A DNA stretch of 64,000 nucleotides from NCBI GenBank assembly GCA_008638215.1, contig VTPN01000002.1:1-64000 (forward strand), written 5' to 3'. Position numbers and translations under genes: made by a program. Numbering within the stretch: the stretch's first letter is position 1; the number at the start of each line of letters is the position of its first letter. This document shows, one piece after another, positions 1-64,000 of this stretch. Under the pieces are notes generated by a model. It searched no databases. It was not told the origin of the DNA and worked only from the letters and a program-made list of their open reading frames with translations. This DNA is from Pelagibacteraceae bacterium. Lineage in GTDB: Bacteria; Pseudomonadota; Alphaproteobacteria; HIMB59.

Positions 1-1578
1 GTTTATAAAATTAATTGTTTTTTCAATTTCGTTGTATGGGTCACCTTCAAAACTAGAAGAGGCAAATCTGCAAAGTCTTCGAACTTCATTAGAAAATAGT
101 AAATTTTTTGTAAAATTCAATCCTTTAGACTCCAAATGGTCATGAAGTTCATTAGGCGTTGATTTAAATAGGTTTTTTTTAATAATTTCGTTGCGAATAT
201 CTTTAAATTTTGATTGAAATTTTGCAGTTGCCAAAAGATCATATATTTTCTCTCTAGAGTCTGGATTTTCAATATAAAATAAAATCAAAGCTGCACTAAA
301 CTTAGATTTTAAGTCTTTACCCATTTCAGCAGTTGAAATTTGTTTATTTTGATTTTTAAAATGCGACTTTAAATTTGAAGGTTTGTTTTGAAAATATTTA
401 TTTAATATTTTCTTTAAATCAACATTTTCTATTGAGGATAAAATACTTTTTAATACTTTAGAGCCCTTAAATTGTTCATCAATGTCCTTACTAGAAAAAT
501 ACTTTTCTAAATATTTATCAATAAACTGCTCGATGTTTAGAGGTTGATTGATTAATTTGGTTAGTTGATCTTTTAAATCGGTTTCTAGCATTAGATCTGG
601 GTCATAATTTTTTGGAAGTAAAACAAATTTCACTCCAAGTTCAAAATCTTTTGAGGAAAGCAAATTATTCATTAACCTTATTGATGCATTCCTTCCTGCC
701 AAATCTCCATCGAGACATACTATAACTTCATAACCTTTTTTGGTTAGTTCAATTACCTTTTCATGATTGATTGATGTTCCTAGAGGTGCAACACAATTTA
801 AAAAACCAAATTGATAAAGTTTCAATACATCAAAATACCCCTCAACTAATATTAATCTTTTATCTAAATGTTTATCTAGTTTGCTTTCATTAAATAATAT
901 TTGTTTCTTTTTAAATAATTTAGTCTCCGCTGTATTAATATACTTTGGCAAACTTTCATCAATAACTCTACCGCCAAAACCAATAATTTTTTCTTGAGTA
1001 TTAGCAATAGGAACCATAACCCTATTATGAAAAAAAATTTTAGAATTTTGATTTTTATTAAAAACACCAGATGAAATTAAATCTTTTAACTCAAAATTAT
1101 CTAAAAGCTTTTTTTGAAGTGCAGAAGAGTTAAAAGAAGAACCTAAGTGAAATCTTTCAATTGTTTCTTGAGAAAATTTTCTTTTATTAAGAAGATAATC
1201 CATACAAACTTTTGACTGAAATAAATTTGAATGGAATAGTTCTTTTGAAAAATCATTAATTTCATAAATAATTGAATTAATTTTTGACGATCTATAGCTT
1301 AATTCAACTCCTGCCTTTGATGCCAATTCGTGCAATGCATCCTTGAAGTCATAGCCTTTAACTTTAATTAAAAAATCAATGACATTTCCATGTTCACCTG
1401 TGCTAAAGCAATGAAAAATTTTTTTTTCTTCATTTACAGAAAATGATGGAGTTTTTTCATTTTTAAATGGACTTAGCCCAAAATAATTATTTCCTTTTTT
1501 TTTTAATGGAATAGTGGCGTTAATGATATCAACGATAGAAGTTCTATTTATAACTTCTTTAATATTATCATCTGTCAT
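1..1578 (-). CDS. dnaG: DNA primase, 3' part beyond window
   Basis: Primase that makes RNA primers for the replication fork. 526 codons are visible, in frame to the left edge; the C-terminal helicase-binding end is outside. The N-terminal zinc-ribbon region (residues 30-66) aligns with the family (SPFKNEKTPSF, then FHCFSTGEHGN), but only C57 of the usual Cys/His ligands remains; S36, K39 and T60 stand at the other positions. The TOPRIM domain begins near residue 240 with VEGYFDV (E246) and a DGDLAGR motif further on. The ATG overlaps the yqeY stop by 4 bp (ATGA), so the two are co-transcribed leftward. yqeY-dnaG, usually followed by rpoD, is a common alphaproteobacterial order; rpoD may lie just outside. 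Confidence 0.97.
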   Translation of the reverse strand, partial: MTDDNIKEVINRTSIVDIINATIPLKKKGNNYFGLSPFKNEKTPSFSVNEEKKIFHCFSTGEHGNVIDFLIKVKGYDFKDALHELASKAGVELSYRSSKINSIIYEINDFSKELFHSNLFQSKVCMDYLLNKRKFSQETIERFHLGSSFNSSALQKKLLDNFELKDLISSGVFNKNQNSKIFFHNRVMVPIANTQEKIIGFGGRVIDESLPKYINTAETKLFKKKQILFNESKLDKHLDKRLILVEGYFDVLKLYQFGFLNCVAPLGTSINHEKVIELTKKGYEVIVCLDGDLAGRNASIRLMNNLLSSKDFELGVKFVLLPKNYDPDLMLETDLKDQLTKLINQPLNIEQFIDKYLEKYFSSKDIDEQFKGSKVLKSILSSIENVDLKKILNKYFQNKPSNLKSHFKNQNKQISTAEMGKDLKSKFSAALILFYIENPDSREKIYDLLATAKFQSKFKDIRNEIIKKNLFKSTPNELHDHLESKGLNFTKNLLFSNEVRRLCRFASSSFEGDPYNEIEKTINFIN

Positions 1579-2033
1579 TCACTAAAAATTTTTTTAATAA
1601 TACTAGATGCTAGGTTTAAATCTATCTGGCTATCATGATTTCTCTTCAATAACCCCATAAGTTTACCAAAGTCCTTAGATGTAAACTGATGATCTTTAAT
1701 ATAATTTAAAATTAATTCTTTTGTTGATTCTTCATTAATCGTGCTAGGAAGATATGAATTTAAATAGTCTAAATCAAAATTAAGTGTATCAATCATGACG
1801 GGATCATTTGCCTTTTCAGCATATTCTAATGATTCTTTTTTTTGTTTCACTTGTGTTTTGACTATTTTATAAAAATTTTCTTCACTTATTTTTGATAATT
1901 CTCTATCTAGATTCTCTTTAATAAGAAAATTTTTTAACTCTGAGGAAAGGAACCTAGCTATAGATAATTTTTTTTTATCCCCGCTTTTTAAGGCACTTTT
2001 TACATCTTCTGCTATTTTTTCTGCCAAACTCAT
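1575..2033 (-). CDS. yqeY: GatB/YqeY domain protein
   Basis: Small helical protein of 152 aa, the normal length for the YqeY family, which resembles the tRNA-binding tail domain of GatB. The start MSLAEKIAEDVKSALKSGDK and the later stretch with LNSYLPS are typical. Its exact role is not established; a link to aminoacyl-tRNA metabolism is the usual suggestion. It is the first gene of the leftward yqeY-dnaG unit and its TGA overlaps the dnaG ATG. Only 43 bp separate it from the divergent carA, so both promoters must fit in that space or reach into coding sequence. Confidence 0.93.
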   Translation of the reverse strand: MSLAEKIAEDVKSALKSGDKKKLSIARFLSSELKNFLIKENLDRELSKISEENFYKIVKTQVKQKKESLEYAEKANDPVMIDTLNFDLDYLNSYLPSTINEESTKELILNYIKDHQFTSKDFGKLMGLLKRNHDSQIDLNLASSIIKKIFSE

Positions 2034-2076
2034 TTGAATTTCCCTTCTAATAATATACTAATACTCAAGATTTAAT

Positions 2077-3216
2077 ATGACCGTATTAGATAATCAAAAT
2101 AATCAAAATTATCAAAACGGATTTCTCATTTATAATCAAGATTTCATTTTTAAAGGAAAGTTCCTTAGTTCTGAACAATTTAAAATAGCTGAAATTTGCT
2201 TTAACACGAGTATGACAGGCTACCAAGAAATACTCACCGATCCATCTTATAAATCACAATTTATTAATTTTACCTTCCCTCTTATTGGTATTGTTGGCTG
2301 TAATGATGAGGACTATGAATCATGGAAAATTCATGCTTCAGGATTAATTTGTAGCGAAATTTATAGTTATTCTTCTAATTGGAGATCTGAAATAAATTTT
2401 ACCAAATGGCTATTAGACCAAAAATCATGTGCTTTTTTTGACTTAGACACCAGATCTCTCACTAAAATTATTAGAGATTTTGGTCCTAAAAATGTCATGT
2501 TATGTAGCGAAAATTATTTCAATGAAAAAGGTATCGATTTTATCATTGAGCAAATTAATCAGTATCCAACATTAGAAGAAAATGATGTTATTGCTGATTA
2601 CACAAGCGAGTTAAAAACAAAAGACAACAATATCAAAAGTAAAGCTTTAAATATTGCTTTTCTTGACTTTGGGGCTAAAGACAATATCAAAAAAAATCTT
2701 TCTAAACGAAATTGCAATTTACTAGAGTTTGATATGAATTTTAAAGCAGATAGTATTTTGTCAAAAAATCCAGATGGAATATTTTTAAGCAATGGTCCTG
2801 GTGACCCTCAAAAGGTTTTCAATAACATAAAGCCAGAACTTAAAAAAATTATAGAGAGTAAAATACCAACTTTTGGAATTTGTCTAGGACATCAGATCCT
2901 TAGTTTAGCTTTTAATGCTAAAACTAAAAGAATGGATAAAGGTCATAGAGGGGGCAATCATCCTGTAAAAAATTTAGAAACAGGCCGAGTTGAAATCACA
3001 TCTCAAAACCATGGCTTTGTTGTAAGCAAAGATGATTTTCCAAATGATTTAGAAATCTCCCATATTTCATTGTTTGATCATACTGTAGATGGTATGAAAT
3101 CTAAGTCACAGCCACTTTTCTCAGTTCAATATCATCCTGAGTCTAGTCCCGGCCCTCATGATAGTCGCTATCTTTTTGATAAATTTATTGAATTAATGAA
3201 ATCTAATGCCAGCTAG
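2077..3216 (+). CDS. carA: carbamoyl-phosphate synthase small subunit
   Basis: Glutaminase subunit that supplies ammonia to CarB for carbamoyl phosphate, which feeds pyrimidine and arginine synthesis. Length 379 aa matches the family. The class I glutamine amidotransferase triad is intact: nucleophile C269 in FGICLGHQ, and H353 and E355 in QYHPES, the same numbers as in E. coli. The N-terminal CarA domain shows [17 protein letters not shown]. The last 11 bp overlap carB, so translation of the two subunits is probably coupled. The ATG at 2077 gives the expected family N-terminus. Confidence 0.98.
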
Positions 3217-6200
3217 AAAAGATATTTCTAAAATTTTAGTAATTGGTTCAGGTCCAATTGTAATAGGTCAGGCTTGTGAATTTGACTATTCTGGAAGTCA
3301 AGCGTGCAAAGCGTTAAAAACTGAAGGTTACCAAGTGGTTCTTATTAACTCCAATCCCGCAACTATTATGACAGATCCTGAATTTGCAGACAAAACTTAT
3401 ATTGAACCAATTGATAAAGAAATTGTTAAAAAAATAATTGAAAAGGAAAAACCAGATGCGATCCTTCCCACAATGGGAGGGCAAACTGCTCTTAATATTG
3501 TGCGTGAATTAAATAAAGAGGATTACTTCTCTAACAACCCTATAAAAATTCTTGGTGCTAGCCCTAGGTCAATTGATGTAGCAGAGGATAGAGAACTATT
3601 TGCCCAAGCTATGGCCGAAATAGGACTAGAAACCCCTTTTAGCATAATTGTAGATGATACTTCAGATTTAGAAAAAATAGCTTTAGAGGTTACCTACCCT
3701 CTTATCTTAAGACCTTTTTATACTTTAGGGGGTAGTGGCGGAGGTATTGTATTCAACAAAGATGAATTTTTGCCAAAAGTTAAAAATGCTATTGATTTAA
3801 GTCCTGTTTCTAAAACTTTAGTAGAGGAATCTTTAATCGGCTGGAAAGAATTTGAGTTTGAAGTTGTCCGTGATAAATCAGATAATTCAATAATTGTTTG
3901 CTCCATAGAAAACTTAGACCCTATGGGTGTTCACACTGGAGATAGCATTACTATTGCTCCAGCCTTGACACTAACTGATAAAGAATTTCAGAAGTTAAGA
4001 AATCAAAGTATTGCGATATTAAGAAAAATAGGAGTCGAGACAGGTGGGTCTAATGTGCAATTTGCAGTTAACCCGTCTAATGGAAGAATACTAATTATCG
4101 AAATGAATCCGAGGGTAAGTAGATCCTCGGCATTGGCATCAAAAGCAACAGGTTTTCCAATTGCTAAAATTGCTGCCCTCTTAGCGGTGGGCTATACATT
4201 AGATGAGCTAAAGAATGATATTACTAAAGTCACCCCCGCAAGTTTTGAACCAGTTATAGATTATGTGGTAACCAAAATTCCTAAATTTAATTTTGAAAAA
4301 TTCCAAGGAACTCCAAAAGTTCTAAATACTGCTATGAAATCTGTTGGGGAAATAATGGCTATTGGTAGAAGCTTCAAAGAGTCTATTTTAAAAGGCTTCT
4401 ACTCTATTGAAGGAGATAATTTAGGTTTTGATATTTCGCATGAACTCCTCAATTTAAAAGATGTTGAATTAAGAGAACAATTAACAATTCAAAGACCAGA
4501 TCGATTAATAATAGTTGCCGAAGCAATCAGAAGAGACTTTTCTTTAGAAGATATTAATTCAATTACTGGAATTGATAATTTTTTTCTAAGGGAAATTAAA
4601 GAAATTATTGATGTTGAAAAATTACTAGTTAAATCTCAAGGTTCTTTCGATTTGAATTTAATCACTCAGGCTAAAAAAATTGGTTTTTCTAATACTCATA
4701 TTGCAAGCTTAATCAAAAAAGATGTAACAGGTATTTATGACTTATTGAATAATAATGGAATGAAGAATGTTTTTAAGAGAGTAGATACTTGTGGAAATGA
4801 ATTTGACTCTTCGACAGCCTATCTCTACTCAAGTTTTAGCAAAGATGTAAATTTGTTTAGTTGTGAAGCGAGACCTTCCACAAAAGAGAAAATTATTATA
4901 CTTGGCTCAGGTCCTAATAGAATTGGCCAGGGTATAGAATTTGATTATTGCTGTGTTCAGGCAGTAAAATCCTTTCAAAATTTAGGATATGAAACAATTA
5001 TGATTAATTGTAACCCTGAAACAGTTTCAACTGACTATGACACCTCTGATAAATTATACTTTGAACCTTTAGATTTTGAATTTGTTAAAAATATTATCGA
5101 TAGAGAAAATACTAATGGTTCTGTAAAAGGAGTGGTGGTCCAATTTGGTGGTCAAACACCTCTACGAATTGCTAATAAATTAAAGGAATATGGATACAAG
5201 ATCCTCGGAACATCTTTTGATGCAATTGATATTTCTGAGGATCGAGAGAGATTTCAGCAATTAATTCAAAAAGTAGGCTTAAAACAACCCAAAAGTGACA
5301 TATCAATTGGCACAAAAGAACTTCTCAAAAAGACTACTAAATTAAAATTCCCTATTTTACTTCGGCCATCTTATGTACTTGGTGGAAGAATGATGGAAAA
5401 AATGAATAGCTCGGAAGATGTGCAAAATTATATTGACCAAAATTATTGGGCTTTAGAAAATAATGTTATTTTGATTGACGAATTCTTAAAGGATGCAAAA
5501 GAAGTAGATGTAGATGTTTTAAGAGATAATTCTGGTAATTGTATGATTGCTGGAATTATGGAGCATATAGAAGAAGCCGGTATTCATTCTGGTGATAGCG
5601 CCTGCTGCATTCCTCCTTTTTCTCTAGATATCAGCATTATCGACCAGATTAAAAGTTTTAGTAAGAGCTTAGCTAATGAATTAGGCACAATAGGTTTGAT
5701 GAACATTCAATATGCAATTAAAGATAATGAAATATATATACTTGAGGCCAACCCGAGAGCTAGTAGAACTATACCATTTTTAGCAAAAGCCATTGGCATC
5801 CCCTTCATTAAAATAGCTGCAGAGTTAATCGCTGGAAAAACTTTATCTAAAAATTTTATAGATTTTAAGCCTGAGTCATTGCCTTACTTTGCTATTAAAG
5901 AAGCGGTTTTTGTTTTTAATAAATTTCCCAATACGGATGTGATTTTAGGACCAGAGATGAAAAGTACTGGTGAAGTCATGGGCATTGATGAAGACTTTAA
6001 TATGGCCTATTTGAAAAGTCAGATTGGCTCAGGTCATAAACTTTATAATCTAAAAAATATTTTCGTTTCAGTGAAAGATGAAGACAAAAATGATATTTTG
6101 GAAATAGTCAAATCATTGAGTGAGAATAACTATAATATTTATACAACTCGAGGTACTCATGAATTCTTATCAAATAAAGGTCTTGTCACTAATCTTGTGA

Positions 6201-6448
6201 ATAAAGTAGCAGAAGGTTCCCCACATGTTGTTGAACTTATCAAAGAAGGTAAAATCGATATGATAATCAATACCACTGAAAATAAACAGGCAATTAAAGA
6301 TAGTTTCACTATTAGAAGGACTGCGGTTGATTTGAGCGTACCCTATTTTACCAATCTAAGAAGTGCAAAAATTCTATATAAATCTTTAATATTGCTCAAA
6401 AATAGCCAAATTTCGGTTAAAGCTATTCAAAATCATCATATCTATTAA
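3206..6448 (+). CDS. carB: carbamoyl-phosphate synthase large subunit
   Basis: ATP-dependent synthetase subunit that makes carbamoyl phosphate from bicarbonate and CarA-derived ammonia. At 1080 aa it is full length, with the usual tandem architecture: an N-terminal carboxyphosphate half starting [22 protein letters not shown], and a second carbamate half starting near residue 565 ([20 protein letters not shown]). Each half has an ATP-grasp domain. A C-terminal MGS-like allosteric domain (about 940-1080) is present. The gene starts inside the 3' end of carA. Nothing in it looks degraded. Confidence 0.98.
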
Positions 6449-6518
6449 CGAAAAATTCATTTGTAAAGCACTTGAAAATTAAATAGTTTCTACCACTTAC
6501 TTTATTGAGATTAAAAAA

Positions 6519-6992
6519 ATGGAAAAAATACCAATGACAGAAGAGGGGCAAAAAAAGCTTCTTGATGAGTTAAAACACTTAAAAACTGTTGAGCGACCAA
6601 TTATAATTAAGGCTATTGCGGATGCTAGAAGCAACGGTGACTTATCTGAAAATGCTGAATATCATGCAGCTAGAGAGAAACAAAGTTTCATCGAAGGTAG
6701 AGTGGCAGAAATAGAAAGCACAATTGCCCAAGCTGAGATCATTGATGTTTCTAAATTATCAGGAACCGTGGTAAAATTTGGCGCAACAGTATCGATTATT
6801 AACTTAGACGACAATAAAGAGTCAAAGTATCAATTAGTTGGTGAGGTTGAGGCAGACATTGAGAAAAAGAAGATTTCCGTTACAAGCCCTATTGCCCGTG
6901 CATTAATTGGCAAGAAAAAAGGTGACTATATTGAGGTTTCAACACCAAAGGGTATTACCTCATATGAAATTAAATCGGTTCGTTTTAAATAA
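6519..6992 (+). CDS. greA: transcription elongation factor GreA
   Basis: Rescues backtracked RNA polymerase by stimulating cleavage of the transcript 3' end. Length 157 aa is standard. The N-terminal coiled coil contains the catalytic-tip signature [13 protein letters not shown] with the acidic pair D and E, and the C-terminal FKBP-like domain ends near [10 protein letters not shown]. It follows carB after 70 bp, an order seen in many alphaproteobacteria, and is followed 5 bp later by the ELM1-family gene. Confidence 0.98.
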
Positions 6993-6997
6993 ATCAT

Positions 6998-7939
6998 TTG
7001 ATCGACTTTAAAGCCATCACCATCAGCGAGGGGGCTGCTGGGATGAGGAGCCAAATAGAAGGACTTGCCAAACTAATTTGCAATTCTCACGTAAACTTTA
7101 ATATTCATATTAATTCTTTTTTTAAAAATTTGCCAATTCAACTGATACCCGCAGCTAAATTTACATATAAAAATCTAAATGAAATTACTATCGACTCAAA
7201 AGTACTTCTAATTAGCTGTGGTAAAAAAAGTGTTAAAGCTTCTATTTACTTGAAAAGAAAATTTAAAGATCTTGTTTTCAACATTCATATTCAAGATCCT
7301 AAGACAAATTATAACCTTTTCGACCTGATAATATCGCCTGAACATGATAAGTTAAAAAAACCAAACAACATTTCTACTTTATTGGCGCTACATAATATTA
7401 ATTATGATTTTATTAAAAAAAAAACTGAAGCTGTAAATTTCATAATTGGAGGATGTAACAAATACTTTAAATTCAATCAGGATACACAAAATAAAATATT
7501 AGATGACTTAGATTTTTTATCAAAAAAATTTCCAGTCAATGTAATTCCTTCAAGAAGAACTCCGGATCAATTTATAGAAAAGCTAGGAAAGCTAGATAAT
7601 AAAAATATAAGATTGTTGGATAATTTATTTGATCCTATTAGTTATGGTAAACTTTTATCTGAAGCTAAAATGCATATTGTAACTTGGGACTCAATTTCCA
7701 TGATCTCTGAGGCGATTTCATCTGAAACTGGAACGTTTCTATATGAATTTGAGGAGAGCAGTTGTCCAAAAAGATATAAGTTATTTTATCAAATGACTAA
7801 ACAGAAAGGCATGCTAAAAAGTTTTGATAGAGATATTGAACCTTATGCTATTTCAATGAAAGACTATAATTTCGAATTAAAAAGTAAAATCTTGAATAAG
7901 ATCAAAAGTAATTTATGGTTCAAAAATAGTGCATCTTAA
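6998..7939 (+). CDS. ELM1/DUF1022 family protein (TTG start)
   Basis: 313 aa of the family named after plant mitochondrial fission factor ELM1; bacterial members have a glycosyltransferase-B-like fold, but their role is not known. Signature segments are all present: EGAAGMRSQIEGLA near the N-terminus, FDLIISPEHD mid-protein, the FIIGG turn, VIPSRRTPDQF, and a late DSISMISEA. The only start that keeps the N-terminal motif is TTG at 6998, five bases after the greA stop. The 3' end overlaps the next gene by 11 bp, so these belong to a greA-to-trxB run of genes. Confidence 0.85.
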   Translation: MIDFKAITISEGAAGMRSQIEGLAKLICNSHVNFNIHINSFFKNLPIQLIPAAKFTYKNLNEITIDSKVLLISCGKKSVKASIYLKRKFKDLVFNIHIQDPKTNYNLFDLIISPEHDKLKKPNNISTLLALHNINYDFIKKKTEAVNFIIGGCNKYFKFNQDTQNKILDDLDFLSKKFPVNVIPSRRTPDQFIEKLGKLDNKNIRLLDNLFDPISYGKLLSEAKMHIVTWDSISMISEAISSETGTFLYEFEESSCPKRYKLFYQMTKQKGMLKSFDRDIEPYAISMKDYNFELKSKILNKIKSNLWFKNSAS

Positions 7940-8558
7940 AGATTCAATATTAAATAAAATTTCATCTTACAAAGAACCCTTTCCTCATTGGGAATTAAAC
8001 ACACCTTTGTCTGAAAAAATGATAGATGAAATTCAAAATGTTAAAATATCGGATGCCCCTCGATCATTTGATGGTACAAGAGCCGCTGATGCGGGAGGAG
8101 ACGGTATAGATGGCAAACTTAGAGTTTTTTTAGAAAAAGATAATTCTAATCTTCTCCCAAACGGAATGGAACTTATTGAGGATTTAAAAGACAATGAAGT
8201 CATTGATGCCATTCAAGAAAAAATTAAAAAGAATTTAGCAGGTAGTTATATTCGAATCGAATATATTGCAGATCGAAAAGGTTTTTGGTTAAGACCTCAT
8301 CTAGATATCCCTGAAAAACTGATGACTATGATGTTATTCATTAACACTTACAATGAATCAGAAACACTTGGCACAGATTTCTATGATCTTGATATGAAGC
8401 TTGTCAAAACAGTTCCCTACAAACATAATTCTGGATATTTTTTTGCCTCAGGCGACAACACTTGGCATGGACTAGAAAAGAAAGAGATTAAAATTGAGAG
8501 AAGATGCATGCAAATAAACTATGTAACCTTCCCTACTAGCTGGCCTATCAATGGCTAA
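7929..8558 (+). CDS. 2OG-Fe(II) oxygenase superfamily protein (GTG start)
   Basis: 209 aa. The metal facial triad of 2-oxoglutarate/iron oxygenases can be read: H124 and D126 in PHLDIP, H180 in NTWHG, and a following Arg in ERRCMQINYV that would bind 2-oxoglutarate. The jelly-roll core fits between them. The substrate is unknown. The family includes small-molecule, peptide and nucleic acid hydroxylases, and nothing here separates these. The GTG start overlaps the ELM1-family gene, and the end overlaps trxB by 8 bp. An alternative internal start would remove little of the domain. Confidence 0.75.
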   Translation: MHLKDSILNKISSYKEPFPHWELNTPLSEKMIDEIQNVKISDAPRSFDGTRAADAGGDGIDGKLRVFLEKDNSNLLPNGMELIEDLKDNEVIDAIQEKIKKNLAGSYIRIEYIADRKGFWLRPHLDIPEKLMTMMLFINTYNESETLGTDFYDLDMKLVKTVPYKHNSGYFFASGDNTWHGLEKKEIKIERRCMQINYVTFPTSWPING

Positions 8559-9471
8559 TCCTAAAAATGTTACGATCATAGGCTCAGGCCCTGCTGGTTA
8601 TACAGCTGCAATTTATTCTGCAAGAGCTAATTTAAATCCAACCCTTATTAGTGGTCTTCAGCCGGGAGGTCAATTAACAATTACGACCGATGTTGAAAAT
8701 TACCCTGGTTATGAAAATCCAATTCAGGGACCTTGGCTCATGGAGCAAATGAAAAAGCAATCTGAATTAGTTGGGACAGAAATATTGAACACTGAAGTGA
8801 TAAAAGTGGATTTTAAAAACTCAATAAAAAAAGTATACCTTGATGACGGTAATATTATTGAAACTAAAACTGTAATCATTAGTACCGGGGCACAAGCAAG
8901 ATGGTTAGGGCTTGAAAATGAAAAAAAATTTCAAGGACATGGTCTATCTGCATGCGCAACTTGTGATGGTTTCTTTTTTAAAAACAAAAAGGTTGCAGTC
9001 ATTGGAGGGGGGAACAGCGCGGCTGAAGAGGCATTGTTTCTTACAAAATTCGCATCCGAGGTTTTTCTTATTCATCGAAGAGATCAACTTCGGGCAGAAA
9101 AAATTTTACAAGATCGTCTAAAAAATAACCCAAAGATAAAATTCATCTGGAACACTGAAGTTTCGAAGTTTATAGGCGATCAAGAATTAAAGTCTATTGA
9201 ACTTTTTCATAAAGATAAAAATGAAAATTCAGAATTAGATTTAGATGGAGTTTTTATTGCAATTGGCCATGTCCCTGCCACCAAACTTTTTCATGGTCAA
9301 GTCGATATGGACTCTGAAGGTTATATTATTACCAAACCTGATAGCACAGAGACCTCTTTAATAGGGGTCTATGCCGCTGGAGATGTAAAAGACAAGGTTT
9401 ATAGACAAGCTATAACAGCTGCAGGTATGGGCTGTATGGCGGCACTTGAGGTAGAAAAATATTTGAGTTAA
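8551..9471 (+). CDS. trxB: thioredoxin-disulfide reductase
   Basis: FAD- and NADPH-dependent reductase of thioredoxin in the cytoplasm. 306 aa. The FAD-binding GSGPAG lies at residues 11-16, the redox pair is C135-A-T-C138 in SACATCDG, the NADPH fold has GGGNSAAEEA from about 152 followed by HRRDQLRA, and the C-terminal GVYAAGDV is typical. It overlaps the upstream oxygenase gene. It converges on rpmJ with only 2 bp between the stop codons. Confidence 0.97.
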   Translation: MANPKNVTIIGSGPAGYTAAIYSARANLNPTLISGLQPGGQLTITTDVENYPGYENPIQGPWLMEQMKKQSELVGTEILNTEVIKVDFKNSIKKVYLDDGNIIETKTVIISTGAQARWLGLENEKKFQGHGLSACATCDGFFFKNKKVAVIGGGNSAAEEALFLTKFASEVFLIHRRDQLRAEKILQDRLKNNPKIKFIWNTEVSKFIGDQELKSIELFHKDKNENSELDLDGVFIAIGHVPATKLFHGQVDMDSEGYIITKPDSTETSLIGVYAAGDVKDKVYRQAITAAGMGCMAALEVEKYLS

Positions 9472-9473
9472 AA

Positions 9474-9599
9474 TTAACCCTGACGGGCCTTCATTCTAGG
9501 GTTTGTCTTATTAATAACGTAAAGTCTGCCTTTTCTTCTAACTAGCTGATTATTCTTATCTCTTGTTTTTGCAGTTTTTAGTGAACTCTTGATTTTCAT
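9474..9599 (-). CDS. rpmJ: 50S ribosomal protein L36
   Basis: A 41-codon gene on the minus strand between trxB and sufE. It begins [17 protein letters not shown] and ends [14 protein letters not shown], with the [11 protein letters not shown] core of L36. It has none of the zinc Cys/His residues, so it is the zinc-free form, which is normal for alphaproteobacteria. The ATG is at 9597-9599 and the TAA at 9474-9476. It is a single-gene unit pointing away from sufE. Confidence 0.95.
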
Positions 9600-9636
9600 G
9601 TTTATTTCTTAAGTTAAATTAATAAAGTGGGAATTT

Positions 9637-10053
9637 ATGTCAATTCAAGAAAAAATCAACCAAATTAAGGAGGATTTTTCTTATTTCGATAATTGGGAAG
9701 ATAAATATCAATATTTAATTGACCTTGGTAAAAAGTTACCAAAATTAGAGGATAAATTCAAAAATGAGGATTTCAGAGTTCAAGGATGCACTTCGAATTT
9801 ATGGGTTATTCCTCAACTTTCTGAAGATAAATTAACTTTTATTGGAGCTAGCGATTCAGTGATTGTGCAAGGGTTATTCTATCTTGTTCAGTATGTTTAC
9901 AATAATGAAAGACCACAAACTATTCTAGATCAACCACTCGATTTCTTTGATGAAATTGGACTATCAAGTCATCTAGGGCCTTCTCGATCTAACGGTCTTA
10001 ACTCTCTTAAAAAAAGGATTTTTTCAATCGCGACAGAATTAACGAAAAATTAA
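9637..10053 (+). CDS. sufE: SufE-type cysteine desulfurase acceptor
   Basis: Accepts persulfide sulfur from the desulfurase SufS and passes it to the SufBCD scaffold for Fe-S cluster assembly. 138 aa. The acceptor cysteine is C51 in VQGCTSNLWV, the same position as in E. coli SufE, and the C-terminal LSSHLGPSRSNGL is a family signature. The rest of the suf operon is not in this window. It starts 37 bp from the divergent rpmJ. Confidence 0.95.
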   Translation: MSIQEKINQIKEDFSYFDNWEDKYQYLIDLGKKLPKLEDKFKNEDFRVQGCTSNLWVIPQLSEDKLTFIGASDSVIVQGLFYLVQYVYNNERPQTILDQPLDFFDEIGLSSHLGPSRSNGLNSLKKRIFSIATELTKN

Positions 10054-10088
10054 ATTTGATTGAAATTAATTTGTGCTAACTTGATTAA

Positions 10089-10646
10089 ATGAATTTGATT
10101 AAAATATTCTTTTCAGTCATATTTCTTTTATTTTCTAATAATGTTTTATCCAAGGAGGATGTCATCAACTTACAGCTCAAAGACGGTATAGTCAAAATCA
10201 AGACCTTAGAAGATAAGGCACCGAACCATGTTAAACAAATTAAAGAACTTGTAGCTCAAGGAAAATATGACGGAGTAGTTTTTCATCGAGTTATAGATGG
10301 ATTTATGGCTCAAACTGGAGATGTTCAATTTGGAAACTCTAATTCTGAGTCCTATGACCTCAGACGTGCTGGTACAGGCGGATCTGGAAATAACATCAAT
10401 GCTGAATTTAATAATACCTCCCATAAAAGAGGTACATTAAGCATGGCAAGAGCCCAAGACCCTAATAGTGCCGATAGTCAGTTTTTTATTTGTTTTGATG
10501 ATACTCCCCATTTAGATGGACAGTATACAGTTTGGGGAGAAGTTATTGAAGGAATGGAATTTGTAGATATGATCAAAAAAGGTGATCCGATTAAAAACGG
10601 ATTGGTCGAAGATCCTGATAAAATTATTAAAATGTGGATTGAATAA
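10089..10646 (+). CDS. periplasmic cyclophilin-type prolyl isomerase
   Basis: Peptidyl-prolyl cis-trans isomerase of the cyclophilin family, 185 aa. The first about 21 residues form a signal peptide ending NNVLS, so it acts in the periplasm. The catalytic core shows FHRVIDGFMAQTGD and the later SADSQFFICFDD and HLDGQYTVWGEV. The bacterial PpiA/PpiB split is hard to call from sequence alone, so no symbol is given. Its stop lies 2 bp from the stop of the convergent OmpA-domain gene. Confidence 0.93.
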   Translation: MNLIKIFFSVIFLLFSNNVLSKEDVINLQLKDGIVKIKTLEDKAPNHVKQIKELVAQGKYDGVVFHRVIDGFMAQTGDVQFGNSNSESYDLRRAGTGGSGNNINAEFNNTSHKRGTLSMARAQDPNSADSQFFICFDDTPHLDGQYTVWGEVIEGMEFVDMIKKGDPIKNGLVEDPDKIIKMWIE

Positions 10647-10648
10647 AA

Positions 10649-12058
10649 TTATCTCTGAGTAATTTTTAATTCTATTCTTCTATTCAACTTTAAATCATCT
10701 CCGGAACTACCCAAACTAATTGGTTGGTATTCGCCATATCCATTAGCTGAGAGTTTATCGGCAGGTACGCCTTGTTGAATAAAGAACTTCACGACTTCTA
10801 AAGCCCTAGCATGTGAAAGTTCCCAGTTAGATGGGAACTTAGCAGTTGCAATCGGAACCCTATCTGTATGCCCATCTATCTGTAAAATCCAATTTAAATC
10901 AGTTGGTATTTTATCAGATAGATCAATTAAAGTTTTGGCTACTAATGATAAAGCAACTCTTCCCTCTGATTGAATATCCGCACTACCTGATTCAAATAAA
11001 ATTTCTGATTGAAAAATAAACCTATCCCCTTTGATTTGTATATCTTCTCTTTGTCCAAGAGTTTCAGATAGTTGACCAAAAAACTCAGATTTATATTTTT
11101 GTAATTTGAATAATTCACTAGTCAAAACTCTATTTAGCCTATCTCCTAATTCGCCTAATTCTATTTTATTGGATGCTATTTCTGCTTCTTTGGAGTCTAG
11201 TAAGTTATTGAGTAATTGAATTTCGTTACTTAATATTTTTATATCTTCAGAGAGTCTTGAAATTTGTGCTAAAGCTTCATTTAAATTCGTCCCTTGTATC
11301 AGAGAGTCTTGTTCTAACGATGCTATCTGATCTCTTAAGGATTGATTTTGATTTTCTACTGAACTAATTTGAGTTTCTAAAATTTCATTTTCGCCCTTAG
11401 ACGAACTTAAAGACTCGAGTAAAGATTGAATTCGTCCTTGGGAGTCTGATAATTGACCAACCAACAATTGGTTTTCTCCGCCTAATTCTTGCAATTGATT
11501 TTTCAAAAGTTGTTGTTCTTCACCTAAAGAGGATAGCTTGCTTCTTAGTTCTTCTTTTTCCTCCAGAGATAAAGATAGCTCATCTGTAATACGTGCTATA
11601 ATTTCATTTAACTCAGTAATATCTATTGCTTGTTGATTAATTAAATCATCTAAAGATAATATAGTTTCATCTTTTTGACTTAATAGTTCATCTTTAGCTA
11701 TTAATAAATTTTCTTTTTCAGAAATCTCAGTCTGTTTTGATCTAATCTCTTCATCTAGAATTTCGAGTTCAGTATCTAACTGCTTAATAACCTCCTGTCT
11801 TTCAATTAAAGCTAATTCTTTACCGGAGAGAGAAAGGTCTTGTTCAACGATAGTTTCATCTTGAATTTCTATAGTTTTCTCTAAATTTTGAATTTGTTCA
11901 TTTTTTCCAACAACCAAATCCCCTAAATAAACCTGAGCAACGGTAAAAAGTAACACAACAAATATTATGACCATCAGTGTAGATGCAAGGACATCTACAA
12001 AACCCGGCCAAATTATACTGTTTTCTTCAGCTCTTTGGGACTTAGAATAGTAGTTCAC
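10649..12058 (-). CDS. MotB/OmpA-like protein with long coiled coil
   Basis: 469 aa. A short cytoplasmic tail is followed by one membrane helix (about 20-44) carrying D22 in GFVDVLAS, placed like the proton-accepting Asp of MotB/ExbD. Residues about 52-300 are a Leu/Glu/Gln-rich heptad-like coiled coil, and residues about 335-469 form an OmpA-type peptidoglycan-binding domain (LFESGSADI, LQIDGHTDRV, LSHARALEV). Its start overlaps the MotA-like gene by 4 bp. The pair looks like a proton-driven stator anchored to the cell wall. This housekeeping pair is common in alphaproteobacteria and its exact role is not settled; it is related in plan to TolQ/R and ZorA/B. Confidence 0.82.
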   Translation of the reverse strand: MNYYSKSQRAEENSIIWPGFVDVLASTLMVIIFVVLLFTVAQVYLGDLVVGKNEQIQNLEKTIEIQDETIVEQDLSLSGKELALIERQEVIKQLDTELEILDEEIRSKQTEISEKENLLIAKDELLSQKDETILSLDDLINQQAIDITELNEIIARITDELSLSLEEKEELRSKLSSLGEEQQLLKNQLQELGGENQLLVGQLSDSQGRIQSLLESLSSSKGENEILETQISSVENQNQSLRDQIASLEQDSLIQGTNLNEALAQISRLSEDIKILSNEIQLLNNLLDSKEAEIASNKIELGELGDRLNRVLTSELFKLQKYKSEFFGQLSETLGQREDIQIKGDRFIFQSEILFESGSADIQSEGRVALSLVAKTLIDLSDKIPTDLNWILQIDGHTDRVPIATAKFPSNWELSHARALEVVKFFIQQGVPADKLSANGYGEYQPISLGSSGDDLKLNRRIELKITQR

Positions 12059-12924
12059 TTCTTTTCTAGGTCTTTAATACTTTTGCTGATGTTTTTAATT
12101 TCTGAGGAAATTTCTTTTTTAACTTCTTCGTTAGATTTTATAAAATTATTATTCATGTTTTTTATGCTATCAACAAGATCAGATAGTTTTGATATTAATT
12201 CTGAATTATCTTGACTGGAAGGAGTATTTAATAATTTAGAGCTGGAGCTATAATAAAGTCTAATCTGACTCTCACAGAATTCAAAATAAGTTTGTTTAGC
12301 TCCTTTTATAATTACTTCATACAATCCAAGAATTAGAGAGGTGACCAAACCAAATAAAGAGGAACTAAAAGCTATAGTCATGCCAGTTAATGGTGATTTT
12401 AAACCATTTCTTAAAGAGTCAAAAAAAACTCCAAAATCTTGTTGCTCAATAGAAAGGCCGTCAATAACATTAGATACGCTACCTATAGTTAATAAAAGTC
12501 CATAAAACGTACCAATTAGTCCTAGAAATACAGCTAAATTAATTAAATATTTAGAAATATCTTTTCCACTCTCAACACTAGAGTAGAGTTCATCTAAGAT
12601 CTCTTCTAGAGACTTATTAATTTTTTTATTAGAGGAGATAATACCAAGATTTTTAGCAATATTTTTAGTAATTGGATAATTATTAAGACTTGTGTCATTG
12701 ATCTTTAATTTTCCAAAAGCAACAGAATTCATAAATCTGTATTCTGAACTGAGAGAAATAATTTTGATTGAGTAAATTAAAAAACCAACAATAAGTGTGA
12801 GCAATATTACTCCATTAATATAAGGATTGGCTTTGTAGTAACCTATAATGGGATCATACCCAATTACTAAGACCACAATCAAAATAGATGACAAAACTAA
12901 ATAGGCTAAAAAGTTTTTTATCAT
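12055..12924 (-). CDS. MotA/TolQ/ExbB-like proton channel protein
   Basis: 289 aa partner of the downstream OmpA-domain protein. Two N-terminal membrane helices (about 5-25 and 36-56) are followed by a cytoplasmic stretch, then two helices in the MotA/TolQ/ExbB core (LAVFLGLIGTFYGLLLTIGS near 130-150 and GMTIAFSSSLFGLVTSLILGLYE near 180-205). The C-terminal about 60 residues are a charged helical tail. The stop overlaps the next gene's ATG (ATGA), which supports 1:1 coupled expression. Energy source and cargo are inference. Confidence 0.82.
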   Translation of the reverse strand: MIKNFLAYLVLSSILIVVLVIGYDPIIGYYKANPYINGVILLTLIVGFLIYSIKIISLSSEYRFMNSVAFGKLKINDTSLNNYPITKNIAKNLGIISSNKKINKSLEEILDELYSSVESGKDISKYLINLAVFLGLIGTFYGLLLTIGSVSNVIDGLSIEQQDFGVFFDSLRNGLKSPLTGMTIAFSSSLFGLVTSLILGLYEVIIKGAKQTYFEFCESQIRLYYSSSSKLLNTPSSQDNSELISKLSDLVDSIKNMNNNFIKSNEEVKKEISSEIKNISKSIKDLEKK

Positions 12925-12978
12925 GCTTAAAAATAAACGATTAAAGAGGTTTAAACAATTAATTTATTATGAATTAAA

Positions 12979-13458
12979 TTAAAAATCTCTATTAAAGATT
13001 AAGTAGTAATTATTAGTGCCTGGGTTAACTGAACTTAAGCCGGCATTTGAAATATGATGTGATCCAATACCAATTCTCGAGGATTTGCTCAAACTATAAA
13101 AGAGATTTACCTCAGATTTGAACTGTAGAGCATTGCCTAGATCTTTGCCATCACCATTTGAATAAATTCCAGCTGAAGATGATAAGTTAAGAAAAATTAC
13201 ATCTTGGCCAATATTAGTCTCAAATCCTCCATAAAACATAGTAGCAGATTTTGCAGTTACAAATCCTCCCAAAACAGGATTTATATCAAATAAACTAAAA
13301 ACACTAATTTCACTATCAGAGAGGTGATAGTTTAAACCGTAGAGAGTTGATGTATTATCATCATCATAATCATAAGACCCCCCAAAAATTGAAAAACTAT
13401 TTGCAGAAAGATGCGAATGAAAAAACAACGAAGAAATTAGTAATAAGATTATTCGCAT
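12979..13458 (-). CDS. PagL-like lipid A 3-O-deacylase
   Basis: 159 aa with a signal peptide (about 1-19). The rest is rich in alternating aromatic beta strands and ends in Phe, as expected of a small outer-membrane barrel. The motif GIGSHHISNAG supplies the catalytic pair of the PagL/acyloxyacyl hydrolase family: H135 and S137. The third PagL residue (Glu, 14 positions after the His) appears to be N149 here. The enzyme would trim an acyl chain from lipid A. It stands alone between the MotA/MotB-like pair and tRNA-Val. Confidence 0.75.
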   Translation of the reverse strand: MRIILLLISSLFFHSHLSANSFSIFGGSYDYDDDNTSTLYGLNYHLSDSEISVFSLFDINPVLGGFVTAKSATMFYGGFETNIGQDVIFLNLSSSAGIYSNGDGKDLGNALQFKSEVNLFYSLSKSSRIGIGSHHISNAGLSSVNPGTNNYYLIFNRDF

Positions 13459-13492
13459 TAATAAAACTTATACAAAAATAAGTAAAAGTAAA

Positions 13493-13569
13493 TGGTGGGC
13501 GTGACAGGATTCGAACCTGTGACCCCTTGCGTGTCGAGCAAGTACTCTAACCAGCTGAGCTACACGCCC
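13493..13569 (-). tRNA. tRNA-Val (anticodon GAC)
   Basis: 77-nt cloverleaf on the minus strand including encoded CCA. The acceptor stem GGGCGTG pairs with CACGCCC, the D arm is GCTC/GAGT, the anticodon stem is CTTGC/GCAAG, and the T arm is ACAGG-TTCGAAT-CCTGT. The seven-base anticodon loop is TCGACAC, giving anticodon GAC (Val, codons GUC/GUU). A73, A35 and C36 agree with valine identity. Position 33 is C instead of the near-universal U. The gene lies between murJ and the PagL-like gene on the same strand. Confidence 0.93.
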
Positions 13570-13621
13570 TTAATAGGGACAATCACTTTTATATAAAAAA
13601 ATTAGATAGTAAACAGTAAAT

Positions 13622-15142
13622 TTAGTTAAATCGGACTGATTTATATATTAACCGATATTCCTCCAGCCCTAATAATTTTAACACAATAAAATAAACAGAA
13701 ATTCCTACAGCTATTAGAATAAGTAAGTCTATATAAATGTTAATGTTTAAGTAATATTGCAAAATTAATATTATAGATATCATTATAGAAGATGAGGTAA
13801 ATATTTTTATTATTTTGATAATGTCTAACAAATTAATTTTCTTATAAAATTTAGCAAAATATATTTTTAAGAATAATACTTGTATAAAGACATTAAGCCA
13901 AACACTAGCTGCTCCAGCGATAGCCAAACCATATACGCCCATTGAACGATAAAAAGAAAAGCATAGTATTAAATTTAAAAAGAAAGTAGGCAATGAAGCT
14001 TTAATTGGTAAGTCTACTCTTTCGTAAGAATAAAAAACTTGGTTACATATTCTGGAGATCATATAACCGGGAAGAGAAAAAGAATAAATAACAAGTAAAT
14101 TTGAAGTAATTAAAATATCTTTACTCATAAATTCCCCCCTTCCGAATAGAACTGTTATTATATCCTCAGAAATAAAAAATAATGCAAAACTACAAGGTAT
14201 AGCAAAAATAAAACAAAAAATTATTGTTTGATTAAAAGCATTTGCATTTTTTTCTTCATCTGAAATATTTTTACTTAAATATGGCAAAAGAGTAAATGTC
14301 ATGGCAACGGCAATTAATGCGAAGGGCAAATCTATTATTCTGTCAGCATAGTAGATATGGCTTATTGCCCCCTCTCCTACCAAAGATGCAAATAGCATCG
14401 AAATAAAAATATTTAATTGAACAATTCCAGAGCCAAAAATAGAAAATAAGAATCGCTTAAAAAAGATTTTTAAGACTGAGTTTAAAATTAAAAAAGTTCT
14501 AAAACTAAATTGATATAATGATTTTAAAAATTCTATATTTACCAATAATAAAAATAATTGAATTATTCCTGCTATCAAAATTGTCCAAGCTAAAGGAAAA
14601 TGAGAATTAGACTTAAATATTAAAAGAGTGACTATCATAAATAAATTCAAAATTACTGACAAAAAAGATGGTAAAAAAAATTTTCCCTTTATATTAAGGA
14701 CTGAACTTAATACTGCTGAAAGCGTTACAAAAATCAAAAAAGGAAAAATAATTGGTACTAACTGGCTTGCCAGATTAAACTGGTCGTAATTTTCTAAAAA
14801 ACCTGGGGCAAGCATAAGGACAATATTGCTACTAAAAAAATAAACAAATACAGACATTATGGATGTAATTAATAAAAAAATTAAAAAAATTGCCAAAGTA
14901 AAATCATTAGCAAGGGTCTGACTTTCTTTATTTTGCTTAATATAAAGTGGAATAAATACACTGTTCATGACGCCTTCAGCTAAAATTCTTCTTAAAAGAT
15001 TTGGTAATCTAAAAGCAAACAAAAAAGCATCTGATAAAATGTTTGCTCCTAAAAAATTTGCAAATAAAACATCCCTAATAAAACCAGTAATTCGAGAACT
15101 GAATATATTTGAAGATATCTTAGAAAAATTATTTATTTTCAT
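13622..15142 (-). CDS. murJ: lipid II flippase MurJ
   Basis: Flips the peptidoglycan precursor lipid II across the inner membrane. 506 aa, polytopic (about 14 helices), with the MVF-family N-terminal segment TGFIRDVLFANFLGA and, soon after, FRLPNLLRRILAEG containing the conserved Arg cluster. The gene follows the DsbA-like gene after 5 bp in the same leftward unit. Its downstream neighbour is tRNA-Val. Confidence 0.96.
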   Translation of the reverse strand: MKINNFSKISSNIFSSRITGFIRDVLFANFLGANILSDAFLFAFRLPNLLRRILAEGVMNSVFIPLYIKQNKESQTLANDFTLAIFLIFLLITSIMSVFVYFFSSNIVLMLAPGFLENYDQFNLASQLVPIIFPFLIFVTLSAVLSSVLNIKGKFFLPSFLSVILNLFMIVTLLIFKSNSHFPLAWTILIAGIIQLFLLLVNIEFLKSLYQFSFRTFLILNSVLKIFFKRFLFSIFGSGIVQLNIFISMLFASLVGEGAISHIYYADRIIDLPFALIAVAMTFTLLPYLSKNISDEEKNANAFNQTIIFCFIFAIPCSFALFFISEDIITVLFGRGEFMSKDILITSNLLVIYSFSLPGYMISRICNQVFYSYERVDLPIKASLPTFFLNLILCFSFYRSMGVYGLAIAGAASVWLNVFIQVLFLKIYFAKFYKKINLLDIIKIIKIFTSSSIMISIILILQYYLNINIYIDLLILIAVGISVYFIVLKLLGLEEYRLIYKSVRFN

Positions 15143-15147
15143 AAAAT

Positions 15148-16041
15148 TTAGGAAAATTCATTTTCCAAAATTTCTAAAATTTTATCTTTTTCTATATAGC
15201 CAGGAATAATTGTATCACCAATGATAATTGCTGGGGTACCATTAAACTTGAATTTATTTACAAATTGTTCATGAGATAAAATAACATCAGAGACCTTTTC
15301 AGAATTCATGTCTTGTTCTAATTGGGCTATATCTATGTCCATCAAAAATAAATCTCCTAAAATATCAGCCATTTTTGATTTACGATCTGAGGAATAAAGA
15401 TAGTTATGGACTTCTTCAAATTTATTTTGAAAACTTGCTGCTATAACAATTTTAGATAAAGTAATAGAACTTTCACCCAAAATAGGCATTTGCATTATGA
15501 CTAATTTAGTATTTTGATTTTCGTTTAATACACTAAGAACTTGTTCATGAAATTTTAGACAATAACCACAGTTATAATCAACAAATTCAAATATAATTTT
15601 TGAAGCATTTGAATTACCAATTATCATTGGATTATCAAATAAATTTAAACTAGATATATTTGATTTATTTTGTGAACTTATTTTATCTTGCTCAACTTTA
15701 TTTTGCTCATCTTGGTATTTTCTAAGAACATCAATAATAAAATCAGGATTATTTTGAATAAAATCTTTTATTTTTCTATCCAAATCATTAACTTGAAGAT
15801 AATTTGATAAATCAATTTCAATTTCACCAAGAGAATCATTTGTCTCATTAGTTTTATTTATCACTTCTACTTGATCACTAACTTCAATAATAGTTTCAAG
15901 GGGATTTTCATCTGGAATGGTATTTAAATTATTGGGATAAAAAAAATAGTATCCTATAATTAAAATTATCGATAAAAGAAAAATACTATAAATAATTAAC
16001 CTAAATCCTGAATTTTTTCTTTTTTTCGAGTATATACTCAT
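15148..16041 (-). CDS. DsbA-family thiol-disulfide protein, membrane anchored
   Basis: 297 aa. A Lys/Arg-rich start is followed by a single membrane helix (about 13-33), a low-complexity linker, and a thioredoxin-fold domain from about 135. The redox motif is C158-G-Y-C161 in DYNCGYCLKFH, and the cis-Pro loop is NGTPAIIIGD. It resembles the Com1/BdbD-like DsbA proteins of alphaproteobacteria, which oxidise or isomerise thiols in the periplasm. The direction of electron flow cannot be told from sequence. It begins the dsbA-like/murJ unit and is divergent from livH. Confidence 0.88.
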   Translation of the reverse strand: MSIYSKKRKNSGFRLIIYSIFLLSIILIIGYYFFYPNNLNTIPDENPLETIIEVSDQVEVINKTNETNDSLGEIEIDLSNYLQVNDLDRKIKDFIQNNPDFIIDVLRKYQDEQNKVEQDKISSQNKSNISSLNLFDNPMIIGNSNASKIIFEFVDYNCGYCLKFHEQVLSVLNENQNTKLVIMQMPILGESSITLSKIVIAASFQNKFEEVHNYLYSSDRKSKMADILGDLFLMDIDIAQLEQDMNSEKVSDVILSHEQFVNKFKFNGTPAIIIGDTIIPGYIEKDKILEILENEFS

Positions 16042-16158
16042 ATTTATCTAATCACTTAGGTTAACTAATCATATTGATCGGAATAAATCAAATTAACATA
16101 CAATTAACTAACTTAATTTTTATGAATTATTAAGGTATATTTCCCAAGGAATAAAATT
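16042..16158. promoter_or_regulatory. divergent intergenic region, DsbA-like gene/liv operon
   Basis: 117 bp, the longest protein-gene spacer between divergent genes here, so it should hold promoters for both the leftward dsbA-like/murJ unit and the rightward liv operon. It is almost all A+T. A TACAAT at 16099-16104 could be a rightward -10 box with TTGATC at 16074-16079, but the 19-bp spacing is poor. An AAGGA Shine-Dalgarno-like element sits just before the livH ATG. The exact promoters are not resolved. Confidence 0.35.
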
Positions 16159-17073
16159 ATGGAATATTTTCTGCAGCAACTTATTAACTCTCTTACGCTA
16201 GGTTCAATTTATGGCCTGATAGCTATTGGATACACTATGGTGTACGGCATCATTGGAATGATTAACTTCGCGCACGGAGATGTTTTCATGATTGGTTCCT
16301 TTGTATCACTGATCGCTATGGTATTGCTTGGTGTGGGTACCGGTGCCTTCCTGCCATTGGCATTGTTAATCGTTTTGCTAGCAGCCATTTTAGTTACCAG
16401 CGTTTATGGATGGACTTTAGAAAGGGTTGCCTATCGTCCTCTAAGGGGTTCTTTTCGCTTAGCTGCGTTAATAACTGCCCTCGGTGCTTCTATATTTTTA
16501 CAAAATTTTGTTCAAGTTTCTCAAGGTGCAAAGATCAAACCTATACAGCCTATTATTCAGGGAGGTTTTACTTTTTTTGAGAATGGATCAATGGTTGTAA
16601 GTTTTAGCTATTTGCAAATTTTTATTATTATTATCACTGTTATTTTGCTTTCTATTTTTTCATACATAATCTCCAAAACACCATTAGGTAGATCTCAAAG
16701 AGCCTGCGAACAAGATCTTACAATGTCTAAACTCTTAGGGATTAACGTTGACAGAACTATATCTATTACCTTTATCATTGGTGCCTCATTGGCATCAGTG
16801 GCAGGTATGATGTTTGTTCTTTATTATGGTGTAATTGATTTCTTTATTGGTTTTTTAACTGGCATTAAAGCTTTTACAGCTGCTGTACTAGGTGGAATTG
16901 GTTCGATACCTGGTGCGGTAATTGGGGGATTATTAATTGGATTAATTGAAACTTTTTGGTCTGCTTATTTTACGATTGAGTATAAGGATGTTGCTGTATT
17001 TGGAATTCTTGTAATTGTTTTAATTTTTAGACCCTATGGGATTTTAGGAAAACCAGAAGTCGAAAAAGTTTAA
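16159..17073 (+). CDS. livH: branched-chain amino acid ABC transporter permease LivH
   Basis: First membrane permease of a HAAT-type ABC importer. 304 aa with the family start ([26 protein letters not shown]) and late [13 protein letters not shown], which is part of the inner-membrane permease fold. It opens the operon livH-livM-livG-livF-DUF6867-livK. The TAA overlaps the livM ATG (TAATG). The first about 340 bp look clearly richer in G+C and in codons ending C/G than the rest of the gene and its neighbours. Confidence 0.95.
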
Positions 17074-18347
17074 TGAGTTCCAAAAAAAACTTTTCACTAA
17101 TTATTAAAGATTTAATTTTTACTGGTTTAATTGCCACTGTATTGCTCATTCCCATAGTTGGATTTCGAACGGAGATATCAACGGTTGACTCTACAGGTTT
17201 AACTTTTAATTATAATTTTATCATAGCCTTTTTCGTTGTTGCTTTTGTGGTTGGAGTACGTTTTTTATTTCATATTTATTGGTTTTCCAAAATTCAAAAA
17301 AAACCTCAAGAAAATTCTGAAAAAAATAAAAAGAAATTTTTAAAGAAACTAAATTTTTATTTAGGCGCTGCTGCGGCTGTTATTGCTTTCACCTTACCAT
17401 TTATGCCATTTGCCAATAGATATATTGTCGATGTAGCTACCCTTGTTTTAACCTATGTTATGTTGGGATGGGGGCTTAATATTGTAGTCGGATTGGCTGG
17501 CTTATTAGATTTGGGCTATGTCGCTTTTTTTGCAGTGGGAGCATACTCATACGCCCTTCTTGCTACCACTTTTGACCTATCTTTTTGGATATGTTTACCT
17601 TTAGCGGGTATTCTGGCTGCCTTTACTGGTATTCTTCTTGGATTTCCTGTGCTGAGACTTAGAGGAGATTACTTAGCTATAGTAACTCTTGGTTTTGGAG
17701 AAATTATCAGGTTAATTCTTCTAAATTGGTATGAGTTCACAGGTGGACCTGATGGTATTAGTAGAATTCCCAGACCTAGCTTTTTTGGATTTCCTTTTGC
17801 TAGGAAAAGTGAAGATACAACTTTTCATGAGCTCTTTGGATTAGAATATTCAACCATGCACCGAATAATTTTTTTATATTATTTGATTTTGATTTTAGCT
17901 TTAATAACCAACTTCTTTACGATGAAAATACGTAACCTTCCTGTAGGAAGGGCATGGGAGGCACTTCGTGAAGATGAAACAGCTTGTAGAGCTATTGGAA
18001 TTAATCCTACAAACACTAAGTTAACTGCTTTCGCAATCGGAGCAATGTTTGGCGGCTTTGCTGGATCTTTTTTTGCCACTCGACAAGGTTTTGTAAGTCC
18101 AGAAAGTTTTACGTTTATTGAGTCGGCTATCATTTTAGCCATCGTTGTGCTTGGGGGTATGGGTAGTCAAATCGGAGTGGTTATTGCGTCTATTTTATTA
18201 ATTGGAAGTACAGAACTTTTTAGGGAACTTGAACAATTTCGAATGCTAGCTTTTGGTTTAGCAATGATAATTATTATGATTGTTAAGCCTCGTGGACTCC
18301 TTGCAAATCGTGAACCATCAATTCTTTTAAATAAAAAAAATGAGTAA
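17073..18347 (+). CDS. livM: branched-chain amino acid ABC transporter permease LivM
   Basis: Second permease of the same importer, 424 aa. There is an N-terminal extension with two extra hydrophobic segments and a Lys-rich loop (about 75-95). The conserved LivM core follows, with [40 protein letters not shown], the EAA-like loop [20 protein letters not shown], and a C-terminal VKPRGLL. It overlaps livG by 8 bp. Confidence 0.95.
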
Positions 18348-19125
18348 TATTTTAGAAATAAACCACCTTACAATGAAATTTGGCGGCTTAATTGCCATTG
18401 ACGATGTTTCATTCAGTGTAAAAAAAAACTCAATCACATCTCTTATTGGGCCTAATGGTGCGGGCAAAACTACTGTCTTTAACTGCATTACTGGTTTTTA
18501 TAAGCCAACAGTTGGTGAGATTTTACTAAATTCAAAAAAGCAATTTAATCTTGAAAGAATGAATGATTTTACCATTCCACAAAAAGCAAAAGTAGCGAGA
18601 ACTTTTCAAAATATAAGGCTTTTTCCACAAATGACTGTTCTAGAAAATCTTATAGTAGCTCAACATAATAAGTTAATGAAAGCCTCTATGTATACTCTAA
18701 AGGGTTTAGTCAATGCCAAATCTTTTTTAAATGCAGAAAATGAGGCAAAAGAACTAGCAAAATATTGGCTAGATAAAATCAAATTAACCGATCGAGCAGA
18801 TATAGAAGCGGGAAACTTGCCTTATGGTCAACAAAGAAAAGTTGAAATTTGCCGCTCTATGTGCACAGATCCAATTCTATTATGCCTAGATGAGCCTGCA
18901 GCTGGTCTAAATGCAACAGAGTCACTTGAACTAAACAGCTTATTAGAATTCATTAAAAATGAACATAAAATATCCATTTTATTAATTGAACATGATATGA
19001 GCGTGGTAATGGGAATATCCGATAAGGTTGTTGTATTAGACTATGGCAAAAAAATCGCAGAAGGCATGCCAAGTGAAGTAAAAGGAAATCCAGAAGTAAT
19101 CAAAGCTTATTTAGGTGAAGAGTAA
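18340..19125 (+). CDS. livG: branched-chain amino acid ABC transporter ATPase LivG
   Basis: Cytoplasmic ATPase subunit, 261 aa. Walker A is GPNGAGKTT, the Q-loop region is RTFQNIRLF, the signature region is [11 protein letters not shown] (the LivG variant of LSGGQ), Walker B ends [11 protein letters not shown], and the switch His is in [11 protein letters not shown]. The C-terminal about 20 residues match the BCA-type ATPase tail ([10 protein letters not shown]). It is followed by livF with no spacer. Confidence 0.96.
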
Positions 19126-19827
19126 ATGTTAATAGCAAAGAATATTAGTAGTTATTATGGAAATATTCAGGCCTTAGATAATATTTCAATAGAAGTTAAC
19201 AAGGGAGAAATAGTTTCTATCATTGGTTCTAATGGTGCGGGTAAATCGACTTTATTAATGACATTGTGCGGAATAGTTCCCGCTAAGACTGGATCAATTA
19301 TTTTTAATGACACCGAAATATCAACTCTTCCAACACATGAAATTATCAGAATGGGCGTCTCTCAATCCCCAGAAGGAAGAAGAATATTTCCCAAATTAAC
19401 TGTTTATGAAAATCTTTTAATTGGAGATCCTCTAAAAAGAGAAAAAGATATTAATTTAGAATTTATTTTTGAGATTTTTCCTAGACTTAAGGAGAGGATT
19501 AATCAAAGAGGTGGGACATTATCTGGTGGAGAACAACAAATGCTTTCAATTGGTCGTGCGTTAGTATCTCAACCTAGTTTACTTTTATTAGATGAACCCT
19601 CTTTAGGGTTAGCTCCGATCATTGTTAAACAAATCTTTGAAACAATTAAAAGAATAAATAAAGAAAATGACACGACAATTTTATTAGTTGAACAAAATGC
19701 ATTTGGTGCATTAAAATTATCTGATAGAGGGTATGTATTAGTAAATGGCAAGGTAACAATAAGCGGTGAGTCAAAACAATTGCTAGAAAACCCTGAAATT
19801 AAAAAAGCATATTTAGAGGGAGTTTAA
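19126..19827 (+). CDS. livF: branched-chain amino acid ABC transporter ATPase LivF
   Basis: Second ATPase subunit of the importer, 233 aa. Walker A is GSNGAGKST, the Q-loop is followed by SPEGRRIFPKLTVYENL, the signature is LSGGEQQMLSIGRAL, and Walker B is LLLDEPSLGLAP. It heterodimerises with LivG. The gene starts directly after the livG stop and its own TAA overlaps the next ATG (TAATG), so the operon continues. Confidence 0.96.
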   Translation: MLIAKNISSYYGNIQALDNISIEVNKGEIVSIIGSNGAGKSTLLMTLCGIVPAKTGSIIFNDTEISTLPTHEIIRMGVSQSPEGRRIFPKLTVYENLLIGDPLKREKDINLEFIFEIFPRLKERINQRGGTLSGGEQQMLSIGRALVSQPSLLLLDEPSLGLAPIIVKQIFETIKRINKENDTTILLVEQNAFGALKLSDRGYVLVNGKVTISGESKQLLENPEIKKAYLEGV

Positions 19828-20159
19828 TGGAATTTCATTTATTTGAATTTATTTTGATGACTTTGATACTTTTTGGATGGTGTAGTTACCAACTTGGAAA
19901 GGCTATGGCGAATTCATGGAAATCAGTTTTATTGATGATTTTTTATGTTTTATTATTAACTGTGTTTGATCGCTTTTTACTTTTTGCACTTTTCGAACAA
20001 GAATTACTCTCAATAATCATGTTTCTAATTGATTTCATTGTACTATCATTAATTTCTTTGATTTCTTATAGGTTAACTAAAATAAACTACATGGTTAATC
20101 AATACCCTTGGAAATATCAAAAAATAGGCTTGTTTTCTTTTAAAAAAAATAATCAATAA
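19827..20159 (+). CDS. DUF6867-type small membrane protein of liv operon
   Basis: 110 aa with about three membrane helices (about 7-25, 33-52, 60-83). The conserved features are WCSYQLGKAMANSWKS early on and YRLTKINYMVNQYPWKY near the C-terminus. This looks like the DUF6867 family, found in liv-type operons of alphaproteobacteria between the ATPases and the binding protein. A role in the transporter is likely from position but unproven. It overlaps livF by 1 bp. Confidence 0.75.
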   Translation: MEFHLFEFILMTLILFGWCSYQLGKAMANSWKSVLLMIFYVLLLTVFDRFLLFALFEQELLSIIMFLIDFIVLSLISLISYRLTKINYMVNQYPWKYQKIGLFSFKKNNQ

Positions 20160-20196
20160 GCTTGTATCTACTCTAAGAATTATTTATTTTGTAGTT

Positions 20197-20210
20197 TCCT
20201 ATATAGGAGG
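20197..20210 (+). promoter_or_regulatory. strong Shine-Dalgarno inside a 12-bp palindrome, livK leader
   Basis: An AGGAGG-type site ends 6 bp before the ATG of the binding-protein gene, much stronger than most leaders in this window. It overlaps the perfect palindrome TCCTATATAGGA (20197-20208), which could fold and hide part of the site, or dimerise. This gene has the only real spacer within the liv operon (57 bp), consistent with separate, higher expression of the periplasmic component. Confidence 0.6.
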
Positions 20211-20216
20211 AAAATT

Positions 20217-21320
20217 ATGAATAAACTTATATCTATTTTAGTTGCTTTATTTGCAATGACTTTTTCCTCAGCTTTCGCTGGAGGTCATGCAGTAAAAATC
20301 GCAACAGTAGGACCAATGAGTGGTCAATATGCTTCATTTGGTGAACAAATGGCAGCTGGAGCAGAAATGGCAGTTGCAGATATTAACGCCAATGGCGGTG
20401 TTAATGGGGCAATGCTAGAATTAGTTATTGGTGACGACGCTTGTGACCCAAAACAAGCAGTTGCTGTAGCAAACGATCTTGTAGGCCAAGGAGTTAGTTT
20501 TGTTGCTGGACACTTTTGTTCAGGATCATCAATTCCTGCATCTTCAGTTTATAACGAAGAGGGAATTATTCAAATCTCCCCTGCATCTACTAACCCTGCT
20601 TTAACTGATGAAAGACCAGGGCCTTATACTCATAGAGTCTGTGGAAGGGATGACCAACAAGGTCAAGTTGCTGGTCAATATCTTTTTGATAATTATAGCG
20701 GTAAAAATGTTGCAATCGTTCACGATAAAACTGCTTACGGAAAAGGTTTAGCGGATGCAACTATGGCGGCTTTTGAAGCATTAGGAGGCAATACCGCTTT
20801 ATATGAAGCTTACACAGCTGGAGAAAAAGACTATTCAGCATTAGTATCTAAGTTAAAGCAAAATAATATTGATGCCTTATATGTTGGTGGTTATCACACA
20901 GAAGCCGGACTGATGGTTCGTCAAATGAGAGATCAAGGCATGGATACCCAATTAATTTCTGGTGATGCTCTAGTGACTCTTGAGTATTGGGCAATCACAG
21001 GTGATGCTGGCCAAGGAACTTTAATGACATTTAGTCCCGATCCTGCGAAAGATCCAGCAAACGCTGATCTAGTAAAGAAATTTAAGGATGCTGGAATTAC
21101 CCCGGAAGGCTACGTACTATACACCTATGCCGCAATCCAATCATGGGCTCAAGCAGCTGCAACAGCAGGTAGCAATGACTCCGACTCAGTATTAGAAGCT
21201 TTAAATTCAGGTAGCTTTGACACTGTATTGGGTAGCCTTAGTTTTGATGACAAAGGTGACGTTACTCTTCCCGGATACGTTTGGTATGTTTGGGAAAATG
21301 GTGGATACGACTATCTATAA
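20217..21320 (+). CDS. livK: branched-chain amino acid ABC transporter substrate-binding protein
   Basis: Periplasmic ligand-binding protein of the liv importer, 367 aa. The signal peptide is about 1-21 (ending SSAFA), then a type I periplasmic binding fold with IATVGPMSGQYASFGEQM, VAGHFCSGSSIPAS, ISPASTNPALT, and the GKGLADA loop. Codon use is more biased and G+C somewhat higher than in neighbours, as expected for an abundant protein. The true ligand may be an amino acid other than Leu/Ile/Val, since the family is broad. It ends the operon and is followed by a hairpin. Confidence 0.94.
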   Translation: MNKLISILVALFAMTFSSAFAGGHAVKIATVGPMSGQYASFGEQMAAGAEMAVADINANGGVNGAMLELVIGDDACDPKQAVAVANDLVGQGVSFVAGHFCSGSSIPASSVYNEEGIIQISPASTNPALTDERPGPYTHRVCGRDDQQGQVAGQYLFDNYSGKNVAIVHDKTAYGKGLADATMAAFEALGGNTALYEAYTAGEKDYSALVSKLKQNNIDALYVGGYHTEAGLMVRQMRDQGMDTQLISGDALVTLEYWAITGDAGQGTLMTFSPDPAKDPANADLVKKFKDAGITPEGYVLYTYAAIQSWAQAAATAGSNDSDSVLEALNSGSFDTVLGSLSFDDKGDVTLPGYVWYVWENGGYDYL

Positions 21321-21335
21321 AATATGATATTTAAT

Positions 21336-21361
21336 CATAGGGCTTATTTTTAAGCCCTATG
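21336..21361. terminator. hairpin between convergent livK and DUF1045 genes
   Basis: Perfect 11-bp inverted repeat CATAGGGCTTA / TAAGCCCTATG with a TTTT loop. It begins 15 bp after the livK stop, and its right arm contains the stop codon of the opposing gene. There is no clear T-run after the stem on either strand, so it is either a weak bidirectional terminator or an mRNA 3' end stabiliser for the liv transcript. It is the only clear hairpin at a gene end in this window. Confidence 0.65.
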
Positions 21362-21977
21362 ACAAACTTGAAATCTCTTTAAAATTCTCATTTATATTAT
21401 TCTGCCTTAGTAGGCTAAGTTTTTCATATTTAACTTCACGTATTGAATTTATGTAATCCTGCTTTGCTCCTTCATAAATAGGAAGTGTGACATGATGAAA
21501 AGAGTATTCAAAATAGTATGGGTATCCCCAAATTTGAAAATATATTTTTTCTTTCTCGGATAGTTGATTAAACCTTTTTATATCCTCTTTAAGTTCAGAG
21601 TTATTTAGAGTTTTTCGAAAAAGATCAAAATCTCTCATTAAACTATTAGTCACAAAGTCAAAATTATTGTTTTGATCTAGTTTTAAGACCAAAGATTTTT
21701 TAAAAGATTCTAGTTTATTTACTAAGTATGTATTTGATAAGAGTGAATGAATTTTTTTCATGTCAATATTTTGAAATTTTTCAATAAGTTGATTTTCAGA
21801 GTATAGATGTGATAAATAAAATGGCGCTTTTACGGTAGAATGAAAACCATAAATTGACTTATTTAAACTAGAGGTGTTAATTGAATTTTTTTTACAAAAA
21901 GTATTGAAGTCTTCAATAAAGTTTTCATTCGGAATCAAGAACAAACAATAACGAGGAAATTGAATATAATTAGTCAT
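21357..21977 (-). CDS. DUF1045 family, 2H phosphoesterase-like
   Basis: 206 aa. The two HxT motifs of the 2H phosphoesterase fold are present: H46-S-T48 in YGFHSTVKAPF and H162-V-T164 in FHHVTLP. The first block is the DUF1045 signature. DUF1045 genes are best known from phosphonate (C-P lyase) operons, possibly acting on cyclic ribose phosphates. No phn genes are in this window, so its role here is open. It overlaps the upstream membrane gene by 8 bp. Confidence 0.78.
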   Translation of the reverse strand: MTNYIQFPRYCLFLIPNENFIEDFNTFCKKNSINTSSLNKSIYGFHSTVKAPFYLSHLYSENQLIEKFQNIDMKKIHSLLSNTYLVNKLESFKKSLVLKLDQNNNFDFVTNSLMRDFDLFRKTLNNSELKEDIKRFNQLSEKEKIYFQIWGYPYYFEYSFHHVTLPIYEGAKQDYINSIREVKYEKLSLLRQNNINENFKEISSLS

Positions 21978-22926
21978 AAGTAATTTTATTTAATATCTTA
22001 TTTTGAAATTTCGTATCGAGTAAATATTTCATAAATAAAATGATAATTATTGTGTAAAATACTCTAAAAAACAATATTCCACTTATGTGACTTCCTAAAA
22101 GTAAAATCAGGATTGTATCTTCAATAATGCTATGACATAGACTAAGGAACGATAAGGATAGAAGGATATCTTTCTTAGAAATATTATTCTTTTTTGACTC
22201 TTCAATTAAAAATCCGCCACCAAAAGAAATCCCTAAAGTAAGTCCAATTAAAATAATGTTGGCTACTTTTTCAGACATTCCTAAATAAGAAAGGGGAATT
22301 CTTAAAATGTTAATAATAAATTGCCAGAGCCCTATAAATTTTAAAATATTAATTGTTGAAATGATTAAGAAAATTATCAAAAAGATAATAAAAAAATTTT
22401 TAGACTGGAGAATTAACCAGTCCAAATTAGAGGTTATTTTTTCTGGTATCTCTAATATTGATTGATTTTTTTCATTGAATAAATCGAATTTAATAAAGAT
22501 ATAATTTAAAATTTTACCTGCTATCACTGCGTTGATAAAACGAAATAGTAAATTAAATAATCCTGATACTCTTGATTTTCTCGCAATAGCAACCTCGATC
22601 GGTAAACTATGAGCTATTAAAATAATGAGTCCCAAAATAGTAGTCTCTGCAACGCTATAGTCGAAAATAGATTGAAGGCTAGCAAAAGCAGCCATACCAG
22701 CATAGATATTTACCAAAATTGCAGCCATCCAAACAAGCCCTAATGAGCCGTCTATTCCAATGAAGCTTGTTAATGGTTCAAGAAACTTAGCAAGATAAGG
22801 GATAGCTCCTGTTAATTCTAAGAGTCTAATTATAATAACAACAGGAAGAATAACTTTAAATAATACCCAAAATATTTTACTGCTTTCGTGGACAATATTA
22901 GCAAGTACTTTTTGGATATTTTTCAT
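21970..22926 (-). CDS. nucleoside recognition (Gate) domain membrane protein
   Basis: 318 aa polytopic inner-membrane protein with about eight helices in two similar halves. The Gate-domain features resemble SpmA/SpmB and the core of nucleoside transporters: WMAAILVNIYAGMAAFASL in the first half and LIGLTLGISFGGGFLIEE in the second. Members are annotated as nucleoside recognition proteins, but the cargo is not established. It is co-oriented and overlapping with the DUF1045 gene, and 44 bp from the divergent M23 peptidase. Confidence 0.75.
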   Translation of the reverse strand: MKNIQKVLANIVHESSKIFWVLFKVILPVVIIIRLLELTGAIPYLAKFLEPLTSFIGIDGSLGLVWMAAILVNIYAGMAAFASLQSIFDYSVAETTILGLIILIAHSLPIEVAIARKSRVSGLFNLLFRFINAVIAGKILNYIFIKFDLFNEKNQSILEIPEKITSNLDWLILQSKNFFIIFLIIFLIISTINILKFIGLWQFIINILRIPLSYLGMSEKVANIILIGLTLGISFGGGFLIEESKKNNISKKDILLSLSFLSLCHSIIEDTILILLLGSHISGILFFRVFYTIIIILFMKYLLDTKFQNKILNKITYD

Positions 22927-22970
22927 TTATATATATATTGATAAAAATTAAATCCTTTATAAAGAAATAA

Positions 22971-24446
22971 ATGACAAGAACAAAGAGTTTAAATGTAAAA
23001 ATATTTATAAGTATAATAATTTTTATTTTTGGATTATTTTTTTTTTATATTAGTTATCAAGAATTTTCAAAATACTACCAAAGGGATTTAGTTTTATTTG
23101 AAGATATGAATATTAACTATTTTGATAAGGATTTATTTCAAAAATATTATGAAAAAATAGATATTGAAAGCTTATCAGACCCTCAGTTCGATGAGGAAAA
23201 ATCAAAAAATTACTTTAAGGATATTACATTTGATAATTTATTCAGCTTATTTGATAAAGAAAAAGAAAGTCAAGTCACGTATGCTGATACTAAAAAAAAT
23301 CTTCCAATCAAATTCAAAACTAAAGAGGAATTAATTATTGAAATTGAAAATGATCAATTTAAAGAAATTTTTATTAATCAAGGTGATAATTTTGCAAAAA
23401 TACTTAGAAAAGGTGGCTTAGAAGGAAAAGATATTGATCGACTATTAATTAACGGCAAAGATATTTATGATTTTTCTAAAATTTATCTTGGAGATATTGT
23501 AAAGATTAATTCTACCTACAACAATGATGGTGTGTTAGAAAACTTCAAAATGATTTATCGATTTTCTGAAGATCAAGAACTCATTGTTAATTATTTAAAT
23601 GAAAATTTTATATATGAAATTAATCAAATAGAGCTTTTTGAAGAGAGAATTTATGTAAGTGGTGAAATTAAAACAAGTTTATATGAAGCAATGAAACAAG
23701 CTGGCCTATCTGAATTAATTATTACTGAGATTATAAGAATCTATAGCTTTGATGTTGACTTTCAAAGAGACATCTATGAGGGAGACTATTTTGAAGCTCT
23801 TTTTACAAGAAGAAAAAATGATCAAGAAAAAATAGTTCAAATTGATGACCCTGAGTATCTTGTGTTGAGCTCTAGGGGAACTCCATTAATTTACTACCTT
23901 TATTCTACAGATGAATTCAGTGAATATTTTGATGAAAATGGAAAAGGTATGACTAAAAGTTTGATGAAAACTCCTGTAAATGGCGCTCGATTAAGCTCTA
24001 GTTATGGGATGAGAAAACATCCTATTTCCGGATACAACAAATTACATAAGGGAGTAGACTTTGCAGCCCCCACAGGCACTCCAGTTTTTGCTGCTGGAAA
24101 TGGAGTGGTAGAGTTTGCTGGAAGAAATGGGGGGTATGGAAATTATGTTCGTATAAGACATGACAATACCTATAAGACTGCCTACGCTCATCTCAATGGA
24201 TTTAAAAAGGGTGTTTATGGAGGTGTAAGAGTGAAACAAGGAGATGTTATTGGATTTATTGGATCAACTGGCAATTCAACCGGTCCCCATCTTCACTATG
24301 AAATTATTGTAAATGGTCAGCAAGTAAATCCTGCCACTTTAAAACTTCCTTCAGGTAGAAAATTAAATGATCAGCAATTAGAAGAATTTAAAAAATTAGT
24401 TGTTTTTAAAAATGAAGAAATAAATGAATATAAAGGCAGAAATTAA
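22971..24446 (+). CDS. M23 family zinc metallopeptidase
   Basis: Murein endopeptidase-like protein of 491 aa. One N-terminal membrane helix (about 9-29) is followed by a long periplasmic region, with the LytM/M23 domain near 340-460. Zinc ligands are H359 and D363 in HKGVDF and the H440-L-H442 pair in GPHLHYE, all intact. It resembles MepM-type enzymes that cut peptide cross-links during wall growth. The stop lies 1 bp from the convergent DUF4167 gene's stop. Confidence 0.92.
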   Translation: MTRTKSLNVKIFISIIIFIFGLFFFYISYQEFSKYYQRDLVLFEDMNINYFDKDLFQKYYEKIDIESLSDPQFDEEKSKNYFKDITFDNLFSLFDKEKESQVTYADTKKNLPIKFKTKEELIIEIENDQFKEIFINQGDNFAKILRKGGLEGKDIDRLLINGKDIYDFSKIYLGDIVKINSTYNNDGVLENFKMIYRFSEDQELIVNYLNENFIYEINQIELFEERIYVSGEIKTSLYEAMKQAGLSELIITEIIRIYSFDVDFQRDIYEGDYFEALFTRRKNDQEKIVQIDDPEYLVLSSRGTPLIYYLYSTDEFSEYFDENGKGMTKSLMKTPVNGARLSSSYGMRKHPISGYNKLHKGVDFAAPTGTPVFAAGNGVVEFAGRNGGYGNYVRIRHDNTYKTAYAHLNGFKKGVYGGVRVKQGDVIGFIGSTGNSTGPHLHYEIIVNGQQVNPATLKLPSGRKLNDQQLEEFKKLVVFKNEEINEYKGRN

Positions 24447-24447
24447 A

Positions 24448-24840
24448 TTAAGCCAATTGGTTAGCTAAATCATCAAAATCTGAATTTGGCGATTGTTTAT
24501 CGGCTAGTATTTCAGCATCATGATCTTGATCTGTATCTGTTTTTTCTTTAGAAATAATTTTTCGTGAAACTGGATTTCTATTAGAGTGATCAATTTGGCG
24601 ATAGTAATGTTCAGCATGCTGAAGATAAAATTGTTCAAGAACGTCATCTCCTTGGCCTTTGGCATCCTTAGCCTTGTTTAAAAAATCGTTATATTGATCT
24701 TTTGGATTCTTACCATTTCTTTTAAAACCATTAGAATTACCATTATTTTGTAAATATGGAGAGTCAGCTACTCCCACTCTTCCACCAGAATTAAGTTTTC
24801 TTGAAGAACCAAAAGGTTTTCTTTTAGGATAATTTTTCAT
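24448..24840 (-). CDS. DUF4167 domain protein
   Basis: 130 aa, basic and Asn-rich N-terminus, with the DUF4167 core DVLEQFYLQHAEHYYRQI. The family is restricted to alphaproteobacteria and its function is unknown; RNA binding is sometimes suggested by the basic N-terminal part. It sits downstream of prmC, which is the usual place (prfA-prmC-DUF4167), and this neighbourhood supports the call. The C-terminal tail is acidic and variable. Confidence 0.88.
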   Translation of the reverse strand: MKNYPKRKPFGSSRKLNSGGRVGVADSPYLQNNGNSNGFKRNGKNPKDQYNDFLNKAKDAKGQGDDVLEQFYLQHAEHYYRQIDHSNRNPVSRKIISKEKTDTDQDHDAEILADKQSPNSDFDDLANQLA

Positions 24841-24887
24841 AAGTTTTATTCGATTATCTTTAAATAAAGAGCCCTACAATTTAAGAT

Positions 24888-25745
24888 TTATGGGAATGTT
24901 ATCTTTAATAATCTATCTAAATTAAGATAATCTTGTTTTTTATAGACTATTTTGATCGATTTTTCTAATAAAAATTTCTCTAATTCATCAACAATAGTTG
25001 GATCTATTTCAAAATAAATATCTCCTTTAAAAGGCATAGTTTCAATGGAATTTACTATTTTAATATAAAAATCAAGGCCTTTGACCCCTCCGTCTAAAGA
25101 AATTCTGGGATCATGTAAAGTCTCTTGATTTAAAGCATAGTATAGACTAGTTGGAATATAGGGAGGATTACAAATAATTAATTTTATATTTTTTATTTTT
25201 GATATTGGATAATTTTCAAATAAATCTGATTCATATAAATTTGATCTATTGTCTACGGCTAGATCATAAATATTTTTTTTACAATTTGATAAAGCTTGCC
25301 TTGAAATATCAATAAAATCACATGTTGAGGATTTAAATTCTTTTAATAAAGATATGCCCAAACAGCCTGTTCCACAACATAAGTCTATAAACTCAAATTT
25401 TGAATTTTTTAATGAATTAAAATCTTGGATAATAGACTCTATTAAAATCTCTGAGTCGGAACGAGGATCTAAGGTATTTTCATCAGTATAAAAAATATCT
25501 TTCCAAAAACCTTTTTGCTTAATAATTTTTGATAGTGGTTTTCCAGTTATTCGTTGACTTACGATGTATTCAATCATTTGAAAATCTATATCCTCAAATT
25601 TTACATCTAAGTAGTTTGATTTATTTGCAGAGTGGGAAATTATTATTTGTGACTCGGTTAGTGGGTTTTTTAAAGAACGATCATTTAATATCAAGTTAAT
25701 CTGATCTCTGAGTTCAGTTTTATTATGAATTTTTTTATTGAGCAT
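24888..25745 (-). CDS. prmC: peptide chain release factor N5-glutamine methyltransferase
   Basis: Methylates the GGQ glutamine of release factors RF1/RF2. About 285 aa from the ATG at 25745; a GTG at 25775 would add 10 residues but makes a 41-bp overlap with prfA, so the ATG (11-bp overlap) is preferred. The SAM loop is [12 protein letters not shown] (about 119-130) and the catalytic NPPY is at about 193-196 in ICNPPYIP. The immediate upstream gene is its substrate RF1. Confidence 0.94.
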
Positions 25746-26814
25746 CCAGCTGATTGAGTTTTTCAGCCTGCTCACTTGCTGATAAAGCAGAAATCATTTC
25801 CTCAAGAGCCTCTCCTGTTAAAAATTGATCTAGCTTATAAAGAGTAAGATTAATTCGATGATCAGAAACTCTTCCCTGAGGAAAGTTATATGTTCTTATC
25901 CTCTCTGAACGATCACCTGATCCCACTTGGCTTTTTCTATTCGATGATTGTTCTTGTTGTTTTTTTAATCTCTCAACATCGTAAATTCTTGAGCGAAGGA
26001 TTTTTAGGGCTTTTGCTTTATTTTTATGTTGTGAACGCTCATCTTGTTGGGTGACGACTATCCCTGTTGGTAGGTGAGTTATTCTAACAGCGCTATCTGT
26101 GGTATTCACTGACTGACCTCCCGCACCACCTGATCGATAAACATCGATTCTTAGATCTGAATCTTTTATATCAACATCTACCTCTTCCGCCTCAGGAAGA
26201 ACTGCTACCGTTGCAGCAGAGGTATGAATTCTGCCTCCTGATTCTGTTTCTGGTATTCTTTGAACCCGATGAACACCTGATTCATTTTTTAAAAATTTAA
26301 ATACTCCGTCTCCTTTAATTTCAATTATCGCCTCTTTGATACCTTTTAATCCCGTCTCACTTTTTTCCATTGGCTGAAAATTCCAATTTTTAATAGCAGA
26401 ATACCTTTCATACATCCTAAACAAATCTCCTGCAAATAAAGCAGCTTCATCACCACCTGTGCCAGCTCGTATTTCTAAGATAACATTTTTATCATCAGCT
26501 TCATCTTTTGGGAGCAAGGCAATGAGCAAATCTCTATTTTTATTTTCAAGATCTTTTTCATATATCGGCAATTCTTGTTTTGCCCATGATCGTAAATCCT
26601 CATCATTTTCTTTTTCTAAAATTTCTTTATATCCTTCAATTTCTTTTTCTAGTTTTCGAATGTTATCAGATAAGGAAATTATTGGCTCTAATTTTGACAA
26701 ATCCTTATTAATTTGAATAATTTTCTTATTATCTAAACTTTCTGAATTCATTAATTGATCATTTAAATGATCATACTTAATTTTAAGATCGGCTATTTGT
26801 TTATCTAATTTCAT
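25735..26814 (-). CDS. prfA: peptide chain release factor 1
   Basis: Releases the peptide at UAA and UAG. 359 aa, standard length. The catalytic GGQ is at residues 232-234 in [13 protein letters not shown], and the codon-reading tripeptide is P-E-T (188-190, in RIPETESGG), a variant of the usual PAT. It overlaps hisS by 14 bp upstream and prmC downstream. Both UAA and UAG stops are in use in this window. Confidence 0.97.
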
Positions 26815-28048
26815 GATCTAATTTAATTTCACTTTGATTAAATATTTTTTGTTCTTTTGTTTTTAAATTTTTTAAGACAATCTTATTGTTTAAATTTTCT
26901 TCATCTCCTATTAACAAAATAAAATCAAAATTATTTTTATCCGCATAACTAAATATTTTTTTTATATTCTTATTTATTTTAATTTCATGAATGCAATTAA
27001 GGTTATAAATCTTTTTTAGAATTTCTGATTTGAGAAGAAATTGATCATTCTGAACAGCAAGAAGGACTTTTAATTTTTCTTCTTTATCATTTTTAATATT
27101 AACTAGACTCATTAATCTCTCTACTCCAGCAGCCCACCCCACTCCTGGGATATCTCTAGGAGAAATCAAGCTAATTAATTTATCGTATCTACCCCCAGCC
27201 AGAATAGCATTTTGTCTTTTGTCTTCATTTGTTTGAAATTCAAAAGCTGTATCTGTGTAGTAGTCTAACCCTCGAACCAACTTATGATCTATTGTGTAAT
27301 CAATCCCATTATTGTCTAAGAGTTCTTTAACTTGATTAAAATAAACAGTACTTTCTTGTGATAAATTTTCACTGATAACTGGTGCGTTAGTAAGTATTTC
27401 TTTATCCTGTTCATCTTTGCTATCTAAAATTCTCATAGGATTTTTCTCTAATCGAGAAAGAGATGTTTCAGATAGTTTGGATCTATATTGACTTAAATAA
27501 TCAATTAAAATTTTTGAATAATTTAATTGATCTGCTTGAGAACCAAGTGAGTTTAAAATTAACCTGAAATGTTTTTTTTCAACTCCGATTTCTTTTAATA
27601 GACTATTTGCAACCATAATCATTTCGAAATCAACATAAGGTGATTTTTCTCCGATATTTTCTATATTAATTTGATGAAATTGGCGATAGCGGCCTTTTTG
27701 AGGCCTTTCTCTTCGAAACATTGGGCCATGAGTAGAAATTTTCATAGATCCTGATAGATATTCACTTGCAGCAAATCTAGCAATACTACTTGTTGCTTCA
27801 GGTCTAAGGCAAATTGTACTATCTCCTTTATCTGTAAAAGCATACATCTCTTTGGAAACAATGTCTGTGTGTTCGCCAACAGAACGAGTAAATAAATCTT
27901 GATGTTCAATAATCGGAGTCTGAACTTGTTGAAAATTAAATTTATTGGTTAAAGAATAAAATTTTTCAACAATGAAGTTAAATTTTTTAATTTCTTCCCC
28001 GTGTATGTCATGTGTACCCTTAACTGGTTGAATATTTTTATTATTCAT
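26801..28048 (-). CDS. hisS: histidine-tRNA ligase
   Basis: Class II synthetase, 415 aa. Motif 1 region starts QPVKGTHDI, motif 2 is [19 protein letters not shown], the histidine-binding signature is [13 protein letters not shown], and motif 3 lies in [13 protein letters not shown]. The C-terminal anticodon-binding domain (about 325-415) is present. Its ATG overlaps the ispG stop by 1 bp (TAATG). Confidence 0.97.
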
Positions 28049-29136
28049 TAGCTGTGGATTTCTTCTACTTTATTTTCGATTGTTTTAACTAGATACTCAA
28101 CTAAATCTTCGTTTTGTATTCTATGACTTTTTTCACCGTCAACATATACCATGTGTGTATCATTTCCTCCGCCCGTGATACCTATGTTGGTCATAGTTGC
28201 CTCTCCAGGGCCATTAACAACACAGCCAATAATTGATACTGTGATAGGTTTTTTAATATGAGATAAGCGACTTTCAACGTTTTTAACAGTTTTAATAACA
28301 TCAAATTGTTGGCGAGCGCACGAGGGGCAAGATATAATAGTTACTCCATAATCTCTGAGGTTCAAAGATTTTAGCATTTCAAAACCTACTTTTACTTCTT
28401 GGGTGGGGTGGTCTGACAAAGATACTCTTATGGTATCCCCTATACCTTGATATAAAAGCATACCCAGTCCAATAGATGATTTGATTGATCCACTAAAATA
28501 ACTTCCCGCTTCAGTAATCCCCAAGTGTAGTGGATAATCACAGTATTCTGATAAGAGCTGGTATGCTTCTACCGAAGTAAAAATGTTGGAGGCTTTTACA
28601 CTTATTTTAAAATTATCAAAATTTTGATCTTCTAATAATTGGATATTTAGCTTTGCGCTCTCGAATAAAGCTTGAGCTGTTGGGCTTTTATATTTTTCTA
28701 ATATCTGTTTCTCCAAACTTCCTGCATTCACACCTACTCTTATTGGAATGTGATTTTGCTTAGCCGCTTCAATTACCTCTTTTATCTTTTCAATCGAACC
28801 TATATTTCCAGGATTGATACGCAGACAATGAGCTCCGTTTTCAGCTGCCTCGAGTGCTCGTTTATAATGGAAATGAATATCTGCAATCAATGGTATAGAT
28901 ATATTTGGAATTATTTCTTTTAGAGCAATTGAAGATTTTTCATCTGGAATTGAAACTCTAACAATATCACATCCTTCTTTTTCAATAGAATGGATTTGCT
29001 CTAGTGTTGCTTCTATATCGTGGGTAAGAGTGTTAGTCATAGTTTGAACAGATATAGGAGCATCGCCACCAACTAACACATTACCAACTTGAATCTGTTT
29101 AGTTTTTTTTCTTTTAATCGAATATGAATAGTTCAT
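28048..29136 (-). CDS. ispG: 4-hydroxy-3-methylbut-2-enyl-diphosphate synthase
   Basis: Iron-sulfur enzyme of the non-mevalonate (MEP) isoprenoid pathway, 362 aa. The [4Fe-4S] ligands are C270 and C273 in SCPSCARQQ and C305 in [10 protein letters not shown], with E312, matching E. coli numbering. The TIM-barrel N-terminal half is complete. ispG-hisS-prfA-prmC is a conserved alphaproteobacterial run. It starts inside the stop of the RodZ-like gene (ATGA). Confidence 0.97.
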
Positions 29137-29855
29137 TTTATTTCAGATAATTTATTTATATTGAATTCTTTAAGTGCATAAGGTCTATCTACATTAATAT
29201 GATAAATAGAATTATTGGTTATTATTTTATCTATGAATTGGATATTAGATAAATCAATAGAAAAATCACCGTTAAAATCTAATTTTAGAGGGTTATCTGA
29301 AGTGATCGTGCCAAAGTTTATAGTTTTTTGAATATTATCAATAATTTTATAAGAAATTGAATAATTATCGAGCACTGACAACTCAAAAGAATTATGAATA
29401 TTGTTATTATTATTTAAAACCAATTTATTGATAAATTGGTCATGATTAATTTCTTCATAATTAAAATTAGATAAAATTTTTACTGCATCAAGATAAATTT
29501 GATCTTTCTCAATCAAATTAAAATCAGATTTAAAATTAAATTTTTTATACATATCAAAAGATAGGGAAAACAAAATAATAATCACTAAAATAAAAAAAAA
29601 TATTGTTAAAATTAATTTTGTATTATCGTTCGGTATCGGTACTACTTCAACAACTGTTGAGTTTTCATAAAGACCTAGCGATTTGAGGATAGAGTTTCTA
29701 AATATCTTTTCATATGATTTAAATTTATCGGGCAACTCTTCATTATTTTCAATTTTTTGAATAATTTCAGTATTCATCTTTAACTTGGTTGCTAATTGAT
29801 TAACTGTAAGGCCTTTTTTTAGCCTTGCTTCTTTAATGGAAAATAATTTATTCAA
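29133..29855 (-). CDS. RodZ-like helix-turn-helix membrane protein
   Basis: 240 aa. An N-terminal HTH_25-type domain (about 5-60, with [24 protein letters not shown]), one membrane helix (about 80-101) and an extracytoplasmic domain poor in charge. This matches the RodZ plan, in which the cytoplasmic HTH binds MreB. RodZ-like genes lie just upstream of ispG in many proteobacteria, which supports the call. The periplasmic part is short and divergent. It is 3 bp from the lysC stop. Confidence 0.78.
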
Positions 29856-29858
29856 AAA

Positions 29859-31073
29859 CTATTTATATAATTTATAGGCTTGATGTAGTTTCTGAACCGC
29901 AATATCAGTAAATTTTTCATCAATCAAGATACTGATTTTTATTTCAGAAGTTGTGATCACTTGAATATTAATTTTATTTTTTCCTAATGTGTCAAATAAT
30001 GTTTGGGCAACTCCAGCATGAGATCTCATTCCTACTCCAACGACAGAAATTTTTGATATTGTATTAGAAGAATTAATTCTTTTATAACCAATATTTATTT
30101 TCTCCTTTTTTAAAATTTTTAAAGCTTTTTCAAGATCTCCTCTTGGAAGGGTAAAGGATAAATTAGCAAATTTTCCATCTTGAGATACGTTTTGTAAAAT
30201 CATATCAACATTGATATTGCCCTTCGCTAAAGGGCCGAATATTTTTGAAGAAACACCAGGTTTGTCTAATACTCTTGATAGAGTTATTTTTGCTTCATCT
30301 TTTGAATACGCTATACCACTAACAGTATTATTTTCTAATTTACTATTTTCTTCTGTCACAATAGTACCTGATATTTTTGGTCTCATAGACGATCTTACGC
30401 TTAATTTTGTTTTTTTTCTCATCGCCAATTCTACGGATCGAGTCTGAAGAACTTTAGCTCCTTGCGAGGCTAATTCAAGCATTTCTTCATATGAAATTTG
30501 TGGAATTTTTTTTGCATTTTTAACTAAGTTAGGATCAGTTGTATAAACGCCATCGACATCAGTATATATTATACATTCTGCATCTATAGCTGCAGCTACA
30601 GCTACTGCGCTAGTGTCAGAGCCTCCTCTACCAAGAGTGGTAATTTCATTTTTTGAATTTATCCCCTGAAAACCAGGAATAAGAAGAACATCATAATCTT
30701 GTAGCTCTTTGAAGATTTTATCTTGATTAATTGATAAAATTCTCGCTTTCGTATGTTCGATAGAGGTTCTAATTGGTATTTGCCAGCTTAAAAGAGATCT
30801 AGATTTAATTTTAATGCTATTAAGATAAATAGACATCAAAGAACAAGAAACATTTTCTCCAGTAGAAATTGCATTATCATAATCCATAGAATTTGGAGAT
30901 TTGGAGAAAATTTTTGTCAATTTAATAAGACGGTCAGTCTCACCTGACATTGCTGATAAGATTGCAATAACTTTATATTTTTTGGACCAGTCAGAAATTA
31001 TTGATGCAGATCTTTTTATGGCTTCAGTACTACCAACTGAAGTGCCACCAAATTTTAAAACTTTTACTTTCAT
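29859..31073 (-). CDS. lysC: aspartate kinase
   Basis: First enzyme of lysine, threonine and methionine synthesis. 404 aa: kinase domain with KVLKFGGTSVGS at the start and GRGGSDTSAVAVAAA, plus two ACT domains from about 260 that usually give feedback control by lysine and/or threonine. It is divergent from ubiG with 42 bp between, the usual alphaproteobacterial arrangement. Confidence 0.96.
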   Translation of the reverse strand: MKVKVLKFGGTSVGSTEAIKRSASIISDWSKKYKVIAILSAMSGETDRLIKLTKIFSKSPNSMDYDNAISTGENVSCSLMSIYLNSIKIKSRSLLSWQIPIRTSIEHTKARILSINQDKIFKELQDYDVLLIPGFQGINSKNEITTLGRGGSDTSAVAVAAAIDAECIIYTDVDGVYTTDPNLVKNAKKIPQISYEEMLELASQGAKVLQTRSVELAMRKKTKLSVRSSMRPKISGTIVTEENSKLENNTVSGIAYSKDEAKITLSRVLDKPGVSSKIFGPLAKGNINVDMILQNVSQDGKFANLSFTLPRGDLEKALKILKKEKINIGYKRINSSNTISKISVVGVGMRSHAGVAQTLFDTLGKNKINIQVITTSEIKISILIDEKFTDIAVQKLHQAYKLYK

Positions 31074-31115
31074 AAATTACGGTAATATACATTTAAGTAT
31101 TATTAAGTAAAGATC

Positions 31116-31772
31116 ATGCAAAACTATAATTATAAATATTATGAACCCTTAGAACAAATGATTGCCGTCAGACATCAATATATGAGTAAAATTATAAAGA
31201 AATTCACTAATTTAAATATTTATGAATATTTAAATAATAAAAAAATTTTAGATATTGGCTGTGGTACTGGTGAATTTCTTAAAAACTATCATGATTTAGA
31301 TAACCAGTGCATAGGAATTGATATTCAGAAAAACTTTAAATTTAAAAATGTAAATGGATATATTTTGAAAAATATTGATTTAAAAGGTTTCATCAAAAAT
31401 AATAAAAAAAAATTTGATGTTATTTTTTTATTCGAATTTTTAGAACATTTAAATTTAGAAGATAGAAAATTTTTATTTAAAAATCTTTTTAATTTATTAA
31501 ATAAAAATTCTTTAGTTTTTATTTCAACATTGAATAAAAATATAATTTCTCGATTCTTTAGTATCGAAATAGCAGAAAAATATCTTAAACTACTTCCACA
31601 AAACACTCATGAATATAAATATTTTATAAAACCATCTGAAATTCAAAATCTAGCAAAAAGTAACAAACTTTCTCTTCTAGATATTTCTGGAATGAGCTAT
31701 AATCCTATATTTAAAAGTTTTAAATTATCTAATTTTGATTTAATTAATTATTTTGGAACATTAAGTAGTTAA
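31116..31772 (+). CDS. ubiG: UbiG-type ubiquinone O-methyltransferase
   Basis: SAM-dependent O-methylation in ubiquinone synthesis. 218 aa, somewhat short and very AT-biased. The SAM loop is LDIGCGTGEF (45-54), and the UbiG-specific segments are FISTLNKN, AEKYLKLLPQNTHEY and the C-terminal SGMSYNPI. Its position divergent from lysC agrees with other alphaproteobacteria. Its TAA and the opposing gene's TAA share the four bases TTAA. Confidence 0.85.
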   Translation: MQNYNYKYYEPLEQMIAVRHQYMSKIIKKFTNLNIYEYLNNKKILDIGCGTGEFLKNYHDLDNQCIGIDIQKNFKFKNVNGYILKNIDLKGFIKNNKKKFDVIFLFEFLEHLNLEDRKFLFKNLFNLLNKNSLVFISTLNKNIISRFFSIEIAEKYLKLLPQNTHEYKYFIKPSEIQNLAKSNKLSLLDISGMSYNPIFKSFKLSNFDLINYFGTLSS

Positions 31773-32203
31773 TTTTTTTTATTTTGTTTTTTTTCAAAGG
31801 GCAATCTTATTAGAGTAATACCTTCTTCGATCAAATCATTGCTTTCTTTTTCAGTCGCTTCTCCATAAATTGGTTTATCCTCTTTTTCACCATAATGAAT
31901 TTTTCTTGCCTCCTCAGGAAAATTTTTACCAACATAAGTATAATTTTTTTCTATCTCTTCTTTTAATTTTTTGATTTTTTGATTGTAATTTGCAAAAACT
32001 TTTTCTTGATTTCTTTTTTGTTTATCAAGACTATTTGATTTTGAAGAAATATTTGGAGCCATTACAGATTTGAATACAGAACTTGATCCGCAATAAGGGC
32101 AATCTATCAACTTTTTTTTTCTTTGCTTTTCAAATGAGCTAGAATCATCAAAGCTAGCTTCGAATATGTGATCATTATCGCACCTTAAATCAAATTTAAT
32201 CAT
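31769..32203 (-). CDS. DUF1178 family protein
   Basis: 144 aa. The N-terminal zinc-ribbon-like part, IKFDLRCDNDHIFEASF then CPYCGSSSVFKSVMAPNIS, is the DUF1178 signature; the rest is a charged helical tail with YVGKNFPEEARKIHYGE, also conserved in the family. Function unknown. It follows the nitrilase gene after 35 bp, the usual alphaproteobacterial pairing. Confidence 0.9.
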   Translation of the reverse strand: MIKFDLRCDNDHIFEASFDDSSSFEKQRKKKLIDCPYCGSSSVFKSVMAPNISSKSNSLDKQKRNQEKVFANYNQKIKKLKEEIEKNYTYVGKNFPEEARKIHYGEKEDKPIYGEATEKESNDLIEEGITLIRLPFEKKQNKKN

Positions 32204-32238
32204 AATTACTAATTAGTATAAATATCTATATTTTCAAG

Positions 32239-33027
32239 TCAGTTAAAATTCCTATCATGCATTAAGACGGGAATGGATTTTTGAAATTTTTCGACAGATT
32301 TTAAGTCTATTTCACAATTGAGCACCATTTCTGAGTCTGCGGCTTCAGAAATAATTTCTCCCCATGGATTGACAACAAGACTATGACCATAAGTTGATCT
32401 GTTCTCTTCATTAGTTCCCCATTGATTAGGGGCCACTATAAAAATACCATTCTCAATCGCTCTCGCCCTTAGTAAACAGTGCCAATGTGCCTTTCCAGTT
32501 GTGTAAGTGAAAGCTGAAGGAACTACGATCGCTTTACAAGACTTTTTGGATAATTCCCTAAATAATTTCGGAAAACGTAAATCATAGCATATTGAATGAC
32601 CTATCAACTCTCCATTTATCTCCACAGACCTTAGAGAAGATCCAGGAGTATAAGTATCACTTTCTTTATATTCCTCATTATTTTTTAAAATTACATCAAA
32701 CATATGAATTTTATCGTAATAAGATGAAATACTTCCTTCTTGATTAATTAAGATTGACCTATTGTAAACTTTGCCCTCATCTAAAATAGGCAAAGAACCT
32801 AATAATAAATTTACTTTATTTATTTTTGCAAAGTTTTGATAATGCAAAATGTATTCATGATCCATAGCAAATGATGTTTTTGTTAAATTGGATAAAAATA
32901 GAAAACACTCAGGTAATAATATTAAATCTGGCTTAAAACTCAGAGCCTGGTTGATAAATCTATCTACTTTTTGGAAATTTTTATCTACTTGAGGTCCAAC
33001 AGTTATTTGAACAAGAGATAACCTCAT
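32239..33027 (-). CDS. carbon-nitrogen hydrolase (Nit family)
   Basis: 262 aa with the nitrilase-superfamily triad E40 (LLPECFLF), K106 (YDKIHMFD) and C147 (SICYDLRFP). The closest family group is Nit1/Nit2-type amidases; in other organisms such enzymes repair deaminated glutathione or hydrolyse omega-amides, but the substrate here is inference. The start overlaps the upstream 103-aa gene by 4 bp (ATGA). Confidence 0.9.
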   Translation of the reverse strand: MRLSLVQITVGPQVDKNFQKVDRFINQALSFKPDLILLPECFLFLSNLTKTSFAMDHEYILHYQNFAKINKVNLLLGSLPILDEGKVYNRSILINQEGSISSYYDKIHMFDVILKNNEEYKESDTYTPGSSLRSVEINGELIGHSICYDLRFPKLFRELSKKSCKAIVVPSAFTYTTGKAHWHCLLRARAIENGIFIVAPNQWGTNEENRSTYGHSLVVNPWGEIISEAADSEMVLNCEIDLKSVEKFQKSIPVLMHDRNFN

Positions 33028-33335
33028 TGCTCTTTAAGAGAAAATAAATCAAAAGTAGTATTCTCCTTAGATGCCTTATGAATTTTTATACTTTCATCCG
33101 GCAAAATAGATAAACTATGGTTTGCAAATAAAATATAGATAAATTCTTTATTATTTCGTATTAAGCTTAACTTTAGTGTTTTATCTTTATTAACTAATAC
33201 TGAAGGTTTATCAGCGATATATGAAAAATCTTCTTTGTTAGTCAATGAGTTAATTGAGTCGAAATCCTTATTAAATTTTTCAATATCCTCATAGAAGTTC
33301 AATCTTTTTTGATCTAAGTTAAATCTGGAAATCAT
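33024..33335 (-). CDS. hypothetical protein, 103 aa
   Basis: Not recognised. No signal peptide, membrane helix or cysteine. It is charged and AT-biased in composition, with a predicted beta-rich middle (LVNKDKTLKLSLIRNNKEFIYILFANHS). It is translationally linked to the nitrilase gene by an ATGA overlap and begins 19 bp from a divergent methyltransferase-like gene. In relatives a glutaredoxin gene often stands at this place, but there is no CxxC here, so it is not that. Confidence 0.6.
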   Translation of the reverse strand: MISRFNLDQKRLNFYEDIEKFNKDFDSINSLTNKEDFSYIADKPSVLVNKDKTLKLSLIRNNKEFIYILFANHSLSILPDESIKIHKASKENTTFDLFSLKEQ

Positions 33336-33354
33336 AAAAACAATTTAACACAAA

Positions 33355-34062
33355 ATGTTACAATTTAATTTAAAAAAAAAGGAAGCCAGGAAAGAACTAT
33401 ATTATAACAAAGATAACTTTATCTCAGAGTTGGGCGTTGAGCTAATAAACAAAAAGACAAAATTTATTCTTAATAAACCAAATTCATCGATTCTTTCTGA
33501 TGAAAGGCTTAAAATAAAAGACTCAACTGGTGATGATTTAATCTTTAATGATATAGACTTATTTCTCCAAAATAAAAAAAATGCAGATGCATTTATCTGT
33601 AATTTTGATCTACAAATTCCTTTAGCAATTAATTCTCAAAGATTTTTTCAAAATATATATGAAATTTTGAATATGGATGGATTTTTTTGTTTTAATTTAT
33701 TGACTTTAAATTCTTTTATTACTCTACAAAAAATATTCCTAGAAATTGATGATAATGTTTTTAATGGAGCTCAACGTAGATTTGGACCTTTCCACGACAC
33801 TTCTGATATAATTACAAATTTAAACAAAAGTAAATTTAAAGAAGTAGTTGTAAGTACTGAGCAACTTGAATTAAATTATAAATCTCTTGATAAAATAAGA
33901 GCCGATTTTAAAGAATTAGGCATATCTAATTATTATAATGAGACAATTAGAACAAATAAAAATTTTTACAAAAAAACAACCTCATTATTTAAAGAATTAA
34001 TATCAAAACACCATCATGTTCCAATTGAAATTGAAATTTCGACATTTACATCGTGGAAATAA
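33355..34062 (+). CDS. degenerate BioC/NDUFAF5-like methyltransferase
   Basis: 235 aa. The C-terminal two thirds align in plan with the BioC/NDUFAF5 group: FFQNIYEILNMDGFFCFNLL (the post-core helix and strand), the FGPFHDTSDI segment, IRADFKELGISN, and the closing EIEISTFTSWK. The N-terminal part lacks the DLGCGTG SAM loop; the matching place reads KFILNKPNSSI. It may be a catalytically dead assembly factor or a very divergent enzyme. The gene is next to the nitrilase group as in other alphaproteobacteria. Confidence 0.65.
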   Translation: MLQFNLKKKEARKELYYNKDNFISELGVELINKKTKFILNKPNSSILSDERLKIKDSTGDDLIFNDIDLFLQNKKNADAFICNFDLQIPLAINSQRFFQNIYEILNMDGFFCFNLLTLNSFITLQKIFLEIDDNVFNGAQRRFGPFHDTSDIITNLNKSKFKEVVVSTEQLELNYKSLDKIRADFKELGISNYYNETIRTNKNFYKKTTSLFKELISKHHHVPIEIEISTFTSWK

Positions 34063-34087
34063 ATTTATTTTGATATAAAGATATTCT

Positions 34088-36553
34088 ATGTTTCAAAAAA
34101 TAAACGATTTTTTTGCAAATCAAAAAAATTCTAAGTTACTTAAAGAAATTTCAGGGACATATGTTGAAAAGATTAATTCTCTTGAAAATGAAATAAAGAA
34201 ACTTAGTAAAGCAGATATTCTTAAGAAATTAGATGAAATTAGAAATAAATCTGATGGTAAATTATCAGAACAAGATATTTGTTTTGCCTGCGCCATTGTA
34301 AGAGAAGTATCTTACAAAACCATCGGGCTTAGACATTATGATTGTCAGATAATATGCGGTCTTGCTTTGTATCATGGTTTTATTGCGGAAATGAAGACAG
34401 GAGAAGGCAAAACCTTGGTGGCCACCATCCCAGTTTTGTTAAATAATCTTTTAAAGAAAAAAGTTCATCTAATAACTGTTAATGATTTCCTTGCAAAAAG
34501 AGACTCTAATTGGATGAACCCAATATATGAATACTTAAATATTTCGAATTCCTTTATCCAAAATGATCAGACAATTGAAGAAAAAATTTCTAGTTACAAC
34601 AATGATGTTGTATACGGCAATAACAATGAATTTTGTTTTGACTATTTAAGAGATAACCTTCGTTCTATAAATACTCCAAAAATGCAGAATGCATTAAATG
34701 TTGCAATAATAGATGAAGCTGACTCTGTTTTAATCGATGAGTCAAGATCTCCTCTAGGTATCTCGGGACCAGTTAAAACGCCCATTCAATTATTTAAACT
34801 TTGTTATGAAATTACTGAAGATTTATCTTTGGATGATGTGGAAATCAACGAGGAAAGAAAAAATGTTCTATTAAAAGATAGTGGCATTAAAAAAATAGAA
34901 TTTAATCTCAAAAAAATAAATTATTTAAAAGGTAATAGTTTATTCGATAATGAAAATCTAGAAGCCTACCAAATAGTTAACCAATCATTAAAAGCAAGGT
35001 TCATTTACGAAAGAGACAAAGATTATATTGTCAAAGATGGGCAAATCGTAGTAATTGACGAGTTTTCAGGAAGGTTAGCTCAAGGAAGAAGGTTTGGGGA
35101 AGGATTACATCAGTCTCTAGAAGCTAAAGAGAATGTGAAAATCCAAGCTGAAAGCATTACTTTAGCAAGCATTACTTTTCAAAATTATTTTAAAAAATAT
35201 GAAAAAATATCAGGCATGACTGGGACTGCTCTAACAGAAGCAGAGGAGTTTTTAGAAATTTATGGTTTAAGTGTAATAGAAATCCCCACAAACAAGAAAA
35301 TGATAAGAATAGATCGTAATGATCAAATTTATAAAACTAGTGAAGAAAAATATGAAGCCGTATTAAATTTGGTTAAAGACAAATATCAAAAAGGGCAGCC
35401 TCTTTTAATCGGTACTACTTCTATTGAAAAATCTAACTATATTTCTGAAATTTTAAAAAAGGCAGAAGTTCCTCATAATGTTTTAAATGCCAAAAACCAT
35501 CAAGATGAAGCAGAAATTATTGCTTTAGCCGGAAAACCATTTCAAATCACAGTTGCAACCAATATGGCTGGCAGAGGAACTGATATTAAATTAGGAGGTA
35601 ACCCTGAGATCGATAAAAACTTTAAAGACTCTGACTATCAAAAAGTCATCGACTTAGGAGGATTATGTATTGTTGGAACCGAAAGGCATGAAAGTAGAAG
35701 AATAGATAACCAACTTAGAGGAAGGTCTGGCAGGCAAGGAGATCCAGGAGAAAGTATTTTTTTTGTATCGCTTGAAGATGATCTCATGAGAATTTTTGGT
35801 TCAGAAAAATTACAGTCCATGCTTTCTACTTTAGGGTTAAAAAAAGGTGAAGTTATTGAACACAAGTGGCTTACTTCCTCCATAGAAAGAGCTCAAAAAA
35901 GAGTAGAAGGGCATAATTTCGATATTAGAAAACAACTATTAGAATTTGATAATATTATCGATAAACAAAGAAATATTATTTATTCAAAAAGAGAAATGAT
36001 AATCAATGATGATATTTTTAATTTTATAAAAGAAACTGAAGAAGAATTTATATCTAACTTACTTGAAAGTGAAGAAGATGAAATTAAAAATTTTCATAAC
36101 ACTCTACCCTTTCTTCAAAATAAAAATATGACTGATAAATCCATTTATCTTGACAATTTTGATGACATCAAAAAGGAAAATTATGAAGAGCATAAAGATA
36201 TTTATAAAAAAATATTAAGGCAAGTAAGTTTAACTATACTAGATAAAAATTGGCACAATCATATTCAAGAACTTACTAATATAAGAATGTCAGTGAGTTT
36301 AAGTGGTTATGCGGGAAAAGATCCAGTAAATGAATTTAGAAAAGCCTCTTTTGCTGCCTTTAATACCTTAGTATATGAAATACAAAAACAGATGGTGTTA
36401 GTATTAAATAACATGAGTATTACTAATCAAAATTCAAAACAAAATGACAATGAAAATTTTGATAACTCTGCACCAAAAAAAATTGGAAGAAACGACCCCT
36501 GCCCCTGTGGTTCAGGTAAAAAATACAAACAATGCCACGGAAATTTGACTTAG
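34088..36553 (+). CDS. secA: preprotein translocase ATPase SecA
   Basis: Motor of the Sec export pathway. 821 aa, at the short end for the family. Walker A is MKTGEGKTL (GEGKT 105-109), the DEAD-type box is IDEADSVLIDESRSP, the helicase part has TNMAGRGTDIKLGG and RQGDPGES, and the C-terminus keeps the zinc/SecB-binding motif CPCGSGKKYKQCHG. The last codon overlaps the convergent accA stop, sharing TTAG. Confidence 0.98.
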   Translation: MFQKINDFFANQKNSKLLKEISGTYVEKINSLENEIKKLSKADILKKLDEIRNKSDGKLSEQDICFACAIVREVSYKTIGLRHYDCQIICGLALYHGFIAEMKTGEGKTLVATIPVLLNNLLKKKVHLITVNDFLAKRDSNWMNPIYEYLNISNSFIQNDQTIEEKISSYNNDVVYGNNNEFCFDYLRDNLRSINTPKMQNALNVAIIDEADSVLIDESRSPLGISGPVKTPIQLFKLCYEITEDLSLDDVEINEERKNVLLKDSGIKKIEFNLKKINYLKGNSLFDNENLEAYQIVNQSLKARFIYERDKDYIVKDGQIVVIDEFSGRLAQGRRFGEGLHQSLEAKENVKIQAESITLASITFQNYFKKYEKISGMTGTALTEAEEFLEIYGLSVIEIPTNKKMIRIDRNDQIYKTSEEKYEAVLNLVKDKYQKGQPLLIGTTSIEKSNYISEILKKAEVPHNVLNAKNHQDEAEIIALAGKPFQITVATNMAGRGTDIKLGGNPEIDKNFKDSDYQKVIDLGGLCIVGTERHESRRIDNQLRGRSGRQGDPGESIFFVSLEDDLMRIFGSEKLQSMLSTLGLKKGEVIEHKWLTSSIERAQKRVEGHNFDIRKQLLEFDNIIDKQRNIIYSKREMIINDDIFNFIKETEEEFISNLLESEEDEIKNFHNTLPFLQNKNMTDKSIYLDNFDDIKKENYEEHKDIYKKILRQVSLTILDKNWHNHIQELTNIRMSVSLSGYAGKDPVNEFRKASFAAFNTLVYEIQKQMVLVLNNMSITNQNSKQNDNENFDNSAPKKIGRNDPCPCGSGKKYKQCHGNLT

Positions 36554-37491
36554 GGTAAATAGTTTAAATAACGATTATTTCTTTGGTTCAATAATGAGGT
36601 CAAATCAATTTTTTTTAACTCATTCAAATTTTCTAATAAAGATTTTTTAAGATCTCTACATATCACATCGTGATTTCTATGAGCGCCTCCAATAGGTTCC
36701 TCAATTATTTCATCAATAATTTTTAGATTTAAACAATCTTTTGCAGTGATTTTTAGAGAGTTGGATGCTGTCTCTGCATAATCAGAGGATTTCCATAAGA
36801 TAGAAGAACATCCCTCTGGGGAAATGACAGAATAAATTGAATTACTTAGCATTAAAACTTTATCACTTGTAGCTAAAGCTATAGCCCCTCCCGATCCGCC
36901 TTCTCCTATAATAACTGAAATACAAGGAGCCTCACAGTTTAAAGCTACTTTCATTGATTGAGCTATAGCTTCGGCTTGACCTCTTTCTTCAGCATCTTTG
37001 CCCGGATATGCACCGGAAGTATCTATAAAACAAATTAATGGTATATTTAATTTTGAGGCTAGTTTCATAATTCTTTGAGATTTTCGATAGCCCTCGGGCT
37101 TCGCCATACCAAAATTATGTTTTATTCTAGATTTCATATCATGACCTTTTTCAGTACCAAGAACCAATACAGGATTTTCATCCAAAAAAGCCATTCCAGA
37201 GATTATTGCATTATCCTCAGAATATAATCGGTCACCATAGAGAGATGTAAAGTTATCAAAAACATTTTGGACATAATCCTTAGTTTTAGGTCTTTGAGGA
37301 TGTCTTGCAACTTTTACAATTTGCCAAGGGGATAAATTTGAATAAATCTTATCTAGTTCAGTTTTTTCTTTTTCCTCGATAGATTTAATTTTAACAGAAA
37401 TGTCAATATCACTTTCCTCAGATGCTTTGAGAAGAGATTTTTTTTCACTTTCCAGTTTTTCTAATTTTTCTTCAAAATCGAGATAAAACAT
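36550..37491 (-). CDS. accA: acetyl-CoA carboxylase carboxyltransferase alpha
   Basis: Carboxyltransferase alpha subunit for malonyl-CoA synthesis; AccD is the partner and is elsewhere. 313 aa. Signature stretches: ARHPQRPKTKDY, FGDR-like LYGDRLYSEDNA, GTEKGHDMKSRI, NFGMAKPEGYRK, FIDTSGAYPG and EGGSGGAIALA. It lies 7 bp downstream of xerD in the same direction. Confidence 0.97.
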   Translation of the reverse strand: MFYLDFEEKLEKLESEKKSLLKASEESDIDISVKIKSIEEKEKTELDKIYSNLSPWQIVKVARHPQRPKTKDYVQNVFDNFTSLYGDRLYSEDNAIISGMAFLDENPVLVLGTEKGHDMKSRIKHNFGMAKPEGYRKSQRIMKLASKLNIPLICFIDTSGAYPGKDAEERGQAEAIAQSMKVALNCEAPCISVIIGEGGSGGAIALATSDKVLMLSNSIYSVISPEGCSSILWKSSDYAETASNSLKITAKDCLNLKIIDEIIEEPIGGAHRNHDVICRDLKKSLLENLNELKKIDLTSLLNQRNNRYLNYLP

Positions 37492-37498
37492 TTCGAGA

Positions 37499-38353
37499 CT
37501 ATAATTTATTTTTTAAAGGATGATAAGTATCTAAAACGCTCTTTTTGAGAGATTTAGCTACTTTAGTATAAATTTCTGTAGTTGAGATACTAGAGTGGCC
37601 TAGAAATTTTTGAATATGTCTTATATCAGCATTATTTTCTAACATCGATGTCGCAAAAGAGTGTCGAAAGACATGTGTTGAAATTTTATATTTAATAAAA
37701 CCGTCTTTAAAAGCCTTATCTAGGAATTTATTAACAGAACGCGCTGAAATTTTTTTTCCTTTCAAATTGAATATATAGCCTTCATTTTTTTTTAATGCAA
37801 ATAGACTGTCAAGAAAATCACTTGTCAAATATGATTTTCTTTCTTTTGATCCCTTTCCATAAATATTTAAAGTCATATCAGTCTTAGATAAATCAGACCA
37901 TTTTAAAGCTAATGCTTCAGAAATTCTTAAACCCGATAGATACATTAACTTTAAAATAATTAGATAAAGATTTTTATTAGCTAGATTGGAGTTGTCTAGG
38001 GAGATAAAAATTTTATTTATTTCATTTTTAGGAATAGCTTTGGGGATTTTTTTTGAACTATTTAAAGACTCAAAAATATTTAAATTTATATCTTTAATTA
38101 TTTTTTCAGAGTGAAGAAATTTTAGAAAGTTTTTTAACGAAGAAAGTTTTCTATTTATCGTGGCATTAGAGATATTTTTTTTTCTCAGATTAGAAATATA
38201 TTTCTCCACATTATAGTTAATACTTTTATTATTAATAAAAAAAATTAAAAATTGATTTAAATCTACTAAATAATTATTTATTGAATTTTGAGAAAGATTT
38301 TTTTCTGAAAATAAAAACTCTTTAAATGTATCAATATGACATTCTAAATTCAT
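37499..38353 (-). CDS. xerD: tyrosine recombinase, XerD type
   Basis: Site-specific recombinase that resolves chromosome dimers at dif. 284 aa with an N-terminal SAM-like core-binding domain and a complete catalytic set: R143 (LSGLRISEAL), K167 (YGKGSKER), H227 and R230 (HVFRHSFAT), H253 (LGHSSISTTE) and Y262. It is chromosomal, with no mobile element around it. XerD versus XerC is a best guess from context near accA and aroK. It overlaps the upstream 486-aa gene by 4 bp. Confidence 0.88.
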   Translation of the reverse strand: MNLECHIDTFKEFLFSEKNLSQNSINNYLVDLNQFLIFFINNKSINYNVEKYISNLRKKNISNATINRKLSSLKNFLKFLHSEKIIKDINLNIFESLNSSKKIPKAIPKNEINKIFISLDNSNLANKNLYLIILKLMYLSGLRISEALALKWSDLSKTDMTLNIYGKGSKERKSYLTSDFLDSLFALKKNEGYIFNLKGKKISARSVNKFLDKAFKDGFIKYKISTHVFRHSFATSMLENNADIRHIQKFLGHSSISTTEIYTKVAKSLKKSVLDTYHPLKNKL

Positions 38354-39810
38354 AAATTAGACAAGTGCACTTTGAAAAATAACTTTATAAATTCATTTTT
38401 AAGATATTCATTATTAATTAAATATTTATTAATAAAGTATAAATCAAATTCATTGAGAGAATAATAATCCTCACTTAATTGAATATAATAAATATAGCTC
38501 TCAATTAGGTTAAAGTTTTCCGATAAATTAAATAAATAAACTGGATCAACGAGAATATCTTTATTTTCTTCAATTAAGGATTTATCTAAATTGGCAAATT
38601 TTAAATCACCATTTAAAAAGAAAAATCTCATTAAGGGGCTTTTTAAGTCATTTTTATCATCTGAATAAAGTTCAGATTGGGAATTTGATGATAGATATCT
38701 TTTTAAACCTAAAGCTAAATAATTATCTTCTAAATTTTCTTCAGAAATTTCCGTCAAAATTACTTTTAAATTTTCCAGAAAAGAAGAGTTCTCGTATAAA
38801 GAAATTATAATCAAGGCGTTGATATATTTTAGATTTCTTGAAGTTATGCGCATTTCTCTAAATTGATCATAAATTAAGCGTGATAAATCATATAAATCCA
38901 ATTGTATTTCTGAAGTATATTTTTCTAATATGGCAAGCTTGTTGTTATAATTGATTTCTTTGTTGATTTCATTGAACATTAATAATTCTTTGGGTTTGTC
39001 TTTTAAATTAGATAAAAGTGATAAATATTGGGAGCTGTTAATAATTCTATTTTTAAAAAGATAGTTTAACTCATATAATTTTAATTCATTAGATTTTCGG
39101 TATAGCTCTAATTCAAATATATTTGAAATATTCTCTACATAAATATTAGCATCATCTTTTATAGAAAGTATAAATAAATCAATCATACCTAATTGAGATA
39201 GATTGAATTGATCATTTAGATCTTTTTTATTAAGATAGTCTATTAAAAGAATAGTGTTGAGTTTTTTAAAATCATCATCATTGTAAATTTCTAATAAAAG
39301 AGAAATTTGTTGATTTTGATTATCTTTTAGTAAACAAATAATGTTGAACTCAATTACATTATCAAAATTTTTTTGGTTAGCATCTAAACGACCTAAATAT
39401 TCACATAAATTTTCTATTTGATTTAATCTAAAGAGAGTATGAAGGTACGCTTGGTTTAATTCAGGATCTTGAAATTTTTCAAATAAGGCTTTTTCAAATA
39501 AATTAGAATTAATTTGGAAACCATAAGTTTTATTTGAAAATAATTTTATTTTTTCAAAGAAAAAATCATTACTATTTGAATATTTTGGAAAGATATCAGA
39601 ATTAGTTAAGGGATCAAATAAAGAGTAAAAGAAATTGTCTTTGTATTCAATTTGTTCAATTAAATTTAATAAATCTTGTTGCTGTTCAATTTCCGTAATT
39701 AAATTATTCTGAGATACCGTTTGAAGCTGAAAGGCTATATCTTCTTCAAAATTAGCTTTTGAAATATTTGGGGCAAGAATACTTAAAAATATAAAAAAAA
39801 AAATCTTCAT
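38350..39810 (-). CDS. exported hypothetical protein, 486 aa
   Basis: Not recognised. Signal peptide about 1-19 (ending ISKA). The mature part is almost entirely predicted alpha-helical, Leu/Ile/Asn-rich and without cysteine clusters or catalytic motifs, with recurring helix pairs suggestive of a TPR-like solenoid (inference). It is coupled by ATGA overlaps both to a 43-aa membrane protein upstream and to xerD downstream. It is probably periplasmic or attached to the outer membrane. Confidence 0.7.
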   Translation of the reverse strand: MKIFFFIFLSILAPNISKANFEEDIAFQLQTVSQNNLITEIEQQQDLLNLIEQIEYKDNFFYSLFDPLTNSDIFPKYSNSNDFFFEKIKLFSNKTYGFQINSNLFEKALFEKFQDPELNQAYLHTLFRLNQIENLCEYLGRLDANQKNFDNVIEFNIICLLKDNQNQQISLLLEIYNDDDFKKLNTILLIDYLNKKDLNDQFNLSQLGMIDLFILSIKDDANIYVENISNIFELELYRKSNELKLYELNYLFKNRIINSSQYLSLLSNLKDKPKELLMFNEINKEINYNNKLAILEKYTSEIQLDLYDLSRLIYDQFREMRITSRNLKYINALIIISLYENSSFLENLKVILTEISEENLEDNYLALGLKRYLSSNSQSELYSDDKNDLKSPLMRFFFLNGDLKFANLDKSLIEENKDILVDPVYLFNLSENFNLIESYIYYIQLSEDYYSLNEFDLYFINKYLINNEYLKNEFIKLFFKVHLSNL

Positions 39811-39938
39811 AAAAATTTTTCAATTGGAATACTGTATTTATTTAGTTTTGATGGAGCTGGTATTTTAATATTATTAATAGCGATAAATGTTATAAGTATG
39901 AGGATACAAATTGCTGAAATTATTATAATTTTTCTCAT
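39807..39938 (-). CDS. small single-helix membrane protein, 43 aa
   Basis: Short gene found by reading the 190-bp space left of aroK. ATG at 39936-39938 and TGA at 39807-39809, which overlaps the ATG of the 486-aa exported protein (ATGA). The product starts MRKIIIISAICILILITFIA (one membrane helix, about 3-21) and continues with a short Pro/Lys-rich outside tail (KIPAPSKLNKYSIPIEKFL). The precise overlap and the clean anchor-plus-tail design support it; no known family was recognised. Confidence 0.6.
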   Translation of the reverse strand: MRKIIIISAICILILITFIAINNIKIPAPSKLNKYSIPIEKFL

Positions 39939-40001
39939 AGTTAATTATTATATAGAATTTTTTACTATATATTCAAAACAAATTAATAGACAAGAAATTG
40001 A

Positions 40002-40511
40002 ATGAATAAGGATAAAAATTGTATTTGTCTAATAGGAATGCCAGGTTCTGGCAAATCAACTATTGGCAAACTATTATCAGAAAAACTAAAATACTCTTTT
40101 TTCGATACTGATCAAGAAATAGAAAAAAGAGAAAAAAATAAAATCAAAAATATTTTTTCTATAAAAGGCGAAGATTATTTTCGATCTGTAGAAACTCAAG
40201 TATTTAATGAACTTGTAGAGAAAAAAAAAATTGTTATTTCAACAGGTGGCGGACTTATTCTTAATAATTTAGAAAAATTAAAATTATCATTTAATATATA
40301 TCTTTACTGTAATATAGATGTATTAATCCAAAGGGCATCTAGAAATAATTTAAGACCATTATTAAGTCAAAATACCCCTTTACAAATGACAAATCTTTTT
40401 AATGAAAGAAAAGATATTTATATTAAAATTGCAGATGTTACGATTAATGCAACTGATAATCAAAATGTTACAATTACCGAAATTATAAAAAAAATTAAAA
40501 ATGATAATTAA
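40002..40511 (+). CDS. aroK: shikimate kinase
   Basis: Phosphorylates shikimate in aromatic amino-acid synthesis. 169 aa. Walker A is GMPGSGKST (12-20, K18), the shikimate site has FFDTDQEIEKR with the conserved Asp, and the central STGGGLIL and the lid Arg in RNNLRPLL are present. It overlaps aroB by 11 bp, the classic aroKB pair. Confidence 0.96.
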   Translation: MNKDKNCICLIGMPGSGKSTIGKLLSEKLKYSFFDTDQEIEKREKNKIKNIFSIKGEDYFRSVETQVFNELVEKKKIVISTGGGLILNNLEKLKLSFNIYLYCNIDVLIQRASRNNLRPLLSQNTPLQMTNLFNERKDIYIKIADVTINATDNQNVTITEIIKKIKNDN

Positions 40512-41559
40512 AAAAAAAATAAATAACGAAAAACATATTATTCACCTTACTAACATTAGAGAATTAGAGAAACATTTATTCAAAGAAATATCAAATCTTG
40601 ATATTTTGATAATTGATAGATCTTTGATTAGCATTAGACTGTTGAAAAAAATTTCCAAAAAATTTCAAGACAGAACTCTCGTCCTTATGGGAAATGAAAA
40701 AATTAAAAGCTTAAATAACTATGAAAATATTATCGAGAAAATAATTAAAATGGGAATACAAAGAAAAAGTAAAATCTATTCTTTTGGTGGGGGTACTATT
40801 GGAGATTTATCTGGATTTTTAGCCTCTACTTTGCTTAGAGGAATTGATCATATCATGATACCTACATCTCTTTTAGCCATGGTAGATAGTTCAATTGGGG
40901 GCAAAACAGGAATAAATAGTGAATATGGAAAAAATTTGATCGGCTCTTTTTATTTACCAAAAAGGGTTATTATTTGTCCAGAGTTTATCAATACATTGCC
41001 TAAAAGAGAGGTAGCTTGTGGTTTTGCTGAGGTTATTAAATATTCTATTATCAAACCCGGTTCATTAAATAAGATTTTATATAATCAAGAAGATATTATT
41101 AATTTTCTTTCTTTAATAATTGAAAATTCAATTAAAACAAAATTAAGTTACGTATCTGACTTCAAAGAAAAATCTAGCTTAAGAAGCTCAAGAGCTGTTC
41201 TTAACTTTGGTCACACTATAGGGCATGCAATAGAAAATTCAAATTCATACAATAGTTCGATAAAACACGGAGAAGCGATAGCAATTGGGATTATAATTGA
41301 ATTAAAAATATCTCAACATTTGGGTTATTATAAAAAATCACTCGACCCAATAATTAAAATGATTAGAAATTTTGGCCTACCTACAGACTATTCAAAATAT
41401 ATCTCAAAAAATAATATTAAAGAGTTAATTAATAAAATGAAATTTGATAAAAAAGTAAATGATGGAAATGTCAGCTTTATCTGTATTGATAATAAAGGCG
41501 GCTTCGTTAAAGATATCACTTTTAAAAACTTAGAAACAATCCTTCTTCAAATTATTTAA
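40501..41559 (+). CDS. aroB: 3-dehydroquinate synthase
   Basis: Second step of the shikimate pathway, NAD- and metal-dependent. 352 aa. Signatures: SFGGGTIGDLSGFLASTLLRGI, PTSLLAMVDSSIGGKTGIN (NAD and substrate site), GFAEVIKYSII (metal Glu), and NFGHTIGHAIE and KHGEAIAIGI (metal His residues). Its TAA overlaps the next ATG by 1 bp. Confidence 0.97.
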   Translation: MIIKKKINNEKHIIHLTNIRELEKHLFKEISNLDILIIDRSLISIRLLKKISKKFQDRTLVLMGNEKIKSLNNYENIIEKIIKMGIQRKSKIYSFGGGTIGDLSGFLASTLLRGIDHIMIPTSLLAMVDSSIGGKTGINSEYGKNLIGSFYLPKRVIICPEFINTLPKREVACGFAEVIKYSIIKPGSLNKILYNQEDIINFLSLIIENSIKTKLSYVSDFKEKSSLRSSRAVLNFGHTIGHAIENSNSYNSSIKHGEAIAIGIIIELKISQHLGYYKKSLDPIIKMIRNFGLPTDYSKYISKNNIKELINKMKFDKKVNDGNVSFICIDNKGGFVKDITFKNLETILLQII

Positions 41560-42809
41560 TGACTTTATTAATATTTTGTAAATTGTTAGCAATTTTGATT
41601 TTGCTTATACTTTCTGCTATTTCCTCTGGATCTGAAACGGCTTTGACAGCTGTTTCTAAACTTCAAGCACATAGACAAAATGAAAAAGGCATCAAAAATG
41701 CAAATTTTATTTTGAAAATTAAAGAATTAAAAGATGAGTTTATTACAGGCATACTCTTGGCTAACAACGTATTTAATATTCTTGCTACTGCTCTTATGAC
41801 AGAGTTATTAGTATCAGAGTTTGGTGGATATGGGGTAACAGTTGCTACAGTATTTATGACTTTAATGATCGTAATTTTCTCTGAGGTCACTCCAAAAATT
41901 TTTGCAATTAATAAACCTATGATCTTTGCCACAAAAGTGGCAAAATTTTTTTATTTTTACACAAAACTCATTAAACCCATAGTTAAACTTATTAATTATA
42001 TCACGGGGAAAATTATAAAATATATTGGTCTAAATCTGTCTTCGGATCAAAGCAAAACTATAAAAGAAGAATTTGAAGGTGCCGTTCAATTACAAAGACA
42101 ACTCTCCAAAAAAGGAGACCATGAAGCAGAGTATATGAGCAATTTACTTGAACTAAAAAATCTAAAAGTAGATGAACTTATGACTCATAGAAATGAAATT
42201 CTTTATCTAGACTTAGAAGATAACTATAAAGTTAATTTAAAAATTATAAAAAATTCTACTTTTACAAGAATTCCATTAATCAAAAATAATTTTAATAATC
42301 TTATTGGTATAATTGATATAAGAGAAGCTTTTAAAGATCCTTCGTTTAATGAAAATAGCGAAAACAGCTATTTAGAAAAAAATTCTTTTCAACCCGTATT
42401 TATTCCACAAAATAAACTTGCTATTAAACAATTAATTGATTTCAAAAGTCAACGTGAGCATATAGCCCTTGTAGTAGATGAGTATGGGGAAATTCAAGGG
42501 CTCATTACCCTAGAAGATATTATCGAAGAAATTATTGGGGAGATCTTTGATGAAACAGATACCGATGAAAGCTATTTAGAAAAAATTGACGAAAACAATT
42601 TTTTATTTAATGGAAATGCTAGCATTCGAGAAATAAATCGAAGTCTGAACATAGAACTTCCAGATCAATTTGTTACTATTTCAGGATTAATACACGACCT
42701 TGCAAAAGAAATTCCTAAAGTAGGAAAAATTATAACTTATAAAGAATTCAAAATACAAATTATTTCACGATCTATAAATAAAATAAATAAAGTAAAATTA
42801 ATTCTTTAA
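41559..42809 (+). CDS. CorC/HlyC family membrane protein (DUF21-CBS-CorC)
   Basis: 416 aa. The N-terminal DUF21/CNNM domain has three to four helices (about 5-25, 60-85, 93-115 and around 130) with SGSETALTAVSK and FSEVTPKIFAI. A pair of CBS domains (about 200-325, with VDEYGEIQGLITLEDIIEEIIGEIFDE) and a C-terminal CorC_HlyC domain follow. The family is linked to Mg2+/Co2+ export or resistance; the hemolysin label is historic. The operon order aroK-aroB-corC is common in alphaproteobacteria. It overlaps the convergent bolA by 12 bp. Confidence 0.92.
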   Translation: MTLLIFCKLLAILILLILSAISSGSETALTAVSKLQAHRQNEKGIKNANFILKIKELKDEFITGILLANNVFNILATALMTELLVSEFGGYGVTVATVFMTLMIVIFSEVTPKIFAINKPMIFATKVAKFFYFYTKLIKPIVKLINYITGKIIKYIGLNLSSDQSKTIKEEFEGAVQLQRQLSKKGDHEAEYMSNLLELKNLKVDELMTHRNEILYLDLEDNYKVNLKIIKNSTFTRIPLIKNNFNNLIGIIDIREAFKDPSFNENSENSYLEKNSFQPVFIPQNKLAIKQLIDFKSQREHIALVVDEYGEIQGLITLEDIIEEIIGEIFDETDTDESYLEKIDENNFLFNGNASIREINRSLNIELPDQFVTISGLIHDLAKEIPKVGKIITYKEFKIQIISRSINKINKVKLIL

Positions 42810-43055
42810 TATTTTAATTTCAATAGAGTGAAGTCCTGACTCAATTTCTGATTTTAGTTTATAATAGATTTGTCGGTGGATATCTAATCTATTTAAATTA
42901 TTAAAATTTTTAACTTGGATTTCAATATGAGTTATTTCATTTATTGAGCCCTGAACTCCCTGGTGGCCAGCGTGGCTTGAACTATTATCAATTATATTAA
43001 TAATTTCAAATTGACTAATTTCAATTAAAAGGGTTTTAATCTTCTCTAGGCACAT
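42798..43055 (-). CDS. BolA family protein
   Basis: 85 aa. The BolA fold is marked by DNSSSHAGHQG (residues 23-33) with the conserved His residues, and THIEIQVKN and LDIHRQIYYKL. BolA proteins work with monothiol glutaredoxins in Fe-S handling. It is divergent from the J-domain gene with only 15 bp between start codons, the usual alphaproteobacterial neighbour. Confidence 0.93.
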   Translation of the reverse strand: MCLEKIKTLLIEISQFEIINIIDNSSSHAGHQGVQGSINEITHIEIQVKNFNNLNRLDIHRQIYYKLKSEIESGLHSIEIKILKN

Positions 43056-43070
43056 AAAGAGTCATAATAG

Positions 43071-43583
43071 ATGAATAAAAACAATAAAGAAAAAAAAAAT
43101 TGCAACTTTCCTAATTGTGAGTCAGAAGGTGATTATCGTGCACCCTTGGGATATGAAAATTTAGATAACTATCAATGGTTTTGTTTAGAGCACATTAAAG
43201 AATTTAACAAAAGTTGGAATTACCATAATAAAATGAATTCAGACGAAATAGAGAATGAAATTAGATACGATACTATTTGGAGAAGGCCAACCAAAAGCTT
43301 TGGATCAGGGGGTAAATTTTACAATTTCACTATTAATGGAGAAGAAATGGGCTCTTTTGAAAATCCAAACATCAAACAATCTGGCCCCTCCAATAAATTG
43401 CTTTGGTCTCTATCCAAGCTTAATTTAGATATAAAAACAGATTTAAACTTGATAAAAAAAAGATACAAAGAATTGGCTAAAAAGTATCATCCAGATATTA
43501 GAGGTAACAGTAAGAATAGTATTGAAAAATTTAGAGAGATTGTTGAAGCTTATAATTACCTTTTAGAAAGATATAAAAAATGA
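43071..43583 (+). CDS. J-domain (DnaJ-like) protein with N-terminal Cys/His module
   Basis: 170 aa. The C-terminal J domain has the HPD triad at residues 140-142 (KKYHPDIRG), needed to stimulate DnaK ATPase. The N-terminal part carries C11, C16, C38 and H41 (CNFPNCESEGDYRAP, WFCLEHIKEFNKSWNY), a zinc-like module typical of this alphaproteobacterial group. It precedes cobS with an ATGA overlap, so it probably acts with the CobS/CobT-like pair. Confidence 0.9.
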   Translation: MNKNNKEKKNCNFPNCESEGDYRAPLGYENLDNYQWFCLEHIKEFNKSWNYHNKMNSDEIENEIRYDTIWRRPTKSFGSGGKFYNFTINGEEMGSFENPNIKQSGPSNKLLWSLSKLNLDIKTDLNLIKKRYKELAKKYHPDIRGNSKNSIEKFREIVEAYNYLLERYKK

Positions 43584-44536
43584 ACAAAATTGAATCTATA
43601 AAAAAAGAAAATTTAAATGAGGTCAATAATGTGTCTTCGGCAGATCTTTTTGGAATTAAAACTGATTTAGAAGTTCCACAATTTATAAAAAGAGCGGAAC
43701 ATTGTCCCCCTATTGATAAAAACTATGTTTTTGATGATGATACAACAATTGCAATATTATTGGGTTTAAAATTTAACAAGAGAGTATTCCTTCAAGGACT
43801 TCATGGCACTGGTAAATCTTCTCATATTGAGCAAGTATGTGCTAGGCTTAATTGGCCCTGTATAAGAATTAATTTAGACAGCCATGTATCAAGAATTGAT
43901 CTAATTGGAAAAGACTCAATTGTTTTAAAAGAGGGTAAACAGGTAACAGAATTTCAAGAAGGAATATTACCATGGGCTTTTCAGAATAATGTAGCTTTAG
44001 TGTTTGATGAGTACGATGCGGGAAGACCTGACGTTATGTTTGTTATCCAAAGAGTTTTAGAAACCGATGGTAAACTAACGCTATTAGATCAAAATAAAGT
44101 TCTAACTCCACATCCATTTTTTAGAATTTTTGCTACAGCTAATACAGTGGGATTAGGTGATACTTCTGGAATTTATCATGGAACTAATCAAATCAATCAA
44201 GGTCAAATGGATCGATGGAATATAGTTGCAAAATTAAATTACCTAGATGAAGAAAAAGAAATTGAAATTATTTCTAAAAAAATTATAGCCAATACAGAAG
44301 AAAAAAAATTAATTAAAGCTATGGTTCAAATGGCCAATTTAACAAGAAAAGGATTTGAACAAAAAGATATATCGATCGTCATGAGCCCTCGTACAGTTAT
44401 TATGTGGGCAGAAAATTATAAATTAATAAATAATATTCAAAAGTCTCTTGCTATGACTTTTTTGAACAAATGTGATGAAAGCGAAGTTGATATTTATAAA
44501 GAATATTTTCAAAGAGCATTTGGTGAAGATTTTTAG
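43580..44536 (+). CDS. cobS: CobS-like AAA+ ATPase (MoxR group)
   Basis: 318 aa. Walker A is GLHGTGKSS (73-81, K79), Walker B is LVFDEYD (140-146), followed by a sensor region FATANTVGLGD. It is very close in plan to the CobS subunit of aerobic cobaltochelatase, which works with CobT to remodel CobN. No cobN or other cobalamin genes are in this window, so the partner could be another protein. It is co-transcribed with the J-domain gene and cobT. Confidence 0.92.
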   Translation: MNKIESIKKENLNEVNNVSSADLFGIKTDLEVPQFIKRAEHCPPIDKNYVFDDDTTIAILLGLKFNKRVFLQGLHGTGKSSHIEQVCARLNWPCIRINLDSHVSRIDLIGKDSIVLKEGKQVTEFQEGILPWAFQNNVALVFDEYDAGRPDVMFVIQRVLETDGKLTLLDQNKVLTPHPFFRIFATANTVGLGDTSGIYHGTNQINQGQMDRWNIVAKLNYLDEEKEIEIISKKIIANTEEKKLIKAMVQMANLTRKGFEQKDISIVMSPRTVIMWAENYKLINNIQKSLAMTFLNKCDESEVDIYKEYFQRAFGEDF

Positions 44537-46330
44537 TTGGCTAAACACCCTCTACCTAATATTCCAAAACAAATATCAACTACTTTAAATAGTGTTAATA
44601 AAACTATTTCTAGCAATCAAAGTTTAAAAATTAATATTAATTCAAATATTATTTTAGAAAAAGACGATACTCTCAATCTTCCCTCTATTTCTTCAATTTT
44701 TAACTATGAAGATATGAGAGGTGCATCAGACTCATTTGCGCTAAAAAAAAAGCACCATAATGAGAAAGTATTAAATCAAATTACGAATCAAAATATTGAT
44801 ATCAAAGAAGAAATCATTTTTTTAGAGAGAATAAGATATGAATATCTGGGGTCCCAAAACTTTTTAGGAATTAAAAGAAATATTCAAAAAAAATGGTTAA
44901 AAAGACTTGAGGGAATTAAGCTTAAAAAACAATCAGATCTTCTGGACCTTCTTCTTTTTACCTTAACTCATTTTTTTCTCGATGCTAGTGAAGGTAAAAC
45001 TTGGAATAAAAAAAATGAATATCTTAAAAAAATTTCAACTAAAGAAAATCATAACCAAATATACAAACATCTCATAAATTTTATTGAAGTTATTGATAAT
45101 CAAAGACTATTTGCTGAATGTTCTATTGAGTTATTAAGACTTCTTTTTCCCAAACATGAAGATAACAATAAGCCAGAAGACAAGAATAAGGAAGATGGGC
45201 CTCAAGAAGAGGATGTGAACCAACAGCAAAACAATGAAGAAGCTCAAAAATCAAGTCCTGAAGAACAAGAAATTACAGAAGATATGCAAACTCCTGAGAA
45301 TGATTTAGATAATAATCAATCAAGCGTTCAAGGAGAAGAAATTGATATAGAAATTACAGAACAACACATTGAAGAAACTCTTCAGTCAATTGAAAGTTAT
45401 AAAAATTTAAGTCAAAACTATAAAACGGCTACCAGTCAGTATGATGAAATTATTGAAGCACATAAATTATGTGATCTTGAGGAACTGATAGCCCTAAGAA
45501 AACAATTAGATGAAAAAAATGATCTTTATCAAAAGCAAATTTCTCGATTAGCGAATAAACTTTATAGAAAACTTCAATCAAAACAAAACCGATCTTGGGA
45601 TTTTGATTTAGATGAAGGCATATTAGATACATCTAAATTAACTAGGATTATTACAAATTCGAATAACTCTTTGTCTTACAAAAAAGAAAAAGAAATAAAA
45701 TTTGAAGATACAACAGTGACGTTATTAATTGATAATTCAGGTTCTATGAGAGGAAAGCCCATTATGGTTGCCGCTCTCACAACCGATATGATAGCTACAA
45801 CATTAGAAAAGTGTAAGATTAAAGTTGAAATCCTTGGATTTACAACAAAAGCTTGGAAGGGTGGAAAAACAAGAGAACACTGGCTTAAAAATGGAAAAGA
45901 AAGAAACCCTGGTCGACTAAATGATCTTCGTCATATCATTTATAAATCTGCTGATCAAAACTCAAAAAAATCCAAAATCAACCTTGGTTTAATGTTAAAA
46001 GAAGGTCTATTGAAAGAAAATATTGATGGAGAGGCATTACTATGGGCAACTTCGAGGATGTCTAAAAGGCCCGAAAGTAGAAAAATCTTAATTGTAATAT
46101 CGGATGGCGCACCGGTCGATGACTCTACCCTCTCTGTTAATAACAGTAATTATTTAGAGAAACATTTAAAAAGTACCATATTATCCATTGAAGAGAGATC
46201 AAATATTGAATTATTAGCCATTGGTATTGGACACAACGTTGGTCAATATTACTCCAAGGCTATCACAATACATGATGTAGAAGAATTGGGAGGAATTATG
46301 TTTGAAAAAATAGATTCTTTATTTAGTTAA
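44537..46330 (+). CDS. cobT: CobT-like VWA-domain protein (TTG start)
   Basis: 597 aa, partner of the CobS-like ATPase. The N-terminal half is helical, then there is an acidic, Gln/Glu-rich linker (about 208-275) and a C-terminal VWA domain from about 390 with the metal-ion site [10 protein letters not shown] (399-403 DxSxS) and a late SDGAPVDD. The TTG start directly follows the cobS TAG; no in-frame ATG gives the family N-terminus. It is named by homology to the cobaltochelatase subunit. The 3' end overlaps tgt by 12 bp. Confidence 0.92.
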
Positions 46331-47521
46331 ATTATTTAAAAAATTTTTTTTAAATATTTCAAATGTATCATTTTGAATATTCACTCTAATTTCCTCAAAA
46401 AATTTATTCATAAACCAAATATTATATAAAGATAAAATAACGATTCCTAAAATCTCATTAGCTTTAAATAAATGATGTAAATAGGATTTTGAAAAATTAT
46501 TAATTTCAGGCAATTCGCATTCCTCATCTATAAATGAATGATCATTTTTAAATTTTGAGTTATTCAAATTGATACCTTTGGTACTTAATCTAGATAGCAT
46601 AATACCATGACGAGCTATTCTTGTGGGAGAAACACAGTCAAAAGTATCATACCCGCAACTAACACCATGCAAGATATCATCCAAACCTCCAATACCCAGA
46701 ACATGAACAGGTTTTGATTTATCAATCAAATCAGAACAAAAAGAAAAGATATCATGCATTTGTTCTTTTGATCCCCCAAGAGAACCCCCTATCGCCAATC
46801 CATTATAATCACCAGAACATGTCTCTTCACAAGCAATTTTTCTTAAATCTTCATAAACTCCTCCTTGGATGATTCCAAATAAATGCTGCCTACCGGATGA
46901 TCCTGATTGGGAGTCAAAGTTGGAGTATGTATTTTTAAATGCATCAGAGCATCTTTTTGCCCAGCGATGACTAAGATACATAGAATTTTCAGTATATTTT
47001 TTAGAAACATTAAAAGGAGTGCACTCATCAAGTACAAAAATTAAATCTGCACCAAAATGTCTCTGCAATTCAATTGATCTCTCTGGCGTAAGGTAAACCT
47101 TATCTCCATTGAGATAATTACGAAAAATTGCGCCTTCTTCTGATATCTTAATTAATGACTTTCTTTTTATGTTTTTATTTTTACCTTTGATCTCTTCAGA
47201 TACAGATCCGTGTCCTAAAGAAAATATTTGATAACCCCCACTATCCGTCATCATTGGTCCTCTCCACTGCGTAAAATTTTGTAATCCTTTTTCTTTGGAA
47301 ATAATATCGGGGCCAGGTTGAAGCATTAGATGATAAGTGTTTGATAATATAATTTGAGTTTTTGCTGATCTCAATTGGTGGGGAAGAATTGATTTAACTG
47401 TTGCCTTGGTTCCACAAAATATAAATGAAGGAGTTTTGACTTCTCCATGTACAGTGTTAATAGAGCCTAATCGAGCTTTTGAACTTAAGCTTTGTTTGGA
47501 TACTTCAAAGAAGTTAGTCAA
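46319..47521 (-). CDS. tgt: tRNA-guanine transglycosylase, zinc site degenerate
   Basis: Exchanges G34 for a queuosine precursor in GUN-anticodon tRNAs. 400 aa. The catalytic Asp residues are D93 ([13 protein letters not shown]) and D295 (FDCVSPTR). The C-terminal zinc motif has only C335; the positions matching the other ligands are L337, I340 and Y366 (spacing as in E. coli C302/C304/C307/H333). The substrate-loop residue that is Val in E. coli is G249 (GGSLGG), as in queuine-using enzymes. It overlaps the YhhQ-type transporter gene by 8 bp. Confidence 0.94.
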
Positions 47522-48284
47522 TTTTTTTGGGTACGAAATTTTTTGCTAAATATATGAAAATTGTATCAAATAAACTTAAAATTATTCTAATCAAATAAAT
47601 ACCAATTCCATAAGAAATTATTAAATCAAATATTGGTACAGGGTTTGATGAAAGAAGATTAAATGCAAGGATACTAAATATAAGATTATCGATAAATTGA
47701 GAAATTAAAGTTGATACGTTGTTCCTAAGCCAAAGTTTACTATTATCTTTATTTTTCAAATAAGAAAAAATAAAAATATCAATTTTTTGACTGAAAAAAA
47801 AAGCACAAATACTAGCTGCAATAATTGGAAATTGAGGTAAAAAAATTGTTTTTATAGATTGATGCATTTCGTAACTCCACCCCCAATCTGAGTGAACATT
47901 AGGATCGATTGGATTGAAGGATATGGTTAGGAACATAACTACTGTAAAAAATAGATAAGCACTTATACCTAAATAGATACACTTGGTTGCAGATTTTTTA
48001 TCAAAATATTCATTCAGAATATCCGTGCATAGGAAAATTGAGATAAATAGGATTGTTCCTAAAGCCATAGGTTCTGGAAAAAAAGGAAATTCCACGACCT
48101 TTAAAACTTGAATATTTGCTAAAATAATTGCTATTGATACATAGACATATATGCCTACTTTGCCAAAAAATTTTAAAGACAATAAAATACATAAATAGCA
48201 AAAAACAATTTGGAACAACCAAATTGATATAACAGGTAAGCTATTTAAGTGAGAAGAGAAGTTTAGAAAAAAGTCTTGAAACAT
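47514..48284 (-). CDS. yhhQ: queuosine precursor transporter, YhhQ/VUT family
   Basis: 256 aa with six to seven membrane helices. The family signature is FLCTDILNEYFDKKSATK, plus FPFFPEPMALGTILF and, near the C-terminus, QFIDNLIFSILAF. YhhQ-type proteins import queuosine precursors such as preQ0/preQ1; related ones take queuine. The overlap with tgt makes a salvage pair. No queuosine-synthesis genes are in this window. Confidence 0.9.
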   Translation of the reverse strand: MFQDFFLNFSSHLNSLPVISIWLFQIVFCYLCILLSLKFFGKVGIYVYVSIAIILANIQVLKVVEFPFFPEPMALGTILFISIFLCTDILNEYFDKKSATKCIYLGISAYLFFTVVMFLTISFNPIDPNVHSDWGWSYEMHQSIKTIFLPQFPIIAASICAFFFSQKIDIFIFSYLKNKDNSKLWLRNNVSTLISQFIDNLIFSILAFNLLSSNPVPIFDLIISYGIGIYLIRIILSLFDTIFIYLAKNFVPKKID

Positions 48285-48578
48285 CTAGTTAGCTTTTGGG
48301 CTAACATTCTTTTCAATTTGTTTTTTTAGTTTTAGAGCCTTATCTGTTAGAAGTCTAGAACTAGTATTATTTAGATATTGATCAATACCGCCATGCTTAT
48401 CAATAGTTCTAAGAGTCGAAGAGGCTATTCTAAAACGAAATTTTCTTTTTAGTGACTCGCTAAAAAGGGTGACGCTATTAAGGTTAACCATAAAACGTCT
48501 TTTGGTCTTAATATTAGAGTGACTAACGTTATGACCAGTTTGGTGTTTTTTTCCAGTAATTTCACAAGCTCTTGACAT
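48285..48578 (-). CDS. rpmB: 50S ribosomal protein L28
   Basis: 97 aa. Starts MSRACEITGKKHQTGHNVSHSN, then KTKRRFMVNL and FRIASSTLRTIDKHGG, the standard alphaproteobacterial L28. The yhhQ ATG follows directly after its stop, so transcription probably continues into yhhQ-tgt. Confidence 0.97.
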   Translation of the reverse strand: MSRACEITGKKHQTGHNVSHSNIKTKRRFMVNLNSVTLFSESLKRKFRFRIASSTLRTIDKHGGIDQYLNNTSSRLLTDKALKLKKQIEKNVSPKAN

Positions 48579-48626
48579 GTTGAAAGTTTATAATACAAAA
48601 GCTGCTTTTTTACAACACCAGTTTCC

Positions 48627-49448
48627 CTAAATTTTTAACTCATTCATGCAAAAATTAGGTCTATATGTCTTAATTAAACTGTTAATTTCCGTTTCTTTGC
48701 TAAGTTGAGGTTTATGAACACCGTTTTTAATCCATAAACTATCAAATTTCATTAGGTTTCCCCCTGCAACATCATGCCATAAGGAATCACCGATAACGAG
48801 GACTTTCGAATTTGATTTAATATTCATTTTCTTTTTAATATCCTCATAGATGGGCTTAAATGGTTTTCCGTATCTATAAACAATGCCTCCCATATCTTCA
48901 TATAACTGAGCAATCGTTCCTCCGCACATCGAAAGTTTTTTATTATCGTAAACTAGATAATCAGGATTGGAACATAACAAAGGTAATTTATTTTTTATCA
49001 ATCTATCCAATGTTTTAGCAAAATCAATTATTGATAGATTATTAGGAATATCAGCTATCATTGCAAAGTTTGCATTTTCAATTTTTTTTGAAATTTTTAG
49101 ATTAAAGTATTTTATTTTTTCAGGGGATAACTTTAATGGATAACATATAGATCCGTATTTATTATAGATATCTTTTTTAATGTTATTTAATGCAATTTGA
49201 CCACTCGTAATACAATAATCATATAAGTTTTTTTGGAATCCAATTTTAGATAAATTTGAAATTGAAAATGTAGTAGGCATTGATGAATTGGAAATTAAAA
49301 TAATTTTTTTTTTTAACTCTCGTAATCTAACTAAGCATTTTTCAGCATCATCAAATTTTTTATGACCATTATGCAAAACACCCCACTGGTCAAATAGGAA
49401 AAAATTATATTTCTTTGCAAGCTCATCAAAGGAATTAAGATTTATCAA
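48627..49448 (-). CDS. TIGR01459-type HAD hydrolase (TTG start)
   Basis: 273 aa HAD-superfamily phosphatase-like protein. Motif I is FLFDQWGVLHNG, motif II is ILISNSSMPT, and the late motif is VLVIGDSLWHDVAGG. The N-terminal Asp of motif I is kept, but the second Asp of the usual DxD is replaced by Trp, as is normal in this subfamily. Substrate unknown. It starts at TTG (49446-49448) overlapping the pyrD stop by 4 bp. Confidence 0.85.
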   Translation of the reverse strand: MINLNSFDELAKKYNFFLFDQWGVLHNGHKKFDDAEKCLVRLRELKKKIILISNSSMPTTFSISNLSKIGFQKNLYDYCITSGQIALNNIKKDIYNKYGSICYPLKLSPEKIKYFNLKISKKIENANFAMIADIPNNLSIIDFAKTLDRLIKNKLPLLCSNPDYLVYDNKKLSMCGGTIAQLYEDMGGIVYRYGKPFKPIYEDIKKKMNIKSNSKVLVIGDSLWHDVAGGNLMKFDSLWIKNGVHKPQLSKETEINSLIKTYRPNFCMNELKI

Positions 49449-50488
49449 GAATGCTGTCCTATTACCTCAGAGATATTTCTAAAACCTTGTTGTTGAATTA
49501 TCGCTATTAAATCTAAGGTAATCTTTTTGATATGATAAGGTCCCTCATAAGTAAAACTTGAATAGAGTTGAACTAACGATGCCCCTAATTTCATTTTCAT
49601 CAAAATATCATTTGCTGTAAATACCCCTCCCACCCCTATAATTTTTATTTTACCGGAAGTTAAGGTATAAAAATCCCTAATTATTTTATTCGATCTGTAG
49701 AAAAGTGGTCTCCCACTAATCCCGCCATTTATTTCCATCCCAATAGCAGATTTATCAATCGATGTATTTGTTAAAATTAATCCATCAACATCATTTGCAA
49801 GAGAAATTAAAGCTATGTCTTTCTTTTCTTGTTCTGAAATATCTGGAGATATCTTAAATAAAATAGGTATTTTTGAATTATTTTTATCTCTTAGTTTGTG
49901 AAGATGATTTACAATTTTCTCAAAGGAATGAGATTTTAAATTATCTCTTAATCCAGGTGTATTAGGCGATGATAAATTGATAACAATATAATCACCAAGT
50001 CGATAGAGCCGGTCAAAAAGTTTTTCTAAATCATATATAATTTCTTTAGTTTCTTTATTATTACCTATATTAATTCCGATGATTTTATCCTGAAAATTTT
50101 CGTTTGTATTAGAATTAACTATATTTCTTTCAAAATTATCTAGTCCTTTGTTGTTAAAGCCTAGAGAATTAACTAGGGCTTGATGCTTGGGAAAACGGAA
50201 AATTCTAGGCTTCGGGTTACCTTTTTGTGGCAGTGGGGTTACTGTACCGAGCTCAGTAAAACTAAAACCTAAATTCAAAATAGGTTTAATAACTTCAGCA
50301 TTTTTATCAAAACCTGCCGAAAGCCCTATTGGTGTTTGAAATCTCCTACCCCATATTGTTTGTTCTAATATATTTATATTTTTAAAATTAACCTTTGGAT
50401 AGAGGCCCATTTTAAGGCCTTGGATTGATAAGTTATGAGCTATTTCTGGATTTAATTTTTTTAATATTCGATGAGCTAAGCTATACAT
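49445..50488 (-). CDS. pyrD: dihydroorotate dehydrogenase (quinone)
   Basis: Class 2, membrane-associated enzyme of pyrimidine synthesis that passes electrons to quinone. 347 aa. The N-terminal helix domain is typical of class 2; FMN-site motifs are PIGLSAGFDKNAE, ELGTVTPLPQKGNPKPR, NLSSPNTPGLRD (catalytic Ser) and IIGVGGVFTANDI. It overlaps lysS by 8 bp. Other pyrimidine genes here (carAB, pyrC) lie elsewhere in the window. Confidence 0.97.
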   Translation of the reverse strand: MYSLAHRILKKLNPEIAHNLSIQGLKMGLYPKVNFKNINILEQTIWGRRFQTPIGLSAGFDKNAEVIKPILNLGFSFTELGTVTPLPQKGNPKPRIFRFPKHQALVNSLGFNNKGLDNFERNIVNSNTNENFQDKIIGINIGNNKETKEIIYDLEKLFDRLYRLGDYIVINLSSPNTPGLRDNLKSHSFEKIVNHLHKLRDKNNSKIPILFKISPDISEQEKKDIALISLANDVDGLILTNTSIDKSAIGMEINGGISGRPLFYRSNKIIRDFYTLTSGKIKIIGVGGVFTANDILMKMKLGASLVQLYSSFTYEGPYHIKKITLDLIAIIQQQGFRNISEVIGQHS

Positions 50489-52025
50489 TTAGCTTTGATT
50501 TGAAGAGCTCTACTGATTTTTCTTTAGTATAAATTTTAATAAAAGACCCAAGTCTAGGACCATTTTCTTGTCCAAAAACTACTTCGTAAATAAGCTTAAA
50601 AAAACTTTTAATATCATCTTTAAACTGTGAGTTTTTACCAACACTAAAAATAACTGATTGAAAATCATCCGCCTCAGCAGACTCATCAATTTTGTTTATT
50701 TCCAAAACCACATTTTTAAGTATAGATAATTCTTCAGAGTTTGGAATTTTAAATTTTAATTTAGGCTGAATGAAATCATTAAAAAAATTAATACCACATG
50801 AAATCATCCTATTTATGTAGTCTAGTTCTATTGTGCTGAATGATGTTTGATAGTTTTTGATTAAACCCAAAATTACATTTGGATCATTTGATTTACAGAC
50901 CGATATTAAATTAAGAATTAAACTATAATTAATTTTTGAATAGTATCCCGGATTATTATTTTTATGAATATGCCAAGTCGGATTATCTGGCATTTCTTCA
51001 TCTTGCCATTTATTTAAATGAGCTAAATACTCGTCTGTATTTTTAGGAATGACATCAAAATATAATTTTTTTGCTGTTGTTGGTCTTTGGTACATAAACA
51101 TAGCGAGACTCTCTTCAATAGAGTATTTCAACCAATCATCTATGCTTATTCCATTGCCTTTAGATTTACTAATTTTTTCAGCATTTTCATCTAGGAATAA
51201 CTCATAAATTAAATTTTCTGGTGGTGTGGAACCTATTATACGACATATTTTCGAAGATAAGGCATAACTATCTGTTAAATCTTTTCCACACATTTCATAA
51301 TCTACGCCAAAAGCCGCCCATCGCATTGCCCAATCAACCTTCCATTGTAATTTACAATGTCCATCAAGCACGGACTTAACATGGGTTTTACCCTCAAAAA
51401 TATATGAGATGGTAAAATCATCAGTATTCACTTCATTAACAGGGACTTGTAAAATTTTACCCGTATTTTCATCAATTGGAAAAAATGGACTATATGTTTT
51501 TCTACGATCCTCTCCTAAAGTTGGGAGCACAACGTTTAAAATTTTTTCATAGTTTAAAAGTATTTTTTTAATCGTTTCATTGAATATACCTGACTTGTAA
51601 GCTTCGGTAGAGCTCTTAAAAGTAAAAGGAAGGTTAAATCTATTTAAAAATTCAACTAATTTAGCATTATTATGTTCTCCAAAACTTTTAAATTTGTTGA
51701 AGGGGTCAGGAACAGAGGTTAAAGGATAATCTAAAAATTTTGATAATTGCTCCTTATTAGGAATATTATCAGGCACCTTTCTAAAACCATCCATATCATC
51801 TGAAAATGCAATAAGATCAGTTTCCATACCTGTTAATTTTTCAAAACAAAAACGAACCATATTCGTTCTTAGCACTTCTCCAAAAGTCCCAATGTGTGGG
51901 AGTCCAGAGGGTCCATATCCAGTTTCAAAAATAATTTTCTTCTTAGTCTGACCTGATTCTAACCGCTTGAGAATTTTTTTTGCCTCAACAAAGGGCCATG
52001 ATTTATATTGATTGTAATCTATCAA
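50481..52025 (-). CDS. lysS: lysine-tRNA ligase, class I
   Basis: 514 aa, the archaeal-type class I enzyme (also called lysK) that most alphaproteobacteria use in place of class II LysS. The HIGH-like motif is GYGPSGLPHIGTFGE and the KMSKS-like motif is KISKSKGNGIS. Other family stretches are KVDWAMRWAAFGVDYEM and MYQRPTTAKKLYFD. It is preceded by a ferredoxin gene with a 4-bp overlap. Confidence 0.96.
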   Translation of the reverse strand: MIDYNQYKSWPFVEAKKILKRLESGQTKKKIIFETGYGPSGLPHIGTFGEVLRTNMVRFCFEKLTGMETDLIAFSDDMDGFRKVPDNIPNKEQLSKFLDYPLTSVPDPFNKFKSFGEHNNAKLVEFLNRFNLPFTFKSSTEAYKSGIFNETIKKILLNYEKILNVVLPTLGEDRRKTYSPFFPIDENTGKILQVPVNEVNTDDFTISYIFEGKTHVKSVLDGHCKLQWKVDWAMRWAAFGVDYEMCGKDLTDSYALSSKICRIIGSTPPENLIYELFLDENAEKISKSKGNGISIDDWLKYSIEESLAMFMYQRPTTAKKLYFDVIPKNTDEYLAHLNKWQDEEMPDNPTWHIHKNNNPGYYSKINYSLILNLISVCKSNDPNVILGLIKNYQTSFSTIELDYINRMISCGINFFNDFIQPKLKFKIPNSEELSILKNVVLEINKIDESAEADDFQSVIFSVGKNSQFKDDIKSFFKLIYEVVFGQENGPRLGSFIKIYTKEKSVELFKSKLNV

Positions 52026-52339
52026 AACTTGGGTGCCAAAGTGACATTAATACCATTAAGTTCTTCAGTAAATGGAATTTGACAGGATAATCTTGAATTT
52101 TTTTGAACATCAAAAGCCTGATCTAGCATCGATTCCTCATCGTCATCAGCAGATTGTATTTTTGAAATCCAATCTTCTTGAATATAACAATGGCAAGTAG
52201 CACAGGCACAACAACCACCACAAATAGCTTCAACATCTAGACCTGCATCTCGAATAATTTCCATTAAAGAAAATCCGACAGTAGCCTCAAGTTGATGAAT
52301 TTTACCATCATGATCAGTAACATTAATAAAATAAGTCAT
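52022..52339 (-). CDS. 2Fe-2S ferredoxin, adrenodoxin type
   Basis: 105 aa. The cluster ligands fit C40-x5-C46-x2-C49 (CGGCCACATC) and C86 (RLSCQIPF). In bacteria such ferredoxins (Fdx-like) serve Fe-S cluster assembly or P450/heme enzymes. It is divergent from ctaA, and CtaA-type heme hydroxylation needs an electron donor, so a functional link is possible but is inference. Confidence 0.93.
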   Translation of the reverse strand: MTYFINVTDHDGKIHQLEATVGFSLMEIIRDAGLDVEAICGGCCACATCHCYIQEDWISKIQSADDDEESMLDQAFDVQKNSRLSCQIPFTEELNGINVTLAPKF

Positions 52340-52444
52340 TTTGAATTTCTGTAAATTATATCAATTTTATCTTTCTGCAATAACTTCTGTGCGACCTAAA
52401 TCGCATTATAAATGGTATCCTTCCAGACTATAAAGTTAAATTAG
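52340..52444. promoter_or_regulatory. divergent intergenic region, ferredoxin/ctaA
   Basis: 105 bp between two divergent start codons, so it must hold both promoters. It contains a slightly G+C-richer block (ctgtgcgacctaaatcgc) with a TTATAA-like box just downstream that could be a rightward -10. No clear consensus -35 or operator was seen. Confidence 0.35.
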
Positions 52445-53470
52445 ATGAATAATTCTTACTCTAAATATATTAACTTTTGGTTGCTTTCCCTAGCCTTAAC
52501 TATTTTGACAATGATCGCCGTAGGTGGCCTTACAAGACTTACCGAGTCGGGGCTTTCTATGGTGGACTGGAATCCTATCATGGGCATTGTCCCCCCGCTC
52601 TCGCAAAATGATTGGAATTATTTATTTAGTCAATATCAACTCTTTCCTGAGTACCAAATTAAAAACTTAGGTATGACTTTAAATGAATTTAAATTTATTT
52701 TTTGGTGGGAATATGGACACCGAGTTCTTGGGAGGTTCATTGGAATTCTTTTTATTGTACCTTTTATCTTTTTTTTCCTAAAGAAATGCTTCTCCAAAAA
52801 AGATTTATATTCTTATATATTCCTTCTCTTTTTGGGTGGCACTCAAGGATTGATTGGATGGTGGATGGTAAAAAGTGGACTAGATTTAAATCCATATGTC
52901 AGCCATTTTCGATTAGCAGTTCATTTATTAATTGCTCAAATAATTTTATCTTATATCGTGTTTTTATTATTAAAAAGACTAACCTTACAAGGCTATGAAA
53001 AGATAAGCATATCCCATTCATCATTATTTTTTATTTTCTCATTTTCAATTTTTATAACCGTTACATACGGTGCTTTTATGGCTGGATTAGACGCGGGTCA
53101 ATCTTTCAATACCTGGCCTAAAATGGGTGAAACTTTTTTTCCTGAGGGTTTATTTTTTGTAGAAGAAAAGTATATGGGGATTTTTGAAAATAGTATTTTT
53201 ATTCATTTTTTTCATAGAAGTTTGGCTTATCTTTGTGTGGCAATTATTTTAATTATTTCAATTTTGCATTTCAAAAAAATAAAATACGTTCCCCAAAAAA
53301 TTCATTTTATTTTGATAATCTTATTAGTAATCATCCAAGTTATTATTGGTATTTATGTTGTGCTCAGCAATGTGCCAATTTCTCTTGGATCCATTCATCA
53401 AATTATAGGCTCTTTATTATTTGCTCTTACTTTTAGCTACTTTCTTCTTTTAAAACGAAGAAAAATCTAA
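52445..53470 (+). CDS. ctaA: heme A synthase
   Basis: Oxidises the heme O methyl group to the formyl of heme A for cytochrome aa3 oxidase. 341 aa with about eight membrane helices. Signatures are VGGLTRLTESGLSMVDWNPI, WWEYGHRVLGR (heme His), a central GLIGWWMVKSGL, HFRLAVHL, and the C-terminal HFFHRSLAY and GSIHQIIGS His residues. It begins a rightward run to purK. Confidence 0.96.
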   Translation: MNNSYSKYINFWLLSLALTILTMIAVGGLTRLTESGLSMVDWNPIMGIVPPLSQNDWNYLFSQYQLFPEYQIKNLGMTLNEFKFIFWWEYGHRVLGRFIGILFIVPFIFFFLKKCFSKKDLYSYIFLLFLGGTQGLIGWWMVKSGLDLNPYVSHFRLAVHLLIAQIILSYIVFLLLKRLTLQGYEKISISHSSLFFIFSFSIFITVTYGAFMAGLDAGQSFNTWPKMGETFFPEGLFFVEEKYMGIFENSIFIHFFHRSLAYLCVAIILIISILHFKKIKYVPQKIHFILIILLVIIQVIIGIYVVLSNVPISLGSIHQIIGSLLFALTFSYFLLLKRRKI

Positions 53471-53496
53471 AATTAATTTAAAAAGTATAAGTAAGT

Positions 53497-54201
53497 ATGA
53501 GTAAAATACTTATTATTGGATCTAATGGTGCCGTGGGTAAATCATGTGTTCAAAAGTTAAAAGATAAAAATGAACTTGTCCTAGTTTCTAGGAGTAAAGA
53601 GGAAGATAACGAAAACTCTCCTAATATTTCCTCAATTACTTTAGATATTAATGACTATGAAAAAACTCAAAAATTTATTAACTCAATGGATTATGAAATT
53701 TCAGGCATTATTTTTGCCCTAGGGTCTATATTTTTAAAACCTTTTCAACAAACTTCGGTTAAAGAATTTATAGATGTCATGAATAGTAATTTTTTTAACG
53801 TTGCTAACTTTTTATATAACAGTATTGATAAGTTCTCTGATAATTCTTCTGTTGTCTTTTTTTCTTCTATAGCCGCATCTAGAGGTTTCAAAAACCATAC
53901 TGCCATATCTTCAGCAAAAAGCGCTCTAAAAGGCTTGAGTGTGTCTTTGGCAGCAGATTTTGCACCTAAAATTAGATTTAATACAATTTCACCTAGTTTG
54001 TCATATTCAAAAATGTCAAATTTCATAACATCTAATGAAAAGGTGGCAGAAGGTTTAGGTAAACTTCATCCAATGTCACGATTGGGAAATGGAGATGATA
54101 TAGCAGAATTAGCAACCTTTTTAATTTCAAACCAATCTTCATGGATTACGGGACAAAATTTTAATGTTGACGGTGGTCGTTCAACACTCTTTACAAAATA
54201 A
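53497..54201 (+). CDS. SDR-fold protein lacking the catalytic Tyr
   Basis: 234 aa short-chain dehydrogenase fold. The nucleotide loop is IGSNGAVGKSC (7-17), the active-site Ser region is VFFSSIAAS (119-127), and the C-terminal GQNFNVDGG is typical. At the YxxxK place it reads I137-S-S-A-K141, so the catalytic tyrosine is missing while Lys is kept. It may be non-catalytic or belong to a group that uses another residue. It lies 6 bp from the photolyase gene, in the same direction. Confidence 0.85.
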   Translation: MSKILIIGSNGAVGKSCVQKLKDKNELVLVSRSKEEDNENSPNISSITLDINDYEKTQKFINSMDYEISGIIFALGSIFLKPFQQTSVKEFIDVMNSNFFNVANFLYNSIDKFSDNSSVVFFSSIAASRGFKNHTAISSAKSALKGLSVSLAADFAPKIRFNTISPSLSYSKMSNFITSNEKVAEGLGKLHPMSRLGNGDDIAELATFLISNQSSWITGQNFNVDGGRSTLFTK

Positions 54202-54207
54202 TTTTCT

Positions 54208-55692
54208 TTGAACCAAGCTTTTTTAATTCTTGGCAATCAATTATTCGATAAAAAATATTTATCTTCATTTAAAAAGAATTCTATTTTCTTCATGCAGGAA
54301 GATATGGGCTTGTGCACATATTTTAAGCATCATAAACAAAAAATTTACTATTTTTTAGGATGTATGAGAGAGTATCATGAATATCTAAAAAAAAATAATT
54401 TTAACATTACTTATATTGACTTAGAAAAAAATATTAATGAATTTAAAGATTACTTTGAGGGATTAAATTTTTTTATAAAAAAAAATAATTTAGAAAAAAT
54501 AAATCTTTTTGAAATAGAGGATCAATTATTTCGAAATAAATTCGAACAATATTGTAACAAAATTCAAATTCAATATGAATTTATCAAATCACCTATGTTT
54601 TTACTTCAAGAAAATGATTATACAATTTTTCAAAATAAAAAAATTCAACTAGCTAGTTTCTACAGCAATATAAGAAAAAAACTAAATGTGCTTATAGAAA
54701 ATGGAAACCCTTTAGGAGGCAAATGGAGTTTTGATGGCGAAAATAGAAAAAGATTACCAAAAGACTATTTAAAATTTATTCAACCTACTTTTAAATCACC
54801 ATTTTATAAAGATATTAAAAAATTAATTGATACTTATTTTAAATCTCATTTTGGAGAAATTAATGAAAATATAATTTTTCCTTTCAATCAAAAAGACAGC
54901 CAAAAAAACTTAACTTTTTTTATCCAAAAAAAATTATCTCACTTTGGTGATTACGAAGATTTTATCAGTACCAATGATGAGTTTATTAACCATAGCTTAT
55001 TAAGCGCCCCTTTAAATATGGGGTTGATCACCCCCGAAGATATAGTTAATGAGATAAAAAATGTTGACTACAAAGAGCCTGGATTAAACAATTTAGAAGG
55101 TTTTACTAGACAGGTTATTGGCTGGCGAGAATTTATCAGATTTATGAATATAAAAAATTATGATCATTTTCATAAAAATAATTTCTTTAATCATAAAAAA
55201 AAACTCACAAAAAATTGGTATGAAGGAAGTACCAATATCCCAATTTTAGATGATACGATAATAAATTTAAAAAGGAATGGCTATGTTCACCACATACCAA
55301 GATTAATGGTTATATCAAATTTAATGAATTTATCAGGAATAGCTCCTCAAGAGGTATATAAATGGTTTATGGAAACCTTCATAGACTCTTCAGACTGGGT
55401 CATGACCCCAAATGTTTTTGGAATGGGATTATTTAGTGATGGGGGTATATTTGCAACAAAACCATATCTTTGCGGTTCTAATTATCTTTTAAAGATGAGC
55501 AACTACAAAAAAGGTGAATGGTCGACTGTAGTTGATGGTCTATATTGGAGTTTTATTTATAAGCATAAAGATTATTTTAAATCAAATCATAGGCTTTCAA
55601 TGATGTATCATTCTGTTATAAAAATGGAAAAAAGCAAATTGGATTGTCACATTAAAAATGCAAGAAATTTTATCCAACAATACACTTCGTAA
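54208..55692 (+). CDS. cryptochrome/photolyase family, PhrB-like without Fe-S cysteines
   Basis: 494 aa. The N-terminal antenna domain starts with AFLILGNQLFD. The FAD domain has EGFTRQVIGWREFIRFM, YVHHIPRLMVISN and WVMTPNVFGMGLF. This is the prokaryotic (6-4) photolyase/FeS-BCP plan, but the segment that normally supplies the cluster cysteines (about 425-445, KMSNYKKGEWSTVVD) contains none. TTG start at 54208. The 3' end overlaps a second SDR gene by 35 bp. Light-driven repair of UV lesions is the likely role, though cryptochrome function is possible. Confidence 0.88.
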   Translation: MNQAFLILGNQLFDKKYLSSFKKNSIFFMQEDMGLCTYFKHHKQKIYYFLGCMREYHEYLKKNNFNITYIDLEKNINEFKDYFEGLNFFIKKNNLEKINLFEIEDQLFRNKFEQYCNKIQIQYEFIKSPMFLLQENDYTIFQNKKIQLASFYSNIRKKLNVLIENGNPLGGKWSFDGENRKRLPKDYLKFIQPTFKSPFYKDIKKLIDTYFKSHFGEINENIIFPFNQKDSQKNLTFFIQKKLSHFGDYEDFISTNDEFINHSLLSAPLNMGLITPEDIVNEIKNVDYKEPGLNNLEGFTRQVIGWREFIRFMNIKNYDHFHKNNFFNHKKKLTKNWYEGSTNIPILDDTIINLKRNGYVHHIPRLMVISNLMNLSGIAPQEVYKWFMETFIDSSDWVMTPNVFGMGLFSDGGIFATKPYLCGSNYLLKMSNYKKGEWSTVVDGLYWSFIYKHKDYFKSNHRLSMMYHSVIKMEKSKLDCHIKNARNFIQQYTS

Positions 55693-56434
55693 GACTATTT
55701 TAATTACAGGCGCTACCAGTGGCATTGGTAAAGCCTTATCAGAAATATATTTAAAAAATGATTGGATTGTCATAGGTATAGGTAGAGATAAGACTAAAAT
55801 TGAAGAATTTTTTATCGATTTTCCTGATAGTTTTTATTTTTATCAAACAGATTTAAATAATTTTGAAAAGACAAATATAATTTTTGAAGAAATTTTTTCA
55901 AAATTTAAAAATATTAATTCCTTTATATTAAATGCCGGCATATATATCCCTGAGGACTTTCAAAATTTTAAATTTATCAATGCTCAAGAGACTTTTAATG
56001 TTAATGTTTTAAGCATTTATCTCATACTTGATAAAATAAAATCTTTTTTTGAGCTAACTCACTCTCATACTATAGCTATAATTTCCTCAGTAGCTGGCTA
56101 CAGAGGCCTACCCAAATCATTTCTTTATGGACCATCTAAATCAGCATTAATAAATTTGGCTGAAGCGCTCAAAATTGACTTACCAAATGTTAACATCAAA
56201 CTAATTAATCCTGGTTTTGTTGAAACTCCAGCAACTAGTGTAAATCAGTTCAAAATGCCTTTTCTTATATCCGCTAAAAAAGCAGCAAAAATAATATTTT
56301 CAAATATTTATCAAAAAGGTTTTGAGATATCCTTTCCTTTTCCTTTTAATATTTTAATGAAATTTGGTAGGATATTGCCATATACATTATACTTCAAAAT
56401 AGCTAAAAGAATTTCAAATAATAATGAAAAATAA
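55658..56434 (+). CDS. SDR family NAD(P)-dependent oxidoreductase
   Basis: 258 aa classical short-chain dehydrogenase with GATSGIGKAL, the LNAGI motif, catalytic Ser in ISSVAGYRG and the YxxxK motif in FLYGPSKSAL. A Pro/Gly NPGFVETPA follows. The substrate is unknown. The start at 55658 overlaps the photolyase end by 35 bp, and the 3' end overlaps purE by 11 bp. SDR genes next to this class of photolyase are found in other bacteria, so a shared role is possible. Confidence 0.9.
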   Translation: MQEILSNNTLRKTILITGATSGIGKALSEIYLKNDWIVIGIGRDKTKIEEFFIDFPDSFYFYQTDLNNFEKTNIIFEEIFSKFKNINSFILNAGIYIPEDFQNFKFINAQETFNVNVLSIYLILDKIKSFFELTHSHTIAIISSVAGYRGLPKSFLYGPSKSALINLAEALKIDLPNVNIKLINPGFVETPATSVNQFKMPFLISAKKAAKIIFSNIYQKGFEISFPFPFNILMKFGRILPYTLYFKIAKRISNNNEK

Positions 56435-56915
56435 TCCTCATAAAGTTATCATTGCTATGGGCAGTCAAAGTGACTGGAAAACTCTTAAATTCACAAGCTC
56501 AATTTTAACCCAACTAAAAATTAAACATTTAAAAAATATAATTTCAGCACACAGGACACCAAAAAGATTATATGAATTTGCAGAGTCAGCTCATAAAGAT
56601 GGTATTAAGGTAATCATAGCAGGTGCAGGGGGTTCAGCTCACCTACCTGGCATGATAGCTGCAATAACACATATTCCAGTAATTGGTGTTCCTATTGAAT
56701 CTAAAACACTAAAAGGACTTGATAGCCTTCTCTCGATTGTCCAAATGCCATTTGGAATACCAGTTGGAACAGTAGCAATTGGAGAAAGTGGAGCCAAAAA
56801 TGCAGCTCTTTACGCTGCAGCAATATTGGGAAATGAAGATATTGATCTTGAAAAAAGATTAATTAAATGGAGGGTTTCACAAACTAAAAAGGTTAAAAAA
56901 ACTCCAAACCGATGA
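56424..56915 (+). CDS. purE: N5-carboxyaminoimidazole ribonucleotide mutase
   Basis: Converts N5-CAIR to CAIR in purine synthesis. 163 aa, class I PurE. Motifs MGSQSDWKT, SAHRTPKRL and AGAGGSAHLPGMIAA are intact. It overlaps purK by 4 bp, the usual purEK arrangement. Confidence 0.97.
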   Translation: MKNNPHKVIIAMGSQSDWKTLKFTSSILTQLKIKHLKNIISAHRTPKRLYEFAESAHKDGIKVIIAGAGGSAHLPGMIAAITHIPVIGVPIESKTLKGLDSLLSIVQMPFGIPVGTVAIGESGAKNAALYAAAILGNEDIDLEKRLIKWRVSQTKKVKKTPNR

Positions 56916-57946
56916 AGCTGGGAATCTTAGGTGGGGGACAGCTGGGTATGATGATGTGCCAAGAGGCAAAAGACCTCAAAATTTCAACCTTTATATTTTC
57001 AGACACAGAAGACTCTCCAGCGACTAAATTTTCCGACGAATATATAATTGCCCAATATGATGATTTTGAAAAACTTGAAAGATTTATTCAGGCTTGTGAT
57101 GTTATTACATATGAATTTGAAAATATCCCATACAAGACTTTAAATCATATTTTTAAAAAGAAACCTGTATATCCTGATCCACAAATAAATAATATCATTC
57201 AAGATAGACTCACTGAAAAAAAATTTATCAATGATTTAAATATTCCAACTGTTCCTTATCTGCCAATTGAAGAATCAAATCAACTCCTATTAGTAGATGA
57301 AAAGTTTTTTCCAGCAATTTTAAAAACTAGAAGACTTGGCTATGATGGAAAAGGTCAGACTGTGATTGATTCAAAAACAGAAAAATTGCAGATAGAAAGA
57401 AAAGAATATATTTTAGAAAAAAGAATAGAACTTAAAACTGAAATATCAGTAATTACAGTTCGTTATCAAGATAATTCTTTATTCTCATATAAGCCCATTG
57501 AAAATATTCATAAAGATCAAATTTTACATACATCAACTTCACCTGCCTCTATTACTTTAGAATTACAGACTAAAGCAATACAATGGTCTCAAGAAATAAT
57601 AAAAGCTCTCAACTATGTAGGTGTTATATGTATAGAATTTTTTATAGATAGATCTGATAATTTGTTTGTAAATGAAATAGCACCTAGGGTTCACAACTCC
57701 GGGCACTTAACTATTGAATCTTACAATGTAAGTCAATTCCAATCACACATAAGGGCAGTATGTGATTTAAATCCAATTGCACCTGAGTTAAAAACTGGAG
57801 CGCAAATGTTAAATTTATTAGGGGAGGATATCTTTAAATATAGAGATCATTCAAAAATCGAAAGAAATGAGTTTTTTCATGATTATTTTAAAAAAGAGGC
57901 TAAAAAAGGGCGAAAAATGGGCCATGTTACAAAAATTATATATTAA
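56912..57946 (+). CDS. purK: N5-carboxyaminoimidazole ribonucleotide synthase
   Basis: ATP-grasp enzyme that makes N5-CAIR from AIR, bicarbonate and ATP. 344 aa. It begins KLGILGGGQLGMMMCQEAKDL, with the ATP site around LKTRRLGYDGKGQ and NEIAPRVHNSGHLTIE near the metal ligands. The stop shares TTAA with the convergent pyrC stop. Confidence 0.97.
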   Translation: MKLGILGGGQLGMMMCQEAKDLKISTFIFSDTEDSPATKFSDEYIIAQYDDFEKLERFIQACDVITYEFENIPYKTLNHIFKKKPVYPDPQINNIIQDRLTEKKFINDLNIPTVPYLPIEESNQLLLVDEKFFPAILKTRRLGYDGKGQTVIDSKTEKLQIERKEYILEKRIELKTEISVITVRYQDNSLFSYKPIENIHKDQILHTSTSPASITLELQTKAIQWSQEIIKALNYVGVICIEFFIDRSDNLFVNEIAPRVHNSGHLTIESYNVSQFQSHIRAVCDLNPIAPELKTGAQMLNLLGEDIFKYRDHSKIERNEFFHDYFKKEAKKGRKMGHVTKIIY

Positions 57947-58956
57947 ATTTTAGACCAATAATTTTTATAAAAATTATAATTGATTAAATAATCATTCTTG
58001 AATTTTGAAAACCTTTTAAACTTATAATTTGAAAACTTCTTAAAAGTTATTTTTTCAGGATAATAATCTAGATTATAATGAAGATTGCCATTTAAAGTTA
58101 AAAATTTATCTAAATTTGATTGTTTTTTATTTCTATAAAAAAACTCAATAATGTTTGAAATAGAGTATTTTGTCGAATAAACACCAGCACAACAAAATTC
58201 TGCGAATTTTTTTGATTTCAAATGAGGAGCAGAGTCAGAACCAAAGAAGAATTTTTTATGACCAGATAAAACTACTTTTTGAAGCGCTTGTTGATGTTTG
58301 AAATTTTTAATTATGGGTTTACAAAATAATTCAGGTTTAAGATGATTGCCAAAAAAAGTATAAGTATTTTCTAACAAATGATGAGTAGTCACAGTAGCTC
58401 CAATTAATCTATGTTCTTTTACAAAATCAACTGAGTCCTTAGTGGTAATATGCTCTAGTGTGATTTTTAGATTAGGAAAATTTTTTCTGATCCAATTAAG
58501 TTCAAAATCAAGAAATTTTTTTTCTCTTTCAAATGGATCATCATTGAAATGAACATGCTCTCCATGGATACAAAGAGGTACATCATTTTTTTCTAAAAAT
58601 TCAAAATATTTAGTCATTTTTTTGATATCACTTACTCCAGAACTAGAGTTTGTGGTAGCATTTTGAGGGTATAGTTTAACTGAAAAAAATAATTTCTTTT
58701 TTTTCATTTCTGATAATTCTTTAATTGAACAATTTTGGTTTAAATAAATAGTAAAAAGAATTTCTAAATTTTTTTTATTTTTGAGAAGATGATTTCGATA
58801 TTTATTTAATAAATTACTATTAGTAATAGGAACTTGCAAATTAGGCATAATAAGAATTTTTTGAAAATGTTTACTATTTTCAATCAAAACTTGTTTTGCA
58901 AGATCACCTTCTCTTAAATGAACGTGGAAATCACAGGGTTTAAAAATTTTGATCAT
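57943..58956 (-). CDS. pyrC: dihydroorotase, PyrC type
   Basis: Zinc enzyme that closes carbamoyl aspartate to dihydroorotate. 337 aa. The metal ligands H11 and H13 (DFHVHLREGD), the carboxylated Lys K94 (VKLYPQNATTN), the His residues in CIHGEHVH and LEHITTKDS, and the Asp in GSDSAPH are present, so this zinc site is intact. It overlaps the glycosyltransferase gene by 17 bp. Confidence 0.96.
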   Translation of the reverse strand: MIKIFKPCDFHVHLREGDLAKQVLIENSKHFQKILIMPNLQVPITNSNLLNKYRNHLLKNKKNLEILFTIYLNQNCSIKELSEMKKKKLFFSVKLYPQNATTNSSSGVSDIKKMTKYFEFLEKNDVPLCIHGEHVHFNDDPFEREKKFLDFELNWIRKNFPNLKITLEHITTKDSVDFVKEHRLIGATVTTHHLLENTYTFFGNHLKPELFCKPIIKNFKHQQALQKVVLSGHKKFFFGSDSAPHLKSKKFAEFCCAGVYSTKYSISNIIEFFYRNKKQSNLDKFLTLNGNLHYNLDYYPEKITFKKFSNYKFKRFSKFKNDYLINYNFYKNYWSKI

Positions 58957-59860
58957 TTAGAATTTTTAAAATTTTATTTTCAACTTGATTATAAGAGACA
59001 TCATTCATTAAACAATTATTTAAAGTAAAGTTTTGAGTCTGGGAGATTAGACTTTCATAGCTTTCAGATGATCTTACTAAATAACAATGATCAAATATCT
59101 CAGGAAAATAAATTTTATCATTCGTTGGACCAAAAAGACCAATTGTAGGAGTTTTGCTTAAAGCCGCCATATGCATCATTGCTGAGTCGTTTCCTATGAA
59201 TATTCTTGATTTTTGTAATAAAGCATAATCATTTAATATGTGTTGTTTGCCACATCGGTTAATCACTTTGTTTCCAAAATTTGATTCAAAAATATTAAAT
59301 CGGGAACTTTCAGTTTCACTACCTAATATATAAATTTTAGCGATACCATAATTAAACAAACTTTCGCAAATTTTTAAATAGGACTCGGTTGGCCATTCTT
59401 TTGGGGGCCAGTTAGCAAATGGAGCCACACAAGCATAGTTAGAACTTGGAAAAATATTCCTGACACGATCTGTAATAATTTTAAAATCTCTTTTTTTATC
59501 AGTATCAAATAATTCATGAATTTGTGAATAGATATTTTTTTTCTTATTCATTTTAAAAATATTTCTTTTTTTGGTTCTTAGGAAATATGAAATTAGTGAA
59601 GATCTGAAGTCAATTATTTCATCAAATTTAAAAGGTGAAAGCTTTTTATAGAGTTTCCACCAATGAAGATTATATTTTTCTTTCTTTAAAATAATTCTAT
59701 TTGTGATCATGCTATAATCATCATATATAGGTAAAGGAAGTTCTCCAGATACTAGTGTAATTTCAATTTCTTTTTTATTTTTTCGAATATACTTATTTAA
59801 TACTTGTAAATTGATCAAAGAGTCACCAATTCTATTAGAGGAAATAAAAAGTAAATGCAT
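58940..59860 (-). CDS. glycosyltransferase family 9 (heptosyltransferase-like)
   Basis: About 306 aa from the ATG at 59860, chosen because the family begins MHLLFISSNRIGDSL; a longer upstream ORF would run into the divergent ygfZ. GT9 motifs are NRIGDSLINLQVL, PFANWPPKEWP, and the C-terminal GNDSAMMHMAA and GLFGPTND. These enzymes add heptose or similar sugars to lipopolysaccharide core from the cytoplasmic face. The sugar is not identified. Confidence 0.88.
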   Translation of the reverse strand: MHLLFISSNRIGDSLINLQVLNKYIRKNKKEIEITLVSGELPLPIYDDYSMITNRIILKKEKYNLHWWKLYKKLSPFKFDEIIDFRSSLISYFLRTKKRNIFKMNKKKNIYSQIHELFDTDKKRDFKIITDRVRNIFPSSNYACVAPFANWPPKEWPTESYLKICESLFNYGIAKIYILGSETESSRFNIFESNFGNKVINRCGKQHILNDYALLQKSRIFIGNDSAMMHMAALSKTPTIGLFGPTNDKIYFPEIFDHCYLVRSSESYESLISQTQNFTLNNCLMNDVSYNQVENKILKILNDQNF

Positions 59861-59886
59861 TATAAAGAATATAGATAATATATTAG

Positions 59887-60507
59887 ATGAAAATTGAAAC
59901 ACCAAATCCAATTAAAATTCTGATTTATGGAGATGAAAAAATTGATTTTATTCAAAATATTATAACTAACGATATCTTGAATAAATCTAAAAGTCTTTAT
60001 AGTTATATCCTAACACCTCAGGGTAAAATATTATTTGAAATTCAAATTAATTTTATGAGTGATTGTTTAGAAATAATTTGTTCTAATGATCAATCAGATT
60101 TAATCTCATATCTTGAAAAATATGCAAAACTTTCAGATATTTCTTTACAAAAATTTCAATTAGATGTGGCTAATTATGGAGAAAATTACTTTCTTAATTC
60201 TTTGAAAATAGGAAAGATAGATTCAAATTTTCTCCCCCATTCCACTTTAAATCCATCAGAAGTGCATGATGAATATATAAATTATCAAAAAGGGTGTTTT
60301 GTAGGCCAAGAGGTTGTGTCACGCATCAAACATAGGCAACTGCAAAAAAAAAATATCCTCATTTTTGAAAAAATTAATCAAAATATGCTTAATTTACCTG
60401 ATGATTTTGAACTGTTAATTGAAGTTAAAAATTTTTTAGTGATAAGATTGCCGAAAAATATCGAATACTCAAATTTTGAAAGCGAATTAGGTATTAGAAA
60501 AATTTAG
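59887..60507 (+). CDS. ygfZ: YgfZ/GcvT-like folate-binding protein
   Basis: 206 aa, short for the family (E. coli YgfZ is 326 aa). The key motif [12 protein letters not shown] lies at residues 135-146; its Cys is needed for tetrahydrofolate-linked support of Fe-S cluster enzymes such as MiaB. The N-terminal GcvT-like half is reduced. It is divergent from the GT9 gene with 26 bp between starts. The end shares TTAG with glyS. Confidence 0.88.
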
Positions 60508-61859
60508 TTTTTTTTAAAGTAATTTGAGTAGTAGGTGGATATATTACTCAAATCAACTCTATCTTGCTTCATAGTATCCCTATCTCTCACAGTCACAGAT
60601 TGGTTTTCTAATGTTTCAAAATCAATAGTGATACACATCGGGGTACCTATTTCATCATGACGACGATAATTTTTTCCAATATTTCCAGAATTTTCAATCA
60701 TTACTCTTCCAAGACCCAGAGATTGTAGTTCGCTTTTGATTTTATTTGCCAAATTGACTAAGTCTGAATTATTTCTTTTAAGTGGTATTACTGCTGCTTT
60801 GATTGGAGATAAATGCGATTTTAACTTCAAAACAGTACGATTGTTTTCTTCTTCTTGAGTATAAGCTTCATTTAAAATAGCAAGGACCCCTCTTTCGACT
60901 CCTGCTGAAGGTTCAATAACAAAAGGTATGTACCATTTTTTAGATTCTAGATCTTGGATAGCTAGCTTAGTAGTTGAACTATTATTTGGAGTTACTTTGG
61001 CTTTAATTTCATAATCTTCTTGATTTTTTGTGTGAGACCCTAAATCAAAATCTGTCCTATTAGCGACACCTTCAAGCTCTTCTAGACCATGGGGAAACTC
61101 ATACATGATATCGAAAGTAGCTTTGGAATAATGGGATAGCTCCTCTTTTTCAACCTCTAATAATTTTAATTTGTCAGAACTGACGCCTTGTTCAGACCAC
61201 CATTTTAATCTCTGGTCCACCCAATATTTATGCCAATCTTCATCGGAACCCGGTTTTACAAAAAACTCTAACTCCATTTGTTCAAACTCTCTAACACGAA
61301 AGATAAAATTTCTTGGGGTAATTTCATTTCTAAAAGATTTTCCAATTTGAGCTATTCCAAAAGGAGGAGTTCTGCTAGTTGAGTCGATAATATTTTTAAA
61401 ATTCACAAAAATTTGTTGAGCCGTTTCAGGTCGAAGATATGCAAAAGAACTACCATCATCAACGGGGCCAATAGCTGTTTTGAACATTAAATTAAAGGGT
61501 CTTGGTTCAGTTAAATCATTTGAACTACAAGAAGGGCATTGATTGTTATCCAATTGATCTGCCCTCCATCTAGATTTGCATTGTTTACAGTCAACTAAGG
61601 GATCTGAAAAAGTATCTTCATGACCAGAGTATTTAAGAACTGTGGGGGAAGTGAGAATAGTTGAGTCAAGACCCTCAATATCATCTCTCTCATATACAAT
61701 AGATCTCCACCAAGAGTTTTTAAGATTCATTTTTAATTCAACACCCATAGGGCCGAAATCATATAAACCTTTCATTCCTCCATAAACATCATTAGATTGA
61801 AAAATAAAACCTCTTCTTTTACAAAGAGATACCAAATCTTCCATATTTTTTGCTGTCAT
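60504..61859 (-). CDS. glyS: glycine-tRNA ligase, alpha2 (single-chain) type
   Basis: 451 aa class II enzyme of the archaeal/eukaryotic-like homodimer type. Signatures include [42 protein letters not shown] (motif 2), a zinc-like CKQCKSRW with CPSCSS (cysteines intact), [18 protein letters not shown] (motif 3) and a C-terminal anticodon domain. In most proteobacteria the enzyme is the alpha2beta2 GlyQ-GlyS. It lies directly after the S49 peptidase and trmN6 genes, where relatives keep glyQ-glyS. Confidence 0.96.
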
Positions 61860-61869
61860 TATTTAAAAG

Positions 61870-62664
61870 TTAAAGTCCATATTTATTAAACATTAACTCT
61901 TCTTTTGCCTTAATTATTAACTCCTCCGTAGACAAAGAGGAAATGCCCAATCCAAGTTTCTGCTTAAGGGATTTTGGTTGTTTGATTTTTTTTATATTTA
62001 CTTTTTCACCGAATTTTTTTTTAAAAAAAGAACTTTCTGACGAGATGCCATCAATTAAACCTAATACTTTAGCCTCTTCGGACAACCAAAAAGTACCTGA
62101 AAAAATTTGCTTAAAATCTTTTTCTTTAATTTTCTTTCCTCTTCGAACGCTAACCCAATTAATAAAGTTTTGATGAATCTTTTTTTGTAAATCCTTCAGT
62201 TTTATTTCATCTTTTTTGTTAACTTTTAGAAAAGGATCTAAGAAACTCTTATTTTCTCCTGCGGTGAATACTCTTCTTTCTACACCAATCTTTTTAATAA
62301 GTTCAGTAAAGCCAAAACCTCCAGATATGACCCCAATTGATCCAATAATTGAATTAACATCTGAGTAAATTTCATCCGCAGAACATGCTAGCCAATATCC
62401 TCCGGATGCCGCAACATCTTCAACAAAACAATAACATTTCACTTTTTTCTTTTCTACGACTTCTCTTATTTTTTGTCCGATAAGAGAGGATTGTACCGGA
62501 GATCCCCCGGGCGAATTAACAACAATAGAGAGCGCATCAAACTTCATTTTACTGATTTTGGTAAATAATCCATGAAGATTATCTATATTTAAGGGCGCCC
62601 TACCCCCTGAAGCAATCAATCCTTTTAAATCAATTGAAATTATATTTTTTGAACTTGAAAACAT
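61870..62664 (-). CDS. S49 family serine peptidase (SppA/SohB-like)
   Basis: 264 aa without the second, vestigial domain of long SppA. The catalytic Ser is S87 (VAASGGYWLA) and the Lys is K139 (AGENKSFLDPF). NSPGGSP forms the oxyanion region. There is no clear N-terminal membrane helix, so it may be soluble or peripheral. It overlaps trmN6 by 1 bp and lies 10 bp before glyS. Confidence 0.9.
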   Translation of the reverse strand: MFSSSKNIISIDLKGLIASGGRAPLNIDNLHGLFTKISKMKFDALSIVVNSPGGSPVQSSLIGQKIREVVEKKKVKCYCFVEDVAASGGYWLACSADEIYSDVNSIIGSIGVISGGFGFTELIKKIGVERRVFTAGENKSFLDPFLKVNKKDEIKLKDLQKKIHQNFINWVSVRRGKKIKEKDFKQIFSGTFWLSEEAKVLGLIDGISSESSFFKKKFGEKVNIKKIKQPKSLKQKLGLGISSLSTEELIIKAKEELMFNKYGL

Positions 62665-63371
62665 TATCTAAACCAATCCTCTACTTGTTTTGAATATTTT
62701 GATGAATTTGAATGAATAATAATTTCATTTTTAGTTTTTTCTACATATTTCTTGTTTTTCTTCAATGATATAAGAACATTTTTGGGTTTAGTGTCTTTGA
62801 ATGACAAAATAGGAGTAATTTCAACTAATAAATTAAAAAGTCTAAAAATTTTTAGCATAAACTCAATATTTTCAAAACGATTTATAATTAGAGCTCTCCC
62901 ACTATCGCTCATGTAAAGAATTAAATTTTGAAACCATTTTTCAGATTTTTCCTTTGAAATATATTTTGCATTATTTATTGAATCATTTTTAGATTTAATT
63001 ACTTGATTTTCAAAAAAAAAAGGTGGGTTAGAAAGAACCAAATCAAAATACTTCACATATTTTTGATTTAAAAAACATACATCTTCATTTTTGAATTCGG
63101 CATTATATAATTTATTCTCAAGCTTACTTTTATGTGATAACTCAAGATGAAATTTATTATTTTCTAGACCAATAATTTTAGAATGAGGAAGTCTATATGC
63201 TAAAATTAAAGTAATTGGACCACACCCAGATCCTAGATCTAAGATTAATTTATCTTTGTGATTAGCTTGAGCGGCTAAAATAATAGGCTCTATACCACTC
63301 CGATATCCCCTTTGTGGTTGGAAATAAACAATTTTATTCTCTAGTAAGTGATCTTTAGTGTATAAACTCAT
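62664..63371 (-). CDS. TrmN6-like tRNA1(Val) adenine-N6 methyltransferase
   Basis: 235 aa. The SAM loop is DLGSGCG (45-51), the catalytic NPPF is at 115-118, and QPQRGYRSGIEPIILAA is the family's N-terminal block. By homology to YfiC/TrmN6 it methylates adenine near the anticodon of tRNA-Val, but the target could differ. Its start is 5 bp from the divergent polyprenyl synthase start. Confidence 0.88.
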   Translation of the reverse strand: MSLYTKDHLLENKIVYFQPQRGYRSGIEPIILAAQANHKDKLILDLGSGCGPITLILAYRLPHSKIIGLENNKFHLELSHKSKLENKLYNAEFKNEDVCFLNQKYVKYFDLVLSNPPFFFENQVIKSKNDSINNAKYISKEKSEKWFQNLILYMSDSGRALIINRFENIEFMLKIFRLFNLLVEITPILSFKDTKPKNVLISLKKNKKYVEKTKNEIIIHSNSSKYSKQVEDWFR

Positions 63372-63376
63372 AAAAG

Positions 63377-64000
63377 ATGTCCGAAATTACATTTAACAAA
63401 ATTATACAGTCAATCCATAAAGAGATACAAGGAAAGTTGAAAAAAACTAACAATATCATTGATCATTATTTGATCAGTGATATTCCAATTATTCCCAAGC
63501 TAGGGCAATATTTTTTCAAACAAAGAGGAAAACAGCTTCGACCAGTATTATGCCTATTATCTAGTAAGATGATTAACAAAGACTATTCTCAATTAAAAAC
63601 GGATATCTACATGTCAGCTGCTATAGAGTTTATTCATGCAGCTACCCTATTGCATGATGATGTTGTCGACAAAGGTATTATTAGAAGAGGTCAAAAAAGT
63701 ATAAATGAAATATGGGATAATAAGTTTAGTATTCTGCTAGGAGACTTTATGTTTTCAAAATCATTTCAATTAATGACAAAGGCTAATTCTTTAAAGGCAA
63801 TGGAACACTTGTCTGAAGTTAGTAGTAAAATTTCTGAAGGAGAATTTTTGCAATTATCAAATGAAAAAAATATCAATTTAAAATCTAGTGATTATATTGA
63901 AATTATCTCATTAAAAACAGCGGAACTTTTTGGTGCGGCTTTCAAGATTCCAGCTATTCTTGAAGATAAGAAATCTCAAATAGTTAATAACCTTTATAAA
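63377..64000 (+). CDS. ispB: polyprenyl diphosphate synthase, 5' part
   Basis: 208 codons are visible, open to the right edge. Trans-isoprenyl synthase with the first Asp-rich motif DDVVD at residues 94-98 (LLHDDVVD) and the KQLRPVLCLL segment. It probably makes the C40-C50 side chain of ubiquinone. ATG at 63377 gives the normal N-terminus. The second Asp-rich motif is beyond the window. Divergent from trmN6. Confidence 0.94.
   Translation, partial: MSEITFNKIIQSIHKEIQGKLKKTNNIIDHYLISDIPIIPKLGQYFFKQRGKQLRPVLCLLSSKMINKDYSQLKTDIYMSAAIEFIHAATLLHDDVVDKGIIRRGQKSINEIWDNKFSILLGDFMFSKSFQLMTKANSLKAMEHLSEVSSKISEGEFLQLSNEKNINLKSSDYIEIISLKTAELFGAAFKIPAILEDKKSQIVNNLYK

Follow-up and report, generated by a model that had tools for sequence, protein, structure and literature searches.

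The window analysed here, a 64,000-nucleotide stretch from a Pelagibacteraceae bacterium, opens with a gene for DNA primase, dnaG, on the reverse strand (positions 1–1578; residues 1–526), whose C-terminal tip is truncated by the start of contig C25 of an assembly in 72 contigs (92% complete). The N-terminal zinc ribbon domain, here in a ligand-free form, comprises residues 1–99 (1282–1578, reverse strand) and was recognized by a Pfam match, a structural model, and a fold match. A YqeY-like gene adjoins dnaG upstream (1575–2033, reverse strand), and beyond it lie the divergent neighbor carA (2077–3216, forward strand) and carB (3206–6448, forward strand), one of the two species markers used in our trees; the names yqeY, carA, and carB are putative assignments. 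The gene order carB-carA / yqeY-dnaG-rpoD of this locus was identical in the family of the window genome (f1), its sister family (f2), and a SAR11-like family (f89), and an RpoD-like ORF scoring >300 bits was found in 64 of the 68 dnaG regions fetched.

The window ORF matched TIGR01391 with 353.1 bits (cut-off, 283.6) over profile positions 3–410 of 414, and the Pfam model Zn_ribbon_DnaG with 109.5 bits (cut-off, 24.9) over residues 3–96, while PF08275 (DNAG_N) and three Toprim models were also matched above their cut-offs. The DnaB-binding Pfam domain had no match at E ≤0.001 in the 526 residues, the profile being weak and the last residues being lost at the contig edge; the same profile reached only E = 0.0009, below the cut-off, in the primase of another locus (L151). 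The DnaG of a same-genus relative with a single-contig genome (G058) has 527 residues and is alignable over 526, so the window gene lacks little sequence.

Zinc-ligand positions and predicted fold

Positions 1399–1473 of the window correspond exactly to residues 36–60 of DnaG. When a profile built from the window ribbon together with 35 relatives was aligned to the solved ribbons of Bacillus stearothermophilus (PDB 1D0Q) and Aquifex aeolicus (PDB 2AU3), residues S36, K39, C57, and T60 fell on the C/H/C/C zinc ligands. Ligand 1 (Cys) is replaced by S36 (1471–1473), ligand 2 (His) by K39 (1462–1464), and ligand 4 (Cys) by T60 (1399–1401), all on the reverse strand, and C57 (1408–1410, reverse strand) is the sole former ligand retained. 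The window DnaG thus carries S36, K39, C57, and T60 at the positions of the four C/H/C/C ligands by which a CHC2 zinc ribbon is recognized, which bears out the original prediction that three of the four ligands are gone from an otherwise conserved ribbon.

We defined a ligand-free group by Ser at position 36, Ser or Thr at 60, Ser or Ala at 59, and at most one of the old ligands, a definition that includes the window ribbon, and compared 22 ligand-free with 125 zinc-type family representatives. Position 36 was Ser in all 22 ligand-free representatives and Cys in all 125 zinc-type ones; position 39 was N, K, T, Q, S, or G in the former and His in 125/125 of the latter; and position 60 was Ser (16) or Thr (6) as against Cys (125/125). 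Position 57 was Cys in 18 of the 22 and Asp in the other 4, which are alphaproteobacterial families with Ser at both 36 and 60. The two groups also differed outside the ligands: residue 59 (S59 in the window; 1402–1404, reverse strand) was Ser (20) or Ala (2) in 22/22 ligand-free representatives and Gly in 124/125 zinc-type ones, and residue 62 (E62 in the window; 1393–1395, reverse strand) was Lys (11) or Glu (9) in 20/22 of the former and Ala in 97/125 of the latter. The separation was therefore full at residues 36, 39, and 60 and nearly full at residues 59 and 62.

An AlphaFold2 model of residues 1–103, based on 36 sequences, had a mean pLDDT of 92.1 (about 97 over residues 11–90). Its top fold match was 1D0Q (Z 16.1; rmsd 1.7 over 97; Foldseek rmsd 1.0 over 93 columns), followed by 2AU3 (Z 14.8), human Twinkle (Z 7.9), and T4 primosome chains (Z 6.9 and 6.5); matches below about Z 6.5 were set aside as common arrangements. 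The closeness of this predicted structure to the Bacillus zinc ribbon suggests that the fold has been kept, as had been supposed from the sequence. Because a control set of 26 CHCC phage ribbons yielded the same predicted fold with high confidence (pLDDT 96.5), the model is silent on bound metal.

Distribution of ligand-free ribbons

The survey took in 31 genomes from the genus and order, 241 from the class, 299 from the phylum, and 68 chosen individually. The loci were picked to span families, mostly with one genome each, and low-scoring alphaproteobacterial genomes were added deliberately; nine class genomes with no match were left out, and when three of these were retried, two gave no match and one a weak match. 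Profile alignment classified 219 of the 220 loci (L001–L220), with the window genome entering twice (L001 and L016), whereas L030, a weak Toprim match, gave no ribbon. Among the 219, 178 were CHCC, 36 had one ligand, 4 had none, and one (L151) was CHCC split by an insert. Ligand loss was therefore all-or-none, as 218 of the 219 loci had either four ligands or at most one, L151 being the exception. In this last locus (G107, family f78), an insert of approximately 317 residues lies exactly at the third ligand cysteine (ORF residues 91–407, translated from base 2); it has intein-like ends (...HHAFALEDNILTGN followed by C) and a LAGLIDADG_3 match, and is probably an intein inside the primase zinc site.

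Within the family of the window genome, all 18 same-genus genomes read (the window genome and 17 others) had the residues SKCT, except that one of these 18 (L028) lacks residue 36 and reads KCT at the other three positions; another, G058, is a single contig of 1.41 Mb (99% complete). By contrast, the sister family f2 of the same order was CHCC in 11/11 loci. The trait had tentatively been considered one shared by Alphaproteobacteria, but this must be rejected: its occurrence is patchy, and 126 of the 148 alphaproteobacterial families (the insert-split f78 among them) were CHCC, with 22 ligand-free, including one SAR11-like family. The six non-alphaproteobacterial families were all CHCC, a sample restricted to the 30 best-scoring loci, so that losses may hide among low-scoring ones.

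When named genomes were searched with a ligand-free profile, the best 80 of at least 568 confirmed matches (at least 595 stretches) were all ligand-free, as a query of this kind favors such ribbons. These 80 included many Pelagibacteraceae (SAR11), HIMB114, and a Candidatus Fonsibacter MAG, as well as Aestuariispira insulae, Robiginitomaculum antarcticum, and a Filomicrobium MAG. Family f89 is called SAR11-like because its ribbon (L143) is identical to that of HIMB114 (L231). The ribbon of Methylobacterium bullatum reads SNCS. A DNA pattern for HCF[S/T..][S/T..]G[K/E]HG was found in 11 of 397 Pseudomonadota genomes, all belonging to the genome's own group or the same class; since the pattern misses Asp57 and other forms, this count gives no frequency.

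Evolutionary history of the N-terminal domain

Trees of the catalytic core, with the N-domain excluded, required many changes between the zinc-type and ligand-free states: 17 in a quick tree of 171 rows, at least 4 of them forced by starred branches, and 14 in a careful tree of 74 rows, at least 7 of them forced, although the bootstrap of the latter had not settled. An RpoD tree of 64 rows needed 13 changes (at least 5 forced), and a quick RpoD plus CarB tree of 66 rows, many represented by RpoD only, needed 14 (at least 6 forced). In the N-domain tree, from which the trait columns were dropped, 10 changes were needed. A single ligand-free clade was rejected by the core (p = 5e-5) and by RpoD plus CarB (p = 9e-54), so one alphaproteobacterial loss followed by vertical descent is discarded on these two data sets, but the N-domain, with its approximately 100 columns and low power, did not reject one alphaproteobacterial ligand-free clade (p = 0.39; p = 0.29 with the window and 0.50 without it). 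Starred sister pairs of opposite state occurred in the core tree (f111/f5, f28/f140, and f132/f22); the RpoD plus CarB tree recovered f28/f140 (support 99), but f132 paired there with f58, which is likewise ligand-free.

The position of the window family varied among the trees. The 74-row core tree placed it nearest to f2 (99/76) and the 171-row quick tree beside the long CHCC row of f17 (L152), with a support of 87 and a long-branch warning; on RpoD plus CarB, it lay without resolution among f2, f89, and f57. The core did not reject a single clade of f1, the SAR11-like f89, f23, and f44 (p = 0.24), and the zinc loss in the window genus may or may not have been independent of that in SAR11.

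Because the core and RpoD plus CarB reject a single clade and the N-domain does not, parallel loss and exchange of the N-domain are both possible. The ligand-free ribbons of Alphaproteobacteria might have had one origin, with the N-terminal module spreading by recombination and phages as possible carriers, instead of being lost repeatedly in place. This discordance of the N-domain tests with the others would fit such a history, as would an excess identity of 2.5% among ligand-free N-domains away from the site and the ligand-free primase of a Caulobacter phage. However, the few columns of the N-domain would let a single clade pass easily, parallel loss is equally allowed, and a core-half control showed an excess of 1.3%, matching part of the signal, so that common N-domain ancestry is only weakly indicated by identity. 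Furthermore, the ribbons with which the window N-domain grouped, if weakly (97/68), were zinc-type ones from Pseudomonadota outside the Alphaproteobacteria and not other ligand-free ones. We therefore regard a single, exchanged module as a possible history that we hold tentatively and below even confidence.

Ligand-free and type II ribbons in phages

When viral sequences were scanned with the ligand-free profile, the best 80 matches comprised 18 ligand-free and 62 CHCC ribbons. Caulobacter phage Sansa (L370, 1495–3279) encodes a ligand-free primase (STCS) close to that of the chromosomal family f58 (L372), and ligand-free primases were also found in the Flavobacterium phages laban6-1 (SVDS) and 1H and in the Cellulophaga phage Ingeline_1. 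Six ligand-free rows, those of three Flavobacterium/Cellulophaga phages and three viral contigs (L417, L429, L441, L472, L476, and L477), grouped with four named Bacteroidota records, which were CHCC (99/96, trait columns dropped), and the set analyzed, which held 24 ligand-free rows, rejected a single clade of them all (p = 0.008, 94 columns). On these grounds, the signature SPF...[CD][FY]S[ST]G seems to have at least two origins, and the ligand-free ribbons of Bacteroidota-type phages apparently arose separately. We presume that cellular Flavobacteriia may be ligand-free too.

A distinct zinc-type N-domain with the motif WDxxKS...DWWACCPFH, here called type II, was present in 12 loci (L100, L103, L105, L108, L111, L114, L120, L128, L129, L130, L135, and L142). 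The N-domain tree united all 12 rows (94, unstarred), whereas in the core tree the 11 rows were scattered, needing 8 changes, and a single clade had p = 0.042. Their excess identity was 17% in residues 1–32 and nil in residues 66–95; because the likeness lies mostly in the former, what these domains have in common may be a short piece or a product of convergence. In one large clade of the RpoD plus CarB tree (SH-aLRT 94), 9 of the 10 zinc-type rows were type II; we take this clade to be Rhizobiales/Caulobacterales/Rhodobacterales-like. The N-domain of alphaproteobacterial primases might thus be an exchangeable module that was zinc-free in one large clade and regained zinc several times via type II, with phage primases as carriers, a scenario that these trees suggest but that we consider speculative and rather unlikely. 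Were it true, the start sites of lagging-strand primers could be retuned by such exchange. The primase of Dinoroseobacter phage vB_DshS-R4C (L371, 1489–2667) has a zinc N-domain of the WDxxKS type II and is a possible vehicle of domain exchange.

Function of the ligand-free ribbon

We consider it quite probable that the window DnaG is the working replicative primase of the cell and that the canonical zinc site of its ribbon has fallen out of use. In the mechanism that we propose, hydrogen bonds of S36, S59, and T60, together with K39 and C57, would hold the two knuckles of the ribbon in zinc's stead, and the ribbon would still read the template DNA and pass it to the catalytic core. The all-or-none pattern of loss could be explained if a half-built zinc site were worse than either end state; as for the benefit, the cell might save zinc, or the ribbon might be spared oxidation and the loss of its metal. 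This reading has to be set against published statements that primase function depends on the zinc ribbon (PMC5204125) and that human Twinkle, with three of its four ligand cysteines gone, no longer primes (PMC7231222).

Alternatively, a metal might still be bound via other residues, for example H56, C57, and H63, or the oxygen ligands S36, T60, and D57. None of H56, C57, and H63 varies in the 36-row alignment, and four ligand-free alphaproteobacterial families combine Asp57 with Ser36 and Ser60. However, H56 and H63 are also present in many zinc-type ribbons, both are absent from the same-genus loci L017 and L029, which have K56 and G63, and C57 itself gives way to Asp in the four families. 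No substitute set of four Cys/His ligands is conserved, even in the window genus, and we judge continued binding through other residues to be improbable.

Another conceivable reading is that the ribbon is a decaying remnant that no longer primes, with priming performed by something else. This is the case for human Twinkle, in which three of the four ligand cysteines are absent and primase activity is lost, according to PMC7231222, and which is the next fold match of our model after the two DnaG ribbons. Selection on the window gene argues against decay: among 16 same-genus genes, pN/pS was 0.026 in residues 31–67, 0.083 in the N-domain, and 0.258 in the core (residues 106–400), so that the ribbon had the lowest value of the three regions compared and was approximately tenfold more constrained than the core, and residues 36, 39, 57, 59, 60, and 62 were invariant across all 16. 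Moreover, the matches to DNAG_N and Toprim lie above their cut-offs, and the same ribbon residues recur in ligand-free ribbons elsewhere. As for a substitute enzyme, one Zn_ribbon_DnaG match each was found in the window genome, where a second primase could escape at 92% completeness, and in the single-contig G058, and the search for Prim-Pol in four same-genus genomes, G058 included, gave no match. The search covered the DnaG and Prim-Pol families, the latter in ten genomes. Within this scope, DnaG is the sole primase found in the genus; ligand-free genomes elsewhere can hold more, with two Prim-Pol matches in G297 (f142) and three Zn_ribbon_DnaG matches each in G124 (f95) and Robiginitomaculum, and the control Caulobacter vibrioides also had a Prim-Pol match. 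A remnant that has ceased to prime is accordingly very unlikely, and the retention of a DNA role by the ribbon, which the original prediction had proposed, is supported indirectly by the strong purifying selection and by there being no other recognized primase in the genus. An assembly or annotation artefact, conceivable for a genome in 72 contigs, is refuted by the agreement of the 18 same-genus genomes, one of them a single contig, and by the purifying selection. The ligand-free ribbon appears to be a genuine variant that is well preserved, and not a product of decay.

Comparison with known systems

A DnaG review describes four conserved ligands and a ribbon that acts in sequence recognition (PMC6163395), and another paper a zinc-coordinating ribbon that is essential for primase, with an adjacent lysine tuning the choice of trinucleotide (PMC5204125); PMC10218098 repeats this standard view. 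In bacterial primases, the ribbon is also regarded as the element by which primer start sites are recognized. No description of a zinc-free DnaG was found in the literature searched, which covered few subscription journals. Natural and strongly constrained primases without the ligands, in organisms that include SAR11, provide a direct test of the role of the metal. If they prime normally, zinc is a structural staple replaceable by other residues; if their choice of start site differs, the zinc site belongs to sequence recognition. A switch that recurs in all-or-none fashion, and with the same substitutions, is also a clean case for the study of metal-site loss.

The window ribbon resembles the CHC2 ribbons 1D0Q and 2AU3 in its domain, predicted fold, gene, and place in the protein, and differs from them in that three of the four ligands are replaced and residues 59 and 62 have changed along with them. 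The N-terminal ribbon of Twinkle is likewise of the primase type, lacks three of its four ligand cysteines (PMC7231222), and has a recognizably similar fold; PMC3610141 states the same loss for the zinc-finger cysteines of metazoan Twinkle. Priming has been lost in Twinkle, whereas the window DnaG retains its core domains and is strongly constrained, and searches with two families found no other primase in the genus. Zinc sites have likewise been lost from otherwise conserved proteins in the zinc-independent paralogues controlled by Zur, but these are second copies proposed to serve under zinc limitation (PMC2770081); the words "DnaG" and "primase" are absent from the main text of that paper. 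The window DnaG is not a second copy for zinc starvation, because it is the only DnaG found in the window genome. Among bacterial ribosomal proteins, S4, for instance, is likewise an essential information-processing protein with a patchy occurrence of zinc and zinc-free (C-) forms, for which several origins and horizontal transfer have been proposed (PMC3087516); the window case differs in that it concerns an enzyme of replication, with a zinc ribbon that has been called essential.
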